Positions 1 through 64,000 of a stretch of 64,000 nucleotides of DNA are shown here, piece by piece. The DNA comes from Meiothermus sp. (lineage in GTDB: Bacteria; Deinococcota; Deinococci; Deinococcales; Thermaceae), in contig NZ_BPIM01000001.1 of assembly GCF_026004115.1 (NCBI RefSeq), forward strand, positions 1,759,501 to 1,823,500. The letters run 5' to 3'. A model generated the notes under the pieces. It did no database searches. It had not been told where the DNA came from and saw nothing but the letters and a program-made list of their open reading frames with translations. Positions within the stretch are counted from its first letter, which is position 1. The number at the start of each line of letters is the position of its first letter. The position numbers were made by a program, and so were the translations under genes.

Positions 1-384
1 ATCTGTCTGGGCCACCAACTGCTCGGCCTGGCGGCGGGCGGACGTACCTTCAAGCTCAAGTTTGGGCACCGGGGGGCCAACCACCCGGTCAAGAACCTGC
101 TCACCGGCAAAATCGAGATTACCAGCCAGAACCATGGCTACGCGGTAGACCCCGACTCTCTCAAGGACTTCAAGCCCACCCACATCAACCTCAACGATGG
201 TACCCTGGAAGGCATGGCCCATCTGCGCTACCCGGTGTTCAGCGTGCAGTACCACCCCGAGGCCTGCCCCGGCCCGCACGACTCTATTTACCTGTTTCAC
301 CGATTCTTAGAGGAAGTAGACGCCTTCAACGGCTTGACCGGGATGCCGGTGGAGAAGCAGCGCGTGGGTGGGCTGGGGATTTAG
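1..384 (+). CDS. carA: Carbamoyl-phosphate synthase small chain, C-terminal part
   Basis: Partial gene, entering from the left edge in frame 1 and ending at TAG 382-384. The fragment begins inside the class I glutamine amidotransferase domain: ICLGHQ at residues 1-6 holds the nucleophilic Cys, and YHPEA near residue 84 holds the catalytic His and Glu. In the family this subunit hydrolyses glutamine and passes ammonia to CarB to make carbamoyl phosphate for pyrimidines and arginine. Only the last 127 codons are present, so the N-terminal domain cannot be judged. The next gene converges, its stop lying one base away. Confidence 0.93.
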
Positions 385-385
385 C

Positions 386-1006
386 CTAGCGTACCAACTC
401 GATTAGTTCGCTGCTCTGCCCGCCAAAGGTGCCCTCGCTGACCTGCTTGACCACACCCACCCCTTCGGCAAACCAGTAAGTGGCTTTGCCGCCAAAGCCA
501 ATGCCAAACTCGCCGCGGAAGCTGGCCTCAACCCGCAAAGCCTCGAAGCGGCCAGCGGGTACGTTGATGGTTTCTTTGGCCACGATACGGTTCTCGACCT
601 CGAGAAAACCCGCTAGGTCGAATACCGCAATGCGGCCCTTTAGCTCGTAGCGGTAGATCCAGCGTCCGCCGACCCGCCAGGTCTCGTTGCTGGGGATGAT
701 TACGCCGGTGAGTTTGGTCATGCGCACGCTACCGCCTGGAATGGGTAGATCGCCCTCGGGTAGGGTGCGCAAGCCCTGGGGGGTGCATGTCCACTGGGTG
801 GTCTCGGTGCGAGAGGCAAAGCGACGCTGCTCGAGGAGTGTGCCCGGGCCGGTTGGGATAAAAGTCTGGATGTAGACCTGATTATCGTTCAGATTCCGGT
901 AGCGCCAGCGCAGGTCGGGATCGGTGGGGTAGAACGCGCTGGAACAAACATTGCCCAGGGCCAGGCTACCCAGCCACATCACCAGCCAGATGCTCCAGGC
1001 TTTCAT
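386..1006 (-). CDS. Secreted protein of unknown function (206 aa)
   Basis: I do not recognise a family. The first 22 or so residues form a classic export signal: a Lys at position 2, a hydrophobic run (IWLVMWLGSLALG) and small residues before Cys21. The Cys is not in a convincing lipobox, so a soluble exported form and a lipoprotein are both possible. The mature part is rich in beta-prone, aromatic and Gly residues, with GRWIYRYEL and KATYWFAEGVGVVK segments resembling the repeated strands of DUF3108-like periplasmic proteins. That similarity is only an impression. It converges on carA with one base between stops. Confidence 0.6.
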   Translation of the reverse strand: MKAWSIWLVMWLGSLALGNVCSSAFYPTDPDLRWRYRNLNDNQVYIQTFIPTGPGTLLEQRRFASRTETTQWTCTPQGLRTLPEGDLPIPGGSVRMTKLTGVIIPSNETWRVGGRWIYRYELKGRIAVFDLAGFLEVENRIVAKETINVPAGRFEALRVEASFRGEFGIGFGGKATYWFAEGVGVVKQVSEGTFGGQSSELIELVR

Positions 1007-1218
1007 ACCCCCAGTGTGGGCAATGGACTCAGGGGAAATGTGGGACCACCCAACAAAGCCGCCGTTCGCTAAAGAAAAGGTTATGAAGTGTTAAGAATGG
1101 GTTGCTGGAGAGACCCAAGGGGCCAGAAGATGTCTGCTAATCAAGATTTTTGACATGATGCTTTAGGAACCGCGCTCGAGGCTCGCTGTTACAGACGTTG
1201 CTTTAGACTCGACTTTTG

Positions 1219-2085
1219 ATGGCCAGCCCTTACAATACGCCAATGGGTTATACCACTCAGACACAGGTATGGAAACCGCACCCCAGCGGCCCTGGTCACA
1301 CCGTGGTGGGCGAGGTGTTGGTTTATGAAGATTTGCGCAGCCCCCAATTGGGCAACAAGCGCGATATTCTGGTCTACCTGCCGCCATCCTATCGCACAAG
1401 CGACCGCCATTACCCCGTGCTCTACATGCACGACGGACAGAACATCTTCGATGAGGCCACCAGCTACGTGGGCGAGTGGCAGGTAGACGAGAGCATGGAG
1501 AAGCTGTCCCAGGAGGGCATCGAGGCTATTGTGGTGGGTATCCCCAACATGGGGGTGGAGCGCCTCAACGAATACAGCCCCTTCCGCGACCCCAAGCACG
1601 GGGGCGGCAAAGGCGAGAAGTACCTCAAGTTCCTTATCGAGACCGTCAAACCCTTCATAGACGACGAGTTTCGTACCCTGCCGGGCCGCGACCATACCGG
1701 CGTGATGGGCTCTTCGATGGGCGGGTTTATCAGCCTGTGCGCGTATTACTATCACCCCGAGGTTTTTGGCATTGCAGGCGTGGTGAGCCCGGCGTTCTGG
1801 TTTGCCGACGGGGCCATTTACAGCTTTGTGGAGAAAGCCCGCCAGGTGCCGGGGCGGCTCTACATGGACGTGGGTTTCCGCGAACTCACCCTTTCACACG
1901 TCAGCAGCCGCCGCTATCTGGAAGGGGTGCGCCGTATGCACCGCTTACTCCAGCAAAAAGGCTGGCAGCTTGGCCACGACTACCTTTACCTGGAAGACCC
2001 AGAGGGCGTGCACAATGAAGGCCACTGGGCGCGGCGTTTCCCCGACATGATGCGGTTTTTGTTTGGTGAGATTGCCCAGGACTGA
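1219..2085 (+). CDS. Putative esterase (alpha/beta hydrolase, esterase D-like family)
   Basis: Predicted cytoplasmic serine esterase. RDILVYLPPSY and YPVLYMHDGQN match the start of the PF00756 esterase fold, GSSMGG near residue 165 is the GxSxG nucleophile elbow, and HNEGHW near the C-terminus supplies the catalytic His. At about 288 aa the length suits single-domain Fes/YbbA-type esterases. The substrate cannot be deduced. The start is uncertain: TTG 1216, ATG 1219 and ATG 1243 are in frame, none with a strong ribosome-binding site. TAGACT at 1204-1209 could be a -10 box giving an almost leaderless message. It stands alone between unrelated genes. Confidence 0.85.
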   Translation: MASPYNTPMGYTTQTQVWKPHPSGPGHTVVGEVLVYEDLRSPQLGNKRDILVYLPPSYRTSDRHYPVLYMHDGQNIFDEATSYVGEWQVDESMEKLSQEGIEAIVVGIPNMGVERLNEYSPFRDPKHGGGKGEKYLKFLIETVKPFIDDEFRTLPGRDHTGVMGSSMGGFISLCAYYYHPEVFGIAGVVSPAFWFADGAIYSFVEKARQVPGRLYMDVGFRELTLSHVSSRRYLEGVRRMHRLLQQKGWQLGHDYLYLEDPEGVHNEGHWARRFPDMMRFLFGEIAQD

Positions 2086-2238
2086 TACACACTCGTAGAA
2101 GTGTTCTTGTAGTCCACCCCACCCGACCTGTGGCTTGATGAACCCCAGTTTGTTGACCTTGCTTTGGGTTGCATCGCCACCTTCACAACGCTGCAAGCAA
2201 TACCGGGAAAGAAGACAAACACATAAACTGGAGTTAGT

Positions 2239-2823
2239 ATGCGCGTTCTGGTGACCTCGCTCAAAGGCGGGGTGGGCAAGACCACCACAGCCATTCACCT
2301 GGCTGCTTTTCTGCAACTGCGGGGTTCTACCTTGCTGGTGGATGCCGACCCAGCCGAGGGGGCTCTGGTCTGGGCGCGGCAAGGGGCCGGACTGCCCTTT
2401 GAGGTGGCTGGCCCCGAGGAGGCCCGGCCCAAGCGGTTCGAGCACGTGGTGATAGATACCGCTGGACATCCCAAGGGCAAAACCCTGCGAGAATACGCCG
2501 ATAAGGCCAACCTGGTGGTTGTGCCTACTTCCCCTGGGCTGCTCTCGCTCTTCAGTTTGGAGCAGTTCGTAAAGGAGTTGGAGGGCTTCCCGCTCAAGGC
2601 CCTGGTCACCCTGGTTCCCCCCTTTCCCTCGCTGGATGGGATGCGTACCCTTGCACACCTGAAGGCCAGAAAAATTCCTCATTTCAAACATGTCATCTAT
2701 CGCCTGGCTGCCTACGAGAAGGCCGTGCTGGCGGGAACGTTGGTGCAAAACGCCCCCGACCCCAGGGCTGTGCGGGCCTGGGAGGAGTACGTGCTGGTGG
2801 GGCGAGAGATGGTGAAGGGGTAG
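2239..2823 (+). CDS. ParA-family (MinD/ParA) ATPase, orphan
   Basis: Deviant Walker A motif KGGVGKTT at residues 9-16, the A' motif LLVDADPAEG near residues 33-42, and VVIDTAGHP as Walker B near residue 73 identify a ParA/MinD P-loop ATPase. At 194 aa it is a minimal type Ib-like ParA without an N-terminal HTH. Such proteins form ATP-dependent dimers on nucleoid DNA and position plasmids, chromosomes or protein cargo. No ParB or cargo gene is adjacent, so its cargo is unknown. Start ATG 2239 is preceded by GGAG at a suitable distance. Confidence 0.88.
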   Translation: MRVLVTSLKGGVGKTTTAIHLAAFLQLRGSTLLVDADPAEGALVWARQGAGLPFEVAGPEEARPKRFEHVVIDTAGHPKGKTLREYADKANLVVVPTSPGLLSLFSLEQFVKELEGFPLKALVTLVPPFPSLDGMRTLAHLKARKIPHFKHVIYRLAAYEKAVLAGTLVQNAPDPRAVRAWEEYVLVGREMVKG

Positions 2824-2832
2824 CGGTTCGGC

Positions 2833-3036
2833 TCAACTCGCTTTGCCGGTGTTCTTATCCGACGGGGTGTCCTTGTTGGCCAGTTGCTGCAAGAGGCCGA
2901 AGATCTGCTGGATCAGTTCATCGGACTTTCCGCTCCAGCCGGTGCTCAGGCCGTCAAGCAACTGACCCACCCCCAGCCCCTGGGTGTATTGTTCGGTCAT
3001 CTTGGCCAGGGTGGTGGGGTCGCTATAAAGCTTCAA
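2833..3036 (-). CDS. Small hypothetical protein (about 67 aa), in frame with the upstream lyase
   Basis: Unrecognised. The best start is TTG 3036; there is no ATG and no clear ribosome-binding site. The frame is the same as that of the preceding C-S lyase gene and stays open from that gene's TGA stop (3076-3078) to 2833, so read-through would append about 80 residues. The peptide is amphipathic, with LIQQIFGLLQQLANKD as a likely helix, and ends in a charged tail. It may be a real small protein, a read-through extension, or chance; I rate it moderate to low. Confidence 0.4.
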   Translation of the reverse strand: MKLYSDPTTLAKMTEQYTQGLGVGQLLDGLSTGWSGKSDELIQQIFGLLQQLANKDTPSDKNTGKAS

Positions 3037-3075
3037 GCTTTGCAGGAGCCACTCGACGGATTTGCTATGCTGGGC

Positions 3076-4236
3076 TCAATCCACTGTTTGCACCACCCGG
3101 GCCATCCGCTCGAGCGCTTCTTGCACCAGATTCCGGCTAGTGGCGAAGTTCAGGCGCAGCCAGCCCTGGTACTGCGGCCCAAATATCTTGCCGTCGTTCA
3201 GGCCGACCTTGGCCTGCTCGAGCATTACCTTATGGGCGTCCTGGGCAAAGGGGGCGCGTGAGAAATCGAGCCAGGCCAGGTAGGTGCCCTCCGGGGGCAG
3301 GTAGCCGACCTGGGGCAGGTGCTGCTGGATAAAGCTGGTAATAAAGTCGCGGTTGCCTTTCAGATAGGCCCGCACCTCCTGGAGCCAGTCCTGGGCGTAC
3401 TCGAGGGCGGCCCGCCAGGCGGCCATGGAGAGCACGTTGGGGTGGCCGCCGATGCCCTTGCTCACCTGGGCCAGCGCAGCCAGGATTTGCCTGTTGTGGC
3501 TGATGGCCACCCCCCCGCCCAGCCCCGCGGTGTTGTAGGTTTTGCAGGGCCCGCTGAGGGTGACGGTGCGCTGGGCTATCTCGGGGCCCAGGGAAGCGAT
3601 GGGGATGTGTTTTCCTTCATAAATCAGGTCGGCCCAGAGTTCATCGGACATCACCCACAGGCGGTGCCGCAGGGCAAACTCGGCCAGCCGCTCGAGCTCA
3701 TCCCGGCGGAAGACCCGGCCGGTGGGGTTCTGGGGGTTGCAGAGCAGCAGGAGCCGGGTGCGGGGGGTTACCAGGCTCTCCAGTTGCTCAAAGTCTATCT
3801 CCCAGCCAGAAGCAGTGCGTAGCAACGGGTTGTGCCGGGCTACGCGGTGGTGTTCATGGAGCGCAAAGAGGAAGGGATGGTAGACCGGCACCTGGGTAAT
3901 CACCTCGTCGCCAGGGCTGCTCAGGGCCAGCACGCTGGCGTAAATGGCCGGCACAACCGAGGTAGTAAGTAGCAGGTTTTCGGGGGCCAGGCCGGTCAGA
4001 CCATGTAGCTGCTGGTGCAGGATAATCCGGTTCAGAAGCTGCTTATCCCCGCTCATCTGGGGGTAGCCGATGCGCTCCTGGAGTCTTTCGACAATGGCCT
4101 CCCGGATGGCCGGACTGATTGGGAAGTCCATATCGGCTACCCACATGGGCAGCACATCCTCGGGGTAAAAGTGCCATTTGCCGCTGTAGCCGTGGGGGTC
4201 GCGCAGGGTGTGGGCGGACAGGTTGTCGAACTGCAT
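3076..4236 (-). CDS. PatB/MalY-type PLP-dependent cystathionine beta-lyase
   Basis: Fold type I PLP enzyme of 386 aa, the usual length for PatB/MalY C-S lyases. The N-terminal WVADMDFPISPAI is diagnostic of that subgroup. LLLCNPQNPTGRV near residue 160 carries the conserved Asn, MSDELWADL the Asp that contacts the pyridine nitrogen, and TLSGPCKTYN near residue 228 the Schiff-base Lys. RLNFATSR near the end binds the substrate carboxylate. The reaction is cleavage of cystathionine or cysteine conjugates to pyruvate, ammonia and a thiol. A role as a general aminotransferase cannot be excluded. Confidence 0.87.
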   Translation of the reverse strand: MQFDNLSAHTLRDPHGYSGKWHFYPEDVLPMWVADMDFPISPAIREAIVERLQERIGYPQMSGDKQLLNRIILHQQLHGLTGLAPENLLLTTSVVPAIYASVLALSSPGDEVITQVPVYHPFLFALHEHHRVARHNPLLRTASGWEIDFEQLESLVTPRTRLLLLCNPQNPTGRVFRRDELERLAEFALRHRLWVMSDELWADLIYEGKHIPIASLGPEIAQRTVTLSGPCKTYNTAGLGGGVAISHNRQILAALAQVSKGIGGHPNVLSMAAWRAALEYAQDWLQEVRAYLKGNRDFITSFIQQHLPQVGYLPPEGTYLAWLDFSRAPFAQDAHKVMLEQAKVGLNDGKIFGPQYQGWLRLNFATSRNLVQEALERMARVVQTVD

Positions 4237-4294
4237 GGCTATAGCTTATCGCCAACGGGTTGTTTTTGGCTTGCTTTACAAAGCCGTTCTGCGG

Positions 4295-5416
4295 CTACTG
4301 CGTATCGGGTGTTGTGTGGGCTGGAATGATTACATCTTCCAGTTGCTCTTCCAGCACCACCCGATTGCGCCCGGCGGCCTTGGCCCGGTACATGGCCTCG
4401 TCGGCCCGGCTCAGGAGGGCTGCTATGGTGTCGCCCTGGCGGTAGCAGGCCACGCCCAGGCTCAGGGTTACGTGTACACCCGACATGGGGGCTTCGCGGA
4501 TGGCCTCGAGCAGACGCTGGGCCAGGCGATGGGCTTGCTGGAGGTCGGTCTCGGGGGCCAGAATTAAGAACTCCTCACCCCCCCAGCGGGCCAGGCTATC
4601 GCTCTCGCGCAGATGCTGGAGCAGCCGTCCCGATGCTTCGCGCAAGACCTGGTCGCCTACCGAGTGGCCGTAGGTATCGTTGACCCGCTTGAAATGGTCA
4701 AGATCGGCCAGCAAAACCGCAAAAGGACGGTTGTAGCGACGGGCCCGATCGAGTTCGTTGTCCAGTTTAATCTGCATGGCCCGTCGGTTGGTCAGGCTGG
4801 TGAGGGCATCGGTATGGGCCATCTGGTGCATCTGGGCATAGTGACGGCGTAAGTAGGCAAATAGGTATAGCAAACTTAGGTAAGCGATGTTGGAGAGGGT
4901 GAACTGAAGGGCAGTGTTTGCGGAAGAAACATTGAGGGAGGGGCTGGAAACCAGGCCAATGACCCCGGCCAGCAACCCCAAAGCCAGATAGGTTAGAGAG
5001 AAACGCAAGGCCTGCTTTCTGCTGAGCAGATTAAAGGCCATCAGATAGACCATAGGAAACCACAGCGCGGCGGGGGTAATGCCATCGCGCTGGTGAAGCT
5101 TGTAGGCGGCTTCGTAATAGAGGCTGAAAATTTGATACACCGCGATCATGCCCAGGGCAACCTGCCAGACTAACCGAATACCGTGAGGGTTGCGCCACAA
5201 GTAGACCTCCAGAAGCAAAAACCCCAGGGCCATTGGCAGGAGTAAAAGCTGGTCGGGCAGCGATAGCTTGCCCGCTAAGACCGACAATCCCCAGGCCGCC
5301 AGGGCGGCCACAGCCCCCAGGGGGAGCAGCCAGATGGTGAGGCGAATACGCAAACCCTCGAGGGGGTCGGCAACCTCTATGGTGGCGTAGGGGTCGAGGT
5401 TACGACGGGGCAACAT
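4295..5416 (-). CDS. Membrane-bound GGDEF diguanylate cyclase
   Basis: Predicted to make cyclic di-GMP from two GTP. The first 190 residues contain about six hydrophobic segments (for example LLPLGAVAALAAWGLSVLA and LSLLYLFAYL) and form an uncharacterised membrane sensor. The C-terminal half is a complete GGDEF domain starting at DALTSLTNRR. The active-site motif is GGEEF, and RESD lies exactly five residues before it, matching the RxxD inhibitory site for product feedback. ATG 5416 is chosen; TTG 5422 is also in frame. The gene stands alone. A large HD-GYP protein at 31061-33652 could be the opposing activity. Confidence 0.92.
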   Translation of the reverse strand: MLPRRNLDPYATIEVADPLEGLRIRLTIWLLPLGAVAALAAWGLSVLAGKLSLPDQLLLLPMALGFLLLEVYLWRNPHGIRLVWQVALGMIAVYQIFSLYYEAAYKLHQRDGITPAALWFPMVYLMAFNLLSRKQALRFSLTYLALGLLAGVIGLVSSPSLNVSSANTALQFTLSNIAYLSLLYLFAYLRRHYAQMHQMAHTDALTSLTNRRAMQIKLDNELDRARRYNRPFAVLLADLDHFKRVNDTYGHSVGDQVLREASGRLLQHLRESDSLARWGGEEFLILAPETDLQQAHRLAQRLLEAIREAPMSGVHVTLSLGVACYRQGDTIAALLSRADEAMYRAKAAGRNRVVLEEQLEDVIIPAHTTPDTQ

Positions 5417-5591
5417 AGTCAAGATTTAGAACAATCTATCATCACCAAGCACAATTGTGAGTTTATTGGGGGCCTGAGCTTCCCCCCAGCAGAAATACCG
5501 CTATAGCATCGTAGAAATGGCAGGAAATAGCGTATCCGATGCTACAGATTGCAACCATAAGCGTGCATTAAGAAGCCAAGGGGCTTGGTCT

Positions 5592-5633
5592 GGCTATAGG
5601 CTATAGACTTATAGACCATTGGCTACTAGCTAG
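5592..5633. repeat. Degenerate seven-base-period repeat
   Basis: About six imperfect heptamers in a row, beginning GGCTATA GGCTATA, then GACTTATA, GACCATT and GGCTACT. They lie at the 3' end of the FAD oxidoreductase gene and overlap its last codons. Similar seven-base runs occur at 12712-12760, 17752-17810 and 19629-19656. No function can be assigned. Confidence 0.5.
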
Positions 5634-6658
5634 GGTTTGAGACTTTCAATCAGGTATTCGGCTGCGGCCCAGCCGCTCTCGAGCGCCCCCTCTATCCGGG
5701 GCCCAGCGCACCAGTCTCCGCAAAAAACCAGGTTGTCCTGGGCCAGAAAGGGCCAGGGGTGGGTCTGGGTAGGCAGGGCATAGCGCCAGCGGTGGGCCAT
5801 GGCGGTGCGGCACTGCCCCACCCAGTCGCCAAAGAGTTCCTGGGCCGCCTCGATGATCTGGCCCAGCGCCTCGGCGGGGGAGAGTTCCAGGTTCTGCTGG
5901 CTCCACGCTGCCGAGGCATGCAGCACCAGCACCGGGGGGTCTGGTACGGCTCGCTTGGTATGGTCGAGGGCGGCCCAGGCCAGAACCGGGTGTTCGATTT
6001 CCAGCCCTACCCAGTCCAGGTAGGGTATCTGATGGGGTACCAGGATAGCCGCCCAGCAAGGGGTGTAGCGCACGGCCTGCAAGGCTATTCGAACTTCCGG
6101 TTTGAGCCATTCGTTGGCCAGCTCAAGGGCCTGGGGAGCCGGCATGTTGAGTACCAGGGCCCGCCCTGAGCGAACCTGCCCGTCCTCGAGCCGTACCTTC
6201 CAACCGGCTTCGTGCTCACTTTTGTGCAGGCTCGTCACCAGGGCTTTGGTTTCCAGGGGCAATGGTTTATCTTGCGACTCCAGCCCCTGCAAAAAGACCT
6301 TGCCCAGGGTGCTCATACCGTCCGGGCAGACATAACGGGGGTGCCCGGCAGTGCGCGACTTGATACCGTTATGCCTTAATACGGGAAAACCCTGGGTCCA
6401 CTCGCGCACGATGCCATGCTTGACCAGATCGGGAATCAGGATGCGCAACGGGTCGTTTTTGGCCGTGAAATACTGTGCGCCGTGGTCTACCCGCACAATT
6501 TTGCCATCCAGCTCGAGCCAGCGGGTCGCGGCCCGTCCCGAAACCCCCCGGGATTTATCCAGAACATGTACCTCAAGTCCGGCTCGAGCCAGATCCCGCC
6601 CTGCTGCCAACCCGGCCAGACCTGCGCCCACAATCAATACATCGGGTGAGTGCTCCAT
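5630..6658 (-). CDS. FAD-dependent amine oxidase-like oxidoreductase (renalase-like)
   Basis: The N-terminus VLIVGAGLAGLAAGRDL is a dinucleotide-binding Rossmann motif (GxGxxG), followed by the acidic position HVLDKSRGVSGRAATR of the amine oxidase/renalase branch. The C-terminal LVFCGDWCAGPRIEGALES is the second FAD contact, in which the Gly-Asp binds the cofactor. About 342 aa matches the small bacterial and cyanobacterial FAD oxidoreductases of this group. The substrate is unknown. ATG 6658 places the Rossmann motif near residue 6; an upstream start at 6697 would add 13 residues without homology. It is divergent from rnhB with only 57 bp between starts. Confidence 0.82.
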   Translation of the reverse strand: MEHSPDVLIVGAGLAGLAAGRDLARAGLEVHVLDKSRGVSGRAATRWLELDGKIVRVDHGAQYFTAKNDPLRILIPDLVKHGIVREWTQGFPVLRHNGIKSRTAGHPRYVCPDGMSTLGKVFLQGLESQDKPLPLETKALVTSLHKSEHEAGWKVRLEDGQVRSGRALVLNMPAPQALELANEWLKPEVRIALQAVRYTPCWAAILVPHQIPYLDWVGLEIEHPVLAWAALDHTKRAVPDPPVLVLHASAAWSQQNLELSPAEALGQIIEAAQELFGDWVGQCRTAMAHRWRYALPTQTHPWPFLAQDNLVFCGDWCAGPRIEGALESGWAAAEYLIESLKP

Positions 6659-6715
6659 TACAAATCCAAGAATCGGGCTTGGGGCGCTTTTCGTCAATCT
6701 GGTAGGCTCTAGCCG

Positions 6716-7375
6716 GTGAAGCCAGCACTGGAAACCGACTGGTGGGCAATGGGGTTGCGGGTGGCCGGTATCGACGAAGCTGGGCGGGGGGCCCTGGCCG
6801 GGCCGGTAGTGGCCGCAGCGGTGATTTTGCCTCCGCCCAGGGGTTCTCTGGACTACCCTTTCCTCGATTCCAAGATGCTGGCTCCTAAGGAGCGGGAGGC
6901 TTTAGAACCCCAGGTTCGGGCGGTGGCCCTGGCCTATGGGGTGGGCTGGGCCGAAACGGCAGAAATAGACCGGCTCGGCATCCTGGGGGCCACCCACCTG
7001 GCGGCCCTGCGGGCCTTGAAGGAACTTATGCTGCCACCGGAGGCTTTGCTGACCGATTATCTACGTCTGGAGAGGGAGTGGCAGCAATACCTGCGCGACC
7101 ATCCTGCCCGCCCCGATTCGCCAAACCTGCTGCGCTGCCCGGCCAAAGCCGACCAAAACAGCCCCACTGTGGCGGCAGCCAGCATCCTGGCTAAAGTGGC
7201 GCGGGATCGGCATATGCAAGCCCTCGAGCGCCGCTACCCAGGCTATGGGTTTGCCCAACACAAGGGTTACGGCACAGCGCAGCACCTGGAGGCCCTGGAG
7301 CGCTTGGGGCCCTGTGAGGCACACCGCCGTACTTTTGCCCCGGTGGCCCGGGCAGGGTTGTTTAGACTCTCTTGA
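6716..7375 (+). CDS. rnhB: Ribonuclease HII
   Basis: Removes ribonucleotides and RNA primers from DNA-RNA hybrids. AGIDEAGRGALAGPV near residue 17 gives the Asp-Glu pair and the G-R-G signature of type 2 RNases H; DSKML follows at the usual distance, DYLRLE carries the third Asp, and AAASILAKVARD is the RNase HII motif with the fourth carboxylate. Length (219 aa) is normal for the family. The start is GTG 6716 with no upstream ribosome-binding site; TAGGCT at 6703-6708 could serve as a -10 for a leaderless transcript. DEAGRGALAGPV excludes RNase HIII. Confidence 0.95.
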   Translation: MKPALETDWWAMGLRVAGIDEAGRGALAGPVVAAAVILPPPRGSLDYPFLDSKMLAPKEREALEPQVRAVALAYGVGWAETAEIDRLGILGATHLAALRALKELMLPPEALLTDYLRLEREWQQYLRDHPARPDSPNLLRCPAKADQNSPTVAAASILAKVARDRHMQALERRYPGYGFAQHKGYGTAQHLEALERLGPCEAHRRTFAPVARAGLFRLS

Positions 7376-7417
7376 GACAGGGATATTTGTAGCTGTGGGT
7401 AAGCTAGAATTTGCTAG

Positions 7418-7924
7418 GTGAACAGTATGCGAAGATGGCTTCCGCTTGCTTTACTGGCCGTATTGCTCTCGAGTTGCTTCCCTGCAGGTCGCCCCGGCGT
7501 TACGGTAGGTCTGCGCTTTGGTTTTGATCTGAGCCCCATCATTACCCGCTTCGAGCCCGACCGTGGGCGAGGGGCTAGCTACCTGGTCGGCGAGAGCGTG
7601 CGTTTTGTGGTCAGCCTGGCCCGTGCGGGTTACGTTACCCTCGTGGGCATTGACCCCGACGGCGTAACCTACGAGTTTGACCGGATCTTCCTTAACCCCG
7701 GCACCCACCTGCTCTCTGGCCCTCCGGGGTTCCGCTACGAGCTGCGCCCACCCCGGGGGATCCAGCGGGTTCGGGCCATCTACACCGATACCCCGCACCC
7801 CTCCGGCTTTATCTTCCGGGGCACCTACAGCTCGGAAGGCTGGGATCAACAGACCTCCATATACATCCAGCGCAGCGGCTCGAGGGTACGCGACGTAGCC
7901 GAAACGTTCTTCTACATCCGCTAA
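7418..7924 (+). CDS. DUF4384-type lipoprotein
   Basis: A 168-aa exported protein. The N-terminus MRRWLPLALLAVLLSSC is a lipoprotein signal with the lipobox LLSSC, so Cys is the likely lipidated residue. The mature region, with YLVGESVRFVVSLARAGYVTLVGIDPDG, resembles the DUF4384 domain found in S-layer-associated and surface lipoproteins of Thermus and Deinococcus relatives. The biochemical role is unknown. Starts GTG 7418 and ATG 7427 are both possible; TAGAAT at 7405-7410 lies seven bases before the GTG. Confidence 0.75.
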   Translation: MNSMRRWLPLALLAVLLSSCFPAGRPGVTVGLRFGFDLSPIITRFEPDRGRGASYLVGESVRFVVSLARAGYVTLVGIDPDGVTYEFDRIFLNPGTHLLSGPPGFRYELRPPRGIQRVRAIYTDTPHPSGFIFRGTYSSEGWDQQTSIYIQRSGSRVRDVAETFFYIR

Positions 7925-7944
7925 CCAGCGGCAAGTCTTGTAGG

Positions 7945-8140
7945 ATACCGTCAAAAGGACAGTTTACAAAACCAAAAACCCCAATGGTTTTCTTTTGAAT
8001 CCTAGAGCACACCCTATCCCTGTCGGATGGCGAAAAAAATCGTCTCCCTTTCCAAGGGGCGGTATCGTCCTTCGCTACGCGAGTAACCTCGGTCGGTTTA
8101 GTTCGCTACCCTTCGATAACGAATCAACCGAATCTGGTAT
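7945..8140 (+). repeat. Dispersed palindromic repeat, copy 1 (long form)
   Basis: Starts ATACCG and ends CGAATCTGGTAT, the mirror of the other copies' ends. It contains the shared order: left hairpin block (ACAGTTTACAAAACCAAAAA), TCCTAGAGCAC junction, then a G+C-rich module (CTGTCGGATGGCGA..., CCAAGGGGCGGTATCGTCC) also present in reversed form in copy 4, and finally a GGTCGGTTTAGTTCG/CGAATCAACC hairpin. Its left hairpin is eroded compared with copy 2. Together with the promoter below it fills most of the 443-base gap before dctP. No open reading frame of note. Confidence 0.85.
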
Positions 8141-8283
8141 TACACACAAATCTGCCGTAAATACACCAAAATGTTTCCCAAATGCGAATCACCCAAGATT
8201 TGCCCTTGGGGACGTATATCTGAAGGGGTGTTTGCTTAACAGCCGCATTACAGGGGTTGAGATGAGTGTATGCGGTATTGATG

Positions 8284-8312
8284 TTGCCCTGCACGGCGGG
8301 CTGGCATATAAT
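8284..8312 (+). promoter_or_regulatory. Promoter of the TRAP binding-protein gene
   Basis: TTGCCC (8284-8289), a 17-base spacer, and a perfect TATAAT (8307-8312). The start codon at 8368 is preceded by AGGAGGAAG at 8356-8364. This is one of the best sigma-A-type promoters in the window. Confidence 0.75.
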
Positions 8313-8367
8313 CTCCTCGCACCCACAGTGCATTAAAAAATCGCTGTTTTAGCTCAGGAGGAAGTAA

Positions 8368-9450
8368 ATGAAGCGACGTGACTTCTTGAAGAAGGCGGGG
8401 ATTGGTGCGGTTGCGGCCAGCACCGTATTCGGCCCGGTTTACGCCCAGACCGCCCAGCGCATCCGCTGGCGCATGGCCACCAGCTGGCCCCGCTCCCTGG
8501 ACACCCTGTTTGGGGCAGCCGAGATTGTGGCCAAGCGGGTCTCGGAGATGACCGACGGTCGTTTTGAGATCACCCCCTTCCCGGCCGGCGAAATTGCCCC
8601 TGGCCTCCAGGTGCTCGATGTGGTGCAGGCCGGCAACGTAGAGTGCGGGCACACCGCCAACTACTACTACGTGGGCAAAAGCCCGTCCCTGGCCTTCGAC
8701 ACAGGGGTGCCCTTTGGTCTTAACCCCCGTCAGCAAAACGCCTGGCTGTACTACGGAGGTGGTTTGCAGGCCATGCAGCGGGTGATGGCCGACTTCAGCG
8801 CCATTACCTTCCCTGCCGGCAATACTGGGGTACAGATGGGCGGTTGGTTCCGCAAAGAAATCAAAGGCCCCGAAGACCTTAAGGGCTTGCGCTTCCGCAT
8901 TCCTGGCCTGGGCGGGCAGGTCATGACCCGCCTGGGGGTAACCGTGCAAACCCTACCCGGAGGCGAGATTTTCCTGGCGCTGGATCGGGGCGCCATTGAC
9001 GGCGCCGAGTGGGTAGGCCCCTACGACGATGAAAAACTGGGCCTCAACAAAGCGGCGCGCTTTTACTACTACCCCGGCTGGTGGGAGCCCGGTTCTACGG
9101 TGTCGGCCATTGTGAACCTGGATCGCTGGCGCAGCCTGCCTAAGGAGTACCAGGAAATCTTCAAGACCGCCTGCCGCGAAGCCAACGAAGCCACCCTGGC
9201 CGAGTACGACGCCAAGAACTCACCGGCCCTGGCCCGTTTGCAAAGGGCCGGAACCCAGATCCGGCCCTACCCCACCACGGTGTTGCAAGCCGCCAACCGC
9301 GAGTCCACGGCGCTCTACGAGGAAATCTCGGCCAAGGATGCGACCTACCGAGGCATCTACACCTCCTGGAAAACCTTCCGCGATGAAATTCGCCGCTGGT
9401 TTGCCACCAACGAGTTCCGCTACGACGATTTCGTTCGCAACCTGCGCTAG
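8368..9450 (+). CDS. TRAP transporter substrate-binding protein (DctP family)
   Basis: Periplasmic solute receptor of a TRAP transporter. The N-terminus KRRDFLKKAGIGAVAAS is a twin-arginine signal, so it is probably exported folded. The 360-aa body matches the keto-acid/lactate-type DctP proteins (TakP and the Thermus lactate-binding protein): WRMATSWPRSLDTL at the start, GGWFRKEIKGPEDLKGLRFRIPG in the middle and GAIDGAEWVGPYDD, with the ligand-binding acidic residues, near 210. A keto acid or lactate is therefore the likely ligand, but this is family inference. It has its own promoter and a terminator, and the two membrane genes follow. Confidence 0.9.
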   Translation: MKRRDFLKKAGIGAVAASTVFGPVYAQTAQRIRWRMATSWPRSLDTLFGAAEIVAKRVSEMTDGRFEITPFPAGEIAPGLQVLDVVQAGNVECGHTANYYYVGKSPSLAFDTGVPFGLNPRQQNAWLYYGGGLQAMQRVMADFSAITFPAGNTGVQMGGWFRKEIKGPEDLKGLRFRIPGLGGQVMTRLGVTVQTLPGGEIFLALDRGAIDGAEWVGPYDDEKLGLNKAARFYYYPGWWEPGSTVSAIVNLDRWRSLPKEYQEIFKTACREANEATLAEYDAKNSPALARLQRAGTQIRPYPTTVLQAANRESTALYEEISAKDATYRGIYTSWKTFRDEIRRWFATNEFRYDDFVRNLR

Positions 9451-9489
9451 TCCATACCGGATGTAGTTGGCTCAGCGCGCCTGATTTTT

Positions 9490-9512
9490 GGCTCCCACGA
9501 CGGGTGGGAGCC
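9490..9512 (+). terminator. Rho-independent-like terminator after dctP
   Basis: GGCTCCCAC / GTGGGAGCC forms a perfect nine-base stem with a five-base loop, 39 bases after the dctP stop, followed by GTTCGTTTT. The T run is interrupted, so termination may be partial. This would raise binding-protein expression over the membrane subunits. Confidence 0.7.
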
Positions 9513-9533
9513 GTTCGTTTTGGGCCCGGGTCA

Positions 9534-9562
9534 TTGACGCTGGGGGGTGGGGTGGTTAGGAT
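9534..9562 (+). promoter_or_regulatory. Promoter for the TRAP membrane genes
   Basis: TTGACG (9534-9539), 17-base spacer, TAGGAT (9557-9562). It lies just after the dctP terminator and before dctQM, suggesting that the membrane subunits can be transcribed separately. Confidence 0.6.
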
Positions 9563-9593
9563 AATCCGAGTCAATTTTTGAGGAGTGAAAGCG

Positions 9594-9665
9594 ATGTTTT
9601 TTGAACCGGTAGGGTTACCTCGAGGGGGTGCTAGGTGCAGTTGCTGCTTACAGTATCCAGGCTGA
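9594..9665 (+). CDS. Possible 23-codon leader peptide overlapping dctQ
   Basis: ATG 9594 has a good ribosome-binding site (GAGGAG at 9580-9585) and reads 23 codons to TGA 9663-9665, overlapping the first ten codons of dctQ in another frame. The peptide is Cys-rich near its end (RCSCC). It could couple translation to dctQ, whose own GTG start has a weaker GAGGGGG site. It may equally be accidental. Confidence 0.3.
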   Translation: MFFEPVGLPRGGARCSCCLQYPG

Positions 9666-10192
9666 TAGACACCGTCAATGAGTGGGTGGGGCGCGTAGTG
9701 CTGTGGCTGGTGGTGCCGATGGTGGCCATAGGCGCCTACAACGCCATCGGACGGAGCCTCGATAAGTCGGTGGGCACTCGACTGGCCTCGAACACCTACT
9801 TCGAGCTTCAGTGGTACATTTTCTCGCTCATCTTCTTGCTGATGGTAGGTTATGTGCTCAAGCACGATGGCCATATTCGGGTCGATGTGGTCTATGCCCG
9901 CCTGGGCGAGCGGGGTCGGGCCTGGGTCAATATGCTCGGTTCCATCCTGTTTCTGGTTCCATTTGCGCTGGTGCTTTTTTATGTTAGCCTGCCCCTGGTT
10001 AGCTTCTCCGTACAGGTGCGCGAGATGTCCTCGGACGCAGGGGGCCTGCCGCGCTGGCCGCTGAAACTGATGCTGTTGCCTGCTTTCGTCTTGCTGGCAT
10101 TGCAGGGGCTGTCGGAGTTCATTAAGAACCTGGCTTTCCTACGGGGGGTGCTGCCCCGCCTGCCCCACGAAGCCAAAGGGGAGGTTGCCTAG
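9635..10192 (+). CDS. TRAP transporter small membrane subunit (DctQ family)
   Basis: 185 aa with four predicted membrane helices, for example VLWLVVPMVAIGAYNAI, FSLIFLLMVGYVLKHDGHIRVD, ILFLVPFALVLFYVSLPL and LMLLPAFVLLALQGLSE, the standard DctQ topology. The loop motif GHIRVDV after helix 2 is characteristic. It pairs with DctM to form the membrane domain that drives sodium-coupled uptake of the ligand delivered by DctP. The start GTG 9635 fits the conserved N-terminal length. Its stop TAG lies directly before the dctM ATG. Confidence 0.9.
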   Translation: MQLLLTVSRLIDTVNEWVGRVVLWLVVPMVAIGAYNAIGRSLDKSVGTRLASNTYFELQWYIFSLIFLLMVGYVLKHDGHIRVDVVYARLGERGRAWVNMLGSILFLVPFALVLFYVSLPLVSFSVQVREMSSDAGGLPRWPLKLMLLPAFVLLALQGLSEFIKNLAFLRGVLPRLPHEAKGEVA

Positions 10193-11617
10193 ATGGTTTT
10201 GCAGGGCGGCGGTGTCGAACTATTGGGCGGAGCCATGTTTCTGGGGGCCCTGGTGCTCATCTTTACCGGTTACCCCGTGGCCTTTGCCCTGGGGGGGGTG
10301 GCGCTCATCTTTGGCGCAGTTGGAATTGCCATCGGTGAGTTTGACCTGCGCTTTGTGGGCAGCCTGCCCCAGCGCATCTTTGGCATCATGTCCAACTACA
10401 CCCTGCTGGCCATCCCCTACTTCATATTTCTGGGGCTTATTTTAGAGAAATCCAAGCTCGCTGAGCAGCTCCTGGATACGGTGGGGCAGCTCTTTGGCCC
10501 GGTAAGAGGGGGCGTTGCTATTGCGGTGGTGCTGGTGGGTACTCTTTTGGCCGCAACTACGGGGGTGGTAGCCGCCACCGTGGTGGCCATGGGTCTGATT
10601 TCCCTGCCGGTGATGCTCAAGTATGGCTACAGCAAGCCTCTGGCTACCGGGGTGATTGCGGCCTCGGGAACGCTGGGCCAGATTATCCCGCCCAGCATTG
10701 TGCTGGTGGTGTTAGGCGACCAGCTGGGTGTCAGCGTGGGGGATCTGTTTTTGGGGGCCCTGATACCCGGTCTGATGCTCTCCGGCGCTCTGGTGTTGCT
10801 GGTGGCCCTGGTGGCCCTGGTAAGGCCCAAGATGGCCCCGGCCCTGCCGCCCGAAGCCCGGCCCTACAAGGGCTGGGAACTGGGACGGCGGGCTATCGTG
10901 GCCATGGTGCCGCCGGTTCTGCTAATTTTGTTTGTGCTGGGCAGTATTTTCTTTGGTATTGCCACCCCTACAGAAGCAGGGGCGGTGGGCTCGGTGGCGG
11001 CGCTCATTATGGCAGCCTTCTATCGCCGTCTGAGCTGGAAGGTTTTCCGCGATGCGGTGGTGGAAACCGCCCGCTTCACCAGCATGGTGATTTTTATCCT
11101 GATTGGGGCTACTGCTTTTAGTCTGATATTCAGGGGCCTCGAGGGCGACAAGTTGGTCAAGGACATCCTGGTAGCTTTGCCGGGAGGTGAGGTGGGCTTC
11201 ATTGTTTTCGTGATGGTGCTGGTTTTTGTGCTGGGCTTCTTCATAGACTTCTTCGAGATTGCCTTCATTATTGTGCCGCTGGTGCTCCCGGCAGCGGAGG
11301 CCATCTGGCGGGCCCAGGCCGAGGCTTTGCAAATGGCCGGCAACTACGACCTTTCCACAGAAGCCTTTGTACAAGGGAAGCTTTTATGGTTTGGCATCAT
11401 CCTGGCCATGAACCTCCAGACCAGCTTCCTTACACCGCCTTTTGGCTTCGCCTTGTTTTACCTGCGCGGGGTGGCCCCGCCGGAGGTCAAGACCACCGAT
11501 ATGTACCGCGGGGTCATTCCCTTCATCGCTGTGCAGATACTGGTGCTGATTATTACCATCGCTTTTCCATCGCTAAGCAGTTGGCTGCCTTCCCTGCGAG
11601 GCACACCCGGCGGCTAA
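10193..11617 (+). CDS. TRAP transporter large membrane subunit (DctM family)
   Basis: 474 aa, strongly hydrophobic, about 12 membrane segments. GVIAASGTLGQIIPPSIVLVVLGDQLGVSVGD and the later FFIDFFEIAFIIVPLVLP are conserved DctM elements around the substrate and sodium sites. It is the transport subunit of the TRAP system and follows dctQ without a gap. The C-terminus ends in the periplasm or cytoplasm just before a dispersed repeat (copy 2), whose first hairpin may stop transcription. Confidence 0.92.
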   Translation: MVLQGGGVELLGGAMFLGALVLIFTGYPVAFALGGVALIFGAVGIAIGEFDLRFVGSLPQRIFGIMSNYTLLAIPYFIFLGLILEKSKLAEQLLDTVGQLFGPVRGGVAIAVVLVGTLLAATTGVVAATVVAMGLISLPVMLKYGYSKPLATGVIAASGTLGQIIPPSIVLVVLGDQLGVSVGDLFLGALIPGLMLSGALVLLVALVALVRPKMAPALPPEARPYKGWELGRRAIVAMVPPVLLILFVLGSIFFGIATPTEAGAVGSVAALIMAAFYRRLSWKVFRDAVVETARFTSMVIFILIGATAFSLIFRGLEGDKLVKDILVALPGGEVGFIVFVMVLVFVLGFFIDFFEIAFIIVPLVLPAAEAIWRAQAEALQMAGNYDLSTEAFVQGKLLWFGIILAMNLQTSFLTPPFGFALFYLRGVAPPEVKTTDMYRGVIPFIAVQILVLIITIAFPSLSSWLPSLRGTPGG

Positions 11618-11623
11618 GGAATA

Positions 11624-11751
11624 ATACCGGATTCAAAAAGACAGTTTACAAAACCAAAAAACACCAGAGGCTGTCTTTTTGAATCTTAGAGCACTCCCTT
11701 CGGTCGGGTTAATTCGTCACCCTTTGGTGACGAATTAACCGAATCTGGTAT
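11624..11751 (+). repeat. Dispersed palindromic repeat, copy 2 (short form, 128 bp)
   Basis: Begins ATACCGGATTC and ends GAATCTGGTAT, near-perfect terminal inverted repeats. Two hairpins lie inside: GATTCAAAAAGACAG pairs with CTGTCTTTTTGAATC, and GGTTAATTCGTCACC pairs with GGTGACGAATTAACC. The junction between them is TTAGAGCACTCCC. Both ends can be read as CC...GG flanked by TA, as for elements that duplicate a TA target. It overlaps the 3' end of the convergent quinone oxidoreductase gene and encodes that protein's last residues. Confidence 0.9.
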
Positions 11752-12705
11752 AAGCAGCACCTTGCCGGTGGTTTTGCGTCCTTGCAATGCGATGTGGGCC
11801 TGGGCCGCCTGGGTCAGGGGAAACTCTGCGCCGATACGAATTTTGAGTCTGCCCTCTAAAGCCCAGCGCATTACGTCACCAGCCCGCCACTCGAGCTCCT
11901 CGCGGGTTTGGGTGTAGTGCCAGAGGGAGGGCCGGGTAAGGAATAGGCCGCCCTTCTGGTTCAGGATTTGAGGGTTGAAGGGCGCCACCGGCCCGCTGCT
12001 CTGGCCGTACAGGGCCAACATGCCCCGAATCCGCAGGCTGTTCAGGCTACCCTCCCAGGTAGACTGCCCCACGCCGTCGTAGACCACATCCACGCCCTTT
12101 CCGCCGGTTATTTCGCGGGCCTTCTGGTCGAAACCCTCGTAGGGCAGGGCATAATCGGCACCGGCATCTTTAGCCAAAGCACGTTTTTCTTCGGTGGAAG
12201 CGGTAGAAATTACCGTAGCTCCGATCATCTTGGCCATCTGAATGAGAAGTAGCCCCACCCCGCCCGCACCCGCGTGGATCAGGCAAGTTTCACCCGCTTT
12301 GAGCGGATAGGTGCTATAGGCCAGGTAGTGGGCGGTCATGCCCTGGAGCATCCCGGCAACAGCCACTTTGGGATCCAAACCCACCGGTACTTTGACCAAC
12401 TTATCGGCAGGCACTAAGGCATACTCGGCATAACTGCCCTGAACATTGGAATAGACCACCACCTCGCCAGGGCGGATGCCTTCTACACCAGGCCCCACTG
12501 CTTCTACCACTCCGGCCCCTTCCTCGCCCACGGTGAAAGGGGTGGGGACAGCGTAGAGACCTGAGCGCTTGTAGGTGTCAATGAAGTTGACCCCAATGGC
12601 CTGAAGTCGTACCAGCGCCTGGCCCTCGCCAGGGGTAGGCGTGGGTATGTCCTCTAACTGCATGGCCTCGGGGCCGCCGGGCTGGTGAACGCGGATGGCT
12701 TTCAT
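11686..12705 (-). CDS. NADPH:quinone oxidoreductase, zinc-independent MDR family
   Basis: Reduces quinones or related enones with NADPH, cytoplasmic. IGVNFIDTYKRSGLY near residue 38 and VGEEGAGVVEAVGPGV are signature segments of the QOR1 group; LIHAGAGGVGLLLIQMAK at about 143-160 is the NADP-binding motif (AGGVG). No structural zinc Cys cluster is present. The conserved family end, GRKTTGKVLLIP, is followed by 19 extra residues (DSVNSSPKG... to PKGVL) encoded wholly by the dispersed repeat at 11624-11751, which also supplies the stop codon. The start ATG 12705 is nearly leaderless behind TATAAG. Confidence 0.9.
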   Translation of the reverse strand: MKAIRVHQPGGPEAMQLEDIPTPTPGEGQALVRLQAIGVNFIDTYKRSGLYAVPTPFTVGEEGAGVVEAVGPGVEGIRPGEVVVYSNVQGSYAEYALVPADKLVKVPVGLDPKVAVAGMLQGMTAHYLAYSTYPLKAGETCLIHAGAGGVGLLLIQMAKMIGATVISTASTEEKRALAKDAGADYALPYEGFDQKAREITGGKGVDVVYDGVGQSTWEGSLNSLRIRGMLALYGQSSGPVAPFNPQILNQKGGLFLTRPSLWHYTQTREELEWRAGDVMRWALEGRLKIRIGAEFPLTQAAQAHIALQGRKTTGKVLLIPDSVNSSPKGDELTRPKGVL

Positions 12706-12711
12706 AGGGAT

Positions 12712-12767
12712 AGCTTATAGCGGAAGGCCTATTGCCGAAAGCGGAAGGCTGAAAGCTCCAATAGAGC
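12712..12767. repeat. Degenerate seven-base-period repeat
   Basis: Seven consecutive heptamers with the pattern (A/G)GCNNA(T/A): AGCTTAT, AGCGGAA, GGCCTAT, TGCCGAA, AGCGGAA, GGCTGAA, AGCTCCA, then AGAGCCA. They begin directly upstream of the quinone oxidoreductase start. This is the clearest example of this repeat type in the window. Confidence 0.6.
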
Positions 12768-13144
12768 CAATAGCCTGTGCCTGGGTGTTTCCGGAGCAGT
12801 TTTGATGTACTTCTTGGGAATAAGCTTTGGGTTCTGTAACCCCAGGGCGGTTTCGGGCAATAGCCCCCTGGTGGTCTGGTAACCAAGAATTCATTATGCA
12901 CTTTAGTGACTCCCAAATTGGCCGCACATCGCAATTATGGGCAATCAACGTGCTCTAAAACATGCCGAAAAATAAGTTACCCGTGCACTAGGTGAAGCGG
13001 GTGATGACATCGTCAGAAGGGCGGTTTCTCGAATCCAATCGCAAACCGACCTCACCGGCATCCCGAAGTTGACCCGTTCAACCTGGCCCAGCTTCAACAG
13101 CCTATGGCCCTTGACCCTGGACCCTCGACTAGGGGGCAACACCA
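12768..13144. other. Intergenic region without a recognised gene
   Basis: About 380 bases between the start of the quinone oxidoreductase gene and the end of the beta-hexosaminidase gene. No frame looks coding and no tRNA-like structure is visible. Near its right end (13100-13135) there is a degenerate GACCCT-type run (CTTGACCCTGGACCCTCGAC), similar in style to one at 29460-29505. Possibly decayed DNA. Confidence 0.5.
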
Positions 13145-14737
13145 CTAGCGAAGTTTGAACGGCAGCCGACCCCTGGCCTGTGCTCCGCCCAGCACCTTGA
13201 CCAGCGCTTTCAGGGTGGGAGCCCGGAAGCCGTAGGTCACGAAGGCCGGTTTGCGCAGACTCAAGATATGGTAGGGGTTCCATAGGGCGATATGGGTAGC
13301 CCGTTTGCCCAAGGTGAAGGCGTGTTTGAGTAGCTGGGCTTCTTGGGGGCTCAGGCTGCCCCGACCGACCGAGACCACCAGCAGGTAGTCGGCCTGGGTA
13401 GCTGCCTTTTCCAACTCGCCCTTGAACTCTTCGGCTTTCTGGGGGTTGTAAACGAACTGACCGATCCTGGCGAAGCGGGTTTTGAGCAGTTCGGCAAAGT
13501 CCTGAACAGCGATGGTCTCGCCATAGGGGCCTGCTTCGAAGGTGCTGCCTGCGGAGACCAGCAAAATTCGGTCTGAGCGCCGGGGACGCACGGGTTGCCG
13601 GTATGGGGTAATGCTTCGGAGGGCTACTTGCTCCATCAGCGTTTGATCTTTTTTCTGCTGGGTGGCGGAGTAGCTCCTGGGTAAACCGGGAAACCGTTGT
13701 GTGGCCGCCTTTAGCCGGTGCTGGCTCTGCTGAGCGCCTTCCCTGGATAGTTGACCCTTTTCTAGGGCCTCCTGGATGGCAGTGGCCTGGGCGATATGCA
13801 CCTCGGGTTTGCCCAGCGACAAGATCATGTCGGCCCCAGCCTGAAGGCTTTTGACCGCCGCCTCGCCCACCGAGTAGTGCTGGGTGATGGCTTTCATGTC
13901 CAGCGCGTCGGTGACGATGATGCCTTTGAAGCTTAGCTTTTTGCGAAGGAAGCGGGTCAGGATTTTTTCCGAGAGCGTGGCGGGATACTGCTTGTCCAGG
14001 GCAGGGAAGCGAATGTGAGCGCTCATGATGGCGCTGATGTGGGCTTGTACGGCCTTACGAAAGGGATAGAGTTCGGTGCGCTCGAGTTCCTCCAGCGGTT
14101 TATTCACTACCGGCAGGTCGAGGTGTGAGTCCAGGAAGGTGTCGCCGTGTCCGGGAAAATGTTTGACCGTGGCCATCACCCCGGCCCCCTCGAGGCCCCG
14201 GGCCCAGGCCAGCGCCAGCCGGGCGACCTTTTTGGGGTCGGAGCCAAAACTGCGGTCGCCAATCACCGGATTTTTGGGGTTGGTGTTCACGTCCACCGAG
14301 GGGGCAAAGTTCCAGTTGATGCCCAGCGAGATGAGTGCGCGGCCCACCGCAGCCCCCACGGCCTCGGCGGTTTTGGCGTCCCCTATGGCGCCCAGGGCCA
14401 TCGGGGCAGGTGCCTGGGCCAGTTCCAGCACGCGCTGCACGGCCCCGCCTTCTTGGTCAACGGCAATCCAGACCTGGGGCCCTAAAACCGCTCGAATATC
14501 GGCCACCAGCTCACGTACCTGTGCGGGGTTCTGGATGTTTTTACGAAACAAGCAGACCCCCCCAAAGCGGTAGCGCTCGAGGTGGGCGCGGGTGGCGGCA
14601 TCCAGGGTGGGGCCGGGGATGTCTACCATCATTAGGCTGGTGGCGAGATACAGGCTTTCCATAAGCACCTCTTCATCGTAGGGGTGTCGGGCTAAGAAAG
14701 TTTGCAAAAAGTCTGGGTCTCTTAACATACTGAACAA
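13145..14737 (-). CDS. Beta-N-acetylhexosaminidase, glycoside hydrolase family 3 (NagZ-like)
   Basis: Removes terminal beta-linked GlcNAc from glycans or muropeptides. Residues 90-98 (IAVDQEGGAV) hold the substrate-binding Asp, KHFPGHGDT at 192-200 is the GH3 hexosaminidase loop with its catalytic His, and VTDALDM carries the nucleophile Asp277. A second domain of about 170 residues follows, as in larger two-domain NagZ proteins. No signal peptide is seen, so it is probably cytoplasmic. TTG 14737 and ATG 14728 are possible starts. It is divergent from nanE, 71 bp apart, and shares its regulatory region, so it likely belongs to the same amino-sugar regulon. Confidence 0.9.
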   Translation of the reverse strand: MFSMLRDPDFLQTFLARHPYDEEVLMESLYLATSLMMVDIPGPTLDAATRAHLERYRFGGVCLFRKNIQNPAQVRELVADIRAVLGPQVWIAVDQEGGAVQRVLELAQAPAPMALGAIGDAKTAEAVGAAVGRALISLGINWNFAPSVDVNTNPKNPVIGDRSFGSDPKKVARLALAWARGLEGAGVMATVKHFPGHGDTFLDSHLDLPVVNKPLEELERTELYPFRKAVQAHISAIMSAHIRFPALDKQYPATLSEKILTRFLRKKLSFKGIIVTDALDMKAITQHYSVGEAAVKSLQAGADMILSLGKPEVHIAQATAIQEALEKGQLSREGAQQSQHRLKAATQRFPGLPRSYSATQQKKDQTLMEQVALRSITPYRQPVRPRRSDRILLVSAGSTFEAGPYGETIAVQDFAELLKTRFARIGQFVYNPQKAEEFKGELEKAATQADYLLVVSVGRGSLSPQEAQLLKHAFTLGKRATHIALWNPYHILSLRKPAFVTYGFRAPTLKALVKVLGGAQARGRLPFKLR

Positions 14738-14743
14738 CCCGAT

Positions 14744-14797
14744 TTGACAGAATATTACTTCAGAATGTAATTTAAATGTTAGAGTAAAACTTCAAAA
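14744..14797 (+). promoter_or_regulatory. nanE promoter with paired direct-repeat operator
   Basis: TTGACA (14744-14749), 18-base spacer and TAATTT (14768-14773) form a promoter towards nanE. Two 16-base direct repeats, GAATATTACTTCAGAA (14750-14765) and GAGTAAAACTTCAAAA (14782-14797), match at 12 positions and lie 32 bases apart, about three helical turns. ATTAC/GTAAT around the first box also forms an inverted repeat. The site is between divergent nagZ-like and nanE genes, so it is a good candidate operator for the RpiR-type regulator encoded second in the operon. Confidence 0.55.
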
Positions 14798-14808
14798 AGG
14801 GAGTATCC

Positions 14809-15495
14809 TTGCTGAATCAAGCGCAAATCCTCGAGCAGCTTCGCCATGGCTTGATTGCCTCCTGCCAGCCAGTGCGGGGTGGGCCTCTGGATCACCCGGC
14901 TCTGGTAGCCGCCTTGGCCCAAGCTACTGTGGCCGGTGGGGCGGTGGGGGTACGCATCGAGGGACTGGCCGATTTAGAGGCAGTTCGGGGGGCGGTCGCG
15001 GTACCGATTATTGGCCTGGTTAAGCGTGAAGTGGTAGGCTCGCCGGTCTACATCACCCCCGAGCTGTCCGATGTGCTGGCTCTGGCCGAGCGGGGGGCCG
15101 ATATCGTAGCGTTTGACGCCACCCAACGCCCGCGCCCGGAAGGAATGGGGACGATGATCGAAGCCATCCATGCCCAGGGTTGCCTGGCAATGGCCGACAT
15201 CTCGACGCTGCAAGAGGGCCTGGCGGCCTACCAGCAGGGGGCCGACATGGTGGGCACTACCCTGTCGGGCTACACCGACTACTCGCCCAAGCTGGAAGGC
15301 CCGGATTTGGAACTGGTGCGCGCGCTTTCCAGGCGAGGGGTCAGGGTGATTGCCGAGGGCCGGATTGCCACCCCCCTTCAGGCCCGGCAGGCCCTGGAGG
15401 CAGGGGCTTTTGCGGTCACGGTGGGTACGGCCCTAACCCGCTTGGAGTGGGTCACGCAAGGTTTTGTGGATGCTTTGAAAAAGGTGGCTCAATGA
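14809..15495 (+). CDS. nanE: N-acetylmannosamine-6-phosphate 2-epimerase
   Basis: Converts ManNAc-6-P to GlcNAc-6-P in sialic acid and ManNAc catabolism. The 228-aa TIM barrel shows SCQPVRGGPLDHP near the start (phosphate and substrate loop), PIIGLVKRE with the catalytic Lys, DIVAFDATQRPRP with an active-site Asp, GTTLSGYTDY, and VIAEGRIATP in the second half, all NanE signatures. The start is TTG 14809 with AAAGGGAG at a normal distance. It heads the operon, which supplies the next enzymes nagA and a deaminase about 10 kb downstream. Confidence 0.92.
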   Translation: MLNQAQILEQLRHGLIASCQPVRGGPLDHPALVAALAQATVAGGAVGVRIEGLADLEAVRGAVAVPIIGLVKREVVGSPVYITPELSDVLALAERGADIVAFDATQRPRPEGMGTMIEAIHAQGCLAMADISTLQEGLAAYQQGADMVGTTLSGYTDYSPKLEGPDLELVRALSRRGVRVIAEGRIATPLQARQALEAGAFAVTVGTALTRLEWVTQGFVDALKKVAQ

Positions 15496-15588
15496 CAGGG
15501 GTGCAGAAACGTAGTACCAAAGCTTGGGATGGTATCGGGACCCCAGGGCCCCGAACTTCGGCCATGGATGACCAGAGAGGGCCAGGCT

Positions 15589-16428
15589 ATGCCTAACGGT
15601 GCTTTGGCCTTATTGCGAAGCCTGGGGGGTGAGATGACCCCGGCCTTGCGCAAGATTGCCCGCTATGTGCAGGAAAACCCCGAAAAGCTGCTCTACCAGA
15701 CGGTGGTGGAAGTGGCCGAGGCCTCGGGGTCGTCCGAAGCCAGCGTGATTCGCTTCTGCCGCGACCTGGGCTTTAGCGGCTTTCAGGAGTTCAAGCTGGC
15801 CCTGGCCTCCGACCTGGCCGCGAGCCCGGTGGGGCTGGGGCCGCAGGATAACCCCAGAACCCCTCAGGAGGCGCTCGAGTACGTCACTCACCATGCCAAA
15901 CAGGCCCTCGAGGACACCTCCCGCCTGGTAGATCTGAAACTGGTAAACATGGCGGTAGACCTGATTTTTCGCGCTCAGCGCATCGACATCTATGGCGTGG
16001 GCGCCTCGGGAATAACCGCCCAGGACTTCGCCTACAAGTTCATGCGCCTGGGCTATACCACCCAGGCCTATCCCGATCCTCATATGGCGGCGATGGCCGC
16101 AGCTACGCTGGACAAGAAAGCCCTGGCCATTGGCATCACCCGCTCCGGCACAACCATAGATACCGTTAAAGCCCTTGAAGTTGCTAAGCGGTCGGGGTCA
16201 GCTACCCTGGCCATTACCCAGCGCACCCGAAGCCCGGTGGCCCGTTTTGCCGATGTGGTGCTGGTTACTTCGGTGGCCGAAAGCCCCCTGACGGGCGGTT
16301 CGGTAACGGCCAAAATGGGGCAGCTTCTGGTGCTGGACTTGCTTTATACCCTGGTGGCGCTGCGCAGAAAGCAAGCCGCCGACTTTATCGCCCGTACTGC
16401 GGCGGCGGTAGCCGACAGGAACTACTGA
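15589..16428 (+). CDS. RpiR/MurR-family transcriptional regulator
   Basis: The N-terminal HTH_6 domain shows MTPALRKIARYVQENPEKLLYQTVVEVAEASGSSEASVIRFCRDLGF, shown here by its parts: helix-turn-helix ASGSSEASVIRFCRDLG near residue 45. A SIS sugar-phosphate-binding domain follows, with DIYGVGASG and AIGITRSGTTIDT as the phosphate loops. Such regulators bind phosphosugars and usually control neighbouring amino-sugar genes. ATG 15589 follows GAGAGGG; an earlier in-frame ATG 15529 would add 20 residues outside the domain. It lies between nanE and the importer and most likely controls both plus the divergent hexosaminidase. Confidence 0.88.
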   Translation: MPNGALALLRSLGGEMTPALRKIARYVQENPEKLLYQTVVEVAEASGSSEASVIRFCRDLGFSGFQEFKLALASDLAASPVGLGPQDNPRTPQEALEYVTHHAKQALEDTSRLVDLKLVNMAVDLIFRAQRIDIYGVGASGITAQDFAYKFMRLGYTTQAYPDPHMAAMAAATLDKKALAIGITRSGTTIDTVKALEVAKRSGSATLAITQRTRSPVARFADVVLVTSVAESPLTGGSVTAKMGQLLVLDLLYTLVALRRKQAADFIARTAAAVADRNY

Positions 16429-16496
16429 TGTCGGATGGGCGCATTTCGTTTGGCTAACTCAGGCCCGACCTGATAGCAATCGCAGGAGGAGAAAAT

Positions 16497-17741
16497 ATGT
16501 TCAAGCGTTGGTTAACAGCATCGGTGTTGGCGCTCAGCTTGAGCGCGCTGGCCCAGACCCAGATAGAGTTCTGGACGTACTACCTGAGCCCCAACTTCGA
16601 CAACTACATCAAGAGCACCATCGCCGATTTCGAGAAGGAAAACCCCACCATTAAGGTACGCTGGGTAGACAAACAGGACACCATGGAGCGCGACCTGACT
16701 GCGGCGGTGGCTTTGGGTAAAGCGCCTGATGTGGTCAACCTGTGGCAGGACTCCACCTTTGCGGCGGCCCAGAACAAAATTCTTACCCCCATCACCCAGC
16801 TGGTCAACCGCAACGTGCTCAACCAGCTCTACTACCCCAATGTGCTGGACATGTTCGTAATGGATGGTCAGGTGTATGGGCTGCCCTGGTATGGCTGGCT
16901 CGACCAGGGGGTCATGATGTACAACCCTGATCTGCTACAAAAAGCCGGTGTAGATGTACGCACTATTCGCAACACCGATGACCTGCTGGCGGCCTCGGCC
17001 CGTATCAAGCAAGCCACCGGTGCTTATGGCTGGCTGCCCCCGGTTAAAGACCCCAACGGAGCCAGCTTCCTGGGCCGCTTCTTCCTGGAGGGGTTACCAG
17101 TCTACGACAAAGACGGCAAGGCGGCTTTTAACTCGCCTGCCCACGTGGCCCTGTTGCAGAAGTACGTGGACGCCATGAAGAGCGACGTCATCCCACAAGA
17201 GCTTTTGCGCAAGGAAGCCTTCCAGCTTTCCAATGAGCTGTATAGCCAGGGTAAGGCGGCCATAGTGGTGGGCGCCCCTACTACCCTCAACCGCGTCAAG
17301 GAGGCCAACCCCGACCTCTATGCCAAAACCCGCATTGCCTCTGCGCCCCTGGGCAAGGCCGGCATCCAGACCGGCGGGGCCATGAGCCTGGTGGTGCCCC
17401 GCGCCTCCAAGAACCAGAGCGCAGCCATCCGCTTTGCCCTCTTCGTGACCAACCGCACCAACCAGGTCAAGTTTGCCAACGTGGTGCCCATCGTTTCCAC
17501 GGCAGCGGGCTCAGAGAACGACCCCGGCCTCAAGGCCAAGAGCAACGACCCGCTCGAGATCGGTAAAGGCATGAACTCCGCCTCGGGCCGCCTGATTAAC
17601 CCCGGCTTCAAGCCTCCCAAGAACACCGACGACATTTACAAGAACTTCAACGACAACATCGAGGCGGCTTTCCTGGGACGCAAGACTGCCAAGCAGGCCC
17701 TCGACGATGCCGTAGCCTTCTGGAACGCCAACGCGAAGTGA
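16497..17741 (+). CDS. ABC sugar transporter substrate-binding protein
   Basis: Extracytoplasmic receptor, 414 aa, of the CUT1 sugar family. The signal peptide is residues 1-20 (LTASVLALSLSALAQ, cleavage after ALA); it is not a lipobox. IEFWTYYLSPNFDNYIKSTIADFEKENP is the typical strand-helix start of solute-binding proteins (shown at about 23-50), and LGKAPDVVNLWQD and GLPWYGWLDQGVMMYN line the binding cleft. A very strong ribosome-binding site (GGAGGAG) precedes ATG 16497. Gene context suggests an amino sugar or oligosaccharide such as chitobiose as ligand. Confidence 0.9.
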   Translation: MFKRWLTASVLALSLSALAQTQIEFWTYYLSPNFDNYIKSTIADFEKENPTIKVRWVDKQDTMERDLTAAVALGKAPDVVNLWQDSTFAAAQNKILTPITQLVNRNVLNQLYYPNVLDMFVMDGQVYGLPWYGWLDQGVMMYNPDLLQKAGVDVRTIRNTDDLLAASARIKQATGAYGWLPPVKDPNGASFLGRFFLEGLPVYDKDGKAAFNSPAHVALLQKYVDAMKSDVIPQELLRKEAFQLSNELYSQGKAAIVVGAPTTLNRVKEANPDLYAKTRIASAPLGKAGIQTGGAMSLVVPRASKNQSAAIRFALFVTNRTNQVKFANVVPIVSTAAGSENDPGLKAKSNDPLEIGKGMNSASGRLINPGFKPPKNTDDIYKNFNDNIEAAFLGRKTAKQALDDAVAFWNANAK

Positions 17742-17757
17742 GCTAATGAGTCTATAG

Positions 17758-17810
17758 CTGATAGCTGATAGCTGGCGGTATTTTTTTAGCCATAGGCTAT
17801 CAGCTATCAG
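17758..17810 (+). other. Long hairpin between binding-protein and permease genes
   Basis: CTGATAGCTGATAGC (17758-17772) pairs perfectly with GCTATCAGCTATCAG (17796-17810), a 15-base stem with a 23-base loop containing seven T residues. Each arm is itself a double heptamer. Located 16 bases after the binding-protein stop and 13 bases before the permease start, it may protect the upstream mRNA or attenuate read-through, raising receptor over permease levels. Confidence 0.65.
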
Positions 17811-17823
17811 TCAAGGGCGTTAT

Positions 17824-18738
17824 ATGAAACGACAGGCCTTGACCGCCACCCTCATTGCCTATGCCTTTTTAGCGCCGGCCCTGGTACTGATGGGGCTGTT
17901 TACCTTTTATCCGGTGTTCTACGGTTCCTATTTAGGCTTTACCGACTATACCGTGGCCGACCTGGCTTCGGGGGAGGGGCCGCGCTGGGTGGGGCTCAAG
18001 AACCTCCAGTTTGTGCTGGGCGACCCCCTGTTCCAGACCGGCATCCTCAACTCGCTGAAATACCTGCTGGTGGTGCCCCTATTGCAAATTGCCTCGCTGG
18101 CGGTGGCCGTGCTGGTCAATCAGAAACTCCCCCTGATGGCTTTTTTTCGCGTGGGCTACTACATCCCGGTGGTAACTTCTATCTCGCTGGCGGCGGTGAT
18201 GTGGGAGTGGATTTTTCAGAAAGAGGGCTTTCTAAACTGGTCTTTGCAGCTCCTGAACCTGATTAATGCCGAAGGGCGGTTCAACTGGTTGCTCAACGAA
18301 CATACGGCCCTGTGGGCCATCATGCTGGTGACCTTCTGGCGGGGCTTTGGCTACTACATGGTGCTCTATCTGGCCGGGCTGCAGAGCATTCCGGCGGAGC
18401 TCGAGGAGGCCGCTACCCTGGATGGGGCAACGGCCTGGCAGCGCTTCTGGCTGATTATCGTGCCGCTGATGCGCCCGACCCTGCTCCTGTGTAGCCTGCT
18501 CTCCACGATTGCGGCCATCCGGGTCCTCGAGGAAATCATCGTCTTCACCGGCGGCAGCGGGGGGCCGCTCAACAGCACCTATACGGCCTTGCTCTACGTG
18601 TACAACAAGAGCTGGGGCAACATGCTCAATGCCAACTTTGGCGTGGCTGGGGCGGCCGGGCTGCTGATAGCGCTGGTGGGGTTCGCTTTGAGCTACATCA
18701 ATTTCCGGCTCACCCGCGAGGAAAGGGGTGAGCGATGA
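17824..18738 (+). CDS. ABC sugar transporter permease (MalF/UgpA-like)
   Basis: 304 aa with six predicted membrane helices, starting LIAYAFLAPALVLMGLFTFYPV. The cytoplasmic EAA loop ELEEAATLDGATAWQRFW near residue 195 contacts the ATPase subunit. It is one half of the membrane channel of the importer served by the preceding binding protein. Its TGA overlaps the ATG of the second permease. No ATP-binding gene lies in this cluster, so a shared MsmK-like ATPase elsewhere is inferred. Confidence 0.92.
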   Translation: MKRQALTATLIAYAFLAPALVLMGLFTFYPVFYGSYLGFTDYTVADLASGEGPRWVGLKNLQFVLGDPLFQTGILNSLKYLLVVPLLQIASLAVAVLVNQKLPLMAFFRVGYYIPVVTSISLAAVMWEWIFQKEGFLNWSLQLLNLINAEGRFNWLLNEHTALWAIMLVTFWRGFGYYMVLYLAGLQSIPAELEEAATLDGATAWQRFWLIIVPLMRPTLLLCSLLSTIAAIRVLEEIIVFTGGSGGPLNSTYTALLYVYNKSWGNMLNANFGVAGAAGLLIALVGFALSYINFRLTREERGER

Positions 18739-19619
18739 GCCCAGTACAAACCCAGGAAGCCGCCCGTATGCGGGCAAAAGCCGCCCTGCGCAAGGGGCTG
18801 CGCATCAGCCTGAGCTACGCGCTGATGCTTGTCATTCTGGGTTTTGCCATTTTTCCCTTCCTCTGGACCTTGGCCATCTCCATCACCGACAAACAGGCCA
18901 GCGGCATCAGCATCTACGACTTTCCCAAAAGCTTGTTCCCGCCAGCCGTCACGCTGGGCAATTTTTTCGAGGTGATTACCAAGCTCAACCTGGGGAAGTA
19001 TTTCCTCAACTCGGTGATCATCACCGCTCTGACGGTGGTTGGAACCCTGGTGGTCTCGGCGCTGGCAGCCTATCCGCTGGCCCGGCTGCAGTTTCCGGGC
19101 CGGGGTCTGATTTTTGGGGCCATTGTGGCAACGCTGGTTCTGCCGACCGAGATTGCCTTTATCGTCAATGTGCTTACGCTGCGCGACCTGGGGTTGCTGG
19201 GCACGTATGCCGGGGTAGTGCTGCCCATCATCGCCACCGCATTTGGCATTTTTCTGATGCGACAGGCGTATCTGGCCATTCCTGGCACGCTGATGGAGGC
19301 CGCCCGCATAGACGGGGCCAGTGAGCTCCAGATTTTGTGGCGGGTGATGATTCCCCTGTCGGTGCCCTCGCTGACGGCGCTGGGCATCTTTACCCTGGTG
19401 GGCACCTGGAACGCTTTTTTCTGGCCCTCGGTGGCCCTCCTGACCAATGATGATCTGTTGCCCATGTCGGTGGCCATCCTGAAGCTCAAGGGCCAGTTCA
19501 ACTACGATGTGTTCAACGTGGCAGCCGGGGCCATGATTATGATGATTCCTGTGCTGGTGGTCTTTTTCCTGGCTCAGCGCTTCTTCATGCGGGGCCTCGA
19601 GGGCGCCGTGAAGGGTTAG
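18735..19619 (+). CDS. ABC sugar transporter permease (MalG/UgpE-like)
   Basis: 294 aa, six membrane helices, with the EAA motif LMEAARIDGASELQILWRV near residue 190. It overlaps the first permease by four bases (ATGA), implying translational coupling. The N-terminus has an unusually charged stretch (EAARMRAKAALRKGLR) before the first helix. It completes the transmembrane part of the importer. Confidence 0.92.
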   Translation: MSPVQTQEAARMRAKAALRKGLRISLSYALMLVILGFAIFPFLWTLAISITDKQASGISIYDFPKSLFPPAVTLGNFFEVITKLNLGKYFLNSVIITALTVVGTLVVSALAAYPLARLQFPGRGLIFGAIVATLVLPTEIAFIVNVLTLRDLGLLGTYAGVVLPIIATAFGIFLMRQAYLAIPGTLMEAARIDGASELQILWRVMIPLSVPSLTALGIFTLVGTWNAFFWPSVALLTNDDLLPMSVAILKLKGQFNYDVFNVAAGAMIMMIPVLVVFFLAQRFFMRGLEGAVKG

Positions 19620-19628
19620 GGCAAATTT

Positions 19629-19656
19629 GGCTGATAGCAGATAGCCAATAGCTGTC
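19629..19656. repeat. Degenerate seven-base-period repeat
   Basis: Four heptamers in phase, GGCTGAT, AGCAGAT, AGCCAAT, AGCTGTC, starting ten bases after the permease stop. Same style as the runs at 5592 and 12712. Confidence 0.5.
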
Positions 19657-19691
19657 AATTGTGGCCGATGGGTGCAAATCATGGGGGTCAG

Positions 19692-19708
19692 ATCACTGCC
19701 AGAGTGAT
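19692..19708. promoter_or_regulatory. Inverted repeat upstream of the DUF4127 gene
   Basis: ATCACT, five-base spacer, AGTGAT: a perfect six-base dyad 131 bases before the DUF4127 start, in a 219-base gap. It could be an operator or a small hairpin. No convincing promoter lies beside it. Confidence 0.35.
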
Positions 19709-19838
19709 ACAATCTGGTGCTCCACACACCCTGGCTTATTTATCGGAAACCACCTATGGGCTTTCTTATGGCGCACCGGACGGCTGCCCTTTTGCAGGTG
19801 GGTTCGGGTAGATTGGGTTTTAGAGTGGCGTCCGACCT

Positions 19839-21394
19839 ATGAAGCGCGTTCTGTTGCTACCTGCCGATACCAGACCCGTGACCCTCGAGCTACCCCACCA
19901 ACTGGCGCGGGTGGCCGGGCTGGAGATGCGTTCGCCCCCAATCGAAATCCTGAACAAGATGAACCAGCCGGGCAACACAGCAGCCCTGGCGGAGTGGCTG
20001 CGGCGCGAGGCCCCTGCTGCCGATGCCGCCATCGTGACCCTGGAGACCCTCGCCCTGGGCGGTATGATTCCGGCCCGGCGGGTTTCGGACCCCCTGGAAG
20101 AGGTGTTGCCAAGGCTCGAGGTGCTGCGCGAGATCAAGCAAAGAAGTCCGCACCTGCGCATTCTGGCCCACGGGGTGATTGTGCGGGTAGCCCATGACAA
20201 CGACCCCCTGGAGGAAAAGCCCTACTACGGCGAATGGGGCCCGCTCTTACGCAAGTACTCGGAATGGATGGATCGCCTCGAGCGCAAAGAGGCCGCCGGA
20301 CAGGAACCGGGCGATGCCCCGATGGAACTGGACCGGGCCCGGCTGCACCTGCCCAAAGAGGTTTTGCAGGACTGGCTGGCCACCCGCGAGCGCAACCATG
20401 CCCTGCACCTCGCGGCCATTGACCTGCTCAACGAGGGGGTGCTGGAGTACCTGGCCCTGACCCTGGACGACACCACCCCCTACAGCCTGGCCGCCCGCGA
20501 CCGCCGGCGGCTCGAGGCCCGCCTGGACGAACTGGGCCTGTGGGGCGAGGCCGATATCTACCCTGGGGCCGACGAGGCCGCCTGTACGCTGCTGGCCCGG
20601 GCCCTGCTCAACCATGCCGGTCGCAAGACCAAGGTGCTGGTGCGCTACCCTTCGGTGCTGGCCCCCCAGGCAGCGATGCTCTACGAAGACCGGCCCCTGG
20701 GCGAACTGGTCAAGGCCCACCTGCGGGCGGCGGGGTGCGTGGCGGTGCAGAGCACCGAGCAGGCCGATCTGATCCTGGCCGTGAACGCACCGGCCACCCG
20801 GCAGGCCCAGCGCCAGCCCGACTACGAGACGGTGGACACCGCCGAGCGCCACCTGCCCGAGCTTATAGACCGGCTGGTCGGGGACCAGGCTGTCGGCCGG
20901 CTGGTTGCGGTGGCCGACGTGGCCTATGCCAACGGTGCAGAGAACCGCTTCATGCAGCTTCTGCTCCAGGCGGTCAACCTGCCCGTCGCTGGGGGGCTTT
21001 GCGGCCTGGAACACCGCCGGCAATAGCCTGGGCAGCGCCATTGCGAGCGGGGGTATGCGCCCTTTTTGGCGACGACCCGGTCTCGCTGGCTGAGGCCAAC
21101 TTTTCCCGCCTGGTAGACGATTGGCTCTACCAGAGCCGGGTGCGCGCGGAGGTGCACCAAAAGCTGACCGAGGAACTGGGTAAGCCCCCCAGCCCCTACG
21201 ACCTGGCCGAATTGCAGTGGGGAGCCGAACTCGCCATCGACCAGCGCCTGACCCCGCTGGCCCAAAGCCTTTGGCAGCAGTACTTTGCCCCCGCCCTGCC
21301 GGGGGTTCGGCTGGATTGGGGGCGGCCCCGGCTGGCCTGGCCGCGCCTGTTTACCGGGGTGTTCCCTTTGCGGCTGGTTCGAGAGGAGGGGTGA
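19839..21394 (+). pseudogene. DUF4127 family protein, broken by two frameshifts
   Basis: The first frame reads 385 or so residues (KRVLLLPADTRPVTLELP at the start, ALGGMIPARR, PGADEAACTLLARALLN, VAVADVAYANGAENRF) and then breaks at a run of six G (20991-20996). The expected continuation, FAAWNTAGNSLGSAIASG, is in another frame up to about 21050, where a five-G run shifts it again to CALFGDDPVSLAEANF, ending at TGA 21392-21394. Removing one G at each run restores a single protein of about 517 aa. The intact exported paralogue at 29653-30903 has the matching AAWGTPANNLGTALAQGG. The function of DUF4127 is unknown. It may be real decay or base-calling error. The end overlaps the mannosidase start. 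Confidence 0.8.
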
Positions 21395-24300
21395 TGGAGG
21401 GGTTGCAGCGCCTGTGGGTTCGCTGGAAGGAGCTATCGGCCTGGCAAGACCTGGAAGTCCTGCCCCTGATGGGCGAATTCCAGATGCCCGGTGGCCCCCG
21501 GGTGCCCCTGAAGCCGGGCGACCCCTGGCCCGACCTGGGTTTTCCGGTTCGGCTTTTTTTTGAGGCCGCGCTACCCCCTGCCTGGGCCGGAAAACCGGTC
21601 TGGATCCGGATAAAGCCGGGGGGGGAAGGTTTGTTGCTGGCAGGCGGTCAACCCCTGGGGGGGCTCAACCCTTATCACACCGAGTACCCCCTGCTGGTGC
21701 AGGCCCAGGGGGGAGAGGGGGTGCAGCTCGAGGTCGAGGCTGTGCCCAGGGGACTATTTGGCAGTCCGGTGGCCGCGCCCCGGCTCGAGGAAGCCACGCT
21801 TCTGGTGCCGGATCTGCAGGTGCGTGCGCTTTTGTGCGGAGCTGCGGGCTGTGCTGGAGGCCCTGCCCCATGTACAGACCTGACCTGGCTGCAGCTTTTG
21901 CTGGACGCGCTGAGCGAGACCTTTGCCCGCGTTCGCCTACCGCGCGGCCCGGCCCGGGCTTACCTGAACCAGCTCGAGCGATCGGTCTGGGCCCAGGAAA
22001 CCGCCAAGCTGTGGGAGGAGTGGCGCTTTGCCGGGCCGGGCCTGCCCCTGGAGGCCGAACACCGGCAGAGCCTGGAGGAGGCCCGCCTCTTTCTCCAGCA
22101 GGCCATTGGACACATCCGCTCGCGCTACCCCTCGGTGGGGCGGCTCTTGCTCTCGGGCCATGCCCACATCGACCTGGCCTGGCTCTGGCCCATCGCCGAG
22201 ACCCGGCGCAAGATTCGCCGCACCTTTGCTACCGTGCTGCACCTGATGGAGCGCTACCCCGGGCTTTACTTCAACCAGTCCAGCGCCCAGGCCTATGCCT
22301 GGCTCGAGGCCGACGACCCGGCTTTGTTTGAGCAGGTCAGGGCCAGGGTAGCAGGAGGGCCGCTGGGAGCTGGTGGGGGGGATGTGGGTCGAGCCCGACG
22401 GCAACCTGCTCTCGGGGGAGTCCTGGGTGCGGCAGATGCTCTATGGGCAGGGCTACTTTGAACAGAAGTTTGGCAAAAGGGCCCGCGTAGCCTGGCTCCC
22501 CGACACCTTTGGCTTTACCGGCAACCTACCCCAGCTTCTGCAACAGGGGGGGCTGCCTTACTTTTTCACCACCAAGCTGAACTGGAACGAGACCAACCCC
22601 TTTCCCCACGACCTGTGGCAGTGGGAGGGGCTGGACGGCTCGAGGGTGCTGGCGCACGCTTTCTGGAACCCCAACGAAAGCTACAACGGCCGCCTCGAGG
22701 CCCTGGACTTATGCGGTACCTGGAAAAACTTCAAGGGCAAGCGCCACCACGACACCTCGCTCCTTACCTTTGGCTACGGCGATGGAGGTGGCGGCCCCAG
22801 CGCCCCCATGCTCGAGCGCTTTGAGCGCTACCGCGAGTTTCCCGGCCTGCCCCGGCTGGAGATGGGTCGGGTGGAGGACTTCTACCAGAGGCTGGAAGAA
22901 TCCGCACCGCCGTTACCTGTCTGGGTGGGTGAGCTCTACCTCGAGCTGCACCGGGCAACCTACACCACCCAGGCCCGGCTCAAAGAGCTCAACCGGCGCC
23001 TCGAGCAAACCCTGCTGGAGGCCGAGATGGCCTGGGCCCTGGCCTCGCTCAAGCCCCTCGACCCCCGGCTGGCCATAGACGAGCCTCGCTACCCGGCTCA
23101 GAACCTGCAGGCCTTCTGGAAGGTTTTGCTGTTGCACCAGTTCCACGACATCCTGCCGGGCTCGTCCATCCATAGCGTATCTCAGGAGGCCGCCGAAAGC
23201 CTCCAGATGGCCCTGGTTCAGGCCGAGGAATTGCGCCAGGAAGCCCTAGGCTTGCTTTCCACCGACGTGCGCAAGGTGCACCCGGAGGCCTTAGCCCATC
23301 TGATGGTGTGGAACCTGGGCACCACGGCGCGCCCCCTGCGGCTACAGATGGAGCGGCCAACCGAGCAGTTTTTTCGCCTGCTTACGGCCACCGGCGATGA
23401 GGTGCCCTACCAGGAGGCCGGCTCCCACATCCTGATTGCGGCCGACCAGACCGTGCCGGCCATGGGTTATCTGGCTCTGGCCGTGGTAGCCCACCTGGAG
23501 GCCCGCCGAACCCCCACTGTGCGGGTGAACGGGCAGGGCCGTGTGCTGGAGAACCAGCACCTGCGCCTGGAAGTGGCGCCCGATGGCACCCTGGCTCGCC
23601 TATACGACAAAGACCACCGGCGGGAAGTGCTGGCCGGGCGCGGTAACCAAATCTGGGCCTATACCGATGTGCCGCGCTACTGGGAGGCCTGGGATGTGGA
23701 TGCCTCATATATGCGAGAGGGCCACGAGATTGCGGCCAGCGAGGTCAAGCTCATCGAAGCGGGCCCTTTGCGGGCCGGTATCTGGGTGGAGCGCAAACTG
23801 GGGGCCTCGAGCCTCGAGCAAATCTACTGGCTCTGGGGGGGTTCCCGCCGCCTGGAAATCGAAACCAGAATGCACTGGCAGGAGCGCCGTACCTTGCTAA
23901 GGGCCTTGTTCCCCCTGAACGTGCGTACCCACGAAGCCTGGTTCGATACCGCCTTTGGGGCCCTGGCCCGGCCCAACCACGCCAATACCGCCTGGGATGC
24001 GGCCCGTTTCGAGGTGCCCGCTCTGCGCTGGGCCGACCTGAGCGAGGCGGGCTACGGGGTCAGCCTGCTGGGAGGGTACAAGCACGGCTACAGCGCACAC
24101 GCCAACGTGCTGGGCCTCTCGCTTCTGCGCGGCCCCCTCTGGCCTGACCCCCTGGCCGATGTGGGCGAACACGCCTTCACCTATGCCCTTTACCCGCACC
24201 CCGGCGATTGGCGAACGGGCACGGTGGCCGAGGCCGAAGACTTTGCAGCGCCTTTGCGGCCCCTGGCCCTGCCTGTGCATGCGGGTGGGCAGCCTCCTAT

Positions 24301-24565
24301 CCGGCAGTTTTTGCGCTTGTCGCAAGGCGGCCTGCGGGTGGCTGCTTTCAAGCGGGCCGAGACGGGCTTCGGTTATATCCTGCGGCTCTACGAGGCCCAT
24401 GGCGGGCGCGGTGTGCTGGAGCTCGACCTTAGTTCCCTGGGCATTCGCAAGGCGAGCCGGGTCAATCTGCTGGAAGACCTCGAGGAGGATCTTCTCCTGC
24501 AAAACGGCCATCTGGCGCTGGCCTATACGCCCTATCAAGTGATCAGCCTGAAACTGGAGGTATAG
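21394..24565 (+). pseudogene. GH38 alpha-mannosidase, frameshifted
   Basis: Glycoside hydrolase family 38, about 1,055 aa if repaired. SGHAHIDLAWLWP (zinc-binding His and Asp) lies at nt 22156-22195 in the first frame, while WLPDTFGFTGN with the nucleophile Asp (about nt 22500) and the C-terminal beta domains are in a second frame open from 22373. The break is at 22350-22354, where GCAGGAGGG should be GCAGAGGG to give VAEGRWELVGGMWVEP. A second, compensated shift is likely between 21830 and 21878, where the read frame gives a CGAAGCAGG-type stretch but another frame reads CAELRAVLEALPHVQ. It would trim alpha-mannose from glycans. Start ATG 21394 follows GAGAGGAGG. Confidence 0.85.
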
Positions 24566-25663
24566 ATGACACGATTGGCAGGAACCCTCGTCACCTCCAA
24601 CCTGGCCTACCTAGGCCAGGTAGAGTTTGATGCACACATCAAAGCCATTGTTCCACTCGCTTCTACCGAGGGTGTTCCTTCGCGCTACATCCTGCCGGGG
24701 TTTGTGGATCTGCACGTGCATGGGGGAGGGGGCGTGGACTGCATGGAAGGGGAGGCCGCGGTGCGGCAGATGGCCCGCTTCCACGCCCGGCACGGCACGA
24801 CGGCCCTGCTGGCCACCACCGTCACGGCACCACTGCCCGACCTCGAGAGCGCCCTTGAGGGCATTGCTGCCGTGGTGGAGAACCCCGGTCCCGGCGAGGC
24901 GCGGGTGCTGGGGGTGCACCTCGAAGGCCCCTTCATCAGCCCGCAAAAACTGGGCGCCCAGCCACCCTACACCCTGCTCCCAAGCCTGGAAACCATGCGA
25001 CGGCTGCTCGCTTTGGCCCCCATCCGGGTGGTCACGCTGGCCCCCGAACTGCCGGGGGCGCTCGAGCTGATAACCTTCCTCAAAGCTGAGGGGGTGCGGG
25101 TGCAACAGGGCCATACAGAAGCGACCTATGCTCAGGCCAAAGCAGGTTTTGAGGCCGGAGCCCAGGGTTTTACGCACTTTTACAACGCCATGACCCCCCT
25201 GCACCACCGCGAGCCGGGCGTGGTGGGGCTGGCCCTCGAGCGCGCCGAATGGGCCGAAATCATCCCCGATGGGCTGCACGTCCACCCGGCGGCGGTTCGC
25301 GCAGCCTGGAAGTCCATTCCCCGCACCTATACCGTCACCGACGCGGTTGCGGCAGCTGGGATGCTCGAGGGAGAATACCGTCTGGGTCGTCATAAAGTCT
25401 ACAAAAAGGATCAGGGGGTCTACCTGGCCGATGGCACCCTGGCCGGAAGCGCCCTCACCCTGGATAAGGCCGTCCAGAACCTACGCGGCTGGGGTTTTGC
25501 CTGGCCCGAGGTGGTACGGATGACCTCAGGGCTTGCCGCACAGTACATCGGATGGGAGGCCGGCCTGGAAGTGGGTATGCCCGCCGACCTGGTGGTACTG
25601 GACGAGCAACTTCGGGTGCTGGAAGTTTATATTCGGGGTCAGAAGCTGAGGGAAGTTGCATGA
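24566..25663 (+). CDS. nagA: N-acetylglucosamine-6-phosphate deacetylase
   Basis: Hydrolyses GlcNAc-6-P to GlcN-6-P and acetate. The 365-aa amidohydrolase has FVDLHVHGGGG near residue 50 (metal-binding HxH), HLEGPFISPQKLGA near 120 (metal-binding Glu), QQGHTEATYAQ and THFYNAMTPLHHREPG with the two downstream His ligands, and TVTDAVAAAGM with the catalytic Asp. It starts right after the mannosidase stop and its TGA overlaps the ATG of the deaminase, so the two enzymes are probably made together. Confidence 0.94.
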   Translation: MTRLAGTLVTSNLAYLGQVEFDAHIKAIVPLASTEGVPSRYILPGFVDLHVHGGGGVDCMEGEAAVRQMARFHARHGTTALLATTVTAPLPDLESALEGIAAVVENPGPGEARVLGVHLEGPFISPQKLGAQPPYTLLPSLETMRRLLALAPIRVVTLAPELPGALELITFLKAEGVRVQQGHTEATYAQAKAGFEAGAQGFTHFYNAMTPLHHREPGVVGLALERAEWAEIIPDGLHVHPAAVRAAWKSIPRTYTVTDAVAAAGMLEGEYRLGRHKVYKKDQGVYLADGTLAGSALTLDKAVQNLRGWGFAWPEVVRMTSGLAAQYIGWEAGLEVGMPADLVVLDEQLRVLEVYIRGQKLREVA

Positions 25664-26703
25664 AGGCAGTCGATACCAAAATGTTCAAGGAGGCTCACCA
25701 GGCGCCCGCTGTGGTGGAACAAGCCCTGCGGGAAAACAAGAGCGAAATGGAACTTCTGGGCACCTTTTTGCGCCGCCATACCCCGCCTTTTGTGCTCACG
25801 GTCGCCCGGGGCAGCTCCGACCACGCCGCCCTTTACGGCAAGTACCTCATCGAAAGCCTCCTGGGGCTGGTCTGTTCTTCGGCCATCCCCTCGGTGCACA
25901 CGGTCTACGGTCAACGCCTGGCCCTGCACCGGGCCCTGGTGGTGAGCATCTCGCAGTCGGGGCAGAGCCCCGACCTGATCGAGGTGACCCGCCAGGCCCG
26001 GCGCGACGGCGCTCTTACGCTGGCCCTGGTCAACCAGGAAAACTCGCCCCTGGCCCAGGCCGCCGAGGTGGTGCTGCCGCTGTGGGCCGGGCCCGAAGAA
26101 GCCGTGGCCGCCACCAAGAGCTACCTGGCCACCCTGGCCTCGTTGGCGCAGCTGGTGGCTGCCTGGGCCGAGGACAAGCCCCTCAAGGAGGCCCTGGCCA
26201 TGCTGCCCGAGGCCCTTTATAAAGCGGCCCATGCCAACTGGCAGGCGGGTCTGGGGGCCCTGGTGGAGGCCGATAATGGCCTGGTGGTGGGGCGCGGCTA
26301 TGCCTTTGCTGTGGCCAACGAGCTCGCCCTCAAGCTCAAGGAAACCAGCGCCTTCCACGCCGAGGCCCTGTCGGGGGCCGAACTGCTCCATGGCCCGGTG
26401 GCCCTGGTGGAGCCCGATTTTCCCTTGCTGGTACTGGTGCCCAGGGACAAGCCCCTGCCCAGCATGGTGGGTTTGCTGGAAAACCTGCGGGGTAAAGGGG
26501 GTCACCTGCTGGTGGCCTCCTCCGAGGCTGAGGCCCTGGATCTGGCCCACACCCCCCTGCCGCTGCCCACCAAGGTACACCCGGTGCTGGACTCAATTTT
26601 GCTGGCCCAGGCGTTCTATCCCTTTGCCGCCGAGCTTTCGGTGGCCCGGGGCCTCAACCCCGATGCGCCGCGCAATCTGTCCAAAGTGACGCGGACACGG
26701 TAG
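25660..26703 (+). CDS. SIS-domain glucosamine-6-phosphate deaminase (NagB-II/GlmS-like)
   Basis: 347 aa with two SIS domains and no amidotransferase domain. LTVARGSSDHAA near residue 47 and VVSISQSGQSPDLIE near residue 95 are sugar-phosphate loops of the GlmS C-terminal type, and ELALKLKETSAFHAEALSGAELLHGP (from about residue 223) is the second domain's Glu-containing substrate loop. Proteins of this shape next to nagA convert GlcN-6-P to Fru-6-P and ammonia, completing GlcNAc use. ATG 25660 overlaps the nagA stop; a longer frame exists upstream but lies inside nagA. Confidence 0.87.
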   Translation: MKAVDTKMFKEAHQAPAVVEQALRENKSEMELLGTFLRRHTPPFVLTVARGSSDHAALYGKYLIESLLGLVCSSAIPSVHTVYGQRLALHRALVVSISQSGQSPDLIEVTRQARRDGALTLALVNQENSPLAQAAEVVLPLWAGPEEAVAATKSYLATLASLAQLVAAWAEDKPLKEALAMLPEALYKAAHANWQAGLGALVEADNGLVVGRGYAFAVANELALKLKETSAFHAEALSGAELLHGPVALVEPDFPLLVLVPRDKPLPSMVGLLENLRGKGGHLLVASSEAEALDLAHTPLPLPTKVHPVLDSILLAQAFYPFAAELSVARGLNPDAPRNLSKVTRTR

Positions 26704-26768
26704 CGTGCTCTTCGCCCAGTGCCTGTTCATATATCCACCTGGCCGGCAAAGCGCGATAGGATGAAGCC

Positions 26769-27641
26769 ATGGAAATTCGTAAGATTGGTGTAATCGGTGC
26801 AGGGCAGATGGGGGCCGGCATTGCCCAGGTGGCGGCTCAGGCGGGCTACCAGGTGGTGTTGCGCGACCTCGAGACCTCCTTCCTCGAGCGCGGCCTCAGC
26901 AGTATCAAGCGCTCCATCGGAAAGCTCTTGGAAAAGGGCAAGCTCGACCAGAGCGCGCACGATGCCGCGCTGGAACGGATAAAAACTACCACCCAGCTGG
27001 CCGACCTCAAGGACTGCGACCTGATCGTTGAGGCCATTGTGGAGGACGAGCCCACCAAGCTCGAGCTCTTCCGTGAGCTTGACTCAATCGTAAAGTCCGA
27101 GGCTATTCTGGCCTCCAACACCTCCTCCATTCCCATTACCCGGCTGGCCTCGGCCACCCGCAGGCCCGAGCGCTTTATCGGGATGCACTTCATGAACCCG
27201 GTGCCGCTGATGGAACTTGTGGAGGTCATCCGGGGCTATCTGACCGACCAGGCCACCACCCAGGCTGTGCTGGACGCGGCCCGACGGATGGGCAAAACCC
27301 CGGTGGAGGTCAACGACTACCCCGGTTTCGTTTCCAACCGGGTGCTTTTGCCCATGCTCAACGAGGCCATCCAGTGTGTGATGGAAGGGGTGGCCACCCC
27401 GGAGGCCATAGACCAGGTCATGAAGCTGGGCATGAACCACCCCATGGGCCCCCTCACCCTGGCCGACTTCATTGGCCTGGACACCTGCCTCTCCATTATG
27501 GAGGTGCTGCACCGGGGCCTGGGCGACGATAAATACCGCCCCTCGCCCCTGCTGCGCAAGATGGTGCAGGCCGGGCTTTTGGGGCGTAAGAGCGGGCGGG
27601 GCTTCTACCGCTACGACGAAAAGGGCAACAAGATCGGATGA
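26769..27641 (+). CDS. 3-hydroxyacyl-CoA dehydrogenase (3-hydroxybutyryl-CoA type)
   Basis: NAD(P)-dependent oxidation of 3-hydroxybutyryl-CoA or related thioesters. [20 protein letters not shown] at the N-terminus is the Rossmann GxGxxG motif, [15 protein letters not shown] carries the active-site His-Asn region, and the C-terminal domain has [19 protein letters not shown]. At 290 aa it is a stand-alone Hbd/PaaH-type enzyme. TAGGAT at 26757-26762 lies six bases before ATG, consistent with leaderless transcription. It overlaps the following VOC gene by four bases. Confidence 0.92.
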
Positions 27642-28249
27642 CCCGGCTGGATCACCTGGTGCTGGCGGCCAGGACCCTGGGAGAGGGGCTGCAGTACGTT
27701 CAGGATACCCTGGGGCTGGAGCTACCGCCCGCCGGAGGCAAGCACCCCTTGATGGGCACGCACAACCGTTTGCTGAACCTGGGCAACGGGGCCTATCTGG
27801 AAATCATCGCCATCGACCCCGAAGCCCCTCCGCCCGCCCAGCACCGTTGGTTCGACCTCGACCGCTTTACCGGGGCCCCGCGCCTGCGTACCTGGGTGGC
27901 CCGCACCGAGGATTTAGCGCGCTATCAGGGGTTTGGTCTGGGCCCGGCGCGGGAGGCCCGTAGGGGAGAACTGGAATGGCACATCACCCTCCCCGAAGAT
28001 GGGCGCCTGCACTGGGGCGGGGTGGTGCCTTACCTGATTCAGTGGGGCCTGCGCCACCCTACCCATACCCTGCCGAACGTGGGCTGCCGCCTGGTGGAAC
28101 TGGTGCTCTTTCACCCGGAGGCGGAAGCGGTTGCGCGGGTGCTGCAAAAGCTAGATCTCGAGCTGAACCAGATTCGCCTCGAGCCCGCTCCAAAGCCCGA
28201 GCTGAGGGCCTTTGTCCAGACCCCTGGAGGCTTACAGCTGCTGCGGTAG
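27638..28249 (+). CDS. VOC-superfamily (glyoxalase-like) protein
   Basis: 203 aa. [25 protein letters not shown] and [16 protein letters not shown] fit the PF13468 glyoxalase-like domain, a metal- or ligand-binding fold. A second betaalphabeta module follows ([15 protein letters not shown]). No reaction can be named. It starts inside the stop of the dehydrogenase (ATGA), so the two are co-translated and may act on the same metabolite. Confidence 0.75.
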
Positions 28250-29197
28250 TCACCCCTCGAGGGTCTTTTGGGTTGTCGAGGGCTTGCGCTGGGCGGCCAG
28301 GTGCGACAGCCAGGAACCCAGCCGGTCTACCAGCCGGCTCAAGGGGCCTTTTTGTGCCTGCCGGCGAGCCGAAAGGGTGGCTTCTTCAGGGCCTACATCA
28401 TGGCCGAGGGCCTGCGATAAGTAGTAGCGGTGGTCGGAAATCCACAGGTACAGGTCGGCCTCGGTGCGGCCCGGGAAATTCTTCATCACCCCGTTTTCGC
28501 GGATTTCCAGAATGGTGGGCAGGTAGAGGTTGTCGTACCAGTCGGTGACGGCTTCTTCCCAGCTTATAGAGCGCTTCTGGTTGAGGCCCATGAAGTACTG
28601 ATGGGTGTGGATGTGGTCGAGCAGTACGTCGTAGCGTCCGGCCTTGCTGAACAGGATGGGCTCGTGGCCCGGGCGCAACTCGGGCAGCCGGGTTTTCGCC
28701 AGAAACTCAGCGTACTCGCCCTTCAAAATCACATCCTTAAGGGTATCGTCGGGGTCTAGGTCTACCGGCACATCCAGCTCGGTCACATAGGCGTCTATGT
28801 AGTGCTGGCCCTGGGCTTTAGCCAGGGCGGTGCGGTGGTTGCCATCCTTGACAAAATATATATCGCCTACCTTGTAAACATGAATGGGGGGAAACTCGGT
28901 GCCCTCGAGCTGGGCCTGGCGCAGCTTGGTCCAGCGCTCCAGGGTAAAAGGTTCTTTGGGCATGAACTCGGCGTCGAAGTCGCCGTAGCGATCTACGGTG
29001 CCGATAATTTTGTCTACCTCGATGGTTTGTAACCCCCTGTACGACTCCCCTTTGGGTCGCAACTCTGAAACCGCACTGTAAGGCAGTAAATCGTTGTCTT
29101 TGCCGCGCAAGCGGCGCAGGATGTCGTGGATTAATACGCGGCGCGACAGAGCCTCTGCTTCCAATTGGGCTTGGCGCTCTAATTCCATAAACTTCAC
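28250..29197 (-). CDS. DUF4032-like protein with ParB-like nuclease fold
   Basis: 315 aa. IEVDKIIGTVDRYGDFD, FPPIHVYKVGDIYFVKDGNH and HRTALAKAQG in the first half form a ParB/Srx-like module (compare ...VVDGHHR... in ParB folds). The second half has WYDNLYLPTILEIRE, PGRTEADLYLWISDHR, the conserved region of DUF4032 proteins otherwise known mainly in actinobacteria. No biochemical role is established. The C-terminal tail is basic. The start at ATG 29197 or ATG 29188 cannot be decided. It converges on the VOC gene with no gap. Confidence 0.7.
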   Translation of the reverse strand: MKFMELERQAQLEAEALSRRVLIHDILRRLRGKDNDLLPYSAVSELRPKGESYRGLQTIEVDKIIGTVDRYGDFDAEFMPKEPFTLERWTKLRQAQLEGTEFPPIHVYKVGDIYFVKDGNHRTALAKAQGQHYIDAYVTELDVPVDLDPDDTLKDVILKGEYAEFLAKTRLPELRPGHEPILFSKAGRYDVLLDHIHTHQYFMGLNQKRSISWEEAVTDWYDNLYLPTILEIRENGVMKNFPGRTEADLYLWISDHRYYLSQALGHDVGPEEATLSARRQAQKGPLSRLVDRLGSWLSHLAAQRKPSTTQKTLEG

Positions 29198-29652
29198 CTT
29201 AGCGTATTAGCTTCAACAAAACATAGTTTCTGTATCACGACCCACTTGAGGCTGCTCTTAGCCTTCTCAGGTTGCGGGTTCCCCTGAATAGGGCTGCGGG
29301 TTTTGATGTTGGGGTTGAAGTCGAAGTTTTCTTTTCGACCCTGGCCCATTATAGCTCATTTATACAAGCGCTTTGTGTTCATCGGTCTTGCAAAGTATGG
29401 GTTATCGTGCGTTATGAACCCTTGGTGACGAGATGTACAGCGTCGGATGATTTGCGCTGGCATTTGACCCTGGACGCCCTTGACCGGTGACTCTAGACCC
29501 GCGACCCACGTAGACGCCTTCATAGCCACGGGTTGGGATAACGCTGTGCCGGGCTCAGTTCATCAAAGCCTCGAGGCCGGACTGCGATAAGTCAGGCCCT
29601 GGTGCATTGGTTTGCAGGCTTCCCTCATCTGCTCGGACTAAGATGGCCTTTG
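29198..29652. other. Intergenic region without a recognised gene
   Basis: About 450 bases between divergent genes. No tRNA or conserved frame is seen. Around 29460-29505 there is a degenerate GACCC-type run (TTGACCCTGGACGCCCTTGACC and GACTCTAGACCCGCGACCC). It presumably contains promoters for both neighbours, but none is convincing by eye. Confidence 0.5.
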
Positions 29653-30903
29653 ATGCGCTTTGTTGTATTTGCATTGATGTGCTTGTTGCCACTGGCCTGG
29701 GCCTACACCGAAGGGGTAATATATATTCCTCTGGATGACCGGCCACCCAACTGGTCGCCCTGCACCTGGAAGTTGGTAGATTGCCCGCCTAGAACGCTTT
29801 ACCAGGGTCGGGATGGCGTAAATCCGCAGGATCTCTTGAATTGGCTGCAAGAACAGCCGGGTCGCACGCTGATTGTCAGCCTGGACGCGCTGGTATACGG
29901 CGGGCTGGTGCAGAGCCGCAGTTCTGCCCTGGCCTTGCACGAGGCTCTGGATCGCCTGGAAGTGCTGTTCCGCTGGCGGGAGCGCACCAATGCACAGGTG
30001 CTGGCCTTTGGTGTGATTCCAAGACATCCCGATGCTACCAACCGCGAGCGAAACCTGGCGCTGTTGCGCAACCTGGCTAATGGCTTTGTGTACGTCGAAG
30101 CGCCCTGGGACGATGCTTTGCCCGGCTCGCCCGCTGTGGCCGAGGCCGCTACGCTGCCCATTCCGACCCGGCCTGGGGCCGACGAAGCCGGACAGGTTTT
30201 GTTGTTGCGGGCGCTGAATCCGGGAGTGCGGGTGCGGGTGCTCTACGACAATCCTCAGGCGGCCCCGCAGGTTACGCGCTACGACGGGATTCCCTTGCAG
30301 GAATCCGTAGCACGCTTGCTGGCCTCGGCGGGAGCGGTGCTGGTGGACAGCCAGCCCGATCTGGTGCTCATGGTCTACACCGGAGGAGACCCCCGACGGG
30401 GGGTTCTAACCGTATTGCGCGGCTTGCGCGAGGCCCCGGTAGCGGTGGCCGATATTGCCCGGGTCAACCGGGGCGATGCTTCGCTGGTACGGTATCTGGT
30501 GGCACTGGACCTCTACCGCGATCTGGCGGCGTACGCTGCGTGGGGAACCCCCGCCAACAATCTGGGGACTGCTTTAGCCCAGGGGGGCTTGTTTGCGGTT
30601 TCCCTTTGCCAGAAAGCTGGAAATCCTCCGACCGCATGCCAGGAATGGCGCAGCCGTGCCCTGGCCCAGGCCTACCTCGAGTTTCTTTGGGGAGAGATAG
30701 GCCGGCCCTGGGTGCGTGCCCGCTTTCCCGAACCCCTCACCGAGGAGGCCGCCCGCTACGTTTTTGAGCAATTACAATCTGAACCTACTCCACACTTGAG
30801 GCTGGGGCAACTTCAGCCAACGGGTCTGATATTCCCCTGGAGACGCAGCTTTGAAGCCGAATGGCAATTCCGACTGGAGCCGGTCGATCAAACGCAACGT
30901 TGA
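29653..30903 (+). CDS. DUF4127 family protein, exported paralogue
   Basis: 416 aa, beginning with a signal peptide (MRFVVFALMCLLPLAWA, cleavage before YTEG). The mature protein starts VIYIPLDDRPPNW, the DUF4127 signature in which Asp-x-Arg-Pro also occurs in the cluster copy (LLLPADTRPV). Other shared segments are LDALVYGGLVQSR, RPGADEAGQVLLLRALN, VAVADIARVNRGDAS and AAWGTPANNLGTALAQGG. It is intact, unlike the copy at 19839, and shorter because it lacks most of the middle insertion. Function unknown. ATG 29653 is preferred to GTG 29602 because it starts the signal peptide. Confidence 0.82.
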   Translation: MRFVVFALMCLLPLAWAYTEGVIYIPLDDRPPNWSPCTWKLVDCPPRTLYQGRDGVNPQDLLNWLQEQPGRTLIVSLDALVYGGLVQSRSSALALHEALDRLEVLFRWRERTNAQVLAFGVIPRHPDATNRERNLALLRNLANGFVYVEAPWDDALPGSPAVAEAATLPIPTRPGADEAGQVLLLRALNPGVRVRVLYDNPQAAPQVTRYDGIPLQESVARLLASAGAVLVDSQPDLVLMVYTGGDPRRGVLTVLRGLREAPVAVADIARVNRGDASLVRYLVALDLYRDLAAYAAWGTPANNLGTALAQGGLFAVSLCQKAGNPPTACQEWRSRALAQAYLEFLWGEIGRPWVRARFPEPLTEEAARYVFEQLQSEPTPHLRLGQLQPTGLIFPWRRSFEAEWQFRLEPVDQTQR

Positions 30904-31060
30904 GCCCTGGAATGCTTTTAGAAATGAGTTAAAAATGCCTTGCTGAGGGTATTTAATGCGCACAATAAAACCCTAAGCTCAAACCAACAGCGGCAGTTGG
31001 AATTGCAGGTTGTGATGCGTGAACTTGCGCTACGGTTACGTAGTCCTAGGCTATGTTGAT

Positions 31061-33652
31061 ATGAGCGTTCCATATCAGGGCATGCTGGCCCTCCTGCGAG
31101 AACTGGTGAGCAGCCCAGATCTGGAGTCGCTTGTAACGGCGGCCCTCGAGGGGGCCTTGCGCTTGATTCCCGGGGCTCAGGCTGGCTCTGTCTTGCTGCG
31201 GCAAGGTAACTTTTATCGTTTTGTGGCCATGCGAGTCCACAACATTCCTTTGCCCCGTTACTCCCTGAGCCTTGAAGATGAGCTGCGCTGGTATGGGGCC
31301 AGCCTTGAAGATGCGCTCTTGGCCCGGCCCAACATTGTGCAGGTTCGGCCCGAGCTGAGCGGGCTTGTTGCCCAAGACCGGCAGACCCTGCACCAGATTT
31401 ACTGGTCACTGAATGTACCCATACCGCTCAATGGCAAGGTAGAAGCCTGGCTCTGCCTCGACCGTCTCGAAGCGGCTCCGTTCTCTTCGGAGGCCTTGCC
31501 CCTGGCCCAGGAGTTGGGCTCTAGCCTGGGGGTGGTGTTGCAGACCCTGAAAGAGCGGCAAAACACCCAGGCTCGCCTCGAGCGCGAAGAACGGCTGGCC
31601 CGGGTACTGGGGATTCTTTCCACCTTTCGCGAAACAGAGCTATTGTGGCAGTCGTTGCCCCATCTGATTTTAGAGATACTGGGCGAGGAGCGGGCAGTGA
31701 CCTTACGGCGGGTAGGTGATGAGCTCCGGGTATTTGCGGCCTTGAACTGGGATGAGGCGCTGGGTCTTACCGTGCCCCGGGGTAAAGGGGTTTCGTGGCT
31801 AGCCCTCGAGGAACGAACCGTCCAGATGGTGCGAATGGATGATCCCCGATTACATCTGAATGTAGTCACAGACCCTGCAGATTTTGCGGCCTTTGTGCCT
31901 GTGCAGGATGCCCACGGCGAGGGTTTCGGTGTGGTGGTTGCATATTCAAAATACCCGTTCGAACCGGAGGATGCCGCCGTGCTGGAATCGTTTGGCCGGG
32001 GCGTTGGGCAGGTGCTGGCACGGCTGGAAGCCCAGGCTGCTCAGGAGCGCGAGCTAGCCCGCTTACAAACCCTGACCCACATCAGCCAGCGTTTGACCGC
32101 TGCACAAACCACCGAAGAGCTGCTGCAACAGATTGTGCGAGAAGCCCTGGAGCAGACCAAAGCCTCGACCAGCCTGGTCACGCTTTACCGCCCCAAAGAC
32201 GATGTGCTCGAGGTGGTGGCAGCGGCAGGTCATGCCGCCGAACAGGCCGCAGGCACCCGTCATCCACGGGGTAAGGGTTTGGCCTGGCGGGTGCTGGAAC
32301 ACCGCGGTACCTTGTATTTGCCTGATGCCTCAATAGAATCCAGCGCGGTTTTTACCTCTGGTAGTCGGGTCAAAGCAGCCTATCTGGGGGTGCTGCTGGG
32401 CGACCCGGAGGGGCGAACCGTGGGGGTGCTATCGGTGGATACGGCTGGGACAGGGGGGGCGATACAGCTTCAGGATCGCTATGCCCTGGAGGCACTGGCC
32501 AGGGTGGCGGGGGTGATGCTTTCACGTTTGCAAGCCCTCGAGCAGGCCTACCAGCAAACCGATAACTACCGGGCGCTGGTGCAGATGTCCACCGACCTGG
32601 AGATGCTGGATGACCCGCAGGCCATGGCTCAGCGGGCCATCGAAACCTTGCTGAGCCTGACGGGTTTACATGCAGGAGGGGTTTTTCGCTTCGTGGCCGG
32701 TAGTGAAGATCCACAAAGCGGTCATCTAGAACTTCAGGTACGGCATGGACGCTACGGACTGGGTGAGCTGCTAAGCTATCTTGACATCCTGCCGGTGCGC
32801 ATAGGAGAAGGCTTCATGGGCAAGGCCCTGGCAACCGGCCAGACCCAGCTACTCGACGACTATCAAACCTGGGAAGGCGCCTGGCCCAGATTCAAGAATC
32901 TGGCGCTGCGCACGGCCGTCACCACCCCCCTACAGGTTCGGGGCCAGCCGCATGGGGCCCTGACCCTGGCCAGTTTTCACCACAAGGTGGCGATTTCAGA
33001 TGAAAATATCTCGCTCCTGGAGGCGGTGGCGCGGCGGTTGGAACGGGCCTGGGAACGTGTGCGACACCTGGAAGAGATCACCCGTACCCGCGAGGATGCC
33101 CTGCGCGCGCTGGGACTGGGTCTGGAGTTGCGCGACCTCGAGACCAAGGGGCACACCGACCGGGTGGTGGCCCTGAGCGAAGCCCTGGGGCGGCGCCTGG
33201 GCTTTGGTGACCTCGAGGGCCTTCGCATGGGGGCCTACCTGCACGACCTGGGTAAGCTGGCCATCCCGGACTCAATTTTGCTCAAACCCGGCACCCTCAC
33301 CGATGCCGAGTGGCGCATCATGCAAAGCCACTGCGATATTGGGTTTGGCATGCTGGAAAACCTGGGGTTCTTGTCCCAGACGGCCCGCAACATCGTGCGC
33401 TACCACCACGAGCGGATCGATGGCTCCGGCTATCCCTTTGGCCTGACCCGCGATGAGATTCCCCTCGAGGCCCGTCTTTTTGCCGTAGTAGATGTGTACG
33501 ATGCCCTGCTGCAGTCGCGCCCCTATAAGGCTGCCTGGAGCCAGCAAGATGCCCTGCGTGAGCTGCGCAAACAAGCGGGTGATACCCTCGATGCCCGTAT
33601 CGCGCAGGAATTTATCGCCCTGATTAGCGAGCAAGTGCAAACCCGAAAATAG
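31061..33652 (+). CDS. Multi-GAF sensor with HD-GYP phosphodiesterase domain
   Basis: About 863 aa and apparently soluble. Three to four GAF-like modules occupy residues 1-660 (for example LTHISQRLTAAQTTEELLQQIV and LVQMSTDLEMLDDPQAMAQRAIE at module starts). A short coiled linker leads to an HD-GYP domain: GHTDRV near 696, HDLGK near 728, and HHERIDGSGYP near 782. Such domains hydrolyse cyclic di-GMP. No receiver domain or TM is present, so input is probably an intracellular ligand sensed by GAF modules. ATG 31061 is preferred to GTG 31019. It could oppose the cyclase at 4295-5416. Confidence 0.9.
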   Translation: MSVPYQGMLALLRELVSSPDLESLVTAALEGALRLIPGAQAGSVLLRQGNFYRFVAMRVHNIPLPRYSLSLEDELRWYGASLEDALLARPNIVQVRPELSGLVAQDRQTLHQIYWSLNVPIPLNGKVEAWLCLDRLEAAPFSSEALPLAQELGSSLGVVLQTLKERQNTQARLEREERLARVLGILSTFRETELLWQSLPHLILEILGEERAVTLRRVGDELRVFAALNWDEALGLTVPRGKGVSWLALEERTVQMVRMDDPRLHLNVVTDPADFAAFVPVQDAHGEGFGVVVAYSKYPFEPEDAAVLESFGRGVGQVLARLEAQAAQERELARLQTLTHISQRLTAAQTTEELLQQIVREALEQTKASTSLVTLYRPKDDVLEVVAAAGHAAEQAAGTRHPRGKGLAWRVLEHRGTLYLPDASIESSAVFTSGSRVKAAYLGVLLGDPEGRTVGVLSVDTAGTGGAIQLQDRYALEALARVAGVMLSRLQALEQAYQQTDNYRALVQMSTDLEMLDDPQAMAQRAIETLLSLTGLHAGGVFRFVAGSEDPQSGHLELQVRHGRYGLGELLSYLDILPVRIGEGFMGKALATGQTQLLDDYQTWEGAWPRFKNLALRTAVTTPLQVRGQPHGALTLASFHHKVAISDENISLLEAVARRLERAWERVRHLEEITRTREDALRALGLGLELRDLETKGHTDRVVALSEALGRRLGFGDLEGLRMGAYLHDLGKLAIPDSILLKPGTLTDAEWRIMQSHCDIGFGMLENLGFLSQTARNIVRYHHERIDGSGYPFGLTRDEIPLEARLFAVVDVYDALLQSRPYKAAWSQQDALRELRKQAGDTLDARIAQEFIALISEQVQTRK

Positions 33653-33824
33653 CCAGGGCTTGTGGGCTGGCAAAGCAATCCAGAAAGGCTGCGAGCGCCC
33701 TGGGTTGTATTCCCCGGATACTGGGATGCACCTAAATTCGAGTTTTCGGTGCAACGAAATGGATACTGGGGTGCTATACTTTGTCGGTTGACGCGGCTTT
33801 ACTGCGTGCTACAGGAGGATAAAG

Positions 33825-35000
33825 TTGCAACGACTGGTAACTTCGGAATCGGTGACGGAAGGGCACCCCGACAAACTGGCCGACCGCATTTCTGATGCGG
33901 TGCTGGATGCGATTCTGGCCGAGGATGCCGAGGCCAGGGTGGCCTGCGAAACCCTGGTGACCACAGGCTTGGTGATGGTAGCAGGCGAGATTACCACCAA
34001 GAGCTATGTGGACATTCCCCGCCTGGTGCGCCAGACCGTGCTCGAGGTGGGCTATACCCGGGCCAAATACGGCTTCGATGGCGATACCTGTGCGGTGCTT
34101 ACGGCCATAGACGAGCAGTCGCCCGACATTGCCGGCGGGGTCAACGAGTCCTGGGAGTGGCGGGTGCTGGGCTCGCGGGACGAGTTCGACCGGGTGGGTG
34201 CGGGCGATCAGGGCCTGATGTTTGGCTACGCCACCGACGAGACCCCTGAACTAATGCCGCTGCCCATCTCGCTGGCCCACCGTCTGACCAGGCGGCTGGC
34301 CGAAGCCCGTAAAACCGGCGAAATCCCCTACCTGCGCCCTGATGGTAAGGCCCAGGTGACCGTGGTTTATGAGGGTCAGAAGCCGCTGTATGTGGGTACG
34401 GCCCTGGTTTCCACCCAGCACTCCGAAGAGGTTGAGACCGACCAGATCCAGCACGACATTCGCACCCTGGTCATCGAAAAGGCCATTCCGGAGCAGTACC
34501 TGAGCAAGGAAACCCAGTACCTGGTGAACCCCTCGGGCAAGTTTGTGATTGGCGGGCCACACGGCGACACCGGCCTGACCGGGCGCAAGATAATCGTGGA
34601 TACCTACGGGGGTGCGGTTCCTCACGGTGGGGGGGCCTTTAGCGGTAAAGACCCCACCAAGGTAGACCGCTCGGCAGCCTACTACGCCCGTTACATCGCC
34701 AAGAATATTGTGTCAGCCGGGCTGGCCAAACGTGCGCTCATCGAGCTGGCCTATGCCATCGGCAAAGCCCGCCCGGTGGGCATGCGGGTCGAGACCTTCG
34801 GCACAGGTATGGTGCCCGATGAAAAGCTGACCGAAGCTGCCCAAAAAGTCTTTGATGCCCGTCCCAGGGCCATCATCGAGAACCTCAACCTGCGCCGCCC
34901 CATCTACACCGCCACCTCGGCCTATGGCCATTTTGGCCGCGAGGGCTTCCCCTGGGAAAACACCGATAAGGTTGAGGCGCTTCGCCAGCTTCTGCCATAA
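33825..35000 (+). CDS. metK: S-adenosylmethionine synthetase
   Basis: Makes S-adenosylmethionine from methionine and ATP. 391 aa. [24 protein letters not shown] at the start (ATP and Mg binding), [16 protein letters not shown] near 126 (the GAGDQG hexapeptide), and [16 protein letters not shown] near 268 (P-loop) are diagnostic. The start is TTG 33825 with AGGAGGAT eight bases upstream. TATACT at 33775-33780 is a likely -10 but the -35 is weak. I see no SAM riboswitch in the 170-base leader region. Confidence 0.97.
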
Positions 35001-35188
35001 CCTGCCTGTGATACCAACTTTACTTGGACAGTTAGCTTTGAGGGTCGTCCCAAGCCCCCTCATCCGGCGACACCCCAGGTGCAGTCAAGCGTGTTCCTAT
35101 CGCTGTTTGTAAATAGCGCGGTCGGGGTGTCGCCACCTTCTCCCTCCAGGAGAAGGCAAGGGTTCGTGTGGATTTGGTATGAAGGACC

Positions 35189-35215
35189 AAGACGGCTTTC
35201 GGGCCGTCTTTTTTT
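35189..35215 (+). terminator. Rho-independent terminator
   Basis: AAGACGGC / GCCGTCTT stem of eight bases with a six-base loop (TTTCGG), followed by seven T in all. It ends the metK unit and separates it from the proline operon promoter four bases later. Confidence 0.85.
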
Positions 35216-35218
35216 GAT

Positions 35219-35254
35219 TTGACCCGGCTATCCCAGAGATGTATACTGTATACA
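35219..35254 (+). promoter_or_regulatory. Promoter and GntR operator of the proline operon
   Basis: TTGACC (35219-35224), 17-base spacer, TATACT (35242-35247). A perfect 15-base dyad, TGTATAC-T-GTATACA (35240-35254), covers the -10 box and the probable start site, five bases before ATG. FadR/GntR dimers bind dyads of this size, so autorepression by the encoded regulator is strongly suggested. Confidence 0.8.
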
Positions 35255-35258
35255 CTTT

Positions 35259-35918
35259 ATGGCCCACTTTCAACGGCCCCACTCGGTGCGCGAAGCTGCC
35301 TACGCCCACCTGCGAGGGGCCATTCTGGCCGGTTCCTTGCTGCCGGGGACGCGCATTTCCGAGCCGGGGTTGGCCCAGGAACTCGGTATCAGCCGTACCC
35401 CCGTGCGGGAAGCCCTGCAGCGTTTGTCGCAAGAGGGCCTGGTGGAGCTACTACCGAACAAAGGGGCGCGGGTACGTGTCCTGTCGGCCAGCGAGGTGCG
35501 CGAGGTCTACGATGTGCGGGCCTTGCTCGAGGGCGAGGCGGCGGCTTTAGCTGCCCGCAATGCCACCCAGGCAGAACTGGATGGCCTCGAGCGGCTTTTG
35601 CAGGCCCTGGATGCGCTGCCTAAAGACGATTACAACCAGCAGATGCAGGTAGACTTCGACTTTCACACTGCGCTGGTCGAGGCGGCCCACAACAAAACTT
35701 TGGCCCGGATTTATGCCGACCTGCGCTCGAGCTTGACGCTCATTCGCTCCTTCCAGCGCACCCTTTCCCAACACCCCAAAACCCGCCAGCAGCACCAGGC
35801 CATTCTGTCGGCGCTCAAGGCCCACAACCCCCAACAAGCCGCCGAGGCAGCGCGGGCACACGTGTACAACTTCCGCGACCTGGTGATGCAAAGCCTCCAG
35901 GAGCAGGTCTGGCAGTAG
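35259..35918 (+). CDS. GntR-family (FadR/FCD) transcriptional regulator
   Basis: 219 aa. The N-terminal winged helix shows [17 protein letters not shown] and [20 protein letters not shown] (recognition helix). The C-terminal FCD domain has [31 protein letters not shown] with the metal/ligand-binding Asp and His, and [13 protein letters not shown]. It is first in an operon with proline dehydrogenase and P5C dehydrogenase, so proline or a breakdown product is the probable effector. ATG 35259 lies 12 bases after the -10 box, an almost leaderless start. Confidence 0.92.
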
Positions 35919-35928
35919 AGGAGTGTCT

Positions 35929-36852
35929 ATGGACTTCAATCAAAGCTATCGTTCGTTTGTGCTGGCGATTGCCCAGAACAAAGGCATCAAAAACCTGGTG
36001 CTGACCCGGGGGCGCAATTTTGCCCGCCGGTTTATCGCCGGCGATACCCTCGAGGAGGCCCTGCGGGTGGTGGAGGCTTTGGAGCGCGACCGGATTCATG
36101 CCATCCTGGATTTGCTGGGCGAGATGGTCACCTCGGAAGCCGAAGCGCGAAAATTCCAGGGCGAGATTGTGCGGCTGGTACAGGCCTTTGGCGCCCTGCC
36201 CTACCCGCGGTATGTGGCCCTCAAGCTCACCCAGCTGGGGCTCGACCTCTCCGAAGACCTGGCGTTTGCCCTGATGCAGGAGATTCTGGCCGAGGCGCGC
36301 AAGGTGGACTGCTTTGTGCGGATTGACATGGAGGATAGCCCCCGGGTAGAGGCTACCCTGCGGGTCTACAAGCGGCTGCGCGAGGCCGGTTTCAACAATA
36401 CCGGGGTGGTGCTGCAAAGCTACCTCAAGCGCAGCGAGCAAGACCTGCAAGACCTCATACCCCTGCGAACGCCGGTGCGCATCGTGAAGGGTGCTTACAA
36501 AGAACCCCCCGAGGTGGCCTTTCAGGACAAGCGTATGGTGGATGCACAGTTTATGGTGTTGTGCAAGAAGGCCTTGGAAAATGGCCTTTACACCGCTATT
36601 GCCAGCCATGACCCCCAGATCATTCAGGAGATGAAACGCTGGACAGCCGAAAAAGGCATCGGGCGCGAGTGCTTCGAGTTCCAACTGCTTTACGGGGTGC
36701 GCCGCGATGAGCAGAAAAAACTTGCTGCGGAGGGCTACACCGTGCGTGCCTACGTGCCTTATGGCACCGACTGGTACCCCTACTTCTCGCGCCGCATTGC
36801 CGAAAGGCCAGAAAACCTCTTGTTTGTGGCCCGGAGCCTGATTCAGGGATAG
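35929..36852 (+). CDS. Proline dehydrogenase (monofunctional)
   Basis: FAD enzyme oxidising proline to 1-pyrroline-5-carboxylate. 307 aa, the length of the single-domain Thermus Pro[14 protein letters not shown] (FAD/substrate Lys), [14 protein letters not shown], and [13 protein letters not shown] at the end (paired Arg residues binding the proline carboxylate) are characteristic. ATG 35929 follows GAGGAG at the correct distance, ten bases after the regulator's stop. The product is presumably passed to the P5C dehydrogenase two genes on. Confidence 0.94.
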
Positions 36853-36854
36853 AC

Positions 36855-37241
36855 ATGGCAACGAAACTGGATTTGCACCTTCTGGAAGGCCGGTACGCGG
36901 TCTGCCAGCTTATGGCCGCTGCCTCCGTTCCGGCCTGGGCCACAGGCCAAGGTTTTGTGAGCATCAGCCGCAGCGACGAGGAGCTAACCGTGGTCTGCCA
37001 TCAGAGCCGCGTGCCTCCTGAGGTCAAAGCCGAGCGCGACTGGCGTTGCCTTCGCCTAGCCGGCCCCTTCGATTTTGCCCTTACCGGCATCCTGGCCTCG
37101 GTGCTCTACCCGCTGGCCGAAGCCGGGGTGGGCATCTTTGCGGTCTCGACCTTCAACACCGACTACGTGCTGCTCAAGCACCACCAGCTAAAGCGGGCTG
37201 TGGCAGCCCTCGAGCAGGCCGGACATGTGGTGCACGTATAA
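36855..37241 (+). CDS. ACT-domain protein within the proline operon
   Basis: 128 aa. FALTGILASVLYPLAEAGVGIFAVSTFNTDYVLL is a beta-alpha-beta ACT-like module (from about residue 72), the last strand followed by a helix (QLKRAVAALEQAGHVV). It matches the small CASTOR/ACT_7 type proteins that bind amino acids. It starts two bases after the proline dehydrogenase stop. A role as an amino-acid sensor or a modulator of proline degradation is an inference from its position. Confidence 0.78.
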   Translation: MATKLDLHLLEGRYAVCQLMAAASVPAWATGQGFVSISRSDEELTVVCHQSRVPPEVKAERDWRCLRLAGPFDFALTGILASVLYPLAEAGVGIFAVSTFNTDYVLLKHHQLKRAVAALEQAGHVVHV

Positions 37242-37284
37242 AGCAAAAAGTCCTGAGCAAAAGGCATCAACGAAAGGAGCTTGT

Positions 37285-38832
37285 ATGACCCCCGAACCCT
37301 ACCGCCCCGAACCCATCGAAACCTTCCAGAGCCCCGAAGCCTTCGAGGCCATGCGCAAGGCCCTGACCGAGGTACGGGCCCAGTTTGGCCGCCACTACCC
37401 CCTCATCATCGGTGGCGAGAAGGTGCACACCCAGGAAACCATTACCTCTACCAACCCATCTAACCCCTCCGAGGTGGTGGGGGTGAGCGCCAGGGCCGGC
37501 ATTGCCGAGGCCGATGCCGCCCTGGACGCGGCCTGGAGGGCCTTCAAGAGCTGGCGCGACTGGCCCCAGGAGCACCGCAGCCGGGTGCTGCTGAAGGCGG
37601 CCCAGATTATGAAGCGCCGCCAGCGGGAGCTCGAGGCCTGGCTGGTCTACGAGATTGGCAAAAACTGGGTGGAGGCCGCCGCCGATGTGGCCGAGGCCAT
37701 CGACTTTATTCGCTACTACGCCATCTCGGCCCTCAAGTACAAGGACGGCGCCCCGGTGCTGCCCTATCCGGGCGAGGACAACGAGGCCTTCTACATCCCG
37801 CTGGGGGTGGGGGTGGTGATTGCCCCCTGGAACTTTCCGCTGGCCATCCTGACCGGCATGACCGTGGCCCCCATTGCGGTGGGCAACTGTGTGGTTTCCA
37901 AGCCCGCCGAAGACACGGTGGTGATTGCGGCCAAGCTCTTCGAGATTCTGGAAGAGGCCGGTCTGCCCGCAGGTGTTGCTAACTTTTTGCCAGGGTCGGG
38001 CAGCGAAGTGGGGGCCTATCTGGTGCAGCACCCCCGCACCCGGTTTATCAACTTTACCGGCTCCCTCGAGGTCGGCCTCCGTATCAACGAAAGCGCGGCC
38101 CGGCTCTCGCCGGGGCAGGTCTGGCTCAAGCGGGTCTTTTTGGAGCTGGGTGGCAAGGACGGCCTGATCGTGGACGAAACTGCCGACCTGGCCGCAGCAG
38201 CCCAGGCCACCGTGCAGAGCGCCTTTGGCTTCCAGGGGCAGAAGTGCTCGGCGGCCTCGAGGCTGATTGTGGTGGACGGGGTGCATGACCTCCTGATGGA
38301 GCAGATTCTGCACCGCACCGAGGGCCTGATTGTAGGTCCCGCCGAGGAGAACCCCGATATGGGGCCGGTGGCCAGCGCCCAGCAGGAAAAAACGGTACTT
38401 TCCTACATCGAGATCGGGCAGCAAGAGGGCCGGCTGGCCCTAGGAGGACGCCGGCTCGAGGGCAGCGGGTTCTTCATCTCGCCCACCGTGTTCGAAAAAG
38501 TCTCCCCCGATGCCCGTATTGCCCAGGAAGAAATCTTTGGCCCGGTGCTTTCGGTAATCCGGGTACCCGACTTCGACGCCGCGCTCGAGGTGGCCAACGG
38601 CACCCGCTTTGGCCTGACGGGCGGGGTGTTCTCGCGCAAGCGTGAGCGCCTCGAGCGGGCCCGCCGCGAGTTCCACGTGGGCAACCTGTACTTCAACCGC
38701 AAGATTACCGGAGCCCTGGTCGGGGTGCAGCCTTTTGGTGGCTTCAACCTCTCGGGCACCGACACCAAGGCCGGGGGGCCCGATTACCTGCTCAACTTCC
38801 TGCAGATGAAGAGCGTGACCGAGCGCTTCTAA
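37285..38832 (+). CDS. 1-pyrroline-5-carboxylate dehydrogenase
   Basis: NAD-dependent oxidation of glutamate semialdehyde to glutamate, the second step of proline use. About 515 aa, aldehyde dehydrogenase superfamily. [15 protein letters not shown] holds the Asn, [10 protein letters not shown] the NAD loop, [13 protein letters not shown] the catalytic Glu, and [13 protein letters not shown] the catalytic Cys. The C-terminus [19 protein letters not shown] is typical of the P5CDH branch. ATG 37285 follows AAAGGAG. It ends the operon. Confidence 0.94.
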
Positions 38833-38858
38833 AGGTTTTGGCTTTTGCTAGAACTGCT

Positions 38859-39320
38859 CTAGTACTCTTCGTCTACTTCGTGCAGCCGCTGGGCCCAGAG
38901 GCTTTCGGGCCGGTGGTGCTCCCGCACAATCTGGGCGACCTGGGGGTCGAGGATGCGTATGGCCGCATAATCGGGGTGGTGGCGGCGAATCTGCCAGGCC
39001 CCGCGCAGCCCTTTGTCCAGAGGCTCGATGGGAACATCCAGGCTAATAAGCCCAGTCAGGATGCGTTCCAAAGGCCGGTAGGGCCGCAGGGCCTTGCCGC
39101 TGTCGTGCAGCAGGGCAGCCCGCACGGCAAAGCTGGGGGCGTCGGGGTAGCGCTCGAGCAGCCGCTTGGCTACCCGCACGGCGTGTTCCCGATCGCGCAC
39201 ATCCATGGCTTTGTACAGGTGGGCCTCTTCGATGCTGAGTTCGGCCAGGGCCCAGGCGTCGTCCGGTTGGGCTTGAGCCGGTACAAAAGCTTTGTACAAT
39301 CGCTTCAGGCGCAGCCACAC
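38859..39320 (-). CDS. HD-domain hydrolase
   Basis: 153 aa. REHAVRVAKRLL (first His), AALLHDSGKAL (HD pair) and a later Asp (RHHPDYAAIRILDPQV or HEVDEE) form a small HD metal-dependent phosphohydrolase like many annotated HD-superfamily proteins. The substrate is unknown. Start GTG 39320 lies ten bases beyond a -10 box and lacks a ribosome-binding site, so translation may be leaderless. Confidence 0.8.
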   Translation of the reverse strand: MWLRLKRLYKAFVPAQAQPDDAWALAELSIEEAHLYKAMDVRDREHAVRVAKRLLERYPDAPSFAVRAALLHDSGKALRPYRPLERILTGLISLDVPIEPLDKGLRGAWQIRRHHPDYAAIRILDPQVAQIVREHHRPESLWAQRLHEVDEEY

Positions 39321-39330
39321 GAATTTATCC

Positions 39331-39359
39331 TACGTACTAAACCTTGATAGCTTTGTCAA
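39331..39359 (-). promoter_or_regulatory. Promoter of the HD hydrolase gene (minus strand)
   Basis: Read on the minus strand: TTGACA (39359-39354), 17-base spacer, TACGTA (39336-39331). The start codon is ten bases further on. Confidence 0.5.
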
Positions 39360-39416
39360 ATCCGGCCAATTGTGGCAACCCCAGGGGCTGGGGTAACGTA
39401 GGGGCGGGAGGAAAAC

Positions 39417-40067
39417 ATGAACATACGCGCTCTAATTGCAGAGTTTCTGGGAGTTTTTGCCTTGTGCTTTGTAGGGATTGGGGCCATTGCTGCCACCCAG
39501 GGCGGCGACCTGATGGTGGTGGCCCTGGCCCACGGCCTGGCCATCGGCCTTTCGGTGGTGGCTTTGGGGGCCCTCTCGGGGGGCCATTTTAACCCTGCCG
39601 TCACCTTTGGCATGCTCATCACCGGTCGCATTTCCCCGGTGGGCGCGGTGGGCTACTGGGTGGCCCAACTGCTGGGGGGGGTGGTGGCGGCTTTCTTCAT
39701 TGGTGCGCTTTACGGTGGCACCGCGGTAGCCGATGGAACCCCGGCCCCCGGCGCCAACCACACCGCCATCCAGGCCCTCATGATGGAGATTTTCCTGACC
39801 TTCTTTTTGGTCTCGGTAATTTTTGGCTCAGCGGTTTTCAATAACTTTAGCTACGCCGGTTTGGCCATTGGCCTGGCCGTCACCATGGACATTCTGGCCG
39901 GAGGGCCTATCTCGGGGGCGGCCATGAACCCTGCCCGGGTGCTGGGCCCGGCCATCATCGGCGGTGAATGGAATGCCCACTGGGTTTACTGGGCTGGCCC
40001 GCTGGTGGGGGCTGGTCTGGCGGCCCTGCTCTACGACTTTTTGTACAGCAGGAAAGCCGACAGCTAA
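39417..40067 (+). CDS. MIP-family channel, aquaporin-like
   Basis: 216 aa, six membrane helices and the two half-helices with NPA motifs: GGHFNPAVTFG near residue 59 and GAAMNPARVLGP near 170. The Arg after the second NPA is the selectivity-filter Arg. The short length and compact loops fit AqpZ-type water channels better than the longer glycerol facilitators, but this is not certain. GGGAGGA precedes ATG 39417. Confidence 0.9.
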   Translation: MNIRALIAEFLGVFALCFVGIGAIAATQGGDLMVVALAHGLAIGLSVVALGALSGGHFNPAVTFGMLITGRISPVGAVGYWVAQLLGGVVAAFFIGALYGGTAVADGTPAPGANHTAIQALMMEIFLTFFLVSVIFGSAVFNNFSYAGLAIGLAVTMDILAGGPISGAAMNPARVLGPAIIGGEWNAHWVYWAGPLVGAGLAALLYDFLYSRKADS

Positions 40068-40088
40068 TGGCACAATTCTGGCTTTCAG

Positions 40089-40754
40089 CTATGAGCTGCT
40101 GGCCAGCCTTTTCGCCCGCTCGAGAATCCCGTCAAACATGGCGGCGGTCAGTTTGCCGGTCTGGGTATTCTGCCGGCTGACGTGATACGAACTCAACAAG
40201 ACCCGCTCGCCAATGCGGTACTCGCTACCGTGGGCAAAGGGATAAGCTGATTTGCGCAGACGGTGATATCCCAAAAGGGCGTCGTGGGCAATTTGGCCCA
40301 GAGCCAGGTAGACCTTGAGGTTGCGCAGAAAAGCCAGTTCCTGTTCAGTCCACTTTGCACAGGTACGTATCTCGAGGGGACTGGGTTTGTTGCCGGGCGG
40401 TGCGCAGCGCACCGCCGCGGTGATGTAAACGCCATGCAGCACCAGGCCATCGCCCTTGTGGGTTGAAGTGGGCAGGTTGGAGAGCCCGGCGCGGTAGAGG
40501 GCCGGGTACAGGAAGTCGCCAGAAGCATCACCGGTAAATGGCCGTCCGGTGCGGTTGGAGCCGTGGGCCCCGGGGGCCAGTCCAAAAACCAGGATGCGGG
40601 CCCCGAGGTCGCCAAAACCCGGTACAGGCCGGGCCCAGTATTCTACGTTACGAAAGGCAGCGCGTTTTTCCTGCCCCACCTGCTCGCGCCACGCTACCAG
40701 CCGGGGGCAGGCCCGGCAAACTGCTATTTGGGCGTGGAGGGCCTCGAGGCTCAT
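40089..40754 (-). CDS. Uracil-DNA glycosylase, family 5 (UDGb-like)
   Basis: Removes uracil and some other deaminated bases from DNA. CRACPRL near residues 13-19 and later Cys residues (VRCAPPGNK, RTCAKW) can bind the [4Fe-4S] cluster. GLAPGAHGSNRTGRPFTGDASG, shown by its halves GLAPGAHGSN and GRPFTGDASG, matches motif 1 of the family 5 enzyme first described in Thermus, where Ala replaces the usual Asp/Asn; SSYHVSRQNTQTG is motif 3. 221 aa is normal. Convergent with the aquaporin gene. Confidence 0.92.
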   Translation of the reverse strand: MSLEALHAQIAVCRACPRLVAWREQVGQEKRAAFRNVEYWARPVPGFGDLGARILVFGLAPGAHGSNRTGRPFTGDASGDFLYPALYRAGLSNLPTSTHKGDGLVLHGVYITAAVRCAPPGNKPSPLEIRTCAKWTEQELAFLRNLKVYLALGQIAHDALLGYHRLRKSAYPFAHGSEYRIGERVLLSSYHVSRQNTQTGKLTAAMFDGILERAKRLASSS

Positions 40755-40930
40755 GCTATCTCCATTAGACCATCAGGCGGGGTGTCTCGAGCAAGCGCAT
40801 CCGCTGCCGCTCTTTTGTACCGGGTACAGACCCAAGGGTATTGCCGCTTTTGCCTGGAGTTCTAACCGTTTCTCCCCGTACAATCAAGTATCTTTTCGCC
40901 GACTTGTTCTTTTTCGGGAGGTTTGTTCAC

Positions 40931-42406
40931 GTGCAAAATGTAGCTACTGTAGCCCTACCGCGCATCATTCAAGGTGGGATGGGCGTTTCTGTTTCCAACT
41001 GGCGTCTGGCTAGAACGGTTTCGTTGCTGGGGCAACTGGGCGTGGTGTCGGGTACTGCTATGGATACGGTCCTGGTGCGGCGATTGCAGGACGGCGACCC
41101 CGCCGGGCGGGTGCGCCGTGCCCTGAGCGCATTTCCATTCCAGCATTGGGTTAAACCGGTTCTGGAGAAATATTTTCTGCCCGAGGGTCGCCGGGGTCAG
41201 CCCTACAAACGTGTCCCTATGCCAAGTCGCCTGGGTGACACCGCTTCGCAAATTATGCACGTGCTGGGCGGGTACGTCGAGGTATTTCTAGCCAAGGAGG
41301 GGCATGGGGGTCTGGTTGGGATTAATCTGCTCACCAAGCTGCAAATTCCTACCCTGGGCACGCTCTACGGGGCCATGCTGGCCGGGGTGGACTATGTGTT
41401 GATGGGCGCCGGCATTCCCCGCGAGATTCCAGAAGCACTCGACAAACTTGCAGCGGGCGAGAAGGCTTCGCTCAAAATAGACGTCACCGGCTGGACCGCG
41501 GCAGACGCCCCCCGCCTTTACTTCAATCCGCAGGAAATCGCCGGTCAGGCCCAGACCCTGAAGCGCCCCCACTTTTTGCCGATCATTGCCTCCAACTCGC
41601 TGGCTACGCTGCTGGCCCGCAAGGTAACGGGCACCATTCAAGGCTTTGTGATTGAAGGCCCTACCGCAGGCGGGCACAACGCACCCCCTCGAGGGGCACC
41701 GGTTTTTGATGAGCGCGGGCAGCCGGTGTATGGCGAACGGGATGTGGTCGACCTCGAGCAAATCAAAGCCCTGGGCCTGCCTTTCTGGCTAGCGGGTGGC
41801 ACCGGTTCGCCCGAAGCCCTGGAAAGCGCGATCAACCAGGGAGCGGCAGGTATCCAGGTAGGAACGCTCTTTGCCTACAGCCAGGAGTCTGGTTTCGAGG
41901 CGGGCCTCAAAGAACGGGTGCTGGAGCAGGCCGCCAGAGGGGAGGTCAGGGTCTTTACCGACCCCAAAGCCTCGCCTACCGGTTTTCCCTTCAAGGTAGC
42001 GGAAGTAGAAGGTACGCTCTCCCAGCCGGAGGTCTATCGGCGCCGAACGCGGGTCTGCGACCTGGGCTATCTGCGCGAACCTTATCAGGTAGCCGATGGC
42101 AAAATCGGCTTCCGCTGTGCTTCTGAGCCCATCGAGCAGTACCTGGCCAAAGGGGGCGACCTCGCCAACACCGAGGGGCGCAAGTGCTTGTGCAACGCGC
42201 TTTTGGCAGCAGTTGGGCAGGGCCAGGTGCAAAAAAATGGCGACCCAGAGCTGCCCCTGGTGACCAGTGGTGACGACCTCGAGCGCATCGGTCGCTTCGT
42301 GGCCCGGTTTGGCACTCGCTACAGTGCTCGGGATGTGGTGGCCTATTTGCTGGGAGAAGCGATTTCATCCGAGCCAAGAACGCCGCAGTTGGTAGCGGAT
42401 GGGTAA
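40931..42406 (+). CDS. Nitronate monooxygenase/2-nitropropane dioxygenase-like protein
   Basis: FMN-dependent TIM-barrel enzyme, about 491 aa. IIQGGMGVSVSNWRLA at the start binds FMN, VIEGPTAGGHNAPPRG supplies the conserved Gly-Gly-His, and WLAGGTGSPEALESAINQGAAGIQVGTLFAY is the second phosphate region. It is longer than ordinary NMOs (about 330-380 aa), with a Cys-containing C-terminal extension (RVCDLGYLREP, GRKCLCNALL) suggesting the larger subgroup. Start GTG 40931 follows GGGAGG. The true substrate is uncertain. Confidence 0.85.
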   Translation: MQNVATVALPRIIQGGMGVSVSNWRLARTVSLLGQLGVVSGTAMDTVLVRRLQDGDPAGRVRRALSAFPFQHWVKPVLEKYFLPEGRRGQPYKRVPMPSRLGDTASQIMHVLGGYVEVFLAKEGHGGLVGINLLTKLQIPTLGTLYGAMLAGVDYVLMGAGIPREIPEALDKLAAGEKASLKIDVTGWTAADAPRLYFNPQEIAGQAQTLKRPHFLPIIASNSLATLLARKVTGTIQGFVIEGPTAGGHNAPPRGAPVFDERGQPVYGERDVVDLEQIKALGLPFWLAGGTGSPEALESAINQGAAGIQVGTLFAYSQESGFEAGLKERVLEQAARGEVRVFTDPKASPTGFPFKVAEVEGTLSQPEVYRRRTRVCDLGYLREPYQVADGKIGFRCASEPIEQYLAKGGDLANTEGRKCLCNALLAAVGQGQVQKNGDPELPLVTSGDDLERIGRFVARFGTRYSARDVVAYLLGEAISSEPRTPQLVADG

Positions 42407-42590
42407 CGCCGAGGGTCTAAGGTCTGCTGACAACCATCACAAAAAGCATCAGGGCAGAACAGCGGTTTCTGTCCTGACCTTGTGTATTTTTGTGAAGAAA
42501 AACCGTAAATGGGCCTACCATCTGTTGTGAAATTAACGGTCAAACTCGAGGGGTAGTTAATTTTCCGAAGCGCCGTTCGAAGGGTGAGCC

Positions 42591-43532
42591 GTGGGGTTTC
42601 AGTCGCCGCTATTGCTTTTGGTACTGCTGCTGGTACCGCTTTTGGCGTGGTGGTACTTGCGCAGGGTGCAGGGTGGGACGGCGAGTGCCCATGTGCTATA
42701 CCCCAACCTTGCGCAGTTTGCTGGCATTGCCGAGCCGCGCTGGAAGCGCCACCTGAGCGCAGGGCTATACGCGCTGGCGCTGGTGCTGGCCATCCTGGCC
42801 CTGGCCCGCCCCCAGGCCACCATTCCAGCGCCCGACAACCTGGCTACGGTCATGATTGCCCTCGACATTAGCCGCTCGATGCGGGCGCAGGACATCGAAC
42901 CGGATCGCTTTACGGCGGCTAAAAAGGAGGCTCAGAACTTTGTGCGTGCGCTGCCGGATGGGGCCAAGGTGGGGCTGGTGAGCTTTGCGGGCTATGCGAC
43001 CCTGGAAGTGGAGCCCACCACCGACCACCCGCGCATCCTGGATCAGATAGAGCTGCTGCAGATGGGTCGTGGAACGGCCATTGGCGACGGTCTGCTGGAA
43101 AGCCTCAAGGCTTTTCCCAAGGACGAAAACAACAAACTCCTGGGCCCCGCCACGGTGATACTGCTCTCCGATGGCCGCAACAACCGGGGGATTGACCCCC
43201 TCGAGGTGACCCCTTTTGCCAAGGACATGGGCATAGTGGTGCATACCATCGGGCTGGGCCGGCGCAGCAACCCGGGCGACCCCGACCAACAGTGGGGCGG
43301 CTTCTGGATGCAGTTCGACGAAGAAACCCTGCGTTCCATTGCCGAATCTACCGGCGGACAGTACTACGGGGCGGAGTCGGCTGAGGCCTTGCGTCAGGCT
43401 TATCGCAACCTGAGCCGGGTGGTGGGCTGGAAGCCCCAGCGCACGGAGATCAGCGGTTTGTTTGGACTTGCTGCCGGGCTGGCGCTGGCCTCGAGTTTGC
43501 TCATTTCCAACCTGCGCCGTCAGGTAATCTGA
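42591..43532 (+). CDS. VWA-domain membrane protein (BatA-like)
   Basis: 313 aa. An N-terminal membrane anchor (LLLLVLLLVPLLAWWYL), a second helix (LYALALVLAILALARP), a von Willebrand A domain with the MIDAS motif MIALDISRSMRAQD, and a final membrane helix (LFGLAAGLALASSLLIS) give the BatA/BatB architecture. Such proteins act with MoxR ATPases, none of which is adjacent. Start GTG 42591 follows GGGTGAGCC; this is a weak site. Confidence 0.87.
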   Translation: MGFQSPLLLLVLLLVPLLAWWYLRRVQGGTASAHVLYPNLAQFAGIAEPRWKRHLSAGLYALALVLAILALARPQATIPAPDNLATVMIALDISRSMRAQDIEPDRFTAAKKEAQNFVRALPDGAKVGLVSFAGYATLEVEPTTDHPRILDQIELLQMGRGTAIGDGLLESLKAFPKDENNKLLGPATVILLSDGRNNRGIDPLEVTPFAKDMGIVVHTIGLGRRSNPGDPDQQWGGFWMQFDEETLRSIAESTGGQYYGAESAEALRQAYRNLSRVVGWKPQRTEISGLFGLAAGLALASSLLISNLRRQVI

Positions 43533-43691
43533 AAGCTTTTATTACGCTCAAAAGGGTTTTGCGGAGGAGCCCTCTTGGGTGTATGGCTCTCAAAAGCGGT
43601 CACCTGGCTATCTTGGATCTCATCCAATTGCGGATGCTGACATGAACCAGAGATTCGGTGCTGTCTGGTTTAGATTGGGGCAGGAGGGAAT

Positions 43692-44063
43692 ATGAAAAAA
43701 CTTACGGTGCTGGGCCTACTGGTAGGGGCAAGCTGGGGTTGGGCCGCGGGCTGCGATAACCCCAGTGCCGACTTCGACTACGTCTACTGCGCTACCCAGC
43801 TTTTTGTGCAGGCCGACAAAGAAATCAACGATGTGTACCGCGAGCTGGTGGGCAAGTTGAACGCTGAAGGGCGCTCGGTGCTGCGTACCTCGCAACTGGC
43901 CTGGATCAAGAGCCGCAACCAGCAGTGCACCCGGGTAGATGCCACCTCGCGCACCGTTAACCTGGACTGCGCGACCCGCATGACCCAGGAACGCACCAGT
44001 TTTCTCAAGGCCCGCATCCGCGAGTGCAACAGCACAGGCTGCGTGATTAGCCGCTTGCGCTGA
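43692..44063 (+). CDS. LprI-family (DUF1311) secreted protein
   Basis: 123 aa with a signal peptide (KKLTVLGLLVGASWGWAAG). The mature part has six Cys, with CDNPSADFDYVYCATQLFVQADKEINDVYREL matching the LprI N-terminal region, shown here as CDNPSAD and ADKEINDVYREL, and LRTSQLAWIKSRNQQC. Family members bind or inhibit lysozyme in some pathogens; here the role is unknown. GGAGGGAAT precedes ATG 43692. Its end overlaps the convergent next gene by 17 bases. Confidence 0.85.
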   Translation: MKKLTVLGLLVGASWGWAAGCDNPSADFDYVYCATQLFVQADKEINDVYRELVGKLNAEGRSVLRTSQLAWIKSRNQQCTRVDATSRTVNLDCATRMTQERTSFLKARIRECNSTGCVISRLR

Positions 44064-44634
44064 GGGACAACCCCAACCAGCCAGGGCCGAGCTCGAGCTT
44101 CTCCACCCGCACGGTTGGGCTGGCCTCGAGCCCCAGCACCCCCAGGCGCTGCCGAAGGGATGCTTCTTGCAAGCCCTTTTGCAAAAGCGGCTTTAGGTAT
44201 AGCTCTAGCTCCATGTTTCCGCACAACTCCAAAAGCCCCGGCAGGCGCTGTTTGGCCTGAGCTGCAGCAATTTCCAGCACCTTGCCCGGCACCTGGTTGA
44301 GCACCGGGGCACCCCGAAACCCCGAAAAGTGCAGGTGCTCAACCCGCAGCCGCCAAATCTGACTTTCGGGTATATAGCCCAGGGCCAGCACCCCAAGTTG
44401 CATGGCCGGGCCGCTGGCGAACTTGACCTCTAGCTCGCAGCGGTTTTCGCTCAGTTCAAACGACCGGAGTTTCCCACCCTGCAAGCGGCCCAGGGGAAAG
44501 CGCAGCAGTTTGAGGGGCAGGTCTACGCTGGCGAGCTGGTGCTGCAACCAGCCCTGTAACAGGGTCTGTTCAAGCTGTAGTTCCATGCGGACTTGCAGCA
44601 GCGGCATAACCTCATTATCGGCAGCCGAGGGCAA
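44047..44634 (-). CDS. Hypothetical protein (195 aa)
   Basis: No family recognised with confidence. The sequence is rich in Leu and alternates polar and apolar residues as in a beta-sheet lipid-binding protein (LQVRMELQLEQTLLQGWLQHQL, then VRVEKLELGPGWLGLSLSASG at the end), faintly like DUF2993/LmeA proteins. No signal peptide or TM is visible with the ATG 44634 start; ATG 44607 is an alternative. It converges on the LprI-like gene with an overlap and is divergent from folC, whose start is 19 bases away. Confidence 0.55.
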   Translation of the reverse strand: MPSAADNEVMPLLQVRMELQLEQTLLQGWLQHQLASVDLPLKLLRFPLGRLQGGKLRSFELSENRCELEVKFASGPAMQLGVLALGYIPESQIWRLRVEHLHFSGFRGAPVLNQVPGKVLEIAAAQAKQRLPGLLELCGNMELELYLKPLLQKGLQEASLRQRLGVLGLEASPTVRVEKLELGPGWLGLSLSASG

Positions 44635-44653
44635 ACCCGATAGACTGAGGTCT

Positions 44654-45850
44654 GTGACCTATCCCGAGGCGGTGGAGTGGTTGTTTGCCCAGAGTCGCGC
44701 CGGGGCCCCCAGGGGTTTATCGCGGATTCGAGAACTGTTGCAACGTCTGGGCCATCCAGAAGCCTTGTTTCCCGCTGTTCATGTGATTGGAACCAACGGC
44801 AAAGGCAGTGTGGTGGCCTACCTCGAGGCGGCCTTCAAGGCGGCTGACGAGCCCTATGGCGCCACTACCAGCCCACACCTGATAGACTTCCGTGAGCGTA
44901 TCCGCACCCATCAGGGCCCGATTCCCGAGGCCGAGGTGGTGCGATTTGTGGAGTGGGCCCGGGGCCAGCATTTCCAGGAACCGGTGGCTTTCTTCGACCT
45001 TACCACAGCGCTGGCGTTTCGGCATTTTGCATCGATCGGTGTTCGCATGGCAGCCGTGGAGGCCGGGGTGGGGGGGGTGCTGGATGCCACCCATGCGCTG
45101 TCCGATGTGCGGGTTACGGTAATTACCAATATCGGCGAGGATCACCTCGAGACCCTGGGGGGCTCGCTGGAGGGGGTGGCCAGGGACAAAGCGGGGGCCA
45201 TTCGGGCCGGGGTTCCGGTGGTGACCGGGGCCGAGGGGCTTGGGCTGGAGGTGATCCGTAGCATAGCCGCCGAGCGAGCGGCCCCGTTGTATGTGCTCTC
45301 GGAGGGCGGCCCTATTTTCGATCTGCTGGTGCAACCTTCTTTACGGGGCCGGTTTCAATGGCAAAATGCCCGCCTTGCAGCGGCGGTGCTGCGCTTGCTG
45401 GGTTGCGCCGAAACAGTGATATCCACAGGTTTATCCACAGCCGTGCATCCAGGCCGGATGCAGGAGATTAGCTACCGGGGCACGCCGGTGGTGCTCGATG
45501 GGGCACACAACCCCCCGGCGGCCCGGGCCCTGGTTGGCGAACTCGAGGGCTTTCACCTGGTGTTTGGCGCTTTCCCCCGCAAGGACTACCACACCATCCT
45601 GCAAACCCTGCTGCCCAGGGCCAGAAGTGTGCGCTATACCTACGCCGCCAGGGGTGCCCTGCGGGCGGAGGCGCTTATTCAGGAATACCCGGCTCCCTAC
45701 TTTGAAAACCCGCTGGAAGCCCTGGAGCATGCAGTTGAGGCGGCTCGAGCGGACGGAAAACCGGTCCTGGTAACGGGCTCTTTGTACCTGGTGGGGGAGA
45801 TGCTCCGCCTGCTACTGCCTTCGACCAACACTCCTATTAAAGCGGTTTGA
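44654..45850 (+). CDS. folC: Folylpolyglutamate synthase/dihydrofolate synthase
   Basis: Mur-ligase-like enzyme adding glutamate to folates. VIGTNGKGSVVAYLEA near residue 42 is the ATP P-loop, SPHLIDFRERIR the folate-binding region, TVITNIGEDHLETLGG the Mg-binding segment and VLDGAHNPPAARALV the C-terminal Asp-x-x-His-Asn motif. About 398 aa, normal. GTG 44654 fits the conserved TYPEAVEWLF start; a longer open frame upstream overlaps the divergent gene and has no homology. Confidence 0.93.
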   Translation: MTYPEAVEWLFAQSRAGAPRGLSRIRELLQRLGHPEALFPAVHVIGTNGKGSVVAYLEAAFKAADEPYGATTSPHLIDFRERIRTHQGPIPEAEVVRFVEWARGQHFQEPVAFFDLTTALAFRHFASIGVRMAAVEAGVGGVLDATHALSDVRVTVITNIGEDHLETLGGSLEGVARDKAGAIRAGVPVVTGAEGLGLEVIRSIAAERAAPLYVLSEGGPIFDLLVQPSLRGRFQWQNARLAAAVLRLLGCAETVISTGLSTAVHPGRMQEISYRGTPVVLDGAHNPPAARALVGELEGFHLVFGAFPRKDYHTILQTLLPRARSVRYTYAARGALRAEALIQEYPAPYFENPLEALEHAVEAARADGKPVLVTGSLYLVGEMLRLLLPSTNTPIKAV

Positions 45851-45912
45851 TGGACGCTGTTTTGGAAAACAGAAACCCCCCCAGATACGGGGAGGCCTGG
45901 ATAGCCAGGGCG

Positions 45913-46827
45913 CTACCGGACGGTCAGGTTGATGGTTTGCAACGGTGGATCGCTGGGCGAGGCCCCGATGGGGCGGACTTCGTAGGTGATGGGGCCGGGG
46001 CCAGGGTCGGAACGATAGCTCCAACCGCAGGTCGCATCGAGGGGCACATCCCGGCTGCCCACAATCCGTTCACCGCGTTTGACCGTGACGGTGTAGCCTT
46101 GTCCTGCCCCTTCACCGCCGAAACGGAAAGGGCGGGCTACGGTCTGACCATCGCTAAAGGATAGGGTGAAGTCTTTGGTGCAATCGGCGGCGGTTCCGGC
46201 AGCCGCCGCCACCGTGACCCGAATGCTGGTAGTGGCCCTGGCACCGCGCACCTCGTAGGTATGTTCCCCCGCCATCGGGGGCGGCACGGCCAGCGTCCAG
46301 GTGCCGTCGGGGTTCACCGTGACCCGGCCCAGGCTGGTGTTGTCTTCGAAGACCTCGAGCTCTTCCCCCGGTGTGCCCACCCCCCGCAACTGGAAAGTGC
46401 CAGCGGGCACCTGAGCGCCGCTGACAGGGTCGCTGATTTGCAGATTACCCGCAGGTGCAGGTACGGTGAAACTCAAATCTGTGCCGGGCCCAAGGTTGTT
46501 TCCTTGGGTGTCCACTGGCTGTAGGGTGAGGGTGTAGTTGCCGGGTGCACCAAAGTTGAAACCCGGCAAAGCCCAGCGTCCGTCGCTTCCGATTCGTAGC
46601 GGTGACCCCACCTTGTTGCCGTTCAGCAGCAGCTGGATAAAACCCCCTGGGGTGCCGGTGCCGCTCAAATCTACCGTGGGCCCCTGCAGCGTGCCGGGAG
46701 CGGGCGTGGTGAGGGTGGGTGCAATGGCTGCACTACCCGGGCGGCCCATACAGAAGAATAAGAGGATGAGCAGAAGAATGGCGCCCAGCAGTTTGATCCA
46801 ATCGTAGGTCGTCCAGGCTCTGGCCAT
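45913..46827 (-). CDS. Membrane-anchored Ig-like repeat protein
   Basis: 304 aa. A single N-terminal membrane segment (LLGAILLLILLFFCMG) is followed by a Pro/Thr-rich stretch and at least two bacterial Ig-like modules with internal similarity: TVDLSGTGTPGGFIQLLLNG and TFQLRGVGTPGEELEVFEDN share the G-T/V-G-T-P-G core and lead to DGRWALPGF / DGTWTLAVP. A third module follows. Probably displayed outside the cytoplasmic membrane. It starts three bases after the stop of the coiled-coil gene, so they form one operon and perhaps one complex. Confidence 0.75.
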   Translation of the reverse strand: MARAWTTYDWIKLLGAILLLILLFFCMGRPGSAAIAPTLTTPAPGTLQGPTVDLSGTGTPGGFIQLLLNGNKVGSPLRIGSDGRWALPGFNFGAPGNYTLTLQPVDTQGNNLGPGTDLSFTVPAPAGNLQISDPVSGAQVPAGTFQLRGVGTPGEELEVFEDNTSLGRVTVNPDGTWTLAVPPPMAGEHTYEVRGARATTSIRVTVAAAAGTAADCTKDFTLSFSDGQTVARPFRFGGEGAGQGYTVTVKRGERIVGSRDVPLDATCGWSYRSDPGPGPITYEVRPIGASPSDPPLQTINLTVR

Positions 46828-46830
46828 GGG

Positions 46831-49185
46831 CTATTCCTCCCTTCCAGCCGTGAGGCGGGCGATGTATTCCTGGAACCCTGCTTCGTCGCCCCGTACCAGG
46901 TAGGCCGCCTGGCGGCTCCAGGTGGGAATGCTGGGGGCGAAGCTTATGCCGGCGGCCTCGATGGCGGCGTGTAGCTGGCCCTCGGTGGCCGCTTCCAGGG
47001 CTTCGAAGGTAGTGATGCCGGCGGCTACCAGCGCATCGCGGATTTTGGGGCCAATGCCCTCGATGCGGGTCAGGTCGTCGGCCTTGCGGCGGGTACCTCC
47101 GGCGGTGGCGCGGCTGAGTTTGTAGACCCCGCGCACAAAGCGGCGGGCCTCCACAATCCATTCGTCAAACTCAAGATCTTTGCCAGTGACTTCACGCAGC
47201 CGTGCCTCGGGTGTGCTAGCCAGGTCTTCGAAGGTTTTGATGCCTGCTTCCCATAGCTTTTGCTGGTAGGTGTTGCCGATGCCCTCGATCACCCCCAGGG
47301 GGTCGTGGCCTTCGGGCACCACTTCGGCCCGGAAGGTGCGGCTCTGGGTGACGCGGTAGCCGATCACTTCCTTGGTTTGTCTGGGTTTGGCTTTGCGCGG
47401 TTTGGCAGAACGGGCGGGTGTTGGAGCGGCGGCGGCCCCAGTAGCTTCGGCCTCCGATACCCTGGTCTGCATGGCCGCGAGGTTGGTAGCCAGGGCATCG
47501 TAGTCGGCGGTGCGTTCCTGGGCTTTGACCAGCCTGGCCTCATAATCGGCGATGCGGGCTTGCAGGGCGGTGTAGTTGGCCCGCATCTGGTTTTGGTCTT
47601 CCTGGGCTTTTTTGAGACTTGCTTCGTAGTCGGAGATACGGGCCTGCAAGGCCAGGTAGTTGGCCTTGTACTGCTCCAGTTCGGCCTTACTGCTTTGGAC
47701 AGCCACCAGCTCCTTGCGCAAGCCCTCGACCTCTCCGGAAAACCAGTTGCGTTCTTCCTCGGCCCTGGCCAGCCGGGCGCGCAGGTCTGAGAGTTCACGG
47801 CGCACTGCTTCCAGATCCTGATAGGCGCCCTGGGCCTGGTTCAGGTCGGCCCTAAGCTTTTCGACCTCGGCCAGGAGCTTGTTGCGCTCGGCGATCACGT
47901 TGTTACTATCAGTGCTCAGGTTGTCCAGGCGCTTTTGCAGCCCCTCCACTTCGGCCCGCAGGTGGTCGCGTTCGCCCGCTACGGCTTCGATGCGCTTGCG
48001 CAGGGCCTCCAACTCGACCGCGTACTGGTTGCGTTCGTTATGGATGGCCACGATACGGGTCTCGAGCTCAGCAGGCTGCAGGTTGCCCAACCGGGCCCGA
48101 ATGGCCTCCAGAGCGCTCAGGCTGCCCTGCAAGCCCGATAGCTGGGTGCTGAGCCGGGCCGATTCTTGCCGCGCGTGGTCGCGCTCTTGCTCCAGGGCGT
48201 TCAGGCGCTTTTGCAGGCTCTGGAGTTCGCTGGATAGCTGGCCTTTTTCACCCTCGAGAGTCTGGATACGGGCCTCGTAGCGGGCCTGGATTTTTTGCTG
48301 GTCGGCCTCGAGGGTGGCGTAGCGGGCCTGCAAAGCGCTAAACTCGTTCTTGTAGCGCTCGATTTCAGCTTCCATGGCGGCCACTTTGCCCTGGTCGGCC
48401 TCGAGGCTCTGGATGCGATCCCGCAACGCCTGAAGCTCATTCAGAGCCACCTGATATTCGCCACGCAACCGGTTTAGTTCTGCCCTGGCGCCCTCGGCCT
48501 CTTTCTGAAGGGCAGCGAAGTGGGCCTCGAGTTCTTCAGGCTGCTTGCTACCGAAGCGCTGGCGTAAGCCCTCCCAAACGGCCATCAGTCCGTCCATGCC
48601 GGCTAGCTTGCCGCTCAGGTTAGCGGTTTCAGACTTCTGCGCGTCGCGATCCTGGCGCAGGGCTTCTACCTGACGGCTCAGCACCGCCATCTCGCCCTGG
48701 TAGCCCAGAATTTGGGCAGAAAGTCGATTGCGCTCGCCCTCGAGCTGCTCAAATCGGGCCTGTAGCCCACTGTACTCGGCCTGAAGCCTGTCCCGCTCGC
48801 CCTGAAGGGCGCCCAGGCGGGCTTGCAGGTTGGCAAGCTGGGTCTTGAGGTTCTCAAAATCCTTGAGTTGTCCTTCCAACCCCTGAATTTTGAGGGTGGC
48901 GGCATCCAGCTCTTTGCTCACTGTGGCGAAGCTAGCCTTCAGCGCCTCAAAATCCTTGAGCTGCCCCCGCAGCCCCGAGAGTTCCTGTTCAGCCTGCGCC
49001 AGTTTGGACTGGGTGGCCTTATAGCCGGTTAGATCGGCCTGAAGCCGACCCAGTTCGGCCTGAGCCTCGGTAAGCTGGTTTTGCAGCCGCAGGGTATTGC
49101 CTCGGAAAAGCCAGCTCAAAAGCCAGCCCAGGAGCCAGAAAATCAGGCCTCCCAAAAGAAAACTGCACCACTCAATCCATCCCAT
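46831..49185 (-). CDS. Membrane-anchored long coiled-coil protein with tandem HhH domains
   Basis: 784 aa. An N-terminal membrane helix (FLLGGLIFWLLGWLLSWLF) is followed by some 540 residues of almost uninterrupted heptad coiled coil with internal copies such as GLRGQLKDFEALK and GLEGQLKDFENLK. A basic linker (SAKPRKAKPRQTKEV) precedes two helix-hairpin-helix units: GVIEGIGNTYQQKLWEAGI and TRIEGIGPKIRDALVAAGI, each with TFE(D/A)L. HhH units of this form bind DNA or assemble proteins. The function is unknown. ATG 49185 follows GAGGAGGG. Confidence 0.8.
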   Translation of the reverse strand: MGWIEWCSFLLGGLIFWLLGWLLSWLFRGNTLRLQNQLTEAQAELGRLQADLTGYKATQSKLAQAEQELSGLRGQLKDFEALKASFATVSKELDAATLKIQGLEGQLKDFENLKTQLANLQARLGALQGERDRLQAEYSGLQARFEQLEGERNRLSAQILGYQGEMAVLSRQVEALRQDRDAQKSETANLSGKLAGMDGLMAVWEGLRQRFGSKQPEELEAHFAALQKEAEGARAELNRLRGEYQVALNELQALRDRIQSLEADQGKVAAMEAEIERYKNEFSALQARYATLEADQQKIQARYEARIQTLEGEKGQLSSELQSLQKRLNALEQERDHARQESARLSTQLSGLQGSLSALEAIRARLGNLQPAELETRIVAIHNERNQYAVELEALRKRIEAVAGERDHLRAEVEGLQKRLDNLSTDSNNVIAERNKLLAEVEKLRADLNQAQGAYQDLEAVRRELSDLRARLARAEEERNWFSGEVEGLRKELVAVQSSKAELEQYKANYLALQARISDYEASLKKAQEDQNQMRANYTALQARIADYEARLVKAQERTADYDALATNLAAMQTRVSEAEATGAAAAPTPARSAKPRKAKPRQTKEVIGYRVTQSRTFRAEVVPEGHDPLGVIEGIGNTYQQKLWEAGIKTFEDLASTPEARLREVTGKDLEFDEWIVEARRFVRGVYKLSRATAGGTRRKADDLTRIEGIGPKIRDALVAAGITTFEALEAATEGQLHAAIEAAGISFAPSIPTWSRQAAYLVRGDEAGFQEYIARLTAGREE

Positions 49186-49478
49186 GAACCCTCCTCGACG
49201 CACTGTTTTAGCAATACCGGAAAAGATGGGGAACCTACTAGCTAGTTTAACAAAACCAGGTGTAAAAAATGCAAAAAGTCTTGCAAAAATCCAGCGTGCA
49301 CTCTATCGCTTGATTTCAGTTGACCACACCTCGCAGACCGCATGTCTGGGAGAAGGTAGGCTTGTGCACCCCACCTTGACGGGATGATCGATCAGTGCGA
49401 GCTGTCCGGTAAAGCAATGGCCGGATTGGGCTGGTGTCTGTGCAAACCGCTTTCAGTTGTGGCGCTTTGGTAAGCAAG

Positions 49479-50834
49479 CTATGAGCCTAGTACTTCGTCC
49501 AACGTTTCGGCCAGGGCGTTCACCATCTGATCTACCTCAGCCTCTGTAATCACCAAAGGAGGCGCTATGGCAAAGCCGGTGTCGTTGCAGCGTACAATCA
49601 CCCCTTTTTCACGACTTACCTTCATCAGCTTTGCACCCATGCCTTTGGATGCATCGAAGGTCTTTTTGCTGGTTTTGTCCTCTACCACCTCTACCAGCGC
49701 CATCAGGCCCTTACCGCGCACATTGCCCACGTGGGGATGGGATTCCAGTTCTTGTAGCCGTCTGAGAAGCTGCTCACCGCGTTCGGCGGCATTCTGCCAG
49801 AGCCGCTCGCGTTCGATGATGTCAATGTTGACCAGCGCCACCGCACAGGCCACCGGGTGTCCCGAGTAGGTGAAGCCGTGCATGAACATCCGGTCGGGGG
49901 CCGAGATGCGCTCGAATATCTCGGGGGTAATGCCCACCCCACCCAGCGGGATGTACCCCGAGGTGATGCCTTTGGCAAAGCTGGTGATATCGGCCTGGAA
50001 GCCATAGGTGGTCTGGGCGAACATCGCACCGGTGCGCCCAAAGCCAGTAATGACCTCATCGGCAATGAGCAGGATATCGTGCTCCTTAAGAATAGAGGCA
50101 ACGGCCTGCCAGTAACCTTCGGGAGGCGGCACCACCCCGCCGGCCCCCTGCACCGGCTCCCCGATGAAAGCGGCAATGGTTTGCGCCCCTTCACGGGCAA
50201 TCAGATCCTCGAGCTCCCTGGCCAGCATGCCTACAAACTCTGCCTCCGAAAGCCCCGGGTTGTTGCGATAGGCCAGCGGCGCGCTCAGGTACAAAAAACC
50301 GGGCGGCAAGGGCCCAAAATCAGCATGGTAGGCCGGTACGCCGGTGGCGGCCAGCGCACCCATGGCGATGCCATGATAGGCCATGCGGCGCGAGATAATC
50401 TTGGTTTTTTCAGGCTTGCCCGACAAAGCCCAGTAGTAGCGGGCAATTTTTATGGCGGTCTCGTTGGACTCGGCCCCCCCAGAGGTGAACTGGAAGTGCG
50501 AGTGGTGCGGTAAAAGCTGGTGCATCCTGGTGGCCAGCTCAATTACCGGAGGAGTAGCCAGCCCAAAGAAGGTGGGCTGGAAGGCCAGCCGGGCCATCTG
50601 CTCGCGGGCTACTTCGGCCAGTTCGGTGCGCCCATAGCCTACGTTTACGTTCCAAAGCCCAGCGAACCCGTCGATGTACCATTTGCCTTCAGTGTCGCGC
50701 ACTTTGGAGCCCTTCCCCTCAACCAACACCACCGGGCCACCCTGTTTGTGGCGGTGCAGGTTGGTTACGGGGTGCAGGTGGTGGGCAATATCTTGTTCGA
50801 TGAGTTGCTCGGTATTCCAGGTCAGGGTGTTCAT
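49479..50834 (-). CDS. Class III (omega-type) aminotransferase
   Basis: 451 aa PLP enzyme. FTSGGAESNETAIKIAR binds the cofactor phosphate, EPVQGAGGVVPPPEGY and LLIADEVITGFGRTG (Asp stacking on PLP) are class III hallmarks, and ITSFAKGITSGYIPLGG holds the Schiff-base Lys. HANDS-free features such as FAGLWNVNVGYGRTEL near residue 56 fit the beta-alanine/putrescine:pyruvate group. Substrate unknown. A dispersed repeat (copy 3) starts 17 bases upstream of the ATG, so the promoter must lie within or beyond it. Confidence 0.89.
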   Translation of the reverse strand: MNTLTWNTEQLIEQDIAHHLHPVTNLHRHKQGGPVVLVEGKGSKVRDTEGKWYIDGFAGLWNVNVGYGRTELAEVAREQMARLAFQPTFFGLATPPVIELATRMHQLLPHHSHFQFTSGGAESNETAIKIARYYWALSGKPEKTKIISRRMAYHGIAMGALAATGVPAYHADFGPLPPGFLYLSAPLAYRNNPGLSEAEFVGMLARELEDLIAREGAQTIAAFIGEPVQGAGGVVPPPEGYWQAVASILKEHDILLIADEVITGFGRTGAMFAQTTYGFQADITSFAKGITSGYIPLGGVGITPEIFERISAPDRMFMHGFTYSGHPVACAVALVNIDIIERERLWQNAAERGEQLLRRLQELESHPHVGNVRGKGLMALVEVVEDKTSKKTFDASKGMGAKLMKVSREKGVIVRCNDTGFAIAPPLVITEAEVDQMVNALAETLDEVLGS

Positions 50835-50851
50835 AGATGCCCTTGATTCTA

Positions 50852-50979
50852 ATACCAGATTCGGTTAGTTCGGCGCCGAAGGGTGACGAACTAACCCGAC
50901 CGAAGGGAGTGCTCTAGGATTCAAAAAGACAACCTATGGGTTTTTGGTTTTTTTGAACTGTCTTTTTTGAATCCGGTAT
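50852..50979 (-). repeat. Dispersed palindromic repeat, copy 3 (short form, 128 bp)
   Basis: Inverted relative to copy 2 and of exactly the same length. Starts ATACCAGATTCGGTTAGTTC and ends TTTTTGAATCCGGTAT. The dyad GGTTAGTTCG.../CGAACTAACC forms hairpin one, and GATTCAAAAAGACA pairs with TGTCTTTTTTGAATC as hairpin two. The junction block is the reverse complement of the copy 2 AGAGCACTCCCTTCGGTCGG block. It lies directly upstream of the aminotransferase. Confidence 0.9.
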
Positions 50980-51117
50980 AACTCCTGGTGGAATGCGGTG
51001 GAGGGGAGACGGCTGGCTCGAGCTGGCCTTCTCCCCGTATTGACCTGCGTCATGCAACCGTAATGCTGCTATCAGGGCCATTGCCACCGGGTCACAATCC
51101 CGAAAGTATCGCATAGT

Positions 51118-52485
51118 ATGCTCTGCTTTGTGACTGCCGATATACGGCGTGAGATATTCAAAATTGCCTTGCCGGTCAGCCTCGAGTCCACCGTTCAACT
51201 GGCCCTGGGCTTTGTCAACCAGGTGATCGTAGGTACCCTGGGTACCGCCACCATTGCAGCGGTGGGCCTGGCCAACAACGTGCTGTTTATCGGCATTCTG
51301 TGCCTGAACACCCTGGGGGCGGGTTGCGCCATTCTGGCCAGCCGGGCCCGGGGGCGGGGTGATGAGGCGGCGGTAAAACGTATCGTGAGCTTCTTCATCG
51401 GTTTCTCGCTGGTGCTGGCGCTCCTGCTGGCCTTGCCCCTGGGGCTGGGGGCTTCCTCTTTCTTGAAACTGGTCGGCGCAGATCCGGAAATCACTTCTAT
51501 CGGCGGGCCCTATCTTTCCCTGGTGGCGCTTTCTTTACCCCTGATTACCCTGAGCGTGGTGAGCAGCGCGGCGTTTCGTAGTATCGGTAGAGCGCGGATT
51601 CCGATGCTGGTCACCATCCCGGCCATTACCCTGATACCCCTGTTGTCGTGGTTGTTCGTGTTTCCCCTCGAGATGGGGGCGGTGGGGGCGGCCGTGGCGG
51701 CGCTGGTGGCGCAGGGGGTGCGGGCGCTGGTGCTGCTTGGGCTACTCTTCGGGAGCCCCTGGGGGCTGCGCTGGACTTGGCCCGACCTGGGGCAAGCGCG
51801 GCGCCTTCTGGGCGAAGCCGTGCCCCTGGTGCTGCCACTGTTCATTACCGAGGTGGTCTTTAGCGGCGGGGTGTTTTTGTTCGCCTTGTTGTTTGAACGT
51901 TTAGGAACGCAAGAACTGGCGGTGTTCCAGATTGTCAGCAACCTCGAGATGGTCTTTATCACAGCCTCGGCGGGCCTGCACTATGCTGCTACCGTGCTGG
52001 TAGCCCAGGCCATTGGGCGGGCCGATTCCCCCGGGGTCTGGGGGGTTTCACGCCTGATCTGGCGCATTGGCCTAATTTCGGCGGCCATCTTTGGGTTGGT
52101 TTTCGCTTTGTTTGCTTTTCTGCTGCCCCTGCTCTACCCCAACACCACCCCCCAGGTGCAACAGTGGGCCTTTTGGGCGGTACTGCTCAATGCCCTGTTT
52201 CAACCGGTCAAGGTCTCTAACTTCATCTTTTTTGGCACTTTGGCCAGCGGTGGCGACACCCGGTTTTTGCTGCTCTCCGATTTCGTTACGGTGTTTTTGG
52301 TAGGCTTGCCGCTGGCCTGGTTGCTGGCTTTCCCAATGGGTTTGGGCTTGTGGGGTATTTTCCTGGGGCGGCTCCTGGGCGAGGAGACCGTGCGGGTAGC
52401 CATGTTCTTGTGGCGTTACCGGGGTGGGCAGTGGTTCCGGCTGGATTCAAAGGCCAGAGCCCTGGCTGCAGGCAATTCGACATAA
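51118..52485 (+). CDS. MATE-family efflux transporter
   Basis: 455 aa with 12 predicted membrane helices in two six-helix halves. The N-terminus EIFKIALPVSLESTVQLALGFVNQVIVGTLG, given here by IALPVSLESTVQLA and VNQVIVGTLG, is the conserved first helix pair of MATE sodium- or proton-coupled drug and metabolite exporters. Substrates cannot be predicted. The ATG at 51118 has no strong ribosome-binding site; GTG 51130 is an alternative nearer the homologous start. Confidence 0.9.
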   Translation: MLCFVTADIRREIFKIALPVSLESTVQLALGFVNQVIVGTLGTATIAAVGLANNVLFIGILCLNTLGAGCAILASRARGRGDEAAVKRIVSFFIGFSLVLALLLALPLGLGASSFLKLVGADPEITSIGGPYLSLVALSLPLITLSVVSSAAFRSIGRARIPMLVTIPAITLIPLLSWLFVFPLEMGAVGAAVAALVAQGVRALVLLGLLFGSPWGLRWTWPDLGQARRLLGEAVPLVLPLFITEVVFSGGVFLFALLFERLGTQELAVFQIVSNLEMVFITASAGLHYAATVLVAQAIGRADSPGVWGVSRLIWRIGLISAAIFGLVFALFAFLLPLLYPNTTPQVQQWAFWAVLLNALFQPVKVSNFIFFGTLASGGDTRFLLLSDFVTVFLVGLPLAWLLAFPMGLGLWGIFLGRLLGEETVRVAMFLWRYRGGQWFRLDSKARALAAGNST

Positions 52486-52647
52486 ATTCCCAGACACTTT
52501 TTCACTTTTAGCAAAGACCTGGAACAACCTGCCTCAAGCAGAAAGGCTAAGTGCCAGTTAAGCCCGTAGCGGTCATTGCCTCCAGACAGTGCCGAACGTC
52601 CGATTGAAGTCGATGCCCGATATGCCTTGAGAAATCCGAACGCTTTT

Positions 52648-52678
52648 TTGTCTGGAGTACAAAAATCCGTACTATAAT
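52648..52678 (+). promoter_or_regulatory. Promoter and possible operator of the PaaX-like gene
   Basis: TTGTCT (52648-52653), 19-base spacer, perfect TATAAT (52673-52678), only eight bases before ATG 52687, so the mRNA would be nearly leaderless. AGTAC-8-GTACT (52655-52672) is a dyad filling the spacer and could bind the encoded repressor. Confidence 0.65.
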
Positions 52679-52686
52679 GGGCGGCA

Positions 52687-53466
52687 ATGCGGGCGCGTTC
52701 ATATCTTTTTACCCTCTACATGGAATACCTGTACCCCGAGAACCGTGCCTGGGTGGGGGACTTGATTCGCTGGATGGAGCTGCTGGATTTTAGCGAACCT
52801 GCAGTGCGCGCCGCGGTGTCGCGTAGCGTCAAGCGCGGTTGGATTATCCCCGAGAAAGACGGTCGGCGGGCTTACTATCGGCTTTCTCCCCGCGTGGCCT
52901 GGCAGGTTGAACAGGTGCGGGAGCGACTTTACGGCTATGGCGCACCCTGGGACGGCAAATGGCGCATTCTGGTCTATGCCGTGCCGGAAGCCAAGCGCAC
53001 GGTGCGCGACCGTTTCCGCAACGAGCTAATCCTGCTCGGTTTTGGAACACCGGCGCCGGGGGTCTGGGTAAGCCCCAATGGCTCCCTCGAGGGCGCCCGC
53101 GATCTGGTGGGTTTTTATGGTTTGCAAAGTTACGTGGAACTTTTTCAGGCCGAGCGTTTTTCCAGCACCCCGCCGCTCGAGCTCATCGAAAAATCCTTCA
53201 ACCTTAAAGCCGCCCAGGCCCGCTACCGCGCATTCCTGGCACAAAAACAGCAAAAGCCCAAAAACGCCGAGGAAGCTTTTATATGCCTGACCCACATGAT
53301 CCACCAGGCCCGCAAAAACCTCTTCCTCGACCCCGGCCTGCCGCCCGAGCTCACCCCGCCAGGCTTCCTGGGGCAGCGGGCCAAAGAGCAGTTTTTGGAA
53401 CTCTATACTCTACTCTCCAGGCAGGCCAGACCAATTTTTGAGCTCGAGTCGGTCGCGGCCGACTAA
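52687..53466 (+). CDS. PaaX-family transcriptional repressor
   Basis: 259 aa. The N-terminal winged helix (SYLFTLYMEYLYPENRAWVGDLIRWM, in parts SYLFTLYMEYL and WVGDLIRWMELL; then SEPAVRAAVSRSVKRGWI as recognition segment) and the middle WDGKWRILVYAVPEAKRTVRD are PaaX hallmarks. In other bacteria PaaX is released from DNA by phenylacetyl-CoA. No phenylacetate genes lie nearby, so the target is unknown. The gene is leaderless by promoter position and ends next to an insertion sequence. Confidence 0.88.
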   Translation: MRARSYLFTLYMEYLYPENRAWVGDLIRWMELLDFSEPAVRAAVSRSVKRGWIIPEKDGRRAYYRLSPRVAWQVEQVRERLYGYGAPWDGKWRILVYAVPEAKRTVRDRFRNELILLGFGTPAPGVWVSPNGSLEGARDLVGFYGLQSYVELFQAERFSSTPPLELIEKSFNLKAAQARYRAFLAQKQQKPKNAEEAFICLTHMIHQARKNLFLDPGLPPELTPPGFLGQRAKEQFLELYTLLSRQARPIFELESVAAD

Positions 53467-53522
53467 GTTGCGCCAGGGTAGATTGGCGGAACCGGCGGAT
53501 GCGGCAATCGCCTACCTGGCGC
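53467..53522. other. Long imperfect hairpin after the PaaX-like gene
   Basis: TTGCGCCAGG-G-TAG (53467-53480) pairs with CTACCTGGCGCAA (53510-53522); inner bases continue with mismatches. There is no T run. It may terminate transcription weakly or protect mRNA, and it lies just before the left end of the insertion sequence. Confidence 0.5.
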
Positions 53523-53553
53523 AATTCCCTACGGGCAAGAGATTGAACTGTAG

Positions 53554-54727
53554 TGAAAAGTATCAAAAAAAGGGCATAAAGTCAGGCTGAAAGGGCAGGG
53601 AGTACGGTCAGTAGCTGGGATTTGAGGGTTTTTGCGGCATTGTGCTGTGCTGTGCGCCAAGAAAGATCTGGATGTAGTTGTTTTTGCTGTCGAATAAGGT
53701 GTAGGGCCTCGATGGCAAGGTCAGCATGTTTGAGTTGAGCAGCATAGGAACGAGAGAGGCATTTGGATAAACCCAGGTTCTGTTTGAGCAGGCGATGCAC
53801 CCGCTCCAGATCCCAACGAGCTTTCCAGGCGGCAAGGACTTCTTGAATGCCTGCATCCAGGGTGGAGAAGAGGGCCATCAGCTTGAAACCTGCTGGCTGG
53901 GGTAGCCAAATCAGCAGCATATCCAGTCGACCCACATCGGCCAAGGTGATCTTGATGCGTTTGACATACCAGCCAAAACGCTTGTAATAGCGGGCTTTAC
54001 CGGGTGGATAGTGCTCACCCAGTTCTCGGATAGATCGTTGCTTTCCTGCATGTTCGACCTTTTGATTCAGTCTGGCCCGAGCTACGAAAGGTATGTTGTG
54101 CTGGTAGAGCTTGGCGAGGTAAGCCTTACCCGCAAACTGGTTGTCGAACACCACGCCTGCGAGGCTATAACCATTACCATTCTTGCGGATGGCCTCGACT
54201 ACCTGCCACATCGCCTCACCAGGGGTTCGGTACGGGTATACCTCCGAACTCATGGGCTTGGTGGGGAAACCCTCCAGACTCAATGGGTAGGGAAGTTTCC
54301 CATATCCAACCAGCCCACATGACAGCAGGTTATGTCCCCACACCGGAGCTTTATCACTGCTGGAGTACACCCGATCCACGCCCTCGATCCAACATCCTTG
54401 ATGGGCTACGGGAACCAAGTCCACCCCCAGGTACATCCCCTTGGGGGCTGCTTCCAACCGTCGCTCTCGACTGGACTGGTGGGGTTTGGCTTCTTGTCGT
54501 AGCAGGCGACAGCTATAGCTGGGGCTATACCCTATCGTTCCACTGGCTGCTATCGCGCTGGGGGTTTTATGGGCTGATTGCAGCAAGCCCAACACATAGC
54601 CTTGTTCCCATCGTTGCAAACGCGATAAACTACACTGTACGTCTTCAAACATCGTACAGAAGTACCGTGCTGACCGGATCCTTTGCAAGGACTCTCGGCA
54701 CGGTTCTTCTTTATGACGACCTTTTCA
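53554..54727 (-). mobile_element. Insertion sequence with DDE transposase (ends approximate)
   Basis: A single transposase gene with G+C content and codon use visibly less extreme than the neighbours. The only matching inverted ends I can find are TGAAAAG at 53554-53560 and CTTTTCA at 54721-54727, giving 1,174 bp, a plausible size. An alternative right end is at 54767, next to repeat copy 4 (GAAACATCAAAACGCCC on the minus strand against GAAAAGTATCAAAAAAAGGGC at the left). No target duplication is visible. Ends need comparison with other copies. Confidence 0.45.
53582..54652 (-). CDS. IS4/IS701-superfamily DDE transposase
   Basis: About 356 aa. The probable catalytic triad is Asp78 (YLGVDLVP), Asp170 (GVVFDNQFAGKAYL) and Glu283 in RWDLERVHRLLKQNLGL, the Y/W-x-x-E-x6-K-like signature of IS4-type and IS701-type enzymes. 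The reading frame is intact, so the element may still move. ATG 54652 is preferred; TTG 54688 would extend it by 12 residues without support. It lies opposite to the PaaX-like gene and right of a hairpin. Confidence 0.85.
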   Translation of the reverse strand: MFEDVQCSLSRLQRWEQGYVLGLLQSAHKTPSAIAASGTIGYSPSYSCRLLRQEAKPHQSSRERRLEAAPKGMYLGVDLVPVAHQGCWIEGVDRVYSSSDKAPVWGHNLLSCGLVGYGKLPYPLSLEGFPTKPMSSEVYPYRTPGEAMWQVVEAIRKNGNGYSLAGVVFDNQFAGKAYLAKLYQHNIPFVARARLNQKVEHAGKQRSIRELGEHYPPGKARYYKRFGWYVKRIKITLADVGRLDMLLIWLPQPAGFKLMALFSTLDAGIQEVLAAWKARWDLERVHRLLKQNLGLSKCLSRSYAAQLKHADLAIEALHLIRQQKQLHPDLSWRTAQHNAAKTLKSQLLTVLPALSA

Positions 54728-54767
54728 GGGGTGGGTCAATCTCTTGCTACGGGCGTTTTGATGTTTC

Positions 54768-55001
54768 ATACCAGATTCGGTTATTTCGGCGCCGGATGGC
54801 GGCGAACTAACAGGGCCGAAGTTATCCGCGTAGCGGAGGGCGATGCCGCCCCTTGGAAGTTATCCGCGTAGCGGAGGGCGTAAGCCCCTTGGAAGGGAGA
54901 CGCTTTCTTCGCCGACCGACAGGGAGGGGTGTGCTCTAGGATTCAAAAAGATAGTCTCTGGTGGTCTTTGGTTTGGATGATTATCTTTTTGAATCCGGTA
55001 T
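54768..55001 (-). repeat. Dispersed palindromic repeat, copy 4 (long form, 234 bp)
   Basis: Starts ATACCAGATTCGG and ends GAATCCGGTAT. Same orientation as copy 3. Between the GGTTATTTCGGCGCC dyad and the CTCTAGGATTC junction it has a module absent from copies 2 and 3: two tandem units, each beginning GAAGTTATCCGCGTAGCGGA (54818-54855 and 54856-54891), then CTTGGAAGGGAGACG and CTTCGCCGACCGACAGGG. The reverse complement of that module is in copy 1. It lies immediately to the right of the insertion sequence. Confidence 0.88.
54818..54891. repeat. Tandem duplication inside repeat copy 4
   Basis: Unit one is 38 bases, unit two 36 bases; they share 25 leading bases exactly (GAAGTTATCCGCGTAGCGGA plus GGGCG) and end CCCCTTG. 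Only one unit is present in copy 1, so this is a recent duplication. Confidence 0.8.
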
Positions 55002-55028
55002 CATCTCGTATTTCAGTGATGGAGATAC

Positions 55029-55631
55029 CTAAAGGCGTACTTCTCGAATGCGCTCCAGAAAATCGTGGACGATATTACCGGTCACGCCCCAGATGTCGTA
55101 GCCGCGCCAGGGGTAGTGCCAAACTTTGCGCCGTAGTTTTCCTTCCAGTTCGGAAAACTCCCCGCCCAGGCCTTTGGGGAACCGGTTGTTGGGGGGTGGG
55201 GTGCGTTCCTCGACAAAGGCGGGGGCGGCCAGCAGCTCGTCAATAGGCACCCAGAGCAGGGAGTCTACTTCCTCGGGGTTGGGGGTCAGGTGGGGTTTTT
55301 GGGTAATACGGCCCAGCAAGGGAAACACCCGGTAGCCAAAAGGGGAGAGGGTGGGGTTTAGGTGCCCCAGAATTTCGACGTGCGCAGGGTACAAACCTAC
55401 CTCTTCCTGGGCCTCGCGCAAGGCGGCTTCTTCGGCGGTTTCTCCTTCGGCAAAGCGGCCTCCGGGGAAGCTAATCTGGGCGGCATGGTGGGGCAGATAG
55501 GCGCTGCGCACCGTAAATAAAAGCTGCCCCTCCCACACCGGAAGCAACACTGCGGCGTCCACAAAGCCCTCTGGTAGAAGCATTTGCTCTGGAGGACGTG
55601 CAACTACAGCTTTAAGGACTTCTGCTTTCAT
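55029..55631 (-). CDS. NUDIX hydrolase, CoA pyrophosphatase-like (NudL)
   Basis: 200 aa. LLFTVRSAYLPHHAAQISFPGGRF is the motif that marks CoA-pyrophosphatase members of the superfamily (given as LLFTVRSAYL and QISFPGGRF), followed by the Nudix box ETAEEAALREAQEEVGL with the metal-binding Glu residues. It would cleave CoA or related dinucleotides to 3',5'-ADP and phosphopantetheine. ATG 55631 starts close after the mazG gene on the same strand, 79 bases away, possibly as one unit. Confidence 0.87.
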   Translation of the reverse strand: MKAEVLKAVVARPPEQMLLPEGFVDAAVLLPVWEGQLLFTVRSAYLPHHAAQISFPGGRFAEGETAEEAALREAQEEVGLYPAHVEILGHLNPTLSPFGYRVFPLLGRITQKPHLTPNPEEVDSLLWVPIDELLAAPAFVEERTPPPNNRFPKGLGGEFSELEGKLRRKVWHYPWRGYDIWGVTGNIVHDFLERIREVRL

Positions 55632-55710
55632 GGCGTCTAGAGTAGATGCTCTTGCGCGCTACTGGCGCAGCAAACCAAAGACCTTCCTAAAAAAGCATTA
55701 TGGCCTCTTT

Positions 55711-56331
55711 TTACCAGGCTTTTGGTGGTGTTTGACCGTTTTGCAAGCAGCTTTGCTCGCAGCGCTCGCGCAGCAAAACCTCTGGATTTACCTTCTCCTT
55801 GCGACACCAGGCGACCAGCAGCCACAGCGCCTCGGCTATTTCACCGCGCTCTATGGCTTCTGTAAGGTCGTCCTTCCCAGGATGGGGTGTGCCGAGCCTA
55901 TTCTGAATTTCCGTTGCCCGGGCCAGGGCACCCAGGCTGCGCGGCACCTGGTCGCAAACCGACGCAGAGGTTTTGCCTTCGCTGGCCTTGATGGCCTTCC
56001 AGTTGGCCCTAACGGCCTCGGGGGTATCGGCCCTGACATCGCCAAACACGTGCGGGTGGCGCCGGATGAGCTTGTCCACAATGAATTGCTCCACCTGTGG
56101 ATAAGAAAAAGTGCCTTCCTGCTCAGCAATTACCGAATGAAATGCCACCTGCAAGAGCACATCCCCCAGCTCTTCGGCAATTGCCTGGGGGCTGCCCCGG
56201 CCTATGGCATCCACGGCCTCGGCGGCTTCCTCGAGCAGGTACGGGCGCAGGCTCTGGTGGGTTTGCTCTTTGTCCCAGGGGCATCCATCGGGTGCGCGCA
56301 GTCGGCGCATCACTTCCAGTAGACGTTCCAT
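55711..56331 (-). CDS. mazG: Nucleoside triphosphate pyrophosphohydrolase (MazG)
   Basis: 206 aa. LRAPDGCPWDKEQTHQSLRPYLLEEAAEAVDAI contains the CPWD start and the EExxE helix, with ELGDVLLQVAFHS as the ExxD helix; these coordinate Mg. RRHPHVFGD follows, the usual MazG element, then NWKAIKASEGK. It hydrolyses NTPs to NMP and pyrophosphate, cleansing noncanonical or oxidised nucleotides. Slightly shorter than the 260-aa E. coli enzyme, lacking part of its C-terminal repeat. ATG 56331 is close to the previous gene's end. Confidence 0.92.
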   Translation of the reverse strand: MERLLEVMRRLRAPDGCPWDKEQTHQSLRPYLLEEAAEAVDAIGRGSPQAIAEELGDVLLQVAFHSVIAEQEGTFSYPQVEQFIVDKLIRRHPHVFGDVRADTPEAVRANWKAIKASEGKTSASVCDQVPRSLGALARATEIQNRLGTPHPGKDDLTEAIERGEIAEALWLLVAWCRKEKVNPEVLLRERCEQSCLQNGQTPPKAW

Positions 56332-56370
56332 GTTCTATAGCCTAGCGGGTTTGGCAGGATGAATCAGGTC

Positions 56371-56910
56371 TTACTTTAGCAAACGCCAGAGCAGGAAGCC
56401 GCCGGCCCACGAGCATCCAAGCAGTATCAGGCTAAGCGGATCCACCGGTGCGGTGTCGCCCAGCGCAAAGCCCTGGGGGCTGGGGTAGGGAAGACCGGTG
56501 GTGCGGGTCAGTACAAACAACAGCGTAACAAGCCCGACCAGCCAGAGCCCGCCTTTGTAGGTTCCGGGCTCCATGCTGGCGGGCATCTCGAGCAGTTTTG
56601 CCAGCAGCAAGAAACCCCCGTACATGAGCTGAAACCCCAGCAGCATCATGAACAAGACCGCATACCAGAAACCTGCTCCCTGGAGCCCCAAGGGGGTTTC
56701 GTTACCAAACAGCTCACCGCACAGCCCACCCCCCAGCAAGGTGTTGCCCAGCCCCAGCAACTGCAAGAAGAAAGGCGCCATGAAGAGGGCCCCGGCCCAG
56801 CGCACCTGGGGCTTAGAGAAAGCAACGGCTCCACTATCCATCCCCTTCATCTTGTCGTTAGGGCGTGAGACCAATGTAAAGTAGCTTTCCTTGTTTACTC
56901 CGCCCAGCAC
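56371..56910 (-). CDS. Hypothetical membrane protein
   Basis: No family recognised. About four hydrophobic segments are present: ALFMAPFFLQLLGLGNTLLGG, WYAVLFMMLLGFQLMYGGFLLLA, GLWLVGLVTLLFVLTR and PLSLILLGCSWAGGFLLWRLL (each trimmed here to its core). A 179-aa form starts at ATG 56910; ATG 56850 (MKGMDSG) would give 159 aa and fit the first helix better. It is on the same strand as mazG with a gap of 39 bases. Confidence 0.6.
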   Translation of the reverse strand: MLGGVNKESYFTLVSRPNDKMKGMDSGAVAFSKPQVRWAGALFMAPFFLQLLGLGNTLLGGGLCGELFGNETPLGLQGAGFWYAVLFMMLLGFQLMYGGFLLLAKLLEMPASMEPGTYKGGLWLVGLVTLLFVLTRTTGLPYPSPQGFALGDTAPVDPLSLILLGCSWAGGFLLWRLLK

Positions 56911-57018
56911 CCCTGGCTAGCTTGAACTGTTTGCCAAGGGACATTTGCCTCGGGTCGGCTTGTTTAGGTTTAAATCTGGAGAGGGTTATCATAGTCCCCA
57001 AGGCCAGGAGCGTAAAAA

Positions 57019-57633
57019 ATGCCACGACGCGTAATTTGGATTATCCTTATAGCAGGCTTGCCCCTGTTGCTGGCCATAGCAGCCTTTTTTTTGTCGCGCG
57101 ATACCTACCAGCCCTACGGCACCCGCCTTCTGAACATCCGTCCGGTAGAAGCCAACCAGTTTACCCTCACCGCACACGATGGCTCGAGCAAGAGCCTTAC
57201 CGACTTTCAGGGCAAGGTGGTCTTGATTTTCTTCGGTTTTGTGAACTGTCCCGATGTATGTCCGACTACCTTGCTCGAGCTCAGTAAGGTCTACAAAGCC
57301 CTGACCCCTGCCGAGCAAGCACGGGTGCAGGTCTTGCTTATCTCGGTAGACCCTGAGCGGGACACCCTGGAAAAGCTGCGCGACTACGTCACCTTCTTTA
57401 GCCCAAGCTTCCTGGGTCTTACTGGCAGCCCCGAGCAGATTGCTGAGGTGGCCAAAAAGTATGGGGTTTTCTACCAGAAATCCGCCATCAAGTCGCCTAC
57501 CGAGTACAACGTAGATCACACCGCTACGGTTTTTGCCCTGGACCCCAAGGGCCAGTTGCGACTTGTGTACGGTTACGGCAAGGCAGCGGAAACCGAGCGG
57601 GTGGTGCAGGATGTGCGCTGGTTGCTCAGGTAA
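57019..57633 (+). CDS. SCO1/SenC-family copper chaperone
   Basis: 204 aa thioredoxin-fold protein. The membrane anchor is WIILIAGLPLLLAIAAFFL near residues 7-25. FFGFVNCPDVCPTTLLE holds the Cu-binding CxxxC and YNVDHTATVFAL the Cu-binding His. In the family it delivers copper to the CuA site of cytochrome oxidase subunit II. No oxidase genes lie in the window. GGAG precedes ATG 57019. TATCAT at 56987-56992 is a possible -10. Confidence 0.92.
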   Translation: MPRRVIWIILIAGLPLLLAIAAFFLSRDTYQPYGTRLLNIRPVEANQFTLTAHDGSSKSLTDFQGKVVLIFFGFVNCPDVCPTTLLELSKVYKALTPAEQARVQVLLISVDPERDTLEKLRDYVTFFSPSFLGLTGSPEQIAEVAKKYGVFYQKSAIKSPTEYNVDHTATVFALDPKGQLRLVYGYGKAAETERVVQDVRWLLR

Positions 57634-57783
57634 GGCCGCCGATACCGATCCACTTGTTGCTTCTGTCGTCCGCGATGGAGACGTGCATGCAACAGAGAAG
57701 ATGCAGGCCCTGGTGCTTGTGCCTTATTGTGAACAAAGTCAATATCTTCCTCGAGTTCAGTTCCACACTGCGATTCCGGCCCC

Positions 57784-57812
57784 TTGATTAACTCGTAACG
57801 GCCGTATATACT
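57784..57812 (+). promoter_or_regulatory. Main promoter of the str-S10 operon
   Basis: TTGATT (57784-57789), 17-base spacer, TATACT (57807-57812). It leaves a leader of about 217 bases before rpsL. The first 150 bases after the SCO1 stop show nothing else recognisable. Confidence 0.75.
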
Positions 57813-57950
57813 TCTAGGGTTGCGTTGCCTCAGGCCAGCCCCGGCCATGAGGTCACATCGGTTGCGCTCACGGGAAATCCGCCGCGCACAGCGATTCTTG
57901 AGAATCCAGGGGCGAACCTCGGGCCACCGGCCTGATTCGCTTCTCGACGG

Positions 57951-58001
57951 AAACCCCGCACCGAGCGCAGCGCAAATACGCAGACCTCCGTGTGGGGTTT
58001 T
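57951..58001 (+). promoter_or_regulatory. Hairpin in the str operon leader, possible attenuator
   Basis: AAACCCCGCAC (57951-57961) pairs with GTGTGGGGTTT (57990-58000) with one G-U pair; the 3' side continues TTCGGTTTTG. It looks like a weak intrinsic terminator 36 bases before rpsL and might be an attenuator or a ribosomal-protein binding site. A smaller dyad GATTCT/AGAATC lies at 57893-57906. Confidence 0.5.
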
Positions 58002-58036
58002 CGGTTTTGTAGAGAAGCTTAGTCGAACGAAAGGAT

Positions 58037-58453
58037 GTGATTACACTGCCAACCATCAACCAACTCCTCCGTAAAGGCCGTGCTCCGGTGGTCAAGAAGA
58101 GCAAAGTGCCCGCCCTGAAGGGAAGCCCCTTCCGCAAAGGGGTTTGCACCGTGGTGCGTACCGTTACCCCCAAGAAGCCCAACTCGGCGCTGCGTAAGGT
58201 GGCCAAGGTGCGCCTCTCGAGCCAGTACGAAGTCACCGCTTATATCCCCGGCGAAGGCCACAACCTGCAAGAGCACTCGGTGGTACTCATCCGCGGGGGC
58301 CGTGTAAAGGATCTGCCGGGGGTGCGCTACCACATCGTGCGTGGTATCTACGACACCCAGGGCGTAAAAGATCGCAAGAAGAGCCGCTCCAAGTACGGGG
58401 CCAAGCGGCCCAAGGCCGATGCCAAGGGCGCGGCGGCCAAGGGTAAGAAATAG
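58037..58453 (+). CDS. rpsL: Ribosomal protein S12
   Basis: Decoding-centre protein of the 30S subunit. [12 protein letters not shown] at the start, [17 protein letters not shown] and [17 protein letters not shown] are the invariant loops; Lys in KKPNSALRK and the later Lys-Asp-Leu-Pro loop have the streptomycin-sensitive forms. A lysine/alanine tail extends to 138 aa, as in Thermus. The start is GTG 58037 behind GAAAGGAT. First gene of the operon. Confidence 0.97.
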
Positions 58454-58460
58454 GTGAGTT

Positions 58461-58931
58461 ATGTCGCGGAGAAGACAAGCTGAAATTCGCCAGCTCGAGC
58501 CCGACCACCTCTACGGCGATGTGGTGGTGTCGGCGCTCATCAACCGCATGATGCGCGATGGCAAGAAGAACCTGGCAGCCCGAATTTTCAAGGATGCCTG
58601 CGAAATTATCCAGGAGAAAAGCGGCCAGGAGCCCCTCAAGGTCTTCAAGGCTGCCCTGGATAACGTGCGGCCCCGGGTCGAGGTGCGCAGCCGCCGGGTA
58701 GGTGGGGCCAACTACCAGGTTCCGGTCGAGGTATCGCCTCGCCGCCAGCAAACCCTGGCAATTCGCTGGATTGTTAATGCCTTCAACAGCCGGGGCGAGC
58801 GCGAGGCCCATCAGCGCCTGGCTGCCGAGCTGCTCGAAGCTGCCGAGGGCAAGGGTGGGGCGGTCAAGAAGAAGGAAGACGTCGAGCGTATGGCCGAAGC
58901 CAACCGAGCCTACGCCCACTACCGGTGGTAA
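58461..58931 (+). CDS. rpsG: Ribosomal protein S7
   Basis: 156 aa 30S head assembly protein. [19 protein letters not shown] at the start, [19 protein letters not shown] and the C-terminal [11 protein letters not shown] are typical. It starts seven bases after rpsL and is followed by fusA within two bases. In many bacteria S7 represses its own operon by binding the mRNA. Confidence 0.97.
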
Positions 58932-58933
58932 AT

Positions 58934-61027
58934 ATGTCCGTCAAGACTGGTTTTGACCTAAAACTTTTCCGCAACATTGGGATTGCGGCCCACATCGACG
59001 CAGGTAAAACCACCACTACCGAGCGCATCCTCTACTACACCGGTCGCATCCACAAAATCGGTGAGGTGCACGAAGGTGCGGCCACCATGGACTGGATGGA
59101 GCAGGAGCGCGAGCGGGGCATTACCATCACCGCAGCCGTCACCACTGCCAACTGGAAACACAGCGGTACAGGGGTGGAGCACCGCATCAACATCATCGAT
59201 ACCCCCGGCCACGTGGACTTCACCATCGAGGTGGAGCGCTCCATGCGCGTGCTGGATGGCGCGGTGGCGGTCTTTGATGCCTCGCAGGGGGTGGAGCCCC
59301 AGTCTGAAACCGTCTGGCGTCAGGCCGACAAATACCGGGTGCCCCGCATCGCCTTTGCCAACAAGATGGACAAGACCGGGGCCGATATCTGGCTGGTGAT
59401 TAACACCATGAAGGAACGCCTGGGTGCCAAGCCGGTGCTGATGCAACTGCCCATCGGCCGCGAAGATACCTTCAAAGGCATCATCGATGTGCTGCGCCAG
59501 AAGGCCTACCTGTACGGCAACGACCTCGGCACCGATATCAAAGAGGTCGAAATCCCCGAGGATATGAAGGCGCAGGCGGCCGAATACTTCGAGAAGCTCG
59601 TCGAAGCGGCGGCCGACTACGACGAGAACATCATGATGAAGTTCCTCGAGGGGGAAAAGCCTACCGAGGAAGAGCTTATCCGGGCTATTCGCAAGGGCAC
59701 CATCGCCATCGAGATTTTCCCGGTTTTCCTGGGCTCGGCCCTGAAGAACAAAGGCGTGCAGTTGCTGCTTGATGGGGTCGTAGACTTCCTGCCTTCCCCG
59801 CTGGACATTCCCCCCATCAAGGGCAAGACCGAAAGCGGGGAGGAGGTCGAGCGCCCCGCCGATCCCAACGCCCCATTGGCCGCGCTGGCCTTCAAAATCA
59901 TGGCCGACCCCTATGTGGGCCGCCTGACCTTCATCCGGGTCTACTCGGGTACCCTCAAGTCGGGTTCCTACGTGCAGAACACCACCAAGGGCAAGAAGGA
60001 GCGGGTAGCTCGCCTCCTCCAGATGCACGCCAACCACCGTGAAGAGGTGGAGGAATTGAAGGCGGGCGAGCTGGGTGCGGTGGTGGGTCTCAAAGAGACC
60101 ATTACCGGCGATTCGCTGGTGGGCGATGGCGATGAGCCGATTATCCTCGAGTCCATCGAGATCCCCGAGCCGGTTATTGACCTGGCCATTGAACCCAAGA
60201 CCAAGGCTGACCAGGACAAGCTGGGCGTGGCCCTGTCGCGCCTGGGTGAGGAAGACCCCACCTTCCGGGTTTCCACCGACCCTGAAACCGGCCAGACCAT
60301 CATCTCCGGCATGGGCGAGCTGCACCTGGAGATCATCGTGGATCGCCTCAAGCGGGAGTTCAAAGTAGATGCCAACGTGGGCAAGCCCCAGGTGGCCTAC
60401 CGCGAGACCATCACCCGCCCGGTGGATGTCGAAGGCAAGTTTGTACGCCAGTCCGGTGGGCGTGGCCAGTATGGTCACGTCAAGATCAAGGCCGAACCCC
60501 TGGGCCGTGGCTCGGGCTTTGAGTTCATCAACGCCATCGTGGGTGGGGTGGTACCCCGCGAATATATCCCGGCCGTGCAGAAGGGGATTGAAGAGGCCAT
60601 GCAGTCTGGCCCCCTTACGGGCTTCCCCATCGTGGACTTGAAGGTCACCCTCTACGACGGTAGCTACCACGAGGTGGACTCCTCTGAAATGGCCTTCAAG
60701 ATCGCCGGTTCTATGGCCATCAAGGAGGCCATCGAGAAGGGTGGTGCGGCCATCCTCGAGCCCATCATGCGCGTCGAGGTGATCACCCCTGAAGAATTCT
60801 TGGGCTCGATCATCGGCGACCTTAACAGCCGCCGGGGGCAGATCCAGGGCATGGAAGAGCGCGGCAATGCTCGACTGGTGCGGGCCTATGTTCCCCTGGC
60901 CGAGATGTTTGGCTATGCCAACGATATGCGCTCGATGAGCCAGGGCCGGGCTCAGTTCTCGATGTTCTTCGATCACTACGAGCAGGTTCCCCAGAACATT
61001 GCTCAGAAGCTGATTAAGGGTCAGTGA
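58934..61027 (+). CDS. fusA: Translation elongation factor G
   Basis: 697 aa GTPase that drives translocation. [15 protein letters not shown] (P-loop) near residue 17, [21 protein letters not shown] near 85 and [11 protein letters not shown] near 140 are G motifs; the C-terminal domains III-V are complete ([15 protein letters not shown]-like [14 protein letters not shown]). ATG 58934 gives the Thermus-like start; the in-frame GTG 58925 lies in the rpsG end. Translation is probably coupled to rpsG. Confidence 0.97.
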
Positions 61028-61086
61028 GGTCGAAGGCCGGTAACCTTGTAAACCCAACTACTGAGATCATAAGGAGATAACCAGAT

Positions 61087-62304
<1,218 letters not shown>

Positions 62305-62316
62305 GGGAGGCCCTGA

Positions 62317-62631
62317 ATGCCAAAGATTCGTATCAAACTTCGGGGCTTTGACCACAAGAGCTTGGATGCTTCGGCTGCCAAGATTGTGGAAACGGCCCGC
62401 CGTAGCGGTGCACAGGTAGCGGGCCCGGTGCCCCTGCCCACCCGCATCCGCCGCTTTACCGTGTTGCGGGGCCCCTTCAAACACAAGGACAGCCGCGAGC
62501 ATTTCGAGCTGCGTACCCATAACCGCTTGGTAGACATCACCGATCCCACCCCCAAGACCATCGAGGGGTTGCGTAACCTCGACCTGCCCACTGGGGTCGA
62601 GATCGAGCTCAAGATGGTAGGAGGCCGCTAA
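62317..62631 (+). CDS. rpsJ: Ribosomal protein S10
   Basis: 104 aa. [23 protein letters not shown] at the start (trimmed: [15 protein letters not shown]), [19 protein letters not shown] and [14 protein letters not shown] are conserved. A 30S head protein also acting as NusE in antitermination. It starts 12 bases after tuf and its TAA overlaps the rplC ATG, joining str and S10 genes into one unit. Confidence 0.97.
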
Positions 62632-63275
62632 TGAAGGGCATCCTTGGAACCAAAGTGGGCATGACCCAGGTCTGGAAGGGCGATAAAGCTGTGCCCGTGA
62701 CAGTGATTCTGGCGGGCCCCTGCCCCGTAGTGCAGCGCAAAACCGTCGATAAGGATGGCTACGAGGCGGTTCAGCTGGGTTTCCAGAGTCAGAAGGCCCA
62801 GCGGGTCAACAAACCAGCCAAGGGGCATTTTGCCAGGGCGGGGGTTGAGCCGGTGAAGTTTCTGCGGGAGCTGCGGGGCTTCAATCCCGACGGTGATACC
62901 GTTACGGTGAGCATCTTCAACCCGGGGGAAGTGGTGGATGTGACCGGCACCTCTAAAGGCCACGGCTTTACCGGCGTAATGAAGAAGTGGAACTTTGCGG
63001 GGGGTAACGACTCGCACGGCGCCCACAAGATTCACCGCCACGGCGGCTCGATTGGTAACCGCAAGACGCCAGGCCGGGTTTTCAAGGGTAAGAAGATGGC
63101 CGGGCGCTGGGGTAACGAAAAAGTGACCATCCAGGGCCTCGAGGTCGTGGACGTGCTCGAGGGCGAGAACCTGATTCTGGTTAAGGGCTCGGTTCCGGGG
63201 GCCAACGGTAGTCTGGTGGTGGTGCGCCAGACCAGCAAAGTACCCGCCCTCAAGGCCGGAAAGGGAGGTAAGTGA
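62631..63275 (+). CDS. rplC: Ribosomal protein L3
   Basis: 214 aa 50S protein that starts subunit assembly. [11 protein letters not shown] at the start, [20 protein letters not shown] near 103 and [23 protein letters not shown] are invariant. ATG 62631 overlaps the rpsJ stop. The stop TGA 63273-63275 overlaps the rplD start. Confidence 0.97.
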
Positions 63276-63895
63276 TGTATAACCTTCCGGTGCTCGGAAG
63301 CAACAAAACCGTGGAGGCAACGCTTCCTGAAAAGGTGAACAGCCACGTGCTCTACGAGGTGGTGCGCTGGCAACTGGCCTCGCGTCGCCGGGGTACCGCT
63401 GCTACCAAGACCCGTGGCATGGTGAACTTCACCACCAAAAAGATGTACGGCCAAAAGCACACCGGGCGGGCCCGCCACGGCGACTATGGTGCGCCCATCT
63501 TCGTGGGGGGTGGTACGGTTTTCGGCCCGCAACCCCGCGACTACAGCTACACCCTGCCCAAAAAAGTACGCAAGCTGGGGCTCTCGATGGCCCTAGCCGA
63601 CCGCGCCAGGGAAGGCAAGCTCTTCCTGGCCGAAGACTTCAAGGGCGTGAACGGCAAAACCAAGGAGTTTGTGGCCTGGCTCAAAGCCCACAACCTCGAG
63701 GGCCACACCATCCTGCTGGTCACCAGCGACGAAAAGGTAGCTCGCGCAGCCCGCAATCTGCCCAGGGTACGGGTGCTGGCGCCCGAGGGACTCAACGTCT
63801 ACGACATCATGCGCCAGGAAGCTCTGGTGATGGAGGCGAGTGCCTGGGAAGGCGTGCAGGCTCGAGTAAGCCGCAGCGAAAGGGGTGAAGCCTGA
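63275..63895 (+). CDS. rplD: Ribosomal protein L4
   Basis: About 206 aa. [19 protein letters not shown] at the start, [30 protein letters not shown] (parts: [16 protein letters not shown]) is the long tunnel loop, and [14 protein letters not shown] the end. L4 regulates the S10 operon in some bacteria. Start ATG 63275 overlaps the rplC stop; GTG 63272 is a weaker option. It overlaps the rplW ATG. Confidence 0.96.
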
Positions 63896-64000
63896 TGAAA
63901 ACGCCCCACGACATAATCATTCAACCCGTCTTGTCCGAAAAAGCCTATGGCCGCTTTGCTGAGGGGATTTATACCTTCTGGGTACACCCCAAAGCCAACA
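63895..64000 (+). CDS. rplW: Ribosomal protein L23, N-terminal part
   Basis: ATG 63895 overlaps the rplD stop. The visible 35 residues read [17 protein letters not shown] and [10 protein letters not shown], the beginning of L23, which lines the exit tunnel and docks SRP and trigger factor. The gene runs off the right edge. Confidence 0.95.

Follow-up and report, generated by a model that had tools for sequence, protein, structure and literature searches.

A mobile family of palindromic MITEs in Meiothermus flanked by 3-bp TNA target duplications

IS630-type MITEs such as RUP and the Correia elements duplicate TA on insertion. Duplication of a 3-bp TNA characterizes both the IS1031 group of IS5 and the eukaryotic PIF/Harbinger elements, and IS1031 elements begin with GAG. 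Rickettsia palindromic elements and the QMITEs of C. burnetii are palindromic mobile elements able to extend or enter coding sequences. The BrickBuilt MITE of Porphyromonas gingivalis has a 23-bp unit and about 19 copies, with mostly degenerate ends and inconsistent duplications; the IS5 family was named as its likely source, judged from its ends (PMC4596501).

The window, the whole 64,000-nucleotide stretch of a Meiothermus sp. genome analyzed here, holds four copies of a palindromic repeat (Table 1) that are members of a genome-wide family of non-autonomous DNA transposons (MITEs), a real mobile element. A first-pass annotation of the window had described these four copies as MITE-like, with fixed ends, two internal palindromes and occurrence in both orientations, and this description stands: on re-inspection each runs from ATACC(R) to (Y)GGTAT, all four share two palindromes with TAGAGCAC between them, and two copies lie each way. 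The two copies reported as exactly 128 bp do have that length when measured from ATACC to GGTAT, and come to 126 bp once the duplicated TNA is removed.

Table 1. Coordinates of the four MITE copies and their parts in the window.
Feature	Position	Strand	Remark
11625 copy: 126-bp short form, hairpin A first	11625..11750	+	lineage-specific; every relative that has both flanks lacks it
Left target duplication TAA of 11625 copy	11622..11624	.	relative G003 has one TAA here
Right target duplication TAA of 11625 copy	11751..11753	.	
Hairpin A of 11625 copy (GGATTCAAAAAGACAG... / ...CTGTCTTTTTGAATC)	11629..11686	+	fold z -7.3 as RNA, z -7.3 as DNA
Conserved junction TAGAGCAC of 11625 copy	11687..11694	+	alignment
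Hairpin B of 11625 copy (GGTTAATTCGTCACC / GGTGACGAATTAACC)	11707..11740	+	copies differ by many double changes
50853 copy: 126-bp short form	50853..50978	-	single TAA at empty site in G003
Left target duplication TAA of 50853 copy	50850..50852	.	
Right target duplication TAA of 50853 copy	50979..50981	.	
54769 copy: 232-bp long form containing 38-bp tandem units	54769..55000	-	empty site, single TCA in G003
Left target duplication TCA of 54769 copy	54766..54768	.	
Right target duplication TCA of 54769 copy	55001..55003	.	
38-bp minisatellite, 2.1 units, within 54769 copy	54818..54895	-	
7946 copy: older and decayed, 194 bp, left end damaged	7946..8139	+	without intact target duplication

Aligned copies have, outside their common end, a fixed T at -3 (99%) and a fixed A at -1 (97%) with one variable base between them, and the positions outside this TNA are without comparable conservation. 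A set of 112 distinct copies, drawn from several species, has TNA as the left flank in 108 cases and as the right flank in 103, and in 97 the three flanking bases are the same on both sides. The middle base agrees in 96 of the 101 copies with TNA on both sides, against 28 expected from composition, and in the sample from G012 the duplication is present in 19/20. Because the TNA on one side of a copy matches that on the other and the bases farther out lack comparable conservation, the element proper runs TACCRGATTC…GAATCYGGTA, with a core of 124-127 bp, and what is duplicated is the 3-bp TNA. The first-pass annotation had tentatively taken the outer TA as the target duplication, a proposal that fails: the TA adjoining CC is invariant in intact copies and belongs to the element itself, the duplicated unit is TNA, and empty sites keep one TNA.

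These empty sites are direct evidence of mobility. Relatives lack three of the four window copies at the corresponding place. The flanks of the 11625 copy are uninterrupted in many relatives, the closest of which, G003 (92-94% identical), reads GAATAAGCAG with one TAA; G003 also lacks the 50853 and 54769 copies (Table 1). The 7946 copy is likewise not in G003, in surroundings too diverged for an empty-site judgement. It is an old copy, with its left end decayed (TACCGTCAAAAGG) and its duplication no longer intact (flanking triplets GGA/TTA). In all, about a dozen empty sites were found, in both directions: five distinct Meiothermus sp. insertions, two of them window copies, are empty elsewhere, and the Meiothermus sp. 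genome in turn has, beyond the window, empty sites for eight insertions carried by other genomes. At most empty sites the projected flanks overlap by exactly 3 bp. The suspicion of mobility in the earlier annotation has thus passed the comparison with relatives. G001, G012 and G003 contain many near-identical copies, a sign of recent bursts.

The family extends over the complete genome and well beyond it. Exact matches to the end ATACCRGATTC number 299 in the 3.35-Mb genome, far more than chance would give, since a reversed control pattern has one. In a BLAST-type search at least 40 full-length relatives were scored (the best 40 of 211 first-look candidates), with E down to about 1e-32. The sampled stretches, window included, contain 43 paired copies in 864 kb, about 50 per Mb, an extrapolation from which suggests about 150 or more copies in the whole genome. 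Both plasmids of the Meiothermus sp. genome also hold copies, as do plasmids of Allomeiothermus silvanus and M. taiwanensis. Of 18 genomes in the genus, at least 15 contain the family, in numbers that differ greatly between genomes; named relatives with the element are Meiothermus hypogaeus, M. taiwanensis, M. granaticius, Calidithermus chliarophilus and C. roseus. Seven viral-contig matches to TACCGGATTCAAAAAGA were judged to be chance, and no copy was found in phage records.

The short form (122-128 bp) consists of hairpin A, then TAGAGCAC, then hairpin B. Longer forms of about 158, 164, 195, 234, 272 and 316 bp carry extra blocks between TAGAGCAC and hairpin B, namely a 34/35-bp block and a 38-bp tandem unit, CTTCCAAGGGGCGGTATCGCCCTCCGCTACGCGGATAA, in 0-5 copies; in M. 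hypogaeus the longer forms carry an alternative 38/39-bp block. The longer window copies are thus size classes built of 34- to 38-bp modules, not anomalies. The blocks do not stop transposition, because several longer forms are themselves multicopy. The family as a whole spans 122-316 bp, is without a transposase gene and has 10-bp terminal inverted repeats, TACCRGATTC; together with the matching TNA on both sides and the insertion polymorphism, these are the features of a MITE. Two smaller structures were also seen, both very short palindromes with family ends on each side and each a possible minimal or precursor form: a solo hairpin B (G000:C1:1993549-1993602) and a 35-bp pair of left-type ends (G002:C69:24145-24179).

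Insertions are mostly intergenic. With the elements removed and genes taken as ORFs of at least 100 codons, 30/40 insertions lie outside genes, as against 83% of random TNA sites inside them; convergent gene pairs are not preferred beyond what other intergenic sites show. The 50853 copy separates an aminotransferase gene from a divergent MatE gene and lies just upstream of the start of the former. The 11625 copy entered the final codons of a zinc-binding dehydrogenase gene (window 11686-12705), whose product ends in GKVLLIP-stop in relatives and in GKVLLIPDSVNSSPKGDELTRPKGVL-stop here; the 19 added residues are read from the MITE and make a C terminus unlike that of all relatives checked. A separate set of repeats at window 48298-48976 consists of diverged coding repeats with 93 bp spacing inside the ORF 46831-49203, apparently encoding a repetitive protein.

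Taken as a whole, we are highly confident in a model of a non-autonomous MITE family that inserts at TNA with duplication, relies on a DDE transposase supplied in trans, has a dispensable modular interior and keeps its palindromes as DNA. What the sequences themselves show are the ends, the duplication, the empty sites and the orphan insertions in relatives. The transposase would recognize both ends and excise or copy the element, and 3-bp-staggered cuts at TNA, mostly in intergenic DNA, would receive it, as the length of the duplication and established DDE chemistry suggest. The interior is dispensable and modular, the 34/35-bp block, the 38-bp unit (0-5) and the alternative 38/39-bp block being gained or lost with mobility retained, and the palindromes may be kept as a DNA hairpin or cruciform with templated correction.

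We give about even chances to the enzyme being of the IS5 superfamily (IS1031 group or related PIF/Harbinger type). The family has the 3-bp TNA duplication of the IS1031 group, and its ends are TACCRGATTC in all intact copies rather than starting with GAG. Relative G003 carries IS1031-type IS5 elements (L285, L294) with GAGACTGTC ends and TNA duplications (TAA seen), one of them inside a MITE copy. Because such an IS exists in a relative and a related one lies inside a MITE, an enzyme that targets TNA is available in the genus. A variant of the model would have the enzyme come from a known IS5/IS1031-type element of this sort, with ends that have diverged from those of the MITE. This is unlikely, since the GAGACTGTC ends have no similarity to TACCRGATTC and cross-mobilization with such different ends would be unusual, however well the TAA duplication and the nested copy would fit.

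Searches for an autonomous partner took several routes. Scanning 3.1 Mb for TNA-TACC...GGTA-TNA pairs 0.5-3 kb apart gave no autonomous element, and an end-pattern search of ten low-copy genomes gave no pair at that spacing. Altogether the end-pattern searches took in most genomes of the genus and yielded no parent element. No parent element with MITE ends was found at DDE_Tnp_1 (PF01609) loci of the Meiothermus sp. and four relatives, and none near the DDE_Tnp_4 genes examined in the genus. Ends with a non-MITE continuation (TNATACCRGATTCY) led only to decayed MITEs and to other sequence without a MITE interior, and no partner was found on either plasmid of the Meiothermus sp. genome. In this genome the search covered 0.95 Mb of sampled stretches and the remainder mostly by pattern or family, through which a partner could escape.

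Two apparent autonomous elements were rejected. The first (L097, 1166 bp, TAA/TAA; G000:C1 about 2.994 Mb) proved to be an IS of IS5 type that has ends GAGGCTGTCGTAAAA and a transposase in two frames, and that is abutted by a short MITE and a long one. The second (L100, 1343 bp, TAA/TAA) is the IS701-like IS inside a MITE. A 1116-bp end pair at C1:2133896 likewise turned out to be a MITE, which a different IS, one with CCTTCGTGTGCTAC ends, has interrupted. The window itself contains an IS701-like IS (53536-54747) with ends CAAGAGATTGA, a 7-bp duplication CTACGGG and an ORF of 368 aa on the minus strand (53582-54688), 21 bp from the 54769 copy; five full-length copies of equal score exist in the Meiothermus sp. 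genome, one being L100.

The element folds far better than shuffles, RNA and DNA alike (z about -7.3), and across 53 diverse short copies 98.7% of cells are paired. Nine pairs have changed on both sides, giving 63 double-change cells against 15 in shuffles and 0/500 shuffles as high, in a control in which relatedness among copies remains. Almost every arm variant is a Watson-Crick doublet (UA:32/CG:20 and AU:37/GC:11/GU:1 are examples) and G·U intermediates are rare, which is not the trace that slow selection on an RNA usually leaves. Hairpin B has six-base loops that are found either way round within the same stem (CCTTTG 11/CAAAGG 5; CGTTCG 4/CGAACG 3; CATTCG 13/CGAATG 1). Because the arms change together almost without G·U intermediates and the loop is found in both orientations, the palindromes look to be upheld at the DNA level, through templated correction or the inversion of hairpins, and not mainly for an RNA.

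The stable fold and the mostly intergenic placement would also suit a fixed regulatory or structural RNA element (terminator, leader or sRNA) conserved in place. We consider this very improbable: the empty sites in relatives mean that the copies are not conserved in place, no Rfam 15 covariance model matches, no terminator-like site was found in the 50.7-51.2 kb region, and neither the near absence of G-U intermediates nor a convergent-gene bias no higher than at other intergenic sites fits it. Scarcely any credence is due to REP/REPIN-type palindromes moved via single-stranded DNA by a RAYT (Y1 transposase). The pairing of palindromes, the placement between genes, the strong folding of single-stranded DNA and the double changes kept as DNA pairs speak for such elements, but REPINs are not known to make a target duplication on insertion, and the TNA duplicated in 97/112 copies, the fixed inverted ends and the empty sites argue against them.

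Mobilization by an IS630/Tc1-mariner-type enzyme with TA duplication, as the first-pass annotation proposed, recalls known IS630 MITEs in high copy number and palindromes and would explain why TA flanks CC(R)GATTC in every intact copy, but is excluded for practical purposes because the duplication is the 3-bp TNA, with a matching variable middle base and with the invariant TA inside the element, empty sites hold one TNA and not TA alone, and the only IS630-type (DDE_3) gene of the Meiothermus sp. genome is broken and without matching ends. The remark that the window has no transposase of this type was correct, the IS701-like IS found there being unrelated.

The MITE family of Meiothermus and its relatives appears to be previously undescribed, very abundant and recently active; in the literature within our reach, no paper pairs Meiothermus with miniature inverted-repeat elements. 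A bolder reading, which we regard as rather improbable in its entirety, is of an orphan family jumping across the genus without a recognizable autonomous parent, served by an undescribed TNA-targeting transposase with TACC ends, and with DNA hairpins in which, as the element transposes or is replicated, palindromic arms are actively repaired and loops inverted. If it is true, the palindromes belong to the mobility mechanism and are not relics. In thermophiles the MITE family gives rise to intergenic variation, to insertions in promoter regions and to gene tails, and it hosts nested ISs. Its optional 38-bp tandem unit is a potential strain-typing marker, and its scarce G·U intermediates and inverted loops make a good natural data set on the maintenance of DNA palindromes.

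Compared with described systems, the Meiothermus MITE is short, palindromic, intergenic and of high copy number like the IS630-type MITEs, which differ in duplicating TA where TNA was found here on testing. With the Rickettsia elements and QMITEs the comparison is limited to one coding extension checked, the 19 residues at the end of the zinc-binding dehydrogenase, and we claim no general in-frame adaptation. The IS1031 group, PIF/Harbinger and Tourist-like MITEs have in common with it the 3-bp T-N-A duplication and inverted ends, whereas IS1031 begins with GAG and the Meiothermus MITE with TACC. BrickBuilt is alike in being gene-less and intergenic, with short inverted ends, an internal minisatellite of variable number and a limited host range (PMC4596501). 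The ends of the two differ (GAGACCTTCGCA in BrickBuilt, TACCRGATTC here), the comparison being otherwise by description. Unlike BrickBuilt, the Meiothermus MITE has an optional 38-bp unit, about 150 or more copies, intact ends and a constant 3-bp TNA duplication with empty sites.
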